Notes under the pieces: model-generated
Told to the model about the DNA's origin: nothing
Seen by the model: only the letters and a program-made list of their open reading frames with translations
The model's database searches: none
Assembly: GCA_018401705.1 (NCBI GenBank)
Contig: JAGYKL010000004.1
Coordinates: forward strand, 1-37,809
Source of the DNA: Bacteroidia bacterium
GTDB taxonomy: Bacteria; Bacteroidota; Bacteroidia; M30B66
Reading direction: 5' to 3'
Length of the DNA: 37,809 nt
Made by a program: the position numbers and the translations under genes
In this document: one piece after another, positions 1 to 37,809 of the stretch
Layout: each line of letters starts with the position of its first letter
Position numbering within the stretch: the stretch's first letter is position 1

Positions 1-1109
1 CTGATAGCCTGAATGCTGGAAATTATTCAATTACAATTTCTGATGCTAACAATTGCAATGCTTCATCAACTTTTCAAATTTCAGAGCCTAATGAATTAAT
101 AATTCAAATTATTGGGCCTCCTGCGGTTTGCTACAATGATGAATATTCTCTTAGCGCAAATGTTTCTGGCGGGTCAGGAGTTTTGACTTATGAGTGGACA
201 AACGGTAATGAAAATCAAGATTTGTTTTTAATTGCAGATACTTCAATGCTGTGGACTGTGAATGTGATTGATGAAAATCAGTGTTCAGCTCAAAGTTCTC
301 ACGCTATCATGGTAAATCCTCTTCCGCCTGTTGAGATTACACCGGAGTCTCTTTCGCTTTGCGCCGGCGACTGTATAGAAGTTCAGGCTTTGCTTGTTGA
401 AGGAGGTAATTACATATGGAAAACCGGGGAGCAATCGCTCAGTGGCCAATCGGTTAGTCTATGTTTTGAAGAATCTGGCTTTGCAGACTTAAATCTCACA
501 GTAATTGATATAAACGGATGCACTAACGAAAGGCTATTTGAAAATTATTTTAATATTCACGAGCTACCTGTTGCCAATTTTTCAGTTCCAGAATCAACTT
601 TACCTTTATTAAATGCTGTTTTCCACTTTAGCAATCAATCAGAGGGAGCAGTTGATTATTTGTGGGATTTAAACGACAGGATTGTTGGAGAAGAATCATC
701 TGAATATTCTCTTACTTACACGTATACTGAGGTTGGAGAGTATCCTGTAAATCTCATTGCTATAAGTGAATTTGGTTGTACTGATGAGATACAGAAATGG
801 ATTAAAGTAACTGAAGACTTTGCCATTTTTCTTCCCAATGCTTTTACTCCTAATAGTGATGGTTTGAATGATGTTTTCATTCCTTTAGGAATTGGAATAA
901 GCAGTGATAATTATCGCTTAACTATTTTTGATCGGTGGGGAAATGAAATCTATGTTTCAACCGAGGTTCAACAAGGTTGGGATGGTCGAATTAGCAATTC
1001 AGGTAGTACTTTAAATGCAGAGAGTAATGTGTATGTTTGGCACTTACAGCTTGAAACATTTGATAATAAGAGCCATGAATACACAGGGAAGGTTACTCTA
1101 GTGCGCTAA
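1..1109 (+). CDS. 3' part of a large secreted protein with gliding-motility-associated C-terminal domain (partial)
   Basis: The reading frame is open from base 3 and enters from outside the window, so the true start is not visible. The visible 368 residues begin with an SprB-like repeat (GNYSITISDANNC), followed by Ig/PKD-like beta modules, including one around bases 570-800 with the aromatic-rich PKD pattern (DYLWDLND, then YTYTEVGEYPVNL). The last 95 or so residues are a classic CHU_C/TIGR04131 domain: FLPNAFTPNSDGLNDVF, then IFDRWGNEIY, then WDGR, ending TGKVTLVR. In Bacteroidota this C-terminus directs export through the type IX secretion system, and the giant repeat proteins carrying it are usually surface adhesins or gliding proteins. 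Its stop overlaps the convergent methyltransferase gene by 17 bases. The family assignment is secure; the adhesin role is inference. Confidence 0.9.
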   Translation, partial: DSLNAGNYSITISDANNCNASSTFQISEPNELIIQIIGPPAVCYNDEYSLSANVSGGSGVLTYEWTNGNENQDLFLIADTSMLWTVNVIDENQCSAQSSHAIMVNPLPPVEITPESLSLCAGDCIEVQALLVEGGNYIWKTGEQSLSGQSVSLCFEESGFADLNLTVIDINGCTNERLFENYFNIHELPVANFSVPESTLPLLNAVFHFSNQSEGAVDYLWDLNDRIVGEESSEYSLTYTYTEVGEYPVNLIAISEFGCTDEIQKWIKVTEDFAIFLPNAFTPNSDGLNDVFIPLGIGISSDNYRLTIFDRWGNEIYVSTEVQQGWDGRISNSGSTLNAESNVYVWHLQLETFDNKSHEYTGKVTLVR

Positions 1110-1629
1110 ATTTCATTTTTTCAAAAACATCGTACAACACAATTCCGGCACAAACGGAGACATTAAATGAGTGCTTGGTGCCAAATTGTGGAATTTCGAC
1201 AGCTATATCTACCAGGTCAAATAATGTTTCATCAACACCATTTACTTCATTGCCAAAAATTAGAGCTAGTGGGCCATTTGGCTGATAGTTATTTAGGGCA
1301 ACGCTTTCGGAGGTTTGTTCGATACAAATAATTTGATAATTCTCTTTCTTACAGAGTTCTACCGCTTCGCGGGAAGATGATAGGTGTTCCCACTCAACAC
1401 TTTCGGTTGCACCTAGAGCTGCTTTAAGAATTTCCTTGTTTGGAGGGCTGGCTGTTATTCCGCAAAGAAATATTTTCTCAATCATAAATGCATCGGATGT
1501 CCTGAAAATAGAGCCAACATTATGTGCAGAACGAATATTGTCAAGGATAATTCTAACAGGCCATTTAGAGCTTGAATGGAATTCTTCCTTAGACTTTCGG
1601 TTTAACTCAGTTAATTGTAACTTTCGCAT
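1093..1629 (-). CDS. SpoU/TrmH-family RNA 2'-O-methyltransferase
   Basis: The protein is a small SPOUT-fold methyltransferase of about 178 residues. All three family motifs are visible: [17 protein letters not shown] (motif 1, with N and R for ribose/SAM handling), [12 protein letters not shown] (motif 2) and [22 protein letters not shown] (motif 3, the knot that holds SAM). Such enzymes transfer a methyl group from SAM to a ribose 2'-OH in tRNA or rRNA; the exact target cannot be read from the sequence. The frame can be opened two codons earlier at a TTG (1635), but the ATG at 1629 is the better start. Only 11 bases separate this ATG from the divergent mutS ATG, so its promoter must lie inside mutS codons. 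The 3' end overlaps the convergent secreted-protein gene by 17 bases. Confidence 0.93.
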
Positions 1630-1640
1630 GGTCAAATTTC

Positions 1641-4289
1641 ATGGCCAAAATACACGAAATACCATTGAAAGCAGCAAAAACAAACGCAACAAAAAGCGCA
1701 AAGGAAACCCCTTTGATGCAACAATATTTAGGAATCAAGGCGAAATACCCTGATGCACTGCTATTGTTTCGTGTTGGCGATTTTTATGAAACCTTTGGAG
1801 AAGATGCTATAAAGGCAGCTGGCATTCTTGGAATTGTGCTCACACGCCGTGCAAATGGCTCTGCAGCATATGTTGAATTAGCCGGTTTTCCTCATCATTC
1901 ATTAGATACTTATTTACCCAAGCTGGTTAGAGCAGGGCTAAGAGTGGCCATTTGCGATCAACTCGAAGATCCGAAAACAACCAAAACAATTGTGAAAAGA
2001 GGCGTTACCGAATTGGTAACTCCAGGCTTGAGAAGTGGCGATAAACTATTAGATCAGGGAAGTAATACTTTTTTATGTGCAGTATTCAAAGGAAAGAATG
2101 AACATGGAGTTGCTTTTCTAGATCATTCAACTGGTGAATATCTTGTAGCTCAAGGTAAGCCTGATTATGTCGAAAAACTGATTCAGAATTTTCAGCCAGG
2201 CGAGATTTTAATGCCCAAGCATGATTTAAAAGGCTTTAAGGAGAAATTTGGTGAGCGCTTTTTTACCTACACACTCGATGAGTGGATTTTTCAAGAGTCG
2301 TATGCCAGAGAATTGCTAAATAAGCAGTTCGAAACAAAATCTCTAAAAGGTTTTGGAATAGACGAAAGAGAGTTGGCTGTAATTGCGGCTGGAGCTTGCT
2401 TGCATTATCTAAATGAAACCAATCATAACATTACATCTCACATTACTTCTATTTCTAGAATTGAAGAAGATCGTTATATGTGGCTCGATGGTTTCACTAT
2501 GAGGAACTTGGAGCTTTTTTCTTCTAGCAACGACCAGGCTATTACCTTGTTTGATGTCATCAATCAAACTACAACTCCAATGGGAGCAAGAATGCTTAAA
2601 CGATGGCTTGCATTGCCTTTAAAAGAGAAAAAGCTTATTGATGATCGCCTTAACGTGGTGAACTTTTTGGTTCATGATGAAGAATTCGCTTCTAGCATTT
2701 CGGGATATTTGAAGCAAGCCGGCGATCTTGAAAGAATCATTGCACGTGTTGCAGTTCAAAGAATTGGTCCAAGGGAAATGATGCAGCTAAAGCGCGCTTT
2801 AACTGTAATTCAGCCATTAAAAGATTTATGTGAAAGTACTCAAGAGCCCATGCTGCAGGTTATTGCCGAACAGCTTAATCCTTGCTTGCTCATTAGACAA
2901 AGAATAGAAAACGAATTAGTTGATGATCCTCCAGCAGCTTTGCACAAAGGAGATGTGATAGCTGATGGCGTAAATGCTGAGCTTGATGAGTTAAGAGAAA
3001 TCAAACGTAGTGGTAAAGATTATCTTTTGAAAATCCAACAGCGCGAATCTGAGAAAACCGGGATTTCTTCACTGAAAATAAGTTTTAATAACGTTTTTGG
3101 GTATTATCTGGAGGTTACAAATGCTCATAAGGACAAAGTGCCCGAAGATTGGATTAGAAAGCAAACTTTAGTGAATGCAGAGCGATACATCACACCTGAA
3201 ATAAAAACGTTTGAAGAGAAGATTTTAGGCGCTGAAGATAAAATTGCTGCCATAGAATCATCATTGTATAACGATTTGGTTATAGCGATTTCTGAATATA
3301 TACAACCTATTCAGCATAATGCTTTTCTTTTGGCGCAAATCGATTGCTTACTTGGCTTTTCAAGTCTTGCTAAAAAGAATAATTACGTTAAGCCAGAAAT
3401 AACAGATGAGCTTGATTTAGAAATAACAGAAGGCAGACATCCGGTGATTGAAAAACAATTGAAGGATGGTGAAGAGTATGTTTCTAATAATGTGAAGCTA
3501 AACGCAGATGATTGTCAAATAATGATGATCACTGGTCCGAATATGTCGGGTAAGTCGGCCTTGTTAAGGCAAACTGCCTTGATTACTATTATGGCTCAGA
3601 TTGGTTGTTTTGTTCCGGCTAAAGCCGCAAGGATTGGTGTTGTAGACAAAATCTTCACCAGAGTTGGGGCTTCTGATAATATAAGCAGTGGCGAATCTAC
3701 TTTTATGGTTGAGATGAATGAAACTGCATCAATCTTGAATAACTTAAGCGAGAGAAGCCTGATTTTGCTTGATGAGATTGGTCGTGGAACGAGCACTTAT
3801 GATGGTATTTCAATTGCATGGGCGATTGCCGAATTTCTTCATGAACAACCCGTTTCACGGGCGAAGACTTTGTTTGCCACTCACTATCATGAGCTTAATG
3901 ATATGGCATTGAAGTTTTCTAGAATAAGGAATTACAACGTCTCAGTGAAGGAGATAAATCAGAAGGTTATCTTTTTAAGAAAGCTTAAAGAAGGAGGCTC
4001 AAATCATAGCTTTGGGATTCATGTTGCAAAGATGGCCGGGATGCCAAGAAGTTTAGTCGATAGGGCAACGCAAATTCTTAAAGAAATGGAAGAAATGCAC
4101 AGGCAAAATGGCAAGGCTTCGAAAGTGCCTGAACATGTACAGAATAACATGCAATTGAGCTTTTTTCAGTTGGATGATCCTGTTTTACAGCAGATTAAGG
4201 AGCAAATTGAAGCAGCAGACATAGATAATCTAACTCCAGTGGAGGCATTAATGAAACTCCACGGAATCAAGCGATTACTAAAAGGTTGA
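1641..4289 (+). CDS. mutS: DNA mismatch repair protein MutS
   Basis: MutS recognises mismatches and small loops and starts methyl-independent or nick-directed repair together with MutL. At 882 residues it is the usual length for a MutS1. The mismatch-binding Phe-x-Glu is present as F48-Y49-E50 in [13 protein letters not shown]. The ABC-type ATPase is complete: Walker A GPNMSGKS at residues 632-639, Walker [16 protein letters not shown] with D711-E712, and the downstream H-loop [10 protein letters not shown]. The last 80 residues hold the helix-turn-helix dimer region and a C-terminal tail. The ATG at 1641 gives a short basic N-terminal tail before [27 protein letters not shown], where Bacteroidota homologues normally begin. 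A weak promoter-like TAACTTTC (1618-1625) lies inside the divergent methyltransferase gene. Confidence 0.98.
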
Positions 4290-4309
4290 GTTTTTTTTTC
4301 AAAGATTTT

Positions 4310-4339
4310 TTTGGAGAAGTAGAAAATCTTGTACTTTTG
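4310..4339 (+). promoter_or_regulatory. Bacteroidota-type promoter of tRNA-Gly
   Basis: TTTG at 4310-4313 is followed by an 18-base spacer and then TACTTTTG at 4332-4339, a full match to the TAnnTTTG -7 consensus of the Bacteroidota primary sigma factor. The predicted transcription start falls a few bases before the tRNA 5' end at 4351. The tRNA-Leu promoter on the other strand carries the identical TACTTTTG. Confidence 0.85.
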
Positions 4340-4350
4340 CCTTCCCCAAA

Positions 4351-4423
<73 letters not shown>

Positions 4424-4425
4424 CT

Positions 4426-4462
4426 AAAAAAAGCAACAATCAAATCGATTGTTGCTTTTTTG
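4426..4462 (+). terminator. Rho-independent terminator after tRNA-Gly
   Basis: A perfect 9-bp stem GCAACAATC (4433-4441) / GATTGTTGC (4447-4455) with a 5-base loop is followed by a T run (4456-4461). An A run precedes the stem, so it can also act on the opposite strand as a bidirectional terminator for transcripts leaving the gene that ends at 4633. Confidence 0.9.
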
Positions 4463-4477
4463 TTTTACAGAAATCTT

Positions 4478-4615
4478 GCGTGAGCGATTGTAGCGGAAAC
4501 CCCGTTAAAGGCCGGTTGAGTGCGGGCACGGAGTTGAAGTGTAAAGCGCGACCCAGAGTGAGCCATAAGCTATGAGTTTTACGAATAGAGGATGGCGAAC
4601 CTCTGGGGCACGCCC
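4478..4615 (-). repeat. GC-richer structured intergenic element, possibly a dispersed Bacteroidota repeat
   Basis: This stretch is visibly richer in G and C than its surroundings and contains no credible gene. On the minus strand it begins GGGCGTGCCC, which folds on itself (4606-4609 with 4612-4615), then has a second hairpin with AGAGG/CCTCT arms (4587-4591 with 4600-4604), a near-palindrome around CATAAGCTATG (4564-4574), the small GTGCGGGCAC hairpin (4520-4529), and ends near TTTCCGCTACAATC. From memory, intergenic repeats that start with GGGCGT and end with a TTTCCGCT-ACAATC tail recur in Bacteroidota genomes. Only one copy is visible here, so the repeat assignment is an inference. It lies just downstream of the minus-strand gene ending at 4633 and could be its structured 3' UTR. 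Confidence 0.4.
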
Positions 4616-4632
4616 AAATCTTTATAATAAGC

Positions 4633-7600
4633 TTATCTAACTACCTTAAACGTTCTTGAGAAGCCTTTTGAATCTTTCAGGTGAATCAAATAGATTCCTT
4701 GAGTGTCTGATGGATAGCCAATAATTTCATCGTTATTGCTGATCTTCCCAGCTGCAAGCAAGCTACCTCGTAAATCGAACACTGAATAGTCGAGTTCGTC
4801 ATTCAGCAAACTACTTACTAGCCATCCTCTTGAAGTATTGCTTGTATAGATATTTTTCATTGAGGTAATTGCAGAGATAGTAACCGTAGATACAACAAAG
4901 GGCTCTGAAAGCTCAGAACATCCGAATTCATCTTCGATACGAGCAATGTATGAGCCTGTTGCAGTAATTAAAAGTGTGTCATTTAGCTCATCTTCAAGCA
5001 GTTCACCATCGAGATACCAATTAATCATTCCTTGTGGGTTTCCTGCCAATATTAATTCTCCTCCAGAAAGTTCAATAACAGGCTGCTCTGGATTAGGATG
5101 AACGGTAACCAAAACTGTATCTGTATCAATACAATTGTTTTCGTTACTCACTGTAAGAACGTATTCTGTTGTGGTGGTTGCATCACTAAACGGAGTAGGT
5201 GAAAAGGGATTAGAAAGTCCATCAACAGGCAGCCAACTAGGGTTTTCATTACTTGCGTCTCCAAGAATTCCGGTTTGAGATAAGCATAAATCTAAATCTG
5301 CTCCTGCAATTGCAATTGGGTTTGTATTAACGGTAACTGTTACAGAGTCGATAGTAGAGCAACCTCCCTCGTTTGTTACTGTTAAAACGTATGTAGTTGT
5401 AGAAACCGGGCTTGCATCTGTTATAGCACTTTGTGGGTCAGATAAACCAGTTGAGGGAGTCCAATTTGCATTTTGATTAAACTCATCGCCTATGCTAATT
5501 GTAAGGCCTTGGCAAATGCTTGTGTCTTCTCCCGCTGAGGCAATAGGGGGTGCCAAAACAGTCACCGTAACGCTGTCGGTTGATGAGCAACCTACATCAT
5601 TTTGAGTTGTTAAGATATATGTTGTAGTTTCGGATGGACTTGCTTCAGGTTCGGCACTTTGAGCATTGTCTAAGCCAGTTTCTGGAAACCATGTAGCATT
5701 TTCGTTTGATGCATTTCCAATGGAGATTGCATCACCTTGACAAATAGTTAAATCAATACCTGCATTAACCGTTGGTGCTTCCGAAATGGCCAAATTGGTA
5801 TTAGCACTTACAGTTAGTGGATTTGCACAAGTCAAGCTTGAGCTTATTTGAACTTCAACATTAGCAGGCACAGATAAAGTATCAAGAACAAACATTGGTG
5901 AGCTGGTATTAATTGGATTACCGTTGATAGTCCAAGAAAATTGGGCATTTGCTCCTAAGCCGGTTCCTGATGCAGCAAGCAAAATTGGTTCTCCGCCGCA
6001 AGCGGCAGGAGGATTTGCTAGAAGACTTGCAACTGGTGTAATTCCTGATTGAATTCTAATATCATAACCATTGTCAGGAGCAGTTAGCATAGGCGATTCG
6101 CATACAACTCTAATGCGATATCCGGTGCCATTTAGTCCGCCCGGGAGTTGACAAGTAATAATGTTTGATGGGCTGATGTTGGGGTTAACCAGCGTGTAAG
6201 AGCCGATGTTTTGGGGATTATCGAAACTTCCGTTGGCATCACTAAGCTGAGCGATAATGACTTCGTTATTGTATAGTAAGCCAGTTGCCAGGTAACCAAC
6301 AAAAATTCTTGAGCCTGAGCAGAAGATACTGTCTTGCAAGTAAGTTTTGGATAGGGAGTCGGGAGCCAAGGTATGAAAGACATTGCTAATTCCACCTGAA
6401 CAATAGCCATAGGTTTTTTCGTTTTGATAAACTATTTCTATCGCATCAACACCGCCATTATTAGCCAGGCAATAAGTTGATTGACTTCCTATTTGGAAAC
6501 CTCCGTTTAGAGTAAATGATTGACTATTTAATCTGGCAAAATAGCCAACTGTATCGTTGATGAATTCCATTTCATCAATTTCTGCATTTGTGTTTGAAGT
6601 TGGAAAAATCCCTTCCCAGGCCTCACCGCCGTTGTTAGTCCAATAGAACTTTCCAAATGTGCCAGCTGCATAAGCCAGCGAGTCGCTCGCTACCCAAACA
6701 TCGTTAAATGAAGTATTTACATTAACATCAGTATTTTTAAGCTCCCAAGTTGCCCCTCCATCGAGGGTTCTGAATATTTTGTTTCCTCCAACTGCCATTC
6801 CAAATTGTGAATTGAGGAAATGAATTCCATCGAGGTATTCGTCGCTACCAACATTTTGGACTTCCCAGTTTAGACCGGCATCGCTGGTTTTGATTACTGT
6901 TCCATTTCCACCGCTTGCATAAGCGTGATTTGCATCAGGGGCGCAAAGATCGGTTAGGAATTCAGTTGTGCCACTTTCTATCGACTGCCATGTAAATCCG
7001 GCGTCAGTTGAGCGAATGATGCTGCCTGCTTCACCACAAGCAAGCACTATATTATCATCGAGCCATTTAACAGATGAATGGAACTTATCTGTACCAGAAG
7101 AAATTCTTTTATGGGTTAATCCGCTGTTTTTTGATCTATAAATATTTCCGCTAGTGCCGACCATAAGTCCAATTTCTGGTGTTTTATATGCAATGCCATA
7201 TTGTCTGCCAATACCTGAGACTTTATTGTCCCATGAATTACCGCCATTATCAGTGAATGCAATTCGACCTCTATCGCCGCCAACGTATCCATGTTCTTCA
7301 TCGAGAAAGAAACCACAGCTAACAGTTTCATTGAGGTCAGAGGGTATCTGTTGCCACGTTTCACCGCCATCGTCGGTCCTAAGAATTAGATTTAAATCTC
7401 CGAAAATATATCCTGTATTGGCGTTTACCCAATGCATTCTCAGCCAGATTTGACCTTCTTCGGCATCGTAAGAAGTCCACGAGTTTCCTCCGTTAATAGT
7501 TTTAAGAAGTTTATTGCTTGACATAGCATAGCCAATTTGTTCATCAGCAAACCAAACCTCTTTTAAGAAATCACTTCCACTGTAAACACTTTGAAAAGAG

Positions 7601-8172
7601 CCACCACCATTTGTAGTTCTAAAAAGTGCACCACTGTTTCCAACATAAAAACCTAAGTTTTGATTCACAAACCAGACATCTCTCAAAGTGATTGAGCCAG
7701 ATTGTATTGTAGTCCAAAACGCACCGCCATTTGTAGATTTTCTTACAATGCCATTTTGACCAACCACAAATCCTACTTGCGGGGTAGGGAAGTGAATGCT
7801 GTTGTAGCCAGCGCCAACGCCTGATGTTTGAGTAACCCAGGTTTGACCACCGTCAGTTGTTTTTAGCACTGTGCTTGAATTTCCAACTGCCCAGCCTGTA
7901 AATGCATCAACGAAATGAAGTCTGTACATAGCAGCGGTGCTACCTGTATTCATCCGAATCCATGTTTCTCCACCGTCTATTGTTCTAAGAATTGAATTAG
8001 TTCCAGAACAATTTCCAATGCCTGCTGATACTCCGCAAGCATATCCAGTGAGGCGATCTGCAAAGAATATATCACTGATATTGCTATTGTACGTATTGGC
8101 GCAACGCCACTGGGCAAAAGCCTGGCTTATTGGTACTATCAGAAGCAGCGTGAAAATAATATGACGAATCAT
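4633..8172 (-). CDS. Large secreted beta-propeller (BNR/YCF48-like) protein with Ig-like modules and T9SS-type C-terminus
   Basis: This 1179-residue exported protein has a clear signal peptide (MIRHIIFTLLLIVPISQAFAQ). Residues of about 25-570 are a long series of YCF48/BNR-type blades of roughly 40 residues, each with a Gly-Gly-x-x-W core such as TTDGGQTWVTQ, KSTNGGAFWTT and RTLDGGATWELK. Enough blades are present for about two propellers. After an uncharacterised beta-rich stretch, three near-identical modules of about 75-79 residues follow from around 797, 877 and 953, each with a DxxxCQG-type start and a CSxxDSVTVTV-type end (the third more divergent). The last 75 residues resemble a T9SS type A sorting domain (YSVFDLRGSLLAAG, GIYLIHLKDSKG, FKVVR), but the usual YPNP box is replaced by YTSN. 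Secretion via T9SS is likely; the function is unknown. Confidence 0.92.
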   Translation of the reverse strand: MIRHIIFTLLLIVPISQAFAQWRCANTYNSNISDIFFADRLTGYACGVSAGIGNCSGTNSILRTIDGGETWIRMNTGSTAAMYRLHFVDAFTGWAVGNSSTVLKTTDGGQTWVTQTSGVGAGYNSIHFPTPQVGFVVGQNGIVRKSTNGGAFWTTIQSGSITLRDVWFVNQNLGFYVGNSGALFRTTNGGGSFQSVYSGSDFLKEVWFADEQIGYAMSSNKLLKTINGGNSWTSYDAEEGQIWLRMHWVNANTGYIFGDLNLILRTDDGGETWQQIPSDLNETVSCGFFLDEEHGYVGGDRGRIAFTDNGGNSWDNKVSGIGRQYGIAYKTPEIGLMVGTSGNIYRSKNSGLTHKRISSGTDKFHSSVKWLDDNIVLACGEAGSIIRSTDAGFTWQSIESGTTEFLTDLCAPDANHAYASGGNGTVIKTSDAGLNWEVQNVGSDEYLDGIHFLNSQFGMAVGGNKIFRTLDGGATWELKNTDVNVNTSFNDVWVASDSLAYAAGTFGKFYWTNNGGEAWEGIFPTSNTNAEIDEMEFINDTVGYFARLNSQSFTLNGGFQIGSQSTYCLANNGGVDAIEIVYQNEKTYGYCSGGISNVFHTLAPDSLSKTYLQDSIFCSGSRIFVGYLATGLLYNNEVIIAQLSDANGSFDNPQNIGSYTLVNPNISPSNIITCQLPGGLNGTGYRIRVVCESPMLTAPDNGYDIRIQSGITPVASLLANPPAACGGEPILLAASGTGLGANAQFSWTINGNPINTSSPMFVLDTLSVPANVEVQISSSLTCANPLTVSANTNLAISEAPTVNAGIDLTICQGDAISIGNASNENATWFPETGLDNAQSAEPEASPSETTTYILTTQNDVGCSSTDSVTVTVLAPPIASAGEDTSICQGLTISIGDEFNQNANWTPSTGLSDPQSAITDASPVSTTTYVLTVTNEGGCSTIDSVTVTVNTNPIAIAGADLDLCLSQTGILGDASNENPSWLPVDGLSNPFSPTPFSDATTTTEYVLTVSNENNCIDTDTVLVTVHPNPEQPVIELSGGELILAGNPQGMINWYLDGELLEDELNDTLLITATGSYIARIEDEFGCSELSEPFVVSTVTISAITSMKNIYTSNTSRGWLVSSLLNDELDYSVFDLRGSLLAAGKISNNDEIIGYPSDTQGIYLIHLKDSKGFSRTFKVVR

Positions 8173-8321
8173 TTAAAAGGACTTAGGTTTTGTTAGAGCA
8201 CATGAACTGTAAATGCAGAGTAAAACTATAGCTTTCCTGCAAATGAAAATGTTAAAATGCATGTTTTACCTTCAAACAATTGAAAATTTAAATTTTTACG
8301 AGAAGCTTAGGAAGTTGATAA

Positions 8322-8613
8322 GAGAAAGATAGAATAACAGAAATCAGTTTGCTAATCCTCGCTTTCGCTCTGCTGTACATTAAAATGAGAGAGAAAGAGA
8401 GGGTGAATGAAGAAAAATCAGAGAAATAATCTTCTTTCTCGCTCCGGTATTCTTTATAAAGAGTGAGAATCAGAAAGAGAATGAAGAAAATCAGAGAAAT
8501 AATCCTCGCTTTCGCTCTGATATTCATTAGAGAGAGTGAGAATCAGAAGGAGAATGAAGAAAAAAATCAGAGAAATAATCCTCGCTTTCGCTCTGATTCT
8601 CTCTCTGATTTTT
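8322..8613 (-). repeat. About four tandem copies of a 73-bp unit derived from the tRNA-Leu terminator region
   Basis: Equivalent positions recur every 73-76 bases: AATCCTCG-like words start at 8354, 8428, 8501 and 8577, and ATGAAG at 8407, 8481 and 8554. Read on the minus strand, each unit has the form ATCAGAG, CGAAAGCGAGGATTATTT, CTCTGAT, T-rich tail. The two units nearest tRNA-Leu keep both arms (8490-8496 with 8515-8521; 8566-8572 with 8591-8597), while the outer two have decayed arms. The unit length is not a multiple of three, and the short frames running through it are repeat artefacts. Bases 8173-8321 upstream show nothing beyond AT-rich partial palindromes and the 5' flank of the preceding gene. 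Confidence 0.85.
8562..8613 (-). terminator. Terminator of tRNA-Leu
   Basis: A perfect 12-bp inverted repeat, AAAAATCAGAGA (8562-8573) with TCTCTGATTTTT (8602-8613), lies immediately 3' of tRNA-Leu on the minus strand and ends in a T run. An alternative shorter stem uses 8591-8597. It forms the first of the tandem repeat units. Confidence 0.7.
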
Positions 8614-8615
8614 AG

Positions 8616-8700
8616 TGCCCGGGGCGGGAATCGAACCCGCACGACCGCAATGGTCACAGGATTTTAAGTCCTGCGTGTCTACCAGTTCCACCACCCGGGC
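8616..8700 (-). tRNA. tRNA-Leu (anticodon TAA)
   Basis: A type II cloverleaf of 85 bases. The acceptor GCCCGGG pairs with CCCGGGC, with A as discriminator (complement of 8616). The anticodon stem CAGGA/TCCTG encloses loop CTTAAAA with anticodon TAA (complement of 8664-8666). The long variable arm TGACC-ATTGC-GGTCG and the T arm GCGGG-TTCGATT-CCCGC confirm a leucine tRNA. CCA is not encoded. Confidence 0.97.
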
Positions 8701-8711
8701 GGGTGGGAGGG

Positions 8712-8739
8712 CAAAAGTAGAAAATAATTTCAATTCCAA
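8712..8739 (-). promoter_or_regulatory. Bacteroidota-type promoter of tRNA-Leu
   Basis: On the minus strand TTG (complement of 8737-8739) is followed by a 17-base spacer and TACTTTTG (complement of 8712-8719), a full match to TAnnTTTG. The start of transcription would fall a few bases upstream of the tRNA 5' end at 8700. Confidence 0.85.
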
Positions 8740-8814
8740 TAAAAAAAAATGAAATGTAATTAAGTGTTTATCAATGGGAAATAATTGTAGTTTTATTCCT
8801 CTCTATGAACAAAT

Positions 8815-11055
8815 ATGAAACTTAAACGAATATTGATTGTCTTATGCTTTGTTGTATCTGGATTTTTCCTCAAATCGCAGGTTTCTAATCATTCTGATTG
8901 TATCACAGCGATACCTTTTTGTTCAAATGTTCAAGTGCCAATTGAAGGCATTATTGGAGAAGGGAATTTCCCAAATGAAATAAATTCAGTTGAGAGTTGT
9001 TTAGCTACAGGTGAGAGAAATTCAACCTGGATGGAGATTCCAATTGTGAGCTCCGGAAGGTTGGCATTTTCTATTGTTCCATCAGGTTTGCAAGATTATG
9101 ATTTTGTCATTTTTGATTTAACAAATGCTAATTGTGAGGATATTTTCTCAAACAATTTATTAATAGTTTCATGTAGTTTTTCCGGAAGTACTTTTCCAAC
9201 ATCCGCGACAGGCCCCAATGACGGATTGAACTGGCAAGATGAAGAAGGAATTTGGGTAGAAGCAGGGGATAGATTAATGTTGTGCGTAACGAATTTTACC
9301 GGAAATATGGGCAGCGGGTTTAGTATTGAATTCGCTCCTTCAAATACTTGTGTTGTTGGAGCTTGTAACTCAATTACCGGCAAAGTTTATTTAGATCAGA
9401 ACAGCAATTGCAATGAAGACCAGAATGAAGTCAGAATACCTCATGCCAAAGTGGGTATTTTAAATAATGGTAATGCATCTCAATATGACACTTACACTAA
9501 TGATGAGGGCATATTTAATTTAATTTATCCTATGTCTATAGGAGAAGCAGTGATTGGAGTAGTCTCAGAAACTCCTGTTTATAGTCAAACCTGTGAATCA
9601 ATACCTGCAATTATACCTGAATCTTCATTTGAACAAAACATTGCAAATGCTGAGATTGCGGTGGATAAATTATTAGACTGTTATTTATTGCATGTGAACC
9701 AAAGCAATCCTTTTATGCGCAATTGCCTTGTCAATAACAGATTTTTTACATTTACAAATCTTGGGACACAAACATCGGAGGCTACTTTTTTAACAGTGAA
9801 TTATCCTGAATATGTGTTCCCTAGTAGCAATTTTCAAAATTTAATTTACTCAGGCTCTCACTCATTTCAAATCAATATTCCTGCTATTCCAGCATTTGGC
9901 CAATTTCAGTTTACAATTAGAGATTCGGTTGACTGCCAAACCCCACCAGGTTTTGAGGTATGTGTATCTGCTTTATTAGACAATTCTACCAACTGTGAGC
10001 CATTTGAAGATCAAGCATTATTAAAAATCACGGAAGTTTGTGATGATTTTTCATCTAATCGCATTATTACTGTAAAGAATATAGGAGTTTCAGAAGTCTC
10101 CGAACTGAGGAATATTCAAATCAGAACAGGTGGTCAATTGATTTTAAACGAACAACTTAACCTTTCTCCGGGTGATGAAGTCACATTGCAAACGCTTGAC
10201 ATGGAATATGCAACTTTGTATATGTCAAAACAATTTGATTCACAGTATATAGCGTCGTTGACTTGTGAAGTGTCTCAAGTGAATGAATACTATTATAATG
10301 ATAATCTGCTCATTCCGCAGTTATCTGATGGTGCTACTGTGTGTGATTTGGTTAGAAACAGTTATGATCCAAATGATAAAACAGGTTACCCAGCCGGCGA
10401 AGGCTCAGAACATCTGATTTCTAAGAATGATCGTTTAAAATACCGTATTCGATTTCAGAATACAGGCAACGACACAGCCTACAAGGTAGTTGTTAGAGAT
10501 ACATTACCTGATTTTCTGGATGAATTAACAGTAGATATTGGTATATCAAGTCATCCCTTAAGATTTGAAAGACATGGTAATGAACTTATTTTTGTTTTCG
10601 ATCCAATAGCTTTGGTAGATAGTGCAACCAATGTTGAAGCAAGTCAGGGTTTTGTGGAATTTTATATTAATCAAAGGGCAAATAATCCTGATTACTACAC
10701 CATTAATAACTCAGCAGCGATTTACTTTGACTTTAACGAGCCAATCATTACAAATACCTACACTTATAACATTTCTCCATTGGTTGGAATTGAACAAGCT
10801 GAAGTAAAAAACTTTGAAATCTACCCCAATCCGGGTAAGGACATCCTGAATATAAAATTGGGAAGCAATTCTGAAATGAAAAACAATGATTTATATGTAA
10901 GAATTAGCGAGTTTTCAGGTAGATTGATCATCTTAGATACTCGAAGGTCAGATTTTATTTCACTCAATGTGAGCGATCTTTCATCAGGACTATACTTTGT
11001 AGAAGTATTTAATGAAGAAATTTCTTTTGGAGTTTCTAAATGGATTAAGGATTGA
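8815..11055 (+). CDS. Secreted adhesin-like protein with DPNDK-type conserved repeat domain and T9SS sorting domain
   Basis: This 746-residue protein starts with a signal peptide (MKLKRILIVLCFVVSGFFLKSQ). The N-terminal 180 residues resemble the beta-sandwich found at the start of many CHU-type adhesins (CITAIPFCSNV, then DYDFVIFDL). A carboxypeptidase-regulatory/SdrD-like fold follows (CNSITGKVYLDQNSNC). Around residues 515-655 lies the Bacteroidota DUF11-like domain that begins NSYDPNDKTGYPAG and includes KYRIRFQNTGNDTA and INNSAAIYFDFNEPI. The final 80 residues are a canonical T9SS type A sorting domain (FEIYPNPGKDILNIKL, then LSSGLYFVEV). It is expected at the cell surface or in the medium; binding partners are unknown. 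The stop lies 3 bases from that of the convergent oxidoreductase gene. Confidence 0.93.
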   Translation: MKLKRILIVLCFVVSGFFLKSQVSNHSDCITAIPFCSNVQVPIEGIIGEGNFPNEINSVESCLATGERNSTWMEIPIVSSGRLAFSIVPSGLQDYDFVIFDLTNANCEDIFSNNLLIVSCSFSGSTFPTSATGPNDGLNWQDEEGIWVEAGDRLMLCVTNFTGNMGSGFSIEFAPSNTCVVGACNSITGKVYLDQNSNCNEDQNEVRIPHAKVGILNNGNASQYDTYTNDEGIFNLIYPMSIGEAVIGVVSETPVYSQTCESIPAIIPESSFEQNIANAEIAVDKLLDCYLLHVNQSNPFMRNCLVNNRFFTFTNLGTQTSEATFLTVNYPEYVFPSSNFQNLIYSGSHSFQINIPAIPAFGQFQFTIRDSVDCQTPPGFEVCVSALLDNSTNCEPFEDQALLKITEVCDDFSSNRIITVKNIGVSEVSELRNIQIRTGGQLILNEQLNLSPGDEVTLQTLDMEYATLYMSKQFDSQYIASLTCEVSQVNEYYYNDNLLIPQLSDGATVCDLVRNSYDPNDKTGYPAGEGSEHLISKNDRLKYRIRFQNTGNDTAYKVVVRDTLPDFLDELTVDIGISSHPLRFERHGNELIFVFDPIALVDSATNVEASQGFVEFYINQRANNPDYYTINNSAAIYFDFNEPIITNTYTYNISPLVGIEQAEVKNFEIYPNPGKDILNIKLGSNSEMKNNDLYVRISEFSGRLIILDTRRSDFISLNVSDLSSGLYFVEVFNEEISFGVSKWIKD

Positions 11056-11058
11056 ACC

Positions 11059-11781
11059 TTATTCTTTAAAATTTTCTGCTATTAATAGCTTCTCTTCAAG
11101 GCTAGACAAATTTGTGTATCCATTACTCATAGCCAGAAGTGTATCACCTCGGTCAAGAACTACGGCCGGGAAGCCTCTGATGCCCCAAGCCGATGATTGA
11201 GCAAATTCATGTTGAGCTTTCTGCTCGTATTCAGAAGATTCGAATTTCATCAAGAAATCATCGGCCGACAGGCCTAACTCTTTGCATAAATCAATATATG
11301 TTACTTGGTCTTGTAAGTCTTTACCTTCTACAAATTGCAATTCCTGAACCTTATGAGCTAACATGATTTCTTGATCGGGAAGCATTTCCTTCAATACACA
11401 AAGTGCTTTTGCTGGAATCAATGAGTTTTGAACCCGAGTGCCATCCTTTAGTACATCAATATAGGCTTGACCTACTTTCATGCCTGTTGTTTTTTCGAGA
11501 TTGGGGATTGCTTTGAGTATGTAATCAGACATAGCTCCAATTGGACCAACTCGCTCTCCGGTAATCAAGCCTCCGCTCAACAACTTGAAGTTATACTCGT
11601 TTTTATGTTTTTCTGCAAAATGCAGAATGACGTCGCTAAATCCATAACACCAGCCACAATGTGCATCAAACACATATATAATATCTTTCTTTTCCATAGT
11701 TTCAGTTGACAAATTAGTAATTTGTTTTTCTGGTTGATTTGCCAATAAAATGATTAGCGTCAAAACAATTTTGTAAAACAT
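11059..11781 (-). CDS. DsbA/FrnE-like thiol oxidoreductase, probably exported
   Basis: The protein has a thioredoxin-like DsbA fold. A CxxC active site occurs as DAHCGWCYGFSD, followed by the helical insert typical of the FrnE/DsbA group, and a cis-proline loop GIRGFPAVVLDRG near the C-terminus. Enzymes of this type make or isomerise disulphides. Three ATG starts are possible. The one at 11781 gives a hydrophobic segment (FYKIVLTLIILLAN), consistent with a signal peptide or membrane anchor, and then a polar linker. The one at 11808 adds nine residues; the one at 11697 starts directly before the fold and would give a cytoplasmic protein. The 11781 start is preferred because the hydrophobic segment looks like a real export signal, but this is not certain. 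The thiol redox fold itself is clear. Confidence 0.85.
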   Translation of the reverse strand: MFYKIVLTLIILLANQPEKQITNLSTETMEKKDIIYVFDAHCGWCYGFSDVILHFAEKHKNEYNFKLLSGGLITGERVGPIGAMSDYILKAIPNLEKTTGMKVGQAYIDVLKDGTRVQNSLIPAKALCVLKEMLPDQEIMLAHKVQELQFVEGKDLQDQVTYIDLCKELGLSADDFLMKFESSEYEQKAQHEFAQSSAWGIRGFPAVVLDRGDTLLAMSNGYTNLSSLEEKLLIAENFKE

Positions 11782-11851
11782 AGGAACAAAACAACAGCTA
11801 ATTCTCATTGTTTGAGAACCGAAGCTGAATTTTCACACAATGATTCTTAAC

Positions 11852-12208
11852 TTAATTTCGGTTGCCAATTAGGACGCGGCATATATCACCTTTTTCCTTA
11901 ACCATGAGAAATAAAAAGTATGGAGCAAAAATAATAATCCCAACAATCATGGCTAATACAGCAATAAGAATAGATTTTAGAGAGAAGCAATTTCTCCACA
12001 TAATCCAAATTCCTGAAAGCACTAAGTATGAGCTAAAGTCTAATCCAAATTGACCATTCCATGTGAGCGAACTTATATTGGAGATTGCTACATCTAAGAA
12101 ATTCCAGCCATGTTCACTGCCAACATAAATGGTGTAAGCCATGAGTGAAACAGTTTGAAGAATTAGAAGTGCAAAAAGTGCTATTTTACTCATTTTGAAT
12201 GTTTTCAT
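11852..12208 (-). CDS. Small membrane protein, possibly DUF2834-like
   Basis: This 118-residue protein has three hydrophobic segments (about residues 8-27, 55-71 and 78-102), with a short loop holding WNGQFGLDFSSYLVLSG and WIMWRN. The pattern is reminiscent of small integral membrane proteins of the DUF2834 kind, recalled without a search. Its ATG overlaps the stop of the upstream membrane protein gene in an ATGA arrangement, so the two are very probably translated together. The function is unknown. It probably shares the promoter and TetR-like operator in front of the upstream gene. Confidence 0.75.
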   Translation of the reverse strand: MKTFKMSKIALFALLILQTVSLMAYTIYVGSEHGWNFLDVAISNISSLTWNGQFGLDFSSYLVLSGIWIMWRNCFSLKSILIAVLAMIVGIIIFAPYFLFLMVKEKGDICRVLIGNRN

Positions 12209-12708
12209 TTAGTTGAATTTACTGGTAAGTTGCTATTCAGATCTTTTATATTGCTGTCGTTTGCTGGTAACCAAAGTGGACCAACTGCAAGAATTAGAAC
12301 GAAAACATTTATAAATGCATTTGATGGATTGCCAGACGCAATTGAGCCAAGGCTATCAAGCACAAACCATGATAGTAACCCTATTAAAACACTTCTTCTG
12401 ACGAATTCACTAGCAATGTCATATACCCAAAGCGACAAGCAATAAATCATTACTCCCCAGCCAAGCAAAAAGCCACCGGTTAATGCAGAAAGGAATTTGG
12501 TGTCATTTGAATGAAAGGTAGTTGCTCCATCAATTGGCCAACTTAAAAGATCAAGAGTTAAGCGGGCTGGTTCTAAGGTTGAATCCATAGTTCCAAGAAA
12601 GAATATTGGACCAAATGAACCAACTACAATTGAGGTTATTTTAAGCCAAAACTTATGGAAATTCTTTGTTCTGAAAATAGGGGTCTCGAAAATAGAGTCT
12701 TCATTCAT
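12205..12708 (-). CDS. Uncharacterised four-helix membrane protein
   Basis: This 167-residue protein has about four transmembrane segments: near residues 22-42, 72-92, 104-122 and 131-149. The stretch ALTGGFLLGWGVMIYCLSLW and the motif WFVLDSLGSIASGNPSNA recall a family of unnamed integral membrane proteins; no enzymatic motif is visible. It is the first gene of a two-gene unit (ATGA overlap with the next gene). A near-perfect 19-bp palindrome lies just upstream of its ATG, and a TetR-type regulator gene ends 64 bases further upstream. The context suggests a small, ligand-inducible membrane module; what it transports or senses cannot be read from the sequence. Confidence 0.78.
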   Translation of the reverse strand: MNEDSIFETPIFRTKNFHKFWLKITSIVVGSFGPIFFLGTMDSTLEPARLTLDLLSWPIDGATTFHSNDTKFLSALTGGFLLGWGVMIYCLSLWVYDIASEFVRRSVLIGLLSWFVLDSLGSIASGNPSNAFINVFVLILAVGPLWLPANDSNIKDLNSNLPVNSTK

Positions 12709-12711
12709 AAT

Positions 12712-12738
12712 CAGCCTTAATTTTAGGCTGCAATTATA
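12712..12738 (-). promoter_or_regulatory. Probable TetR operator overlapping the start region of a promoter
   Basis: CAGCCTTAATTTTAGGCTG (12712-12730) is a 19-base palindrome with 8 of 9 symmetric pairs around a central T. Directly upstream on the minus strand is TATAATTG (complement of 12731-12738), one base from the TAnnTTTG -7 consensus. The palindrome would therefore cover the transcription start of the two-gene membrane protein unit, the usual place for a TetR repressor. It could alternatively act as an RNA hairpin in the 5' leader. Confidence 0.5.
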
Positions 12739-12772
12739 TACTCTAAGAATGTCAGAAATTAGACGGTTCCGA

Positions 12773-13327
12773 CTAATGATGCTTTTTAAATTCTTGAACC
12801 AGGGTGGCTAATTCATTAACATAATTCATTAACCAATCCCGATTTAAGGTATCATAAGTGATTTGAAGATAAAAATTCTCCAAGCTTAACCTTAAAACTA
12901 ATTCTGCTAAGTAGGAGTTTTCCTGAAGTCCAATTAGGTTTGCCCAAACCTCGAGCATAGCAGGAACTGTGATGGTATTGGTCTTGATAAATGCTTCTTC
13001 AAATTTGTTGTTCTCCCTGTTAACGCGAAGCTGTCTATTAAAGAGGAGGTCAATTTTATGTTTAAGAATAACATCAATTAGTTCTTCTAAATTCTGACTC
13101 CGTTTTTCTTTTTCGGCTATGATAACAGCTTGATTAATATGATGTTCGATGAGGATGTCTGTAAATACATCCAAGTCGGCAAAATGATGATAAAAGGAAG
13201 ACTTATTCTTTTTTACATCTCTTGAAAGACTCTCAATCTTTAAACTGTTGGGCCCTTCAATTGCAAAAATTTCATAGGCAGTTGCAACCCATGGCTTCTG
13301 AATTTCGCTGATTATACTGTTTGACAT
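12773..13327 (-). CDS. TetR/AcrR-family transcriptional regulator
   Basis: The N-terminal 60 residues form the TetR helix-turn-helix: AYEIFAIEGPNSLKIESLS, then KNKSSFYHHFADLDVFTDIL, where the SFYHHF recognition helix is diagnostic. The remaining 120 residues are a helical ligand-binding and dimerisation domain without recognisable ligand specificity. Total length is 184 residues, normal for the family. The frame also opens at a GTG (13336) that shares one base with the upstream stop codon; the ATG at 13327 is preferred. It is the last gene of the run 15289-13327, directly behind the outer-membrane protein gene. The palindrome in front of the next genes (12712-12730) is the obvious candidate operator. 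TetR proteins usually repress and are released by a small ligand. Confidence 0.9.
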   Translation of the reverse strand: MSNSIISEIQKPWVATAYEIFAIEGPNSLKIESLSRDVKKNKSSFYHHFADLDVFTDILIEHHINQAVIIAEKEKRSQNLEELIDVILKHKIDLLFNRQLRVNRENNKFEEAFIKTNTITVPAMLEVWANLIGLQENSYLAELVLRLSLENFYLQITYDTLNRDWLMNYVNELATLVQEFKKHH

Positions 13328-13335
13328 ATTTAACA

Positions 13336-14058
13336 CTACTTCTTTTTCTTGCCCTTCTTTTCAGGATCTTCGTGAAAGAAATATTTTAAATCAATACTTA
13401 AATATGTACCATTAATATCGGTTAGTATTGAGTTAACACTCGTATTATTTCTGACATAGTCAATTGAATATCCAAAGATTGGATTGAACTGTCTGTTTAA
13501 TGAAGTTCCGATATAAAAATAACCCTTGTCTTCAGTCCGATATTCGAAACCTAAATTAGCTAGTAAGCTTGGTGTGAAAATATTGTTTCGCCCTGCAAAA
13601 GCAAAGAAATTATCTCTTTCTTCATAAACATCAGAGGGGAACATATTTATGCAAAAACCGGCCGAAGCATTCATGTAAATCTTTTCAGATAATCGAATAA
13701 AAACCAATTGACTAATTGGTATTTCATATCCAACGATTTTCATTCTTTCAGACCCTGTTTCAACTCCGTCGCTGGCATTGATATCGTAATTCCTAACAAC
13801 ATAGTTGAGTCCAAATTCTAAAGAAAGGGTAGGAGTGAAACCTCTTCTGATAACCATTCCCAAAGCATAACCTGGACCTGGATTAATTCCATAAGTGAAG
13901 CTGCTGTCTGTTATTGTTTGTGGTCCAGTACCAAAGAATTTCGAGGAAAACAGAGGCTTTAGCTGCACTCCAACGGTTGAAACCCTTTCCTGAGCCTTTA
14001 TTTGAATAAAGCAGAAAAGGAATAAGCATATGTTTAAGGGGTGATTGAACCGTCTCAT
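13336..14058 (-). CDS. Outer-membrane beta-barrel protein
   Basis: This 240-residue protein has an N-terminal signal sequence (hydrophobic NICLFLFCFIQIKAQ) and then alternating strands rich in aromatic residues and glycine, as in the small outer-membrane barrels of Bacteroidota (porT/OmpW-like size). Examples are TLSLEFGLNYVVRNY, KIYMNASAGFCINMF and the C-terminal strand YLSIDLKYFF. A short, strongly basic tail (KKGKKKK) follows the last strand, which is unusual for a barrel that should end in an aromatic residue. Start and stop overlap the kdtA stop (ATGA) and the TetR start region, pointing to translational coupling. No specific function can be assigned. Confidence 0.75.
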   Translation of the reverse strand: MRRFNHPLNICLFLFCFIQIKAQERVSTVGVQLKPLFSSKFFGTGPQTITDSSFTYGINPGPGYALGMVIRRGFTPTLSLEFGLNYVVRNYDINASDGVETGSERMKIVGYEIPISQLVFIRLSEKIYMNASAGFCINMFPSDVYEERDNFFAFAGRNNIFTPSLLANLGFEYRTEDKGYFYIGTSLNRQFNPIFGYSIDYVRNNTSVNSILTDINGTYLSIDLKYFFHEDPEKKGKKKK

Positions 14059-15287
14059 TTTTCACTAAGCAACTTACGAATATCTTTCATAATTATTGCA
14101 CTTGCTCCCACCTGAGACTCAACAAATTCAAGGCTTTGTCGCCCCGAATGAGAGTTTTTTAGTACTTTGGCAAGGCAATTCTCAAACTCTTCTTTATTGT
14201 TGATTTTGAATCCTCCACCTGCTTTTTCTAATGCCTCTGCTTCAGGAAACTTCGAGGTTTTTGGCCCAAATATTACCGGTAAACCCATTGATGCAGGTTC
14301 TAGAATATTATGAAGTAAACCATGAAAAGCCCCTCCAACATAAGCGATGTTACCCATTTTGTAAACCGACATCAAAATTCCAATTGTGTCAAGAATTAAT
14401 ATTTCGGCATCATAATTTTTTGTTGCCTTCTCATTAATTAATTGAGAATATCTTAAGCACTTTTCTTTGCAAGTTTCTTCTACAGACTTTATATGTTTCT
14501 CGTCAATTTCGTGCGGAGCAATGATATAAATTAGGTCTTTGTTTTTTCTTGGAAGAATAACTTCTTCATCATCACTCCAGGTGCTGCCTGCAATGAGTAC
14601 GTTTCTATTTTTTATCCATTCTTTGATTTCAGGAATTTCTTGAGGTTTTTTGGCATTTGAGCTAACCCTGTCGTAGCGAGTATCACCACTTATTTTTACG
14701 TTTTTAAAACCTGCTTTATTTAATAAATCAAATGATAATTGATCTTGAACATAAATAGTTGAAAATGCACTGAACTTATTGAGAAACCATCCGCCTAAAG
14801 GCGAAAACATAAATTGACCCTCTCTAAATCTTGCAGAAACTAATAAAGATGGGATGTTTTTGTTTTTTAACTCATTTAAATAACCAGCCCAGAATTCATA
14901 TTTAATAAATAGTACTAAATCTGGATTTATCTCTGAGATTAATCTCTTGGCATTGCCAGGTAAATCAGCTGGTAGATAAAAAATTAAGTCGGCTCCAGGA
15001 TAATTTTTCCTCACTTCATAGCCAGAAGGGGAGAAGAAACTCACAAGAATGGCATACTCGGGAAATTCTTTTTTGATTTGTTCAAGTATAGGTCTGCCTT
15101 GCTCAAACTCACCCAAAGAAGCGCAATGCATCCAGATTCGTTTCTTGTTTTGGGGTGAATTTATTTTCAGATTATCAAAAAGATTCTTTCTGCCTTTCAA
15201 CCAAAGTCTGGCTTTTGCAGAATTAATTGCAGCAATTTTTACCAATGCTACATATAAATAAATACCTCCGAAATATAAGAGCCACAT
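14055..15287 (-). CDS. kdtA: 3-deoxy-D-manno-octulosonic acid (Kdo) transferase
   Basis: KdtA/WaaA transfers Kdo from CMP-Kdo to the lipid A precursor at the inner face of the cytoplasmic membrane, the first step of LPS core assembly. The 410 residues match the GT30 family. There is an N-terminal membrane-associated helix (LLYFGGIYLYVALVKIAA), the catalytic-region motif MHCASLGEFEQGRP, the acceptor-side LVLFIKYEFW, the nucleotide-binding part AGSTWSDDEE, and GGAFHGLLHNILEPA with PVIFGP near the end. It sits 1 base after an outer-membrane protein gene and overlaps the next one by 4 bases, forming a tight minus-strand operon. It confirms that this organism makes LPS. Confidence 0.96.
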   Translation of the reverse strand: MWLLYFGGIYLYVALVKIAAINSAKARLWLKGRKNLFDNLKINSPQNKKRIWMHCASLGEFEQGRPILEQIKKEFPEYAILVSFFSPSGYEVRKNYPGADLIFYLPADLPGNAKRLISEINPDLVLFIKYEFWAGYLNELKNKNIPSLLVSARFREGQFMFSPLGGWFLNKFSAFSTIYVQDQLSFDLLNKAGFKNVKISGDTRYDRVSSNAKKPQEIPEIKEWIKNRNVLIAGSTWSDDEEVILPRKNKDLIYIIAPHEIDEKHIKSVEETCKEKCLRYSQLINEKATKNYDAEILILDTIGILMSVYKMGNIAYVGGAFHGLLHNILEPASMGLPVIFGPKTSKFPEAEALEKAGGGFKINNKEEFENCLAKVLKNSHSGRQSLEFVESQVGASAIIMKDIRKLLSEK

Positions 15288-15288
15288 T

Positions 15289-16056
15289 TTAGAAGTAATA
15301 AAAGTCTGAAGGAGCTTTCCTGTAAATTGGTAGAGTCCATCCCGCTTTTAGCGTAAAAAACGAATCGTTTCTAACTCGATTGTCGGGCATTCCAGTGTCG
15401 AAATTATAAGACCTTCTATTTTGAGTGCTAGCATATGAATACTCAATTTGGAAGAAGAAGTTAACAGTTCTATTGTTTCCCAGATATTGATATCCCACCG
15501 AAGGTGAAATAAGAATTCCATTACTAAGTCGGTCATAACCTTTTTTGTATTCCTTATCTAAGGAAGGCACATTGGCATTTCGGTCTAGATCGAATCTTAT
15601 TTTATGCTGTATGATTCCACCTGAAATAAGAGTGAATATTCCGCAGTTTTTATTTGGCCCCCAAACGGGAAACAATTTCCCAAAATGCAATTGTCCGGTA
15701 AAGCCTCTCATTGAGTATCTTATGTCTGAAAGAGTTCCATCTGAACTGATAATGAAAGCATCACCAACTGTAATGGCATCAATCATAGAGATTTCTTTTA
15801 CGTTATCTCCAAAAACGAAATTCCCCGAGCCGCCGAACATCCATCCTTTTTTAGTTTTTCTGCTCACCTGACCTCCAACTGTAGCGAAGTTTCCAAATCG
15901 GGTTTTTAAGTCATTCTGTGGTGAATTAAATCCCACATTAACTTGAAACATAGTAAAACTTAACACAGAATCACGAACATTTACTTGAGCATTTAAATTA
16001 GCTGTAAATGAGAGGGATATAATGGCTAGCAGGTATCTTCTGAGATGCTTCGTCAT
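15289..16056 (-). CDS. Predicted outer-membrane protein, first gene of the kdtA operon
   Basis: This 255-residue protein begins with a signal peptide (MTKHLRRYLLAIISLSFTANLNAQ). The rest shows barrel-like alternating strands with many glycines and aromatics (GWMFGGSGNFVFGDNV, NRTVNFFFQIEYSYA) and ends in an aromatic residue (FYYF), a typical outer-membrane assembly signal. The frame stays open for 95 more codons upstream, but that extension runs antisense into the aminotransferase gene and has no signal sequence at its start, so the ATG at 16056 is chosen. A TATATTTG (complement of 16061-16068) only four bases upstream would give a nearly leaderless mRNA. The stop is one base from the kdtA start. 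The function is unknown; a role in the envelope is inferred from position. Confidence 0.78.
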   Translation of the reverse strand: MTKHLRRYLLAIISLSFTANLNAQVNVRDSVLSFTMFQVNVGFNSPQNDLKTRFGNFATVGGQVSRKTKKGWMFGGSGNFVFGDNVKEISMIDAITVGDAFIISSDGTLSDIRYSMRGFTGQLHFGKLFPVWGPNKNCGIFTLISGGIIQHKIRFDLDRNANVPSLDKEYKKGYDRLSNGILISPSVGYQYLGNNRTVNFFFQIEYSYASTQNRRSYNFDTGMPDNRVRNDSFFTLKAGWTLPIYRKAPSDFYYF

Positions 16057-16143
16057 GCTGCAAATATATTGAGAAAAAATGCGCTTTGGGGTTTCATTAT
16101 GTAAACCATCAAAATATGTATCTTCGCGCAACTTTTTAGGCGC

Positions 16144-17274
16144 ATGAATAAGATTCAAATGGTTGACCTGAAAGCGCAGTACAGCAACATCAAAGATGAG
16201 GTTGACAAAGCGATTCAGAATGTTATAGATAATACAGCATTTATTGGAGGTCCGGAAGTTTCGGATTTTGCAAGAGAGCTCGAAACTTATCTGGATGTAA
16301 AGCATGTAATTCCATGTGCCAACGGCACGGATGCTCTGCAAATTGCTATGATGGCTCTTGGTTTTAAACCTGGTGATGAAGTTATAACTGCCAGTTTTAC
16401 CTATGTTGCAACGGCTGAAGTTATTGCCCTTCTTGGACTGAAACCTGTTTTGGTGGATGTTTACCCAGATACATTTAATCTAAACGTTGAAGCTGTTGAG
16501 CAAGCAATTACAGATAAAACAGTTGCTATTGTTCCGGTTCACTTATTTGGTCAATGTGCAGATATGGAGCCTTTGATGGCATTAGCTAACAAACATAATC
16601 TTCATGTAATTGAGGATACAGCTCAAGCTATTGGAGCAATTTATACCTTTAGTGATGGCAGCAAAAAGCGGGCAGGTACAATTGGCTCAATTGGCGCTAC
16701 TTCTTTTTTTCCATCTAAGAACTTAGGTTGTTATGGCGATGGTGGAGCTTTATGCACCAACAGTGATGAGTTTGCTGAGAAAATGAGGGTGATTGCCAAT
16801 CATGGTCAAAGGGTTCGTTACTACCATGATTCAATTGGAGTAAACTCTCGTTTAGATTCTATTCAAGCCGCTATTCTTAGAATTAAGCTTAGAAAGCTTG
16901 ATGAATATTCTGCCGCAAGGCAAAAATTGGCTGCTGCTTATGATCAGGCCTTCGGCGGAAGTGGAAAGCTTGTAGTTCCGGCAAGAGCCAAAAATTCAAA
17001 CCATGTGTTTCATCAATACACACTATTGTGTGAAGGTATATCAAGAGATGGCCTTAAGGCATTTCTTGAGGAAAATGATGTGCCAGCGATGATCTATTAT
17101 CCTGTGCCATTGCACATGCAAAAAGCTTATACTGATGAACGTTACCAAAATGGAGATTTTCCGGTAACTGAGCATTTGTGTGATGTTGTGATATCATTAC
17201 CTATGCACACCGAAATGCAGGATGATCAACTAAATCACATAATTACCACTGTTCAACAATATTTGAATAAATAA
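16144..17274 (+). CDS. wbpE: DegT/DnrJ/EryC1-family aminotransferase, WbpE/WlbC-like
   Basis: A PLP-dependent sugar aminotransferase of 376 residues. The expected reaction, by family and context, is amination of the C3 keto group of UDP-3-keto-N-acetylglucosaminuronate with glutamate as donor. PLP-pocket features are visible: ANGTDALQIAMMAL near the N-terminus, EDTAQAIGA with the ring-binding Asp, and the Schiff-base lysine K192 in FFPSKNLGCYGDGGA. The N-terminal MVDLKAQY and the GPEVSDFARELETYL segment are typical of the WbpE/WlbC branch. It opens a plus-strand run of nine closely spaced genes that includes WbpD- and WbpB-like partners. The substrate is inferred from those neighbours. Confidence 0.92.
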   Translation: MNKIQMVDLKAQYSNIKDEVDKAIQNVIDNTAFIGGPEVSDFARELETYLDVKHVIPCANGTDALQIAMMALGFKPGDEVITASFTYVATAEVIALLGLKPVLVDVYPDTFNLNVEAVEQAITDKTVAIVPVHLFGQCADMEPLMALANKHNLHVIEDTAQAIGAIYTFSDGSKKRAGTIGSIGATSFFPSKNLGCYGDGGALCTNSDEFAEKMRVIANHGQRVRYYHDSIGVNSRLDSIQAAILRIKLRKLDEYSAARQKLAAAYDQAFGGSGKLVVPARAKNSNHVFHQYTLLCEGISRDGLKAFLEENDVPAMIYYPVPLHMQKAYTDERYQNGDFPVTEHLCDVVISLPMHTEMQDDQLNHIITTVQQYLNK

Positions 17275-17277
17275 ATC

Positions 17278-18603
17278 ATGAAGAAAATTGCCGTAGTTGG
17301 TACAGGTTACGTTGGTCTAGTTACAGGTACTTGCCTTGCAGAAACAGGAAACAATGTTATTTGCGTTGACATTGATAAAGATAAAATTGCCAAACTTAAT
17401 TCAGGTAAGGTAACTATCTATGAACCTCAATTAGACGTTTACTTTGAAAGAAATCTGCGCCAAGGACGTTTGCATTTCACCACTGACCTAGCTGCAGCTG
17501 TTAAAGAATCAGAACTTATATTCTTAGCATTGCCAACACCTCCGGGAGAAGATGGCTCAGCAGATTTATCTTACATTCTTGGGGTAGCTGAAGATTTAGG
17601 TAAGCTATTAATAGATAGCTATAAAGTAATAATTGATAAAAGTACTGTTCCGGTTGGAACTGCAGAAAAGGTTCATAAAGCGCTTGCTGCTAATGCAAAA
17701 GCTGAGTTTGATGTGGTTTCGAATCCGGAATTTTTACGTGAAGGTTTTGCTGTTGAAGACTTTATGAAGCCAGACCGAGTTGTGATTGGAACTTCTTCTT
17801 CTAGAGCCAGAAAGATTATGGAAGAATTATATCTTCCATTTGTTCGTCAAGGTAATCCTATAATTTTTATGGATGAACGTTCTGCCGAACTTACAAAATA
17901 TGCAGCCAATTCATTTTTAGCTACAAAAATTTCATTTATGAATGAAGTAGCAAATCTATGTGAGCTTTTAGGAGCTGATGTTGATATGGTGAGAATGGGA
18001 ATTGGTTCTGATGACAGAATAGGTAAAAGGTTCTTGTTTCCTGGAATTGGCTACGGTGGTAGCTGTTTTCCTAAGGATGTAAAAGCTCTTGTTAAGTCTG
18101 CGGGAGATGTTAAGTACGACTTTAGCATTCTCGAATCAGTTATGAAAGTGAATGAAAAGCAAAAGTCAGCTCTAGTTCCTAAAATTCTCAGTTATTTTAA
18201 CGGTAATCTAAAAGGGAAGAAGTTTGCTTTGTGGGGTCTGGCTTTTAAGCCTGATACTGATGATATTCGCGAAGCTCCTGCTTTGCATATAATTGAGGCT
18301 CTTTTAGCTGAAGGAGCAAGCGTAACAGCATACGACCCAGAAGCAATGGAAAACGTAAAGAGATTAGGATTGGATATTCAGTTCGCTGAGAATCAATACC
18401 AGGCTCTTGAGAATTCTGGATGCTTTGGTAATTTGGTAAACGAGTGGTCTGTATTTAGAAACCCTGATTTCGAAAAAATGAGCAACTCAATAAATGCTAA
18501 AATCATTTTCGATGGAAGAAACTTATATACCATCGATCAAATGAAAAAGCTAGGTTTTGCTTATTACAGTATTGGACGTAAAGCACTTAGAAAAGCAAGG
18601 TAA
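17278..18603 (+). CDS. ugd: UDP-glucose 6-dehydrogenase (with a compensated frameshift patch)
   Basis: It oxidises UDP-glucose twice with NAD+ to UDP-glucuronate, the substrate of the decarboxylase encoded next. The 441 residues show the N-terminal Rossmann motif [11 protein letters not shown], the thiolate C263 in [14 protein letters not shown], the SNPEFLREG and [12 protein letters not shown] motifs, and a C-terminal UDP-binding domain ([18 protein letters not shown]). An oddity lies at residues 379-390. The family pattern there is DALVIVTEW, but this frame reads [11 protein letters not shown]. The DNA still encodes DALVI in the +1 frame (18419-18433), as if one extra base and then two extra bases had been added in short runs. 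The frame is restored, so the protein may be active or slightly altered. Confidence 0.95.
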
Positions 18604-18605
18604 TT

Positions 18606-19586
18606 ATGGATATTTCAAATAAAAGAGTACTTGTTACTGGAGCTGCGGGTTTTTTAGGTTCACACCTATGTGATAGATTCATTGCTGAAGGTTGCAAGGT
18701 TGTTGGGATGGATAATCTCATAACAGGATCTTTAAATAATATTGAACACCTTTTTAAGCACGAAAATTTTGAGTTCTATCATCACGATGTTTCAAAATTT
18801 GTCTTTGTGCCAGGTGAGCTTGACTTTATTCTTCATTTTGCTTCTCCAGCAAGCCCAATAGACTATCTCAAGATTCCTATTCAAACTTTAAAAGTTGGTT
18901 CTTTAGGTACTCATAACTTATTGGGTTTAGCTAGAGTGAAGAAAGCGCGTATGCTTATAGCTTCAACTTCTGAAGTTTATGGGGATCCTAATGTGCATCC
19001 TCAAAATGAAGATTATTGGGGAAATGTTAATCCTATCGGCCCTCGTGGAGTTTATGACGAGGCTAAGCGCTTTCAGGAAGCTATTACAATGGCTTACCAC
19101 ACTTTTCATGGTGTTGAAACAAGAATAGTTAGGATTTTTAATACTTATGGCCCAAGAATGAGACTTAACGACGGGCGTGCATTACCTGCATTTATGGGCC
19201 AGGCTCTTCGTGGTGAAGATATTACTGTATTTGGCGACGGAAGTCAAACTCGCTCCTTCTGCTACGTTGATGACCTAATCGAAGGGATTTATCGCCTTCT
19301 TTTGAGCGATTATCAATTCCCTGTAAACATTGGCAATCCCGATGAAATTAGCATCAAGGATTTTGCTGAAGAAATAATCAAATTAACAGGAACAGATCAG
19401 AAAATCGTTTACAAGCCATTGCCTCAAGATGATCCTAAGCAAAGGCAGCCCGACATCACACGAGCAAAAGACATACTTAGCTGGGAGCCAAAGGTCGCAA
19501 GGGCTGATGGATTAAAATCAACTTGGGATTATTTTCGCTCACTTCCCGAATGGGAAATAATACCTCGCAGTTTCACTTCTGCTTAG
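18606..19586 (+). CDS. UDP-glucuronate decarboxylase (UDP-xylose synthase), SDR family
   Basis: An extended short-chain dehydrogenase of 326 residues with the NAD motif [15 protein letters not shown] and the catalytic Y150-xxx-K154 in [13 protein letters not shown]. The segments [15 protein letters not shown] and [14 protein letters not shown], together with YDEAKR, separate UDP-glucuronate decarboxylases from epimerases and RmlB. The expected product is UDP-xylose (or the 4-keto intermediate) made from the UDP-glucuronate supplied by the preceding gene, two bases upstream. The C-terminus carries about 15 residues beyond the usual end (after WDYFRSLP), ending RSFTSA. Soluble cytoplasmic enzyme. 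Confidence 0.93.
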
Positions 19587-19591
19587 AATTT

Positions 19592-20179
19592 ATGGAAAAC
19601 TCAAACTATTACGCTCACCCAAGTGCCATAATTGATGATGGTTGCCATATTGGCGACGGTACTAAAATTTGGCATTTTACGCATATAATGACAGATTGCA
19701 GCATCGGAAAGAATTGCAATCTGGGGCAAAATGTTGTTATTTCTCCAGGTGTAGTGCTTGGAAACAATGTGAAAGTGCAAAACAATGTTTCAATATACAC
19801 AGGTGTAGTATGCGATGATGACGTATTTCTAGGGCCCTCAATGGTTTTTACAAACGTCATAAACCCAAGAAGCGCAGTTATAAGAAGAGATCAGTACATG
19901 CAAACTCATGTAGGTAAAGGTGCTTCGATTGGAGCTAATGCAACCATTGTTTGTGGTCATGACATTGGAGAGTTTGCATTTATTGGAGCTGGCGCAGTTG
20001 TTACCAAAAAAGTTCCTGCTTATGCCCTAGTTATTGGAAATCCAGCTCGTCAAACTGGTTGGATGAGCGAATATGGCCATAAACTTCGTTTCGATGATCA
20101 AGGAAAAGCCACCTGTCCTGAAAGCGGAGATGAATATGAACTAAAAGCAGGCGTTGTAAATAAAATTTCAAGCAAATGA
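19592..20179 (+). CDS. wbpD: UDP-sugar N-acetyltransferase, WbpD/WlbB-like (left-handed beta-helix)
   Basis: This 195-residue hexapeptide-repeat acetyltransferase folds as a left-handed beta-helix, visible as spaced hydrophobic hexads (CSIGKNCNLGQNVVISPGV, then VKVQNNVSIYTGV). It matches the WbpD/WlbB group in layout: YYAHPSAIIDDGCHIGDGT at the start, FLGPSMVFTNVINPRS in the middle, and GAVVTKKVPAYALVIGNPA at the C-terminal coil. The inferred reaction is acetylation of the 3-amino group on the UDP-GlcNAc-uronate intermediate, using acetyl-CoA. A longer frame from 19523 exists but overlaps the upstream gene, so ATG 19592 is chosen. The stop overlaps the next start (ATGA), indicating coupling to the oxidase. 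Confidence 0.93.
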   Translation: MENSNYYAHPSAIIDDGCHIGDGTKIWHFTHIMTDCSIGKNCNLGQNVVISPGVVLGNNVKVQNNVSIYTGVVCDDDVFLGPSMVFTNVINPRSAVIRRDQYMQTHVGKGASIGANATIVCGHDIGEFAFIGAGAVVTKKVPAYALVIGNPARQTGWMSEYGHKLRFDDQGKATCPESGDEYELKAGVVNKISSK

Positions 20180-21204
20180 TTGTTGGTGAGAAAGTGAAAT
20201 TTGCAATTATTGGCGCTGGCCACATTGGAAAAAGGCATGCCGAAATGGTGCTCAGAAATGAAGATGCCGAGTTGATAGCTATTTGCGATATCAAGAAAAA
20301 AGAAGAATTGGGACTAGAGAATTTCGATGTGCCATATTTCGATTCTGTAGAAGCAATGCTCGATTCTGGGTTAGTCTTCGACGTTGTTAATATTTGCTCT
20401 CCTAATGGCTTACATGCAAAACATTCGGTTCAAGCGCTTGAGCAACGTAAGCATATTGTTTGCGAGAAGCCAATGGGACTTACAAAGGCAGAGTGTGAGC
20501 AAGTTATTTACACTTCTTTGCGTGTGTCTCGTCAAGTATTTTGTGTAATGCAAAATAGATATTCTCCGCCTTCGGCGTGGATTAAGGATGTAATTGAGAG
20601 AGGAATCATGGGTAAAATATTCATGGTTCAATTAAATTGTTACTGGAATCGTGATGAGAGATATTATAAAGCAGGTTCTTGGAAAGGTAGCTCCGATCTT
20701 GATGGTGGAACTTTATTTACACAGTTTTCTCACTTTATTGATATCATGTTCTGGTTATTTGGCGATATCAAAGAGATTCAAGGAAAGTTTGATGATTTTA
20801 CTCATCAAAACTTAACTGCCTTTGAAGATTCTGGTTTTGTCAATTTCCGTTTTGTAAACGGAGGAATGGGAAGCTTAAACTATTCTACTGCTGTTTGGGA
20901 CAAAAATCTCGAAAGCTCTATCACCATCATCGGAGAAAAAGGGAGTGTTAAAATTGGTGGACAATACATGAATGAAGTTGAGTATTGTCATATCGATGGT
21001 TACACAATGCCAACTCTAGATGAGGCTAGCCCTGCAAACGACTATGGTTCGTATAAAGGCTCTGCTGCAAATCACCATTTTGTAATTCAGAATGTTATAG
21101 ATACTTTAAAGGGAAGAACCAGTGCAACTACAAATGCTTTGGAAGGCCTTAAAGTGGTCGAAATTATTGAACGAATTTACGAACTTAGAAACCCCAAAAT
21201 ATAA
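20176..21204 (+). CDS. wbpB: Gfo/Idh/MocA-family oxidoreductase, WbpB/WlbA-like
   Basis: A two-domain NAD(P)-dependent oxidoreductase of 342 residues. The N-terminal Rossmann motif AIIGAGHIGKRHAEMV and the EKPMGLTKAE motif, which contains the conserved lysine, are clear. The C-terminal beta-sheet domain includes GGTLFTQFSHFIDIMFWLFG. In the WbpB/WlbA reaction, the C3 hydroxyl of UDP-GlcNAc-uronate is oxidised to a ketone, which the WbpE-type enzyme then aminates. The presence of WbpD- and WbpE-like genes in the same operon makes this assignment strong; the substrate has not been shown. The start overlaps the upstream stop by four bases. Confidence 0.92.
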   Translation: MIVGEKVKFAIIGAGHIGKRHAEMVLRNEDAELIAICDIKKKEELGLENFDVPYFDSVEAMLDSGLVFDVVNICSPNGLHAKHSVQALEQRKHIVCEKPMGLTKAECEQVIYTSLRVSRQVFCVMQNRYSPPSAWIKDVIERGIMGKIFMVQLNCYWNRDERYYKAGSWKGSSDLDGGTLFTQFSHFIDIMFWLFGDIKEIQGKFDDFTHQNLTAFEDSGFVNFRFVNGGMGSLNYSTAVWDKNLESSITIIGEKGSVKIGGQYMNEVEYCHIDGYTMPTLDEASPANDYGSYKGSAANHHFVIQNVIDTLKGRTSATTNALEGLKVVEIIERIYELRNPKI

Positions 21205-21206
21205 GA

Positions 21207-22505
21207 ATGAGTTCTATCTACCAGAATTTAGTTGAGAAAAAAGATAAGCTAGCCGTTGTTGGCTTAGGCTATGTTGGTTTGCCAATTGCACTTGAATTTG
21301 CAAGAAAAATCTCAGTCATTGGTTTTGATATTAATGCACAAAGGGTTGAGATGATGCGCAATCAAATTGATCCAAGCGAAGAACTTGAGCCTGAACAATT
21401 CGAAGGATGTGATATTCATTTCACGGCGCTGCCGGAAGAATTGAAAGAAGCCAGATTTTTCATTGTTGCAGTTCCTACTCCTATTGATGAACATAATTTA
21501 CCTGACTTAAGGCCATTGCTTTCTGCTACAAGAAGTGTTGCTGCTGTTCTTAAACAGGGCGATTATGTAGTTTATGAATCAACTGTTTATCCTGGATGTA
21601 CTGAAGAAGATTGTATCCCTCTTCTTGAAGAATTATCAGGACTTAAATTTAATATTGATTTTAAAGTAGGTTATTCTCCCGAAAGGATTAATCCAGGTGA
21701 TAAAGAGCATACACTCGCCAAAATAATAAAAGTGGTTTCTGGCTGCGATGCCGAATCACTTGATGAGATCGCTAAGACTTATGAAATAGTTGTGGATGCT
21801 GGTGTGCATCGTGCTGCTTCTATTAAGGTTGCTGAGGCAGCTAAAATCATAGAGAATACGCAAAGAGATCTCAATATTGCTCTAATGAATGAGCTTTCTC
21901 AGATTTTTGGCAATATGGGTATCAATACATACGATGTGCTAGAAGCTGCAGGAACAAAATGGAACTTTTTGAAGTTTTTACCTGGCCTAGTAGGTGGTCA
22001 TTGTATTGGAGTTGATCCATACTACTTAACATATAAAGCAAAAGAAGTAGGGCACACTGCTCAGGTTATTCTTGCAGGTAGAGCGGTTAACGATAGCATG
22101 GGCGCTTACGTGGCCGGCAAGGTTGTTAAGAAAATGGTTGCTGCTGGAGTTGATATCGCGAAAAGCAGAGTTCTTATTATGGGCGCAACTTTCAAAGAGA
22201 ATGTTTCTGATATAAGAAATTCGAAAGTTGCTGATGTAGTTAACGAATTCAAAGATTTTGGTGTTAATCTCGATATTGTTGATCCTCATGCAAGCTCAGA
22301 TGAATTAAAGCATGAGTACGGATTTGAACTTGCCGAAAAGCCTTCTGGATTGTATAATGCAATTGTTATTGCTGTAAATCACAGCGATTTCGTTGGTCTA
22401 TCTGAAGAGCATTTTAAGAATATGCTAACACCCAATGGAATTGTAGCAGATATTAAAGGTGTTTATAGAGACAAGTTTAATTCTCTCAACTACTGGAGTT
22501 TATAA
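21207..22505 (+). CDS. UDP-N-acetylhexosamine 6-dehydrogenase, WbpO/TviB-type
   Basis: A nucleotide-sugar dehydrogenase of 432 residues, distinct from the Ugd upstream. The Rossmann motif VVGLGYVGLPIALEFA, the family block AAKIIENTQRDLNIALMNE and the catalytic C266 in LVGGHCIGVDPYYLTYKA place it in the WbpO/TviB (VipA) branch that oxidises UDP-GlcNAc or UDP-GalNAc at C6. Here it most likely produces UDP-GlcNAc-uronate, the entry substrate for the neighbouring WbpB/E/D set. If it acts on UDP-GalNAc or cooperates with the WbpP/TviC-like epimerase downstream, it could also supply UDP-GalNAc-uronate. Two bases separate it from the preceding gene. Confidence 0.93.
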   Translation: MSSIYQNLVEKKDKLAVVGLGYVGLPIALEFARKISVIGFDINAQRVEMMRNQIDPSEELEPEQFEGCDIHFTALPEELKEARFFIVAVPTPIDEHNLPDLRPLLSATRSVAAVLKQGDYVVYESTVYPGCTEEDCIPLLEELSGLKFNIDFKVGYSPERINPGDKEHTLAKIIKVVSGCDAESLDEIAKTYEIVVDAGVHRAASIKVAEAAKIIENTQRDLNIALMNELSQIFGNMGINTYDVLEAAGTKWNFLKFLPGLVGGHCIGVDPYYLTYKAKEVGHTAQVILAGRAVNDSMGAYVAGKVVKKMVAAGVDIAKSRVLIMGATFKENVSDIRNSKVADVVNEFKDFGVNLDIVDPHASSDELKHEYGFELAEKPSGLYNAIVIAVNHSDFVGLSEEHFKNMLTPNGIVADIKGVYRDKFNSLNYWSL

Positions 22506-22513
22506 TTTATTGA

Positions 22514-24607
22514 ATGGCAAATCTTCCTAAAATCCTTGTAACTGGTGGTATGGGCTATATTGGCTCTCATACAGTTGTTGCTTTGCAGCAGCAAGGATTT
22601 GAAGTAGTTATTGCCGACAATCTATGCAATTCTCACGAGTTTATTCTTGACAGAATAAAGGAAATTACAGGAGTTTTACCTGTTTTTTATAAGATAAATC
22701 TTTGCGATGAAAAGGCTTTACAAGAAGTTTTTGAGATTGAAAAGAACATTCAGGCAAGTATTCATTTTGCCGCTTTAAAGGCAGTTGGTGAATCGGTCGA
22801 AAAGCCGCTTGTTTACTATCGGAATAATCTCCTATCTCTTATGAATCTGATGAAAGTGCAAACAGAAAGAAATGTAAACTGTCTTGTGTTCTCGTCCAGC
22901 TGCACTGTATATGGAGAACCAGATGTTCTTCCAGTTACTGAACAGTCGCCAATAAAACCTGCTATTTCTCCATATGGAAACACAAAGCAAATGGGAGAAG
23001 AGATTTTGGCCGACCATGTAAATGCTACTTCATTAAGGTCAATCGCATTGAGATACTTTAATCCGGTTGGAGCTCATTCAAGTGCTTTAATTGGAGAATT
23101 TCCAAATGGAAAACCTAATAATCTTGTTCCATTTATAACACAAACGGGTATTGGAAAACACTCTCACCTGAACGTCTTTGGAAATGATTATGACACCCCC
23201 GATGGCACCTGCATTAGAGATTATATTCATGTTGAAGATGTAGCAGATGCTCATGTGGCAGCACTTAAACGTTTGATTCGTAAGGAGTCTGAACATGGGT
23301 TTGAAGTATTTAACATCGGAACTGGTAGAGGTTATTCTGTCTTAGAAGCTGTAAATGCTTTTCAAGCAGTCTCAGGGATTAAACTGCCTTTCGAAATTAA
23401 AAGTAGAAGAGCAGGAGACATTGAAAAAGTTTACGCAGATACAACTAAATCAAATCAAATTTTAGGCTGGAAAGCCAAAAAAGATATTTCCCAAATGATG
23501 GCTTCAGCCTGGGCTTGGGAAACCAAACTCGCTCAAAATACACATGCTATGGAAAAGAAGAAAATTCTAATCACAGGCGGTGCCGGTTTTATTGGCTCTC
23601 ACGTAGTTAGACGCTTCGTAAAAAACTACCCTCAATACGATATAGTTAATCTCGACAAACTCACCTACGCAGGCAATCTGATGAATCTTCGTGATATTGA
23701 GAATGAAGAGAACTATAATTTTGTAAAAGGGGATATCGTTGACGAAGGATTTATTTCTGAACTGTTCGCTATACACAAATTTGACGGTGTTGTGCATTTA
23801 GCAGCTGAATCCCATGTAGATCGTTCTATCTCAAATCCAAATGAGTTCATTAAAACCAATGTGCTTGGAACAGCTAATTTGCTTAACGCAGCAAGAAATG
23901 CCTGGAAGGATGATATGACTGGAAAAAGGTTTTACCATATTTCAACAGATGAAGTGTACGGTTCATTAGGAGAAACCGGACTTTTCACTGAGGAAACAAG
24001 GTATGATCCTCGCTCTCCTTATTCTGCTTCTAAAGCAAGCAGCGACCACTTAGTTAGAGCTTATTTTCATACATACCACATGCCTGTGGTGATTTCAAAT
24101 TGCAGTAATAATTACGGCTCCTTTCATTTTCCTGAAAAGTTAATCCCTCTTTCAATTAACAATATCAAGAACATGAGGCCAATTCCTGTGTATGGGAAAG
24201 GCGACAATATCCGCGATTGGCTTTTTGTTGAAGATCATGCAGCTGCAATTGATTTGATATTTCATAAGGGCCGTTCTGGTGAAACATACAATATTGGTGG
24301 GGCAAACGAATGGACAAATATCGACCTCATTAAAAAGCTTTGTTCAATCATGGACGAGAAGTTGCAACGTGAGCCAGGAACATCAGAGTCTTTAATCTCT
24401 TTTGTTAAAGATAGAGCAGGTCATGATCAGAGATACGCAATCGACTTTAGCAAACTTAAAAATGAACTTGGTTGGGAACCCTCTCTTCAGTTTGAAGAAG
24501 GGCTTAGAAAGACGGTCGATTGGTACTTAAACAACGAAACATGGCTAAATGGAGTTACTTCAGGTGACTACACGAATTACTACGAAGAGCAATACATAAA
24601 GAGATAA
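22514..24607 (+). CDS. galE-rfbB: Fusion of UDP-glucose 4-epimerase (GalE) and dTDP-glucose 4,6-dehydratase (RmlB)
   Basis: One uninterrupted frame of 697 codons encodes two complete SDR enzymes. Residues 1-345 are GalE: NAD motif GGMGYIGSH at 11-19, SSSCTVYGE, and Y154-xxx-K158. Residues 346-697 are RmlB: GGAGFIGSHVV from 355, STDEVYGSLGE with the dehydratase Asp-Glu pair, and Y503-xxx-K507 in SPYSASKASSD. There is practically no linker: the GalE end (ASAWAWETKLAQ) runs in six codons to an internal ATG at 23549, where a free RmlB would start. A single change of CAA (23534-23536) to TAA would recreate separate genes. GalE interconverts UDP-Glc/UDP-Gal (or the GlcNAc forms). RmlB makes dTDP-4-keto-6-deoxyglucose, yet RmlA, RmlC and RmlD are not in the window. 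Confidence 0.92.
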   Translation: MANLPKILVTGGMGYIGSHTVVALQQQGFEVVIADNLCNSHEFILDRIKEITGVLPVFYKINLCDEKALQEVFEIEKNIQASIHFAALKAVGESVEKPLVYYRNNLLSLMNLMKVQTERNVNCLVFSSSCTVYGEPDVLPVTEQSPIKPAISPYGNTKQMGEEILADHVNATSLRSIALRYFNPVGAHSSALIGEFPNGKPNNLVPFITQTGIGKHSHLNVFGNDYDTPDGTCIRDYIHVEDVADAHVAALKRLIRKESEHGFEVFNIGTGRGYSVLEAVNAFQAVSGIKLPFEIKSRRAGDIEKVYADTTKSNQILGWKAKKDISQMMASAWAWETKLAQNTHAMEKKKILITGGAGFIGSHVVRRFVKNYPQYDIVNLDKLTYAGNLMNLRDIENEENYNFVKGDIVDEGFISELFAIHKFDGVVHLAAESHVDRSISNPNEFIKTNVLGTANLLNAARNAWKDDMTGKRFYHISTDEVYGSLGETGLFTEETRYDPRSPYSASKASSDHLVRAYFHTYHMPVVISNCSNNYGSFHFPEKLIPLSINNIKNMRPIPVYGKGDNIRDWLFVEDHAAAIDLIFHKGRSGETYNIGGANEWTNIDLIKKLCSIMDEKLQREPGTSESLISFVKDRAGHDQRYAIDFSKLKNELGWEPSLQFEEGLRKTVDWYLNNETWLNGVTSGDYTNYYEEQYIKR

Positions 24608-24622
24608 TTTACCTAATCAGGC

Positions 24623-25615
24623 ATGTACGAACACGTCAATTTTCATAATAATAATCCAGAGTTTAAGAATTACAGATTTTTGATTACCGGAGGCGCAGGC
24701 TTTATTGGTTCTCATCTGGTGGATTATTTAATGGAACATGGCGCTGCAGAGGTTAGAGTAGTTGATAATCTTTCAGAAGGAAAAATAGAAAACATCAACC
24801 ATTGGCTAGGTAATTCTAGATTTAAATTCATCGATGGAAGCATTACCAACGAAAGTCTTATGCTTGATGCGCTTGAAAATATTGATTTTGTTTCTCATCA
24901 AGCTGCGCTAGGAAGTGTACCTCGCTCTATAAAAACTCCTCTGGCAACTAATGAAGCTAATGTAACAGGCTTTCTTACTATGTTAGATTGTGCTAGAAGA
25001 CAAGGAGTGAGGCGAATTGTATATGCTTCTTCGTCAAGTGTTTATGGTGATCACCCGCAGCTTCCAAAAGTTGAAGACCAAATAGGAAATCCTTTATCTC
25101 CTTATGCTGTTACAAAAAGGGTAGATGAACTTTATGCTGATGTTTTTGGCAGAACTTATGGAATGCAAATTATAGGATTGCGGTACTTTAATATTTTCGG
25201 TCCTAGACAAAAGCCTGATGGGCCATATGCTGCAGTTATCCCTCTATTTATAGATGCTATCATACAAGAAAAACCTGCATACATAAATGGAGATGGTGGA
25301 CAAACCCGGGATTTTACATTTGTTGAGAATGCAGTGCAAGCAAATGTCCGCGCGCTTTTTTCGGAAAATCCGGAAGCACCCAACAAAGTTTATAATGTTG
25401 CGGTTGGTGATAGAATTTCAGTGCTCGACATTTATGAATTGCTAAGGAAGTTAGCTGGTAAAGGTGTTGATGCAATTCACCGCGAGCCGCGGGAAGGGGA
25501 TATTCGAGATTCGCTTGCTGATATTTCAAAAGGAAATGCCTACCTTGGTTACTTTCCAGGTGTGAAAATGCAAGAAGGTCTTAAACGCACTCTGGATTCG
25601 TTTAATGAAGCATGA
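24623..25615 (+). CDS. UDP-N-acetylhexosamine 4-epimerase, WbpP/TviC-type SDR
   Basis: An extended SDR of 330 residues. Key features are LITGGAGFIGSHLVDYL, the signature HQAALGSVPRSIKTP shared by WbpP, TviC and related 4-epimerases, YASSSSVYGDHPQLPK, and the catalytic Y-x-x-x-K in LSPYAVTKRVDELYA. FNIFGPRQKPDGPYAAVIP and the GDGGQTRDFTFVENAV block also fit that branch. The expected reaction is interconversion of UDP-GlcNAc and UDP-GalNAc or of the corresponding uronates. It overlaps the phosphatase gene by four bases (ATGA). The family is secure, the exact substrate not. Confidence 0.92.
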   Translation: MYEHVNFHNNNPEFKNYRFLITGGAGFIGSHLVDYLMEHGAAEVRVVDNLSEGKIENINHWLGNSRFKFIDGSITNESLMLDALENIDFVSHQAALGSVPRSIKTPLATNEANVTGFLTMLDCARRQGVRRIVYASSSSVYGDHPQLPKVEDQIGNPLSPYAVTKRVDELYADVFGRTYGMQIIGLRYFNIFGPRQKPDGPYAAVIPLFIDAIIQEKPAYINGDGGQTRDFTFVENAVQANVRALFSENPEAPNKVYNVAVGDRISVLDIYELLRKLAGKGVDAIHREPREGDIRDSLADISKGNAYLGYFPGVKMQEGLKRTLDSFNEA

Positions 25616-26352
25616 GCTGGTTATCAAAACTGTTTGGAAATTCACTTCAGGAAGCTGATTTAAGTGTCTTGAACACTGATGTACACTCTCATTTAATTCC
25701 TGGAATTGATGATGGTTCGGTGAGTTTGGAAGATAGTGTAAACCTCATCAGAGGTTTGCATGACTTGGGTTACTCTAAACTCATAACTACTCCTCACATT
25801 ATGAGTGATTTCTACAGAAATACCCCTGAGATCATTCTTAAAGGCTTAGATAATGTTCGTGAGGCAATATCAGCTGAAGGCATTCCTATAGAAATATTCG
25901 CAGCTGCAGAATACTACTGCGATCATGATTTTGAATTGAAAATTGGAAAGGAAGACTTGCTCACTTTTGGAGATAGGTATTTACTATTCGAACTTTCATA
26001 CCTAAATCCTTCAGATAACTTTGATACCGTTACCTTTAAGATGCAATTAGAAGGGTACAAGCCTGTTTTAGCTCATCCTGAGCGATATCCTTATTGGTAT
26101 CAAAGCTTTGAAAAGTATGAAGAAATAAGAGACAAAGGCGTGCTCCTCCAAATAAACCTTGCATCAATCTCAGGACATTACGGAACTGTTGCAAAGCGCA
26201 TCGCCGAAAGACTTATTGATAATAATTTGGTTGATTTGTTAGGTAGTGATATGCATAAATTAAGTCACATAGATGTCTATAAAAAAGCCATCAAAGAACC
26301 AGCCCTTCATAAACTTCTTAATTCGGGTAGGTTACTAAACTCTAGCCTTTAA
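25612..26352 (+). CDS. CpsB/YwqE-type protein-tyrosine phosphatase (PHP domain)
   Basis: A manganese-dependent polymerase-and-histidinol-phosphatase-fold tyrosine phosphatase of 246 residues. Metal ligands are visible in DVHSHLIPGIDDGS, TPHIM, LAHPERYPYW and LLGSDMHKLSH. In capsule and exopolysaccharide systems this enzyme removes phosphate from the bacterial tyrosine kinase that controls chain length and export. No such kinase (Wzc type) is encoded in the window, so its partner must be elsewhere. It closes the polysaccharide operon; the convergent fabD ends two bases downstream. Confidence 0.93.
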   Translation: MSWLSKLFGNSLQEADLSVLNTDVHSHLIPGIDDGSVSLEDSVNLIRGLHDLGYSKLITTPHIMSDFYRNTPEIILKGLDNVREAISAEGIPIEIFAAAEYYCDHDFELKIGKEDLLTFGDRYLLFELSYLNPSDNFDTVTFKMQLEGYKPVLAHPERYPYWYQSFEKYEEIRDKGVLLQINLASISGHYGTVAKRIAERLIDNNLVDLLGSDMHKLSHIDVYKKAIKEPALHKLLNSGRLLNSSL

Positions 26353-26354
26353 AA

Positions 26355-27233
26355 CTACAAGGATGTGGTAGTCACATCTTGAAGTATCTTTTTAACAAGT
26401 CCTTGGAGAACTTTTCCTGGACCACATTCATTGAATTCAGTGGCTCCATCAGCTCCCATTTGTCTTACCGACTGAGTCCATCGAACTGGTGCAGTTAACT
26501 GAGCAATTAAATTCTCTTTTATCATCTCAGCCGATTTTTCCCCAAGCGCACTTACATTTTGGTAAATAGGGCAACGAGGCTCATTAAATTGAGTGGCATG
26601 TATCACTTTTGCTAATTCTTCTCTAGCGGGTTCCATCAGTGGAGAATGAAAAGCTCCTCCAACTTGAAGTGGTAATGCTCTTTTTGCACCTGCAGCTTTC
26701 ATTGCTTCACAAGCCAATTCAATTCCTCTAACGGTGCCAGATATCACCAATTGGCCGGGGCAATTATAGTTTGCCGGAACAACAATTTCATCTTTAATTG
26801 TTGCACAAACTTCTTCCACTATACTATCTTCTAATCCGAGAATAGCGGCCATAGTTCCCGGAATCAGTTCACAGGCTTTCTGCATAGCCGAAGCTCTTGT
26901 TGCTACTAGTTTAAGGGCATCACTAAAAGAAATACATCCGCTTGAAACAAGCGAAGAAAACTCTCCTAATGAATGTCCCGCTACCATATTTGGTTTAATA
27001 TGGCTTCCTTGAATTTGAGAAACTACAACAGAATGAATAAAAATAGCAGGCTGGGTAACATCAGTTCTTCGTAGCTCTTCCTCAGTTCCAGAAAACATAA
27101 TGTCAGTAATTCTAAAGCCCAAAATTTCATTGGCTTTTTCAAAAATAGATGCAGCCTCGGGTGATTGTTCAAATAAATCTTTGCCCATTCCTGAAAATTG
27201 AGCCCCTTGACCGGGAAAAATACGTGCGTTCAT
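26355..27233 (-). CDS. fabD: Malonyl-CoA:ACP transacylase
   Basis: FabD moves malonyl groups from CoA to acyl carrier protein for fatty acid elongation in the cytosol. The 292 residues begin with the characteristic IFPGQGAQFSGMG. The nucleophile serine lies in VAGHSLGEFSSL, the carboxylate-binding arginine in ATRASAMQ, and the catalytic histidine in VGGAFHSPLMEPAREEL. The frame opens seven codons earlier at TTG (27254), but ATG 27233 places the FPGQGAQ motif where the family has it. It is encoded opposite the polysaccharide operon and diverges from porQ. Confidence 0.97.
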   Translation of the reverse strand: MNARIFPGQGAQFSGMGKDLFEQSPEAASIFEKANEILGFRITDIMFSGTEEELRRTDVTQPAIFIHSVVVSQIQGSHIKPNMVAGHSLGEFSSLVSSGCISFSDALKLVATRASAMQKACELIPGTMAAILGLEDSIVEEVCATIKDEIVVPANYNCPGQLVISGTVRGIELACEAMKAAGAKRALPLQVGGAFHSPLMEPAREELAKVIHATQFNEPRCPIYQNVSALGEKSAEMIKENLIAQLTAPVRWTQSVRQMGADGATEFNECGPGKVLQGLVKKILQDVTTTSL

Positions 27234-27380
27234 AGTTTCCTTGCTTTGCAACAAAAATGCAGCATTAGAGCTCTTCTACCAAGCGTTTTTTTAATTTATT
27301 CACAAAACTGCTTGAAAAAACTGCAATATATTTTCTATTAACCCGTTCAAAACCGCGTATTTTCCTCTTAATTTGCTATC

Positions 27381-28421
27381 GTGAAATCAGCTTTAATCTT
27401 AGCTTTTATTTTCTTGTCAACATACCTTTCTGCCCAAATAGGAGGAGAGCATGTTTACAGCTTTCTTAATCTTCCTAATTCTGCCCGAATTCAAGCCTTA
27501 GGTGGTGATGTAGCTGCAATTAGAGATGATGACGTTAATATGGCTTATCAGAACCCTGGATTAATCAACCAGGCCATGGCTGGTAATTTATCTCTTTCCT
27601 ATGTAAGCTATTTCTCAGGAATTAATTTCGGAAATGTAGCTTATGCTGCTAAAGCAGGGAAAACTGGTACATTTGCTGGAAGCCTTCAATATGTCAATTA
27701 TGGCAGCTTTGAAAGAGCCGATGCAACAGGTTTAATTTCAGGAAACTTCAGCGCAGGCGAATATTGCCTAACCACCGGTTACTCACGAAAGATGGATTCG
27801 GTTTTTACTGTAGGTGTAAATTTAAAAACGATATATTCTTCCTTCGATACATATAATTCTTTTGGAATGGCCCTGGATTTTGGAGCCAGCTATAAGAGCC
27901 CTGATCAACTTTTTACAGCTTCATTTGTCGTAAAAAATCTTGGTCGTCAATTCACAACCTACTCTGATGGTAACAGAGAACAACTTCCTGCAGAATTGCA
28001 GATAGGCTTATGCAAAGAGCTAAAACATGTTCCACTTAAGTTTTCGTTTGTGGCTCATAACCTTCAAAAACCTGATTTAACTTTTTCAGATCCGCTTATT
28101 CCTGAAGAAACAATTGATCCACTTACCGGCGATACTACAATAAATAAGATTGGTATTGCTAATAAAATAATGAGGCATGCCATCCTTGGAGCAGAATTTA
28201 ACATCACAAAGGCCCTTTCCTTCCAACTAGGCTACAATTATCAACGCCGTCAAGAAATGAAAGTGGATTCACGACTAGGAACTGTCGGAATTTCCTGGGG
28301 ATTAGGAGTGAAAATTTATAAGTTTTCTGTCGCATACGCACGTTCAGCCTACCACCTTGCCGGCTCTCCTAATCAATTTACACTCACAGCACGCCTGTCT
28401 GAGTTTTATAGAAAAAAATAA
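27381..28421 (+). CDS. porQ: Type IX secretion system protein PorQ
   Basis: PorQ is an outer-membrane component of the T9SS and is thought to help attach or process cargo at the cell surface. The 346-residue protein has a signal peptide (KSALILAFIFLSTYLSAQ) followed by the conserved PorQ start GGEHVYSFLNLPNSARIQALGG and an ~13-14-strand barrel-like remainder with LGAEFNITKALSFQLGYNYQRR. It starts with GTG. The stop overlaps the cytidylate kinase ATG by one base (TAATG), suggesting coupling. This gene explains how the several sorting-domain proteins in this window can be exported. Confidence 0.95.
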   Translation: MKSALILAFIFLSTYLSAQIGGEHVYSFLNLPNSARIQALGGDVAAIRDDDVNMAYQNPGLINQAMAGNLSLSYVSYFSGINFGNVAYAAKAGKTGTFAGSLQYVNYGSFERADATGLISGNFSAGEYCLTTGYSRKMDSVFTVGVNLKTIYSSFDTYNSFGMALDFGASYKSPDQLFTASFVVKNLGRQFTTYSDGNREQLPAELQIGLCKELKHVPLKFSFVAHNLQKPDLTFSDPLIPEETIDPLTGDTTINKIGIANKIMRHAILGAEFNITKALSFQLGYNYQRRQEMKVDSRLGTVGISWGLGVKIYKFSVAYARSAYHLAGSPNQFTLTARLSEFYRKK

Positions 28422-29116
28422 TGTCTTCCAGAAAAATCACCATTGCTGTTGACGGTTATTCAGCTTGCGGGAAATCAACTCTAGCAAGAGCACTAGCAAC
28501 TCAGCTAAATTACAATTATGTTGATACTGGTGCTATGTATCGAGCTATCACTCTGTACGCAATTAGAAACGGATTAATTAATGGGAAAGATCTTGATGTC
28601 GAGTCCTTAAATGAACAGCTTGATGATATTGATATTCAATTTGAATTCAATGAAGCCTCTAAGTCTTCAATGATTCTTTTGAATGATGAAAATGTAGAAA
28701 GTCAGATTCGTCAAATGGATGTTAACGATTGGGTAAGTCAGGTAAGTGCTGTTCCCGAGGTGAGAAGGAAAATGGTTACTCTACAACAAAAAATGGGAAA
28801 GGAAAAGGGTATTGCTATGGACGGAAGGGATATCGGAACAACTGTTTTTCCCGATGCTGAACTTAAACTGTTTATGACTGCAGAAATTGGTGTTCGCACC
28901 AATAGAAGGATTGCCGAAATGAAAGCTAAGAACATTCCAGGAGATTTTGAACAGGTTAAAACAAATCTGCTTCAAAGAGATAAAGAAGATATGTCAAGAA
29001 AGGAAAGCCCTTTGCGAAAAGCCGATAATGCAATTATTCTCGATAATACAAACCTGACTAGAGATGAACAACTGAACTTCGCGCTCAGCAAGGCTCTCGA
29101 ACTTATTTCGAAATAA
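28421..29116 (+). CDS. cmk: Cytidylate kinase
   Basis: It phosphorylates CMP and dCMP with ATP, a housekeeping step in pyrimidine nucleotide supply. The 231 residues contain the P-loop GYSACGKST (12-20), the CMP-binding VDTGAMYRAIT and the conserved MDGRDIGTTVFPDAELK block, and an RRIAEM lid region. The length is normal. It is translationally coupled to porQ upstream (TAATG). The following ispH gene has its own -7 element. Confidence 0.97.
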   Translation: MSSRKITIAVDGYSACGKSTLARALATQLNYNYVDTGAMYRAITLYAIRNGLINGKDLDVESLNEQLDDIDIQFEFNEASKSSMILLNDENVESQIRQMDVNDWVSQVSAVPEVRRKMVTLQQKMGKEKGIAMDGRDIGTTVFPDAELKLFMTAEIGVRTNRRIAEMKAKNIPGDFEQVKTNLLQRDKEDMSRKESPLRKADNAIILDNTNLTRDEQLNFALSKALELISK

Positions 29117-29162
29117 TGATGAAGGTAAATTTCGTTAATGAATGATTCCAATGATAATTTCC

Positions 29163-29170
29163 TAATTTTG
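29163..29170 (+). promoter_or_regulatory. -7 promoter element of ispH (possibly leaderless)
   Basis: TAATTTTG matches the TAnnTTTG consensus fully; no convincing TTG lies 17-20 bases upstream. The element ends five bases before the ispH ATG, so transcription would begin at or within a few bases of the start codon. Confidence 0.5.
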
Positions 29171-29175
29171 CACCT

Positions 29176-30066
29176 ATGAAAGTGACGGTGGACGAAAATT
29201 CCGGCTTTTGTTTTGGTGTAGTTTACGCCATTCAAATGGCTGAAGATGAATTAGATGCAACCGGGAGCCTTTATTGTTTAGGTGACATAGTTCACAATAA
29301 CATGGAGGTGGAACGATTAGAAGCTAAAGGCCTTAAGATTATCGATCATGAGCAACTTAGCCAACTTCACGATACGAAAGTTCTAATTAGGGCTCATGGC
29401 GAACCCCCTGAAACATATAAAACAGCCATCGAGAATAATATTCAGCTTATCGATGCTTCTTGTCCTGTTGTTTTGAAATTACAAAATCGAATTCGCTCAG
29501 GTTATGAAACTAAGGGCGATGGACAAATTGTAGTTTACGGTAAAAATGGCCATGCTGAAGTTAATGGGTTGGTTGGCCAAACCAAAGGAGAAGCAATCAT
29601 TGCTAATAATATTGATGAGCTAGACCAAATCGACTTTTCTAAACCTGTTAAATTCTTTTCTCAAACAACTCAGCCAACTTCAGGGTATAGGAAAATGCGC
29701 GATGAAATCATCCGCAGAATGCGTGAAGTTGGAAATGATGAAAATCTATCATTTGAAGCTAATGATACTTTGTGTAGGCAGGTTTCAAACAGAGAACCAC
29801 AATTAGAAATGTTTGCCTCAAATAATGATGTAATTGTCTTTGTAAGCGGAAAGAAAAGCTCAAACGGAAAAGTCCTATTTGATGTTTGCAAAGCAGTTAA
29901 TCCTAAAAGTCACTTTATTTCGGTTTGGGATGATTTTGATGCTTCTTGGGTAAAAGAAGCTAAATCGGTTGGAATCTGTGGAGCTACTTCAACTCCAATG
30001 TGGCTGATGGAAGAAATAGCTGAAAAAATAAGAACTGTAGCTTTAGAGCCTGTTAATCAAGCCTAA
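29176..30066 (+). CDS. ispH: 4-hydroxy-3-methylbut-2-enyl diphosphate reductase
   Basis: IspH (LytB) performs the last step of the MEP isoprenoid pathway, turning HMBPP into IPP and DMAPP with a [4Fe-4S] cluster. All three cluster cysteines are present: C12 in NSGFCFGV, C96 in DASCPVVLK and C200 in NDTLCRQVSNR. Substrate-binding residues are seen in LGDIVHN, RAHGEPP, QTTQPT and GATSTPMWL. At 296 residues the length is normal. It follows cmk by 59 bases and carries its own promoter-like element. Confidence 0.97.
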   Translation: MKVTVDENSGFCFGVVYAIQMAEDELDATGSLYCLGDIVHNNMEVERLEAKGLKIIDHEQLSQLHDTKVLIRAHGEPPETYKTAIENNIQLIDASCPVVLKLQNRIRSGYETKGDGQIVVYGKNGHAEVNGLVGQTKGEAIIANNIDELDQIDFSKPVKFFSQTTQPTSGYRKMRDEIIRRMREVGNDENLSFEANDTLCRQVSNREPQLEMFASNNDVIVFVSGKKSSNGKVLFDVCKAVNPKSHFISVWDDFDASWVKEAKSVGICGATSTPMWLMEEIAEKIRTVALEPVNQA

Positions 30067-30136
30067 ATCATCCCAAGAAAGAAACATTTTTTAAGATTTG
30101 TGAGTATAGGTAAGCCCCAACCTGAACATCACATGT

Positions 30137-31531
30137 ATGACATTTTCTTTACCTGAAGGCATTCTTAAAAAAAAGGTATTTCAAAGTATAGACTCTGAAG
30201 AAGTTGTTGAACGTCAGCGATTTATCGTTTTTAGAATATTCTCGTTTACCGCACTGCTCGTATGTATCGGCGTGTTTGCCAAAATGGCAATATCACTTAG
30301 CAATGTTAATTGGTTGCCTTTTTTCGTTCTATTTCTCGGACTAGTTATTCTTGTCAATTATTTAAGAATTAAACATAGTTCTGAGCTCCCACGTGCTTAT
30401 TTAATCATGCTTATTTCTGCACTTATTGTGCTGCATTGCGTTGCATACACCTGCGGTGGGATTAGAACAGGAGGAACCTTTTTCATGTCTGCTATTATCA
30501 TCTATTCATTCATGCTTTTAGGTAGAAGGGGAGGGTGGTTTATCGCCTCTTTAGCTACCGTTCACATTATTTTTATGTTCATTATCTCCAGCTATACAGA
30601 TTGGACATCATTCTCTTTGTTCGATGAGCGCGTGGATTTAATTAATGAAGATTTCCTAACCAATATTCTTTTATCATTCTTGCTTATTTCTGCTTTAAGC
30701 AGCTATTTACAGAGCAACCGAAATGTAGTGATACGAAAAGTGATGCAGTCAAAACAGGAGCTTGAAAGAATTAATCTTGAATTGGTTGCACGAAATGAAA
30801 GTCTCGAAGAGAAGAATGCTGAATTAGACAAATTCGCTTCTGTAGCAGCACACGACTTACGAGCTCCTTTAAGAGCTATTGGTTCTCTTTCTGATATGAT
30901 TCTTGAAGATGAAACAAATCTGTCTTTCGATACTAATGAAAAGCTTAACATCATTCGCAAACGTGCTCATAGAATGGATAAGCTTCTTTCTGCCTTGCTC
31001 GAGTATTCTAGAGTAAACAGAACTTTAAGAGAATTTAGTAATGTCGAAGTAAAAAGCCTTCTTGTAGGCATTTTGTCAACCCATGCTCAAAACCAAAATA
31101 TTGAGTTTTCAATTTCCGAAGGAATGCCACGGCTGTTTACATCGCCCCTTGCATTGGAAAGAGTATTTTCTGAATTAGTGGGGAATGCTGTGAAATTTAC
31201 CAATAAAGAAACAGTTAAAATTGAATTCGCAGCTCATAAAAGCAACGACAAATGGCAGTTTTCTGTAAAGGATAATGGTCCAGGCATTGGAAACGAGTTT
31301 AAAGAAAAAGTATTTGTAATTTTTCAAACTCTCGAAGCGAGGGATACTTTTGAAAGCACTGGAGCAGGATTAGCTATTGCCCGAAAACTTGTTCATGAGG
31401 CAAATGGTGAAATTTGGATTTCTACAGATCAAGAGCATGGTACCACATTCCATTTTACCTGGCAAGAAGCAGAGCATATAGAAGAGGCTAAAGGGAATGC
31501 AGAATCGCATTTTTGGATTAATCAGGCTTAA
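30137..31531 (+). CDS. Membrane-bound sensor histidine kinase
   Basis: This 464-residue sensor has an N-terminal membrane domain of about six hydrophobic segments (residues 30-200). A coiled-coil follows (about 203-235), rich in Glu, Leu and Asn. The HisKA dimer domain has the phospho-acceptor H239 in AAHDLRAPLRAIG. The HATPase has N350 in LVGNAVKFT, the G1 box DNGPGIG, and the G2-type STGAGLAIARKL. There is no receiver domain and no adjacent response regulator, so it is an orphan kinase. No extracytoplasmic sensor loop is large enough to identify a ligand, and the sensed signal is probably membrane- or cytoplasm-associated. It is not evidently in an operon with ispH, being 70 bases away. Confidence 0.93.
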   Translation: MTFSLPEGILKKKVFQSIDSEEVVERQRFIVFRIFSFTALLVCIGVFAKMAISLSNVNWLPFFVLFLGLVILVNYLRIKHSSELPRAYLIMLISALIVLHCVAYTCGGIRTGGTFFMSAIIIYSFMLLGRRGGWFIASLATVHIIFMFIISSYTDWTSFSLFDERVDLINEDFLTNILLSFLLISALSSYLQSNRNVVIRKVMQSKQELERINLELVARNESLEEKNAELDKFASVAAHDLRAPLRAIGSLSDMILEDETNLSFDTNEKLNIIRKRAHRMDKLLSALLEYSRVNRTLREFSNVEVKSLLVGILSTHAQNQNIEFSISEGMPRLFTSPLALERVFSELVGNAVKFTNKETVKIEFAAHKSNDKWQFSVKDNGPGIGNEFKEKVFVIFQTLEARDTFESTGAGLAIARKLVHEANGEIWISTDQEHGTTFHFTWQEAEHIEEAKGNAESHFWINQA

Positions 31532-31626
31532 TATAAAGATAATTAGCAATTTAGCTTTTAGTTTGATTCTTAAAAGGAATTAAAAATCGGCTTTATTTCT
31601 TCCTTTTTAATTATTTGAAAAATTTC

Positions 31627-31634
31627 TACCTTTG
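31627..31634 (+). promoter_or_regulatory. -7 promoter element of rpsA
   Basis: TACCTTTG is a full match to TAnnTTTG, followed by CACCCC. No exact TTG lies at the proper distance upstream (a TTT is present). A 5' leader of about 65 bases would precede the rpsA ATG. Confidence 0.65.
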
Positions 31635-31655
31635 CACCCCTTCGAAAATCGAGGG

Positions 31656-31672
31656 TGATGCATTGAGCATCA
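31656..31672 (+). other. Hairpin in the rpsA 5' leader
   Basis: TGATGC (31656-31661) pairs perfectly with GCATCA (31667-31672) around a 5-base loop ATTGA. It lies between the predicted rpsA promoter and start codon. Leader structures that bind S1 and give autogenous control exist in other bacteria; whether this one does is inference. Confidence 0.35.
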
Positions 31673-31703
31673 ATTTATTTAACCATTTTTAATTATTGAC
31701 TTG

Positions 31704-33635
31704 ATGTCAGAAAACACAGAGGACAAAGCTCCTGAAATCACAGAAGAAACAGCAGTAGAAACTAAAGCTGAAAAACCAGCAGCTAAAGCAGTTGAAGCTG
31801 AAACTCAGGAATCGTCCGCCCCTGCAATTGCAGCAGAAATGTTGTCAACCCTTGATTTTGATTGGGATAATGCAGGTAAAAAAGCAATTTCGTATAACAG
31901 CACTGAGCGCTCTCGCTTAGAAAATTTATACGAAAAATCATTAAGTTCTGTAAACGACCATGAGGTTGTTGAAGGAACAATTGTAGGAATGACTTCTAAA
32001 GATGCTGTAATCAATATTGGTTACAAATCTGATGGTGTTGTTGCATTATCTGAACTTCGCTATGATCCAGATATTAAAATTGGAGACAAAATTGAAGTTT
32101 ACATTGAATCTAAAGAAGATAAAGGCGGTCAGCTAATTCTATCTCATAGAAAAGCTCGTTCACTTAAGTCTTGGGATCGTGTTAATGATGCTCTCAACAA
32201 TGACGAAATCATTAAAGGTTTTGTTAAATGTAGAACTAAAGGAGGTCTTATCGTAGATGTTTTTGGCATCGAAGCTTTCCTTCCTGGATCTCAAATTGAT
32301 GTGAAGCCTATTCGTGACTACGATGTTTACGTTGGAAAATCAATGGAATTCAAAGTTGTTAAAATCAACAATGAATTTAAAAACGTTGTAGTTTCTCATA
32401 AAGCCCTTATTGAAGAAGAACTTGAAGCTCAGAAAACTGAGATCATTTCTAAACTTGAAAAAGGTCAAGTACTTGAAGGTACAGTTAAAAACATCACTTC
32501 TTACGGGGTATTCGTTGACCTTGGAGGTGTTGATGGTCTTATTCACATTACTGACCTTAGCTGGGGCCGCATCAATCACCCTGAAGAAATCGTTACTCTT
32601 GACGAAAAAATCCAGGTGGTTATTCTTGATTTCGACGAAGGAAAGAAAAGAATCGCTCTTGGTCTTAAGCAACTTACTCCACATCCTTGGGAAAAAGTTG
32701 ATGCTGATCTTAAAGTGGGTGATAAAGTTAAAGGTAAAGTGGTTGTTCTTGCAGATTACGGCGCATTCGTTGAAATTGAGCCAGGCTTCGAAGGTCTTGT
32801 TCACGTTTCAGAAATGTCATGGTCTCAGCATTTAAGAACTGCTCAGGATTTCCTTAATGTTGGTGATGAGGTAGAATGCCTTATCTTAAGTCTTGATCGC
32901 GATGAGCGCAAAATGTCTTTAGGTATTAAGCAATTAATGCCAGACCCTTGGGCTGATATCGAAACTAAATATCCTGTTAATTCTAAGCATACTGCTAAGG
33001 TTCGCAACTTCACCAACTTCGGTGTTTTTGTTGAACTTGAAGAAGGAGTTGACGGTTTAATTCACATTTCTGACCTTAGCTGGAGCAAGAAAATTAAGCA
33101 CCCAAGTGAATTCACAAAAGTAGGTGATGAAATTGAAGTGGTTGTTCTTGATACAGACAAGGAAAATCGTCGTCTTAGCTTAGGTCATAAGCAGTTGGAA
33201 GAAAATCCTTGGGATGTATTTGAAACTGTTTTCCTTGAAGGTTCTGTTCACCAAGGAACTATTACTTCTATTAACGATAAGGGAGCTGTTATAGCACTTC
33301 CATACGGAGTTGAAGGTTTTGCTCCTACGAAACACTTAGTGAAAGAAGATGGATCTCAAGCTAAAGCTGAAGAAACTATCGATTTTAAAGTGATTGAATT
33401 CTCTAAAGACAACAAGAAAATAATTGTTTCTCATGCTCGTACTCATGAAGCTGAAAAGCCGGGTGCTGCTAGCTCTGAATCAAAATCTTCTAAAGGTGAT
33501 GATGCTAAGAAAGCAGTTAAGAAAGTGAAAGACAATTTAGAGAAATCAACTCTAGGTGATTTGGATGTTCTTGCTAACCTTAAGTCTGATCTTGAGGAAA
33601 GCGAAAAGAAAGCAGCTAAAAAAGCCAAGAAGTAA
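31704..33635 (+). CDS. rpsA: 30S ribosomal protein S1
   Basis: S1 binds mRNA and helps it onto the 30S subunit; it is important for leaders that lack a strong Shine-Dalgarno sequence, as in Bacteroidota. The 643-residue protein has six S1 (OB-fold) domains. The middle and later ones are easy to see as repeated motifs ending in GLIHITDLSW, GLVHVSEMSW and GLIHISDLSW. The N-terminal 45 residues are an acidic, alanine-rich extension (many Glu and Lys). The C-terminal 55 residues form a lysine/alanine-rich tail ending EKKAAKKAKK. A TTG three bases earlier could also start, but ATG 31704 is preferred. A strong terminator follows, so rpsA is probably monocistronic. Confidence 0.97.
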   Translation: MSENTEDKAPEITEETAVETKAEKPAAKAVEAETQESSAPAIAAEMLSTLDFDWDNAGKKAISYNSTERSRLENLYEKSLSSVNDHEVVEGTIVGMTSKDAVINIGYKSDGVVALSELRYDPDIKIGDKIEVYIESKEDKGGQLILSHRKARSLKSWDRVNDALNNDEIIKGFVKCRTKGGLIVDVFGIEAFLPGSQIDVKPIRDYDVYVGKSMEFKVVKINNEFKNVVVSHKALIEEELEAQKTEIISKLEKGQVLEGTVKNITSYGVFVDLGGVDGLIHITDLSWGRINHPEEIVTLDEKIQVVILDFDEGKKRIALGLKQLTPHPWEKVDADLKVGDKVKGKVVVLADYGAFVEIEPGFEGLVHVSEMSWSQHLRTAQDFLNVGDEVECLILSLDRDERKMSLGIKQLMPDPWADIETKYPVNSKHTAKVRNFTNFGVFVELEEGVDGLIHISDLSWSKKIKHPSEFTKVGDEIEVVVLDTDKENRRLSLGHKQLEENPWDVFETVFLEGSVHQGTITSINDKGAVIALPYGVEGFAPTKHLVKEDGSQAKAEETIDFKVIEFSKDNKKIIVSHARTHEAEKPGAASSESKSSKGDDAKKAVKKVKDNLEKSTLGDLDVLANLKSDLEESEKKAAKKAKK

Positions 33636-33657
33636 TTATCTTAGTTTTAATCATAAC

Positions 33658-33690
33658 ACAAACGCTCCGATTTCGGGGCGTTTGTTGTTT
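33658..33690 (+). terminator. Terminator after rpsA
   Basis: ACAAACGC (33658-33665) pairs with GCGTTTGT (33678-33685), continued inward by a T-G pair and CCG/CGG, with loop ATTT. The 12-bp stem ends in a short T-rich tract. Confidence 0.85.
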
Positions 33691-33779
33691 ATAGGCATTC
33701 CATTGTTTATTGATTATCCAATTTGCTTTCGCATATTGCTTTTACCAGCCTTTAAAATAGCTTTACGTGTTGTTCTTAT

Positions 33780-33787
33780 TATATTTG
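33780..33787 (+). promoter_or_regulatory. -7 promoter element of pyrR-pyrB
   Basis: TATATTTG matches TAnnTTTG fully and lies 16 bases before the pyrR ATG. No clear TTG is present 17-20 bases upstream. The leader is too short to hold a PyrR-type attenuator hairpin. Confidence 0.55.
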
Positions 33788-33803
33788 CCACAACAAGCTA
33801 GAT

Positions 33804-34337
33804 ATGTCGCCACGTTTAATTTTAGACCAACTGCGCTACCAGCGCACTCTTACAAGGCTCTGTTATCAGCTTATAGAAAATCATGATGACTTTGATAATT
33901 CCGTAATTTTAGGCTTACAGCCTAGAGGAATCATGCTTGGAAGATCTTTAAAGAACAGATTAAATTCACTGTTGGGCAAAGAAATCCAATACGGAGAACT
34001 CGACACAACTTTCTTTAGAGATGATTTTCGCCAAAAAGCACTAGTGCCCCAACCAACGTCAATCGATTTTGTAGTTGATGATAAAAAAGTTATTCTTGTT
34101 GATGATGTGCTCTTTACAGGGCGCTCTATCAGAGCCGCATTAGATGCTCTGCAGCATTTTGGTAGGCCAGCCTCTGTCGAACTTTTGGTGCTCATAGACC
34201 GTCGCTTGAGTAGACATGTCCCAATTCAGCCTGATTATGTTGGATTAACTGTAGATGCCGTGTTTTCAGAGAAAGTAGTTGTACAGTGGTCTGAAAATGG
34301 ACTGGCTGAGGTTGAACTTAAAAATAAAGAACTTTAG
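33804..34337 (+). CDS. pyrR: PyrR family bifunctional regulator/uracil phosphoribosyltransferase
   Basis: This 177-residue protein shows the type I phosphoribosyltransferase fold. The PRPP-binding motif reads KVILVDDVLFTGRSIRAALDAL, and the N-terminal part includes ILGLQPRGIMLG. In many bacteria PyrR senses UMP and attenuates pyrimidine operons by binding a leader RNA. Here the leader upstream is only about ten bases and shows no anti-terminator, so the protein may act mainly as a UPRTase or on other transcripts. It is one base upstream of pyrB and clearly cotranscribed. Confidence 0.95.
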   Translation: MSPRLILDQLRYQRTLTRLCYQLIENHDDFDNSVILGLQPRGIMLGRSLKNRLNSLLGKEIQYGELDTTFFRDDFRQKALVPQPTSIDFVVDDKKVILVDDVLFTGRSIRAALDALQHFGRPASVELLVLIDRRLSRHVPIQPDYVGLTVDAVFSEKVVVQWSENGLAEVELKNKEL

Positions 34338-34338
34338 T

Positions 34339-35268
34339 ATGCTGAGTGTCCAACATTTACTTGGTATTAAATATCTTACAAAGGAGGATATAACTACCAT
34401 TCTGCATACCGCCGACACTTTCCTTGATGTTATCAACAGGCCAATTAAGAAAGTTCCTTCTCTTAGAGATATAACTATCGTAAACCTGTTTTTTGAAAAT
34501 TCAACTAGAACAAGACTTTCTTTTGAATTAGCAGAAAAACGCCTTTCGGCGGATGTAATCAATTTTAGCGCCTCTTCATCTTCAGTTTCGAAAGGAGAAA
34601 CTCTTGTAGATACCGTTAATAACATACTTGCTATGAAGGTAGATATGGTGGTTATGAGGCACCCCAAACCTGGTGCTGCTCACTTTTTGTCGCAAAGAGT
34701 GAATGCAAGCATAATAAATGCGGGTGATGGAGCACATGAACATCCTACTCAAGCTCTCCTAGATGCTTTTACAATCAAAAGAAAACTAGGCGACCTAGCT
34801 GGGAAAAAAGTAGTGATTGTTGGAGATATTCTTCATTCAAGAGTAGCTCTTTCAAATATTTATTGCCTCAAAGCTATGGGCGCCGAAGTAATGGTCTGCG
34901 GTCCTCCAACACTTATTCCGCGGCATATAGGCTCTTTAGGAGTTTTGGTTGAAACTGACCTTAGAAAAGCTTTGGAATGGTGCGATGTAGCTAATATGTT
35001 AAGAATACAATTAGAGCGTCAAGACACTCAATACTTTCCGTCTTTGAGAGAATACGCCATGCTTTTCGGAGTTTCTGGCAGCCTCTTAAAAAGTCTGAGC
35101 AAAGAAATTACAATTATGCACCCTGGGCCAATTAATAGGGGAGTGGAGATAACTTCTGATGTGGCTGATGGCAATTCGTCAATCATTTTGAACCAGGTCG
35201 AAAGCGGAGTAGCTGTGAGGATGGCTGTTCTTTATCTGCTAGCTGGAAGGACTGATGAAAAAATGTGA
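34339..35268 (+). CDS. pyrB: Aspartate carbamoyltransferase catalytic subunit
   Basis: PyrB condenses carbamoyl phosphate with aspartate to give carbamoyl aspartate, the committed step of pyrimidine synthesis. The 309 residues carry the carbamoyl-phosphate loop S55-T56-R57-T58 in FFENSTRTRLSFELAEKR, HPTQALLDAFTI, and the aspartate-side HPGPINRGVEI. The frame can be opened 20 codons earlier (34279), but this overlaps pyrR and adds a non-homologous tail, so ATG 34339 is chosen. One base separates it from the pyrR stop. A regulatory PyrI subunit is not seen here. Confidence 0.97.
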   Translation: MLSVQHLLGIKYLTKEDITTILHTADTFLDVINRPIKKVPSLRDITIVNLFFENSTRTRLSFELAEKRLSADVINFSASSSSVSKGETLVDTVNNILAMKVDMVVMRHPKPGAAHFLSQRVNASIINAGDGAHEHPTQALLDAFTIKRKLGDLAGKKVVIVGDILHSRVALSNIYCLKAMGAEVMVCGPPTLIPRHIGSLGVLVETDLRKALEWCDVANMLRIQLERQDTQYFPSLREYAMLFGVSGSLLKSLSKEITIMHPGPINRGVEITSDVADGNSSIILNQVESGVAVRMAVLYLLAGRTDEKM

Positions 35269-35299
35269 GTAAACCGGCATTAACGATGTAATATTTGCG

Positions 35300-35330
35300 T
35301 TGCACCATTCATTCCTTTTCATTAGGTTTG
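35300..35330 (+). promoter_or_regulatory. Promoter of the STAS gene
   Basis: TTG (35300-35302), a 20-base spacer and TAGGTTTG (35323-35330) make a complete Bacteroidota promoter. Transcription would begin about ten bases before ATG 35346, which supports that start over the TTG at 35295. Confidence 0.7.
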
Positions 35331-35345
35331 ACCAAAGTTTTTATT

Positions 35346-35717
35346 ATGAACTTCTCTCAGGAAAAAACAGAACATTATACAATAGTTAAAGTACATGCTG
35401 AAAAGCTGGATAGTACTATAGCACCTGACCTAAAATCAGAACTATTGTTATTAAATAAAGACGGCGTTTCAAACATTATTTTAGATTTAACTCCTACAAG
35501 ATACTGTGATTCTTCAGGATTATCATGTGTTTTAGTAGGTAATAGACTTTGTAAAAATGATAATGGCTCTCTTATTCTTACTGGGCTTCAACCTGCGGTA
35601 AGAAAACTAATTACTATATCTCAATTGGAACCTGTTTTACAAATTGTACCAACGATTAGCGAAGCAATTGATTATCTTTTCATGGAATCAATTGAGAAAG
35701 ACCTTAACAACGAATAA
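35346..35717 (+). CDS. STAS-domain protein, anti-sigma-factor-antagonist type
   Basis: This 123-residue single-domain STAS protein is of the SpoIIAA kind. It contains the phospho-acceptor loop CDSSGLSCVLVGNRLC, with the expected Ser in DSSGLS, and an alternating beta/alpha pattern (IILDLTPTRY, LILTGL, VRKLITISQL). Such proteins bind a partner kinase or anti-sigma factor depending on phosphorylation of the Ser. No cognate kinase is adjacent. From memory, a STAS gene directly before rnz is common in Flavobacteria; here a secreted-protein gene lies between. A complete promoter precedes it. Confidence 0.9.
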   Translation: MNFSQEKTEHYTIVKVHAEKLDSTIAPDLKSELLLLNKDGVSNIILDLTPTRYCDSSGLSCVLVGNRLCKNDNGSLILTGLQPAVRKLITISQLEPVLQIVPTISEAIDYLFMESIEKDLNNE

Positions 35718-35734
35718 CGAATCAAATTAGCTAC

Positions 35735-36640
35735 ATGATAAAACATTTACTTCCCCTAATTCTTTTTGTAGGTTTTGTTGCATCTGCGTCTGCCCAGTGC
35801 ACACCTGCAGCAATTTATGCAGATTCTACTTTTGGCATCTGGCCTGATACAACTGAAAATCTTCCTTGCGGATACGCTGATGACTCTGAAGGTTATGATG
35901 TTGTTATTAATATCAAAACTAGTGTTGATACAAATGTAACTGTTCAGCTAGGAGGATTTCCTTTAACTGTTACTGGATATATTGAAGCATTCAGAATTAA
36001 CGCTGTTGAAGGCCTTCCTGCAGGTTTTGTTTATATTCCTGATCAAACTGTTTGGCAAAACGTTGGAAGCGCTCCGCCGTTTCAACCCGTACAAGGCTGT
36101 GTTTCAATTTTAGCAAGCCAGTCTGCGCTTCAGGATATTATTGCTGCCAATCCTAATGGACAAGATTTTCCTTTAACTGTTATTGTGGATGTTAAAGTAC
36201 ATTCAACTGATAATCCGCTGGCAAATAACTTATTAAGCAATGTTTGGCTTTCTGATCCAAGCCTGACATCCATCCCAGGAATTGGTCCAATTCCTGTAAC
36301 TGGTTTTAAAGTAAGAGTTAGACCAACTAACACTGGAACTGGTTGTGCTCCACTTTCTACATCTAAAGTAAATGGCTCTTCATTTAACGTTATTGGTAAT
36401 TTCCCTAACCCTTTCAACTCTTCAACTGAAATTAGATTTAACTCTCCTTCTAGAAAGCAAGTTAAATTAGAAGTCAGAAATATGGTTGGAAAGCTAATTG
36501 TAGAAAGAACCATTAATGCTGATGCTGGGCTAAATTCTACTACAGTTAAATCAGATAAACTTATCCCTGGGATTTACTTCTATGCTTTAAACGATGGCAA
36601 ACAGACTATCACTCGAAGAATGGTCGTTTCAGGTAATTAA
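35735..36640 (+). CDS. Secreted protein with T9SS type A sorting domain
   Basis: This 301-residue protein begins with a signal peptide (MIKHLLPLILFVGFVASASAQ). The middle 190 residues are an uncharacterised beta-rich domain with a few cysteines (CTPAAIYADSTFGIWPD, then LPCGYADDSEGYD). The last 85 residues are a textbook T9SS sorting domain (NFPNPFNSSTEIRF, then KVKLEV-like strand, GIYFYALNDG, TRRMVVSGN). It is expected to be exported and anchored or released at the cell surface. It lies 17 bases after the STAS gene and is followed by a strong terminator, so it may be cotranscribed with the STAS gene. The function is unknown. Confidence 0.88.
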   Translation: MIKHLLPLILFVGFVASASAQCTPAAIYADSTFGIWPDTTENLPCGYADDSEGYDVVINIKTSVDTNVTVQLGGFPLTVTGYIEAFRINAVEGLPAGFVYIPDQTVWQNVGSAPPFQPVQGCVSILASQSALQDIIAANPNGQDFPLTVIVDVKVHSTDNPLANNLLSNVWLSDPSLTSIPGIGPIPVTGFKVRVRPTNTGTGCAPLSTSKVNGSSFNVIGNFPNPFNSSTEIRFNSPSRKQVKLEVRNMVGKLIVERTINADAGLNSTTVKSDKLIPGIYFYALNDGKQTITRRMVVSGN

Positions 36641-36660
36641 TTTAAACTTTTTTTAATATC

Positions 36661-36694
36661 AACCTGTTGACTAAACAAGTCAACAGGTTTTTTT
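36661..36694 (+). terminator. Strong terminator after the secreted-protein gene
   Basis: A perfect 11-bp stem AACCTGTTGAC (36661-36671) / GTCAACAGGTT (36679-36689) with a 7-base loop is followed by a T run. It ends only about ten bases before the rnz ATG, so rnz needs its own promoter or readthrough. Confidence 0.92.
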
Positions 36695-36704
36695 ATTCCC
36701 TTTC

Positions 36705-37619
36705 ATGAGTATCCATGTAACGGTTTTAGGTTGTGGATCTGCCACTCCAACATCATTTAGAAATCCAAGCTCTCAATGGCTGGATATTCAAGGAGAGCAT
36801 TATCTCATTGATTGTGGAGAAGGCACTCAAACACAGCTTTTAAAGTTCAAACTCAGAATGAGTAAGTTGAAGGCTATTTTTATTTCTCACTTGCATGGAG
36901 ATCACTTCTTTGGACTACCTGGCCTTATTTCTAGTATGCATCTAATGGGTAGAAAAGAGAAACTTCAAATTTATGGACCTGAAGGCCTATTCCCAATTTT
37001 GGATAGCATCTTCCACTGTTCTCAAACTGAACTAAGATTTCATTTAGAATACTTTGTCGTAGACACTTTCAAATCGTACGTGCTTCTAGAAACGCCTAAA
37101 TTCGAAGTGATTAGTATCCCATTAAAGCACAGAATACCTTGCAGCGGATTTCTTTTTAGGGAGAAGCCAAAGCCTCGAAACCTTAGGCCTGAGCTAATGA
37201 AGTTTTATAATGTCCCAATTTATGCAAGAAAGAAAATTAAACAAGGGAATGATTTTACAAGCTCTTCGGGAGAGGTAATACAAAATAGTAAATTAACGCT
37301 TGATCCCGCTCGTTCTGTTTCTTACGCATATTGCTCAGATACAGCTCCTGATGAAAGTATTATTCCTATAATTGATTCAGCTACAGCGCTCTATCACGAA
37401 GCTACATTTGAAGATAATTTAATAGACAGAGCAGAACAAACATTCCACTCTACAGCATCTCAAGCAGCATCTCAAGCTAAACTAGCTAATGTTGAGAAAT
37501 TATATCTTGGTCATTTCTCCTCACGTTACCGAGATACAAAAACCATTGAAAATCAGGCTTGTGCTATTTTTCCAAATACCAGCAATGTTCATGATGGATT
37601 TACTTTTGATGTTATGTAA
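36705..37619 (+). CDS. rnz: Ribonuclease Z (tRNA 3' endonuclease)
   Basis: RNase Z cuts the 3' trailer from tRNA precursors that lack an encoded CCA, as both tRNA genes in this window do. The 304-residue metallo-beta-lactamase-fold protein has the zinc motif H62-x-H64-x-D66-H67 in SHLHGDHFFGLPGL, further ligands in KHRIPCSGF, YCSDTAPDE and HFSSRYRD, and the family start VTVLGCGSATPT. The length is normal for the short form. The terminator that ends just upstream leaves only ten bases before the ATG. Confidence 0.97.
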   Translation: MSIHVTVLGCGSATPTSFRNPSSQWLDIQGEHYLIDCGEGTQTQLLKFKLRMSKLKAIFISHLHGDHFFGLPGLISSMHLMGRKEKLQIYGPEGLFPILDSIFHCSQTELRFHLEYFVVDTFKSYVLLETPKFEVISIPLKHRIPCSGFLFREKPKPRNLRPELMKFYNVPIYARKKIKQGNDFTSSSGEVIQNSKLTLDPARSVSYAYCSDTAPDESIIPIIDSATALYHEATFEDNLIDRAEQTFHSTASQAASQAKLANVEKLYLGHFSSRYRDTKTIENQACAIFPNTSNVHDGFTFDVM

Positions 37620-37644
37620 GAAAAAGTATCTTTTTGGCGTTTAT

Positions 37645-37672
37645 TTGTTTAATCAATATTTTTGTATCTTTA
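37645..37672 (+). promoter_or_regulatory. Promoter of the gene starting at 37683
   Basis: TTG (37645-37647), a 17-base spacer and TATCTTTA (37665-37672), one base off the TAnnTTTG consensus, end ten bases before the ATG. Confidence 0.55.
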
Positions 37673-37682
37673 ACGTTCGGAT

Positions 37683-37809
37683 ATGAATATGACCATCACC
37701 AAAGACCGCGTTTTGCTCGATATAGTTAAGGATAATCCTTTACTAGCTTCGGTTGTAGATCGATTTGGTATTTCATATTCTAAATGGACTCTTACTTTAG
37801 AGAAAGCTT
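37683..37809 (+). CDS. 5' end of a gene with a ScdA_N/DUF542-like start (partial)
   Basis: An ATG at 37683 (second ATG at 37689) opens a frame that runs out of the window after 42 residues. The visible part, with VLLDIVKDNPLLASVVDRFGIS, resembles the short helical domain found at the N-terminus of ScdA/RIC iron-sulphur repair proteins and of some Bacteroidota LuxR-type regulators, where a residue string ending in RFGI is typical. The metal-site cysteine of ScdA proper is not seen in the visible residues. The function cannot be assigned from this fragment. A promoter lies just upstream. Confidence 0.5.
   Translation, partial: MNMTITKDRVLLDIVKDNPLLASVVDRFGISYSKWTLTLEKA

Follow-up and report, generated by a model that had tools for sequence, protein, structure and literature searches.

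The tandem array directly behind the tRNA-Leu(UAA) gene in the 37,809-nucleotide stretch of Bacteroidia bacterium DNA analysed here (the window; contig JAGYKL010000004.1 of assembly GCA_018401705.1) is, in our judgement, likely to be a tandem, S23-less form of a hairpin module, designated E, of a family of small elements at Bacteroidota tRNA 3' ends. Across Bacteroidota the typical start of E is 0–2 nt downstream of a tRNA gene, which can be of many types, and a gene from one branch of the S23 family (PF05635) often comes next. The recurrence of E and S23 at tRNA ends suggests, at the level of sequence comparison, that these small elements form a family not described before.

The array starts at the 3' end of tRNA-Leu(UAA) (8615–8700, minus strand; ARAGORN and Rfam) and comprises 3.3–4 units of about 73 bp. 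Tandem Repeats Finder reports it as a single array at 8353–8597 (period 73, 3.3 copies, 81% matches, score 325), by a wide margin the strongest tandem repeat of the window. Read on the tRNA strand the units start at 8597, 8521, 8448 and 8374 and, in the tandem-repeat register, occupy 8522–8597 (unit 1), 8449–8521 (unit 2), 8375–8448 (unit 3) and 8336–8374 (unit 4), the last recognisable in its first half alone. The duplicated stretch runs from near the hairpin tip through the 3' arm, a T-run and a pyrimidine-rich tail. The short arms read ATCAGAG/CTCTGAT in units 1 and 2, ACCGGAG/CTCTGAT in unit 3, where the 5' arm has decayed, and AGCAGAG/AACTGAT in unit 4, where both arms have decayed (repeat family D2), in agreement with a preliminary description of this DNA, which gave perfect arms for the two units nearest the tRNA and the loss of one or both arms for the outer two. 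That description had also proposed tandem duplication from the 3' side of the tRNA gene with decay at increasing distance from it; the former is borne out by Tandem Repeats Finder and unit alignment, and the latter, for four units in one genome, by pairwise identities of 94.5% (units 1 and 2), 78.4% (units 1 and 3), 76.7% (units 2 and 3) and 56–60% (unit 4 with any other). This gradient suggests that the youngest copies lie nearest the tRNA gene and fits growth at the tRNA-proximal end, but selection on a working terminator would yield a similar gradient, and four units are too few to tell the two apart. The only other genome of the genus, which is 73% complete, gave no match at its tRNA-Leu(UAA) locus. 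Next downstream of the array, outside the element and on the same strand, lies a gene for a BNR-repeat/Ig-like protein (4633–8172). The window also carries tRNA-Gly(GCC) at 4351–4424, 4.2 kb from tRNA-Leu(UAA) and on the opposite strand; in many relatives the two lie close together on one strand, and the arrangement seen here is presumably a local rearrangement in the window's lineage.

E starts 2 nt behind tRNA-Leu(UAA), and its complete form, which consists of unit 1 with an outer 5' arm and the T-run, spans 8550–8613 (minus strand). Here the outer 5' arm AAAAATCAGAGAGAGAATC (8595–8613) faces the 3' arm GATTATTTCTCTGATTTTT (8562–8580), to which it is 89% complementary (inverted repeat I4), across the conserved tip GAGCGAAAGCGA (8582–8593), which is near-invariant in 69 relatives. 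The predicted folding energy is −22.5 kcal/mol, the stem is followed at once by 7 T, and the whole lies directly behind a gene, so that unit 1 looks like an intrinsic terminator; its role as the probable terminator of tRNA-Leu(UAA) is well supported. A simple terminator consensus scan found none on the tRNA strand, missing unit 1 because it allows loops of 3–8 only. The preliminary description had rightly pointed to a terminator-like hairpin directly behind the tRNA gene, but drew its arms too short and overlooked AAAAATCAGAGAGAGAATC. This arm occurs once only: the duplication starts near the tip, and units 2–4, taken alone, therefore do not make full stem-and-T-run terminators. Folding each unit on the minus strand, as had been proposed, accordingly gives a strong hairpin for unit 1 with its outer arm, whereas the 48-nt cores of all four units without that arm reach only −7 to −9 kcal/mol. 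With the complete hairpin confined to unit 1, the idea that all units serve as redundant stops is not supported, such a role for units 2–4 being only weakly indicated. Several relatives that lack E carry an unrelated hairpin-plus-T directly behind tRNA-Leu(TAA), and where E is present it would take over tRNA termination.

That E is conserved as an RNA structure can be seen from its covariation. Among 67 distinct sequences 98.3% of cells are paired, 11 of the 13 pairs show double-sided change, and 83 cells carry changes on both sides as compared to 15 after shuffling and 8–15 with the partner slid; the alignment was fitted to a covariance model, which favours pairing, and the slid controls keep relatedness. 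G.U pairs exceed A.C by 25:3, which places the fold on the tRNA-sense strand, as would be expected for an RNA. The tip GCGARAGC is near-invariant, and the tip GAGCGARAGCGA can form a GNRA-capped mini-helix; a search of the window's genome with the tip pattern returned matches mostly without a hairpin. The covariance model was built from 18 hairpins with T-runs of 3–9, the window's unit 1 among them, and the 75.8 bits of unit 1 (match 8550–8612) are therefore partly by construction; units 2 and 3 match weakly. In the same genome two copies outside the model set score 61.1 bits (C89:114374) and 42 bits (C1:104112). Rfam, loose thresholds included, returned the tRNA and only weak, sub-cut-off matches of the microRNA-like long-hairpin kind.

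The C89:114374 copy adjoins the 3' end of tRNA-Leu(CAA) and begins a second array, of 2.4 copies of 72 bp that are 97% alike, in which later copies lack the outer 5' arm as they do in the window. The two arrays align with a score of 53 (shuffled mean 2.2, sd 7) and are homologous, thus one genome holds two related arrays behind two leucine tRNAs. Neither contains an S23 remnant or a tRNA-end copy, so that descent from a complete element is argued by hairpin homology only. The C1 copy (104112–104159; locus L109 of genome G000) is a short E-like hairpin without a tRNA, between two convergent genes and placed as a shared terminator would be. In relatives, arrays of 3 × 168 bp and 9 × 61 bp lie behind tRNA-Leu genes and, together with the second array in the window's genome, they agree with the earlier suggestion that the locus is prone to length variation, here seen for the family. 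In one such relative (L128, G117:C9, reversed locus 1554–2105) only the pyrimidine-rich tail is amplified, in about nine copies of 61 bp behind tRNA-Leu(TAA). In Fluviicola chungangensis contig 9, two related elements (L197 and L198) are separated by 7.7 kb, one behind tRNA-Leu(GAG) and the other behind tRNA-Leu(CAG); their hairpin is a different one and their tail of the same kind. Beyond the tRNA-Leu(CAG) element come a GAG-type tRNA end and a further S23 gene.

The distribution of E is patchy, with 23 of 198 genomes of the class carrying it and 2 of 296 in a phylum-wide draw, the window's own included; the model search of these 296 added no new genome. The tie to tRNA 3' ends is strong: E starts 0–4 nt behind an intact tRNA at 20 of the 33 fetched places and at 28 of the 60 from the S23 set. 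When the window's tRNA plus array served as query, relatives turned out to have hairpins of this kind downstream of other tRNA-Leu genes, and the start of an S23-type gene (ATGTTTGATTTCGAAAAACT...) was matched as well in some of these genomes. Searches with PF05635 and with the closest S23 protein returned loci ordered tRNA, hairpin, S23 gene, second hairpin. The protein is named 23S rRNA-intervening sequence protein or four helix bundle protein in Pfam/NCBIfam, and has distant relatives of solved structure (2gsc, 2rld). Proteins of the S23 type are common in Bacteroidota, occurring in 35 of 40 relatives searched.

In genome contigs a scan based on an S23 alignment yielded 519 relatives, and the analysis took up the best 80 of them. 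By title nearly all of these 80 are Bacteroidota or metagenome-assembled genomes of that kind, the exceptions being Actinomyces viscosus (metagenome-assembled) and Glaciecola amylolytica. At 40 of the 80 a tRNA on the same strand lies no more than 700 nt upstream, as compared to control counts of 1 (upstream, opposite strand), 0 (downstream, same strand) and 0 (downstream, opposite strand), and E matches near S23 genes share the strand of the S23 gene in 60 of 62 cases. The 40 linked loci comprise Leu(CAA) (15), Leu(TAA) (8), Arg(CCG) (5), Leu(GAG) (3), Leu(CAG) (2) and seven other tRNAs once each. Among general PF05635 loci one of 29 has a tRNA close upstream (L050, G015:C18), where tRNA-Cys and the gene are separated by about 100 nt that contain a short AGGAGACAGGGA-type repeat and no E. 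In the S23 tree an SH-aLRT support of 94 sets the tRNA-linked genes off from the general ones, of which one very long-branched sequence joins at their base, and a single supported branch spans tRNA-Glu, tRNA-Met, tRNA-Leu(CAG) and tRNA-Leu(CAA). The tRNA-Leu(CAA)-linked gene from the record titled Glaciecola amylolytica (L172, CP034120.1), a gammaproteobacterium, groups with Bacteroidota, which would reflect either transfer or a mislabelled record. A plasmid search gave one distant match (39.5% identity, Nostoc) and a phage search gave none. General PF05635 genes (L064, L065, L067, L068, L073 and L074) often have short tandem repeats upstream, for instance GTTGAAA and TTGATAA, which recall the heptamer repeats before the S23 open reading frame of the Coxiella intervening sequence (PMC4990558).

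Several of the tRNA-linked loci bear signs of insertion. A copy of the tRNA 3' end lies downstream at seven of the 40 with p = 0.005, the floor of the shuffle test and with 0.2 expected, and at an eighth with p = 0.02; at the other 32 no such copy was detectable. Four elements bounded by tRNA-end copies measure 576–634 bp, S23 gene included. Where E occurs without an intact tRNA, it is preceded by tRNA-3'-end-like sequence above nearby controls (p = 1.7e-7), for instance by the end of a tRNA-Glu in Mucilaginibacter flavidus (L152). In Fluviicola, the hairpins that follow some of the tRNA-end copies were considered as original tRNA terminators; judged by their sequences they may be a hairpin variant peculiar to that lineage, which leaves G045 (L083) as the one example of a tRNA-end-like copy followed by a plain terminator. 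The copies, the bounded elements and the varied tRNA hosts fit insertion at tRNA 3' ends, mobility being the putative cause of the copies, and we know of no recombinase or transposase of the E family.

Loci of the family typically begin with the 3' end of the tRNA, which E follows immediately; then come a pyrimidine-rich tail and the gene for an S23-type four-helix-bundle protein, and often a second E, a tRNA 3'-end copy or both. E folds on the tRNA-sense RNA and would stop transcription in vivo, so that an inserted element would supply the terminator and leave the tRNA intact; the S23 protein may bind E. In the window the S23 gene is absent, and the stretch that was multiplied stepwise reaches from the hairpin tip across the T-run to the tail. 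We regard as tentative, and perhaps mistaken, the further proposal that these are minimal mobile elements, comprising a hairpin and an S23 gene in about 0.6 kb, which enter the genome at tRNA 3' ends and swap in their own terminator, with S23 in the moving machinery and the window array as a solo, tandemly amplified form.

The window array by itself, a genuine tandem repeat with a terminator-like hairpin and T-run and with neither S23 gene nor tRNA-end copy, could also be an ordinary tRNA terminator multiplied into redundant stops by slippage or unequal crossing-over, a process of which some form must in any case underlie the duplication. The likeness between loci would then reflect a shared terminator style, yet many relatives have unrelated terminators at the same tRNA, units 2–4 lack the full hairpin, and the fixed link to S23 genes, together with a tip that hardly varies and a tail that recurs in many genera, makes this explanation improbable. 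Rather less probable still is a regulatory or processing element of tRNA transcripts, inherited in place and non-mobile, that serves for example as an S23 site for self-control or in tRNA 3' processing. The strong RNA-level covariation, the tRNA-sense strand and the constant order tRNA–E–S23 would suit such an element; the patchy occurrence of E, the many different tRNA hosts of one S23 branch, the elements flanked by tRNA-end copies and the solo E between convergent genes would not. Solo E copies without tRNA or S23, and the stable tip GCGAAAGC, recall REP/MITE-like hairpin repeats, which a transposase acting in trans would mobilise as single-stranded DNA, with the S23 link secondary, but given the strong tie to tRNA 3' ends and the constant orientation we consider this very improbable.

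The S23-less form of E that we favour for the array shares features with several known systems. Like intrinsic terminators it has a stem and then a T-run directly behind a gene, although the near-invariant loop sequence and the S23 association across genera are unexpected of plain ones. The rtT repeats behind E. coli tyrT are likewise tandem repeats directly behind a tRNA gene, but each of their units includes part of the tRNA 3' end, which the window units lack, and Rfam gave no rtT match to the array. Some integrative elements, among them phages and genomic islands, take the 3' end of a tRNA gene as their attachment site, and several E loci similarly have a whole tRNA at one end and a tRNA 3'-end copy at the other, found in the seven homologous loci above (p = 0.005) and not in the window. 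E elements differ in their size of about 0.6 kb, which holds a single S23 gene and leaves no space for an integrase, the bounded ones being too short for any known integrase. The intervening sequences of 23S rRNA genes are likewise short elements of selfish appearance in the transcription unit of a stable RNA, with an S23-family open reading frame, a strong hairpin, short repeats of variable number before the reading frame and a patchy distribution. The one of Coxiella burnetii measures 428 nt, lies in 23S rRNA, contains an S23 open reading frame and is excised by RNase III; its heptamer repeats vary in number between strains, and the function of the S23-type protein is called unknown (PMC4990558). 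Intervening sequences lie inside rRNA and are cut out by RNase III, whereas the E family lies behind tRNA genes, in the window 2 nt behind tRNA-Leu(UAA); their hairpin is formed by paired element ends, whereas E is a local module with a T-run. An S23-type open reading frame, present inside some intervening sequences only, is found in homologous E loci and not in the window array. In the open-access literature, with most subscription journals outside the search and the negative therefore weak evidence of novelty, we found papers on intervening sequences and nothing on S23 genes or E hairpins at tRNA genes.

For annotation, the E family accounts for repeats downstream of tRNA genes that might be mistaken for plain terminators. 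The constant hairpin partner of S23 and its constant place at tRNA ends offer a testable handle on S23 and E, and would tie intervening sequences to a wider class of elements hiding in stable-RNA genes.
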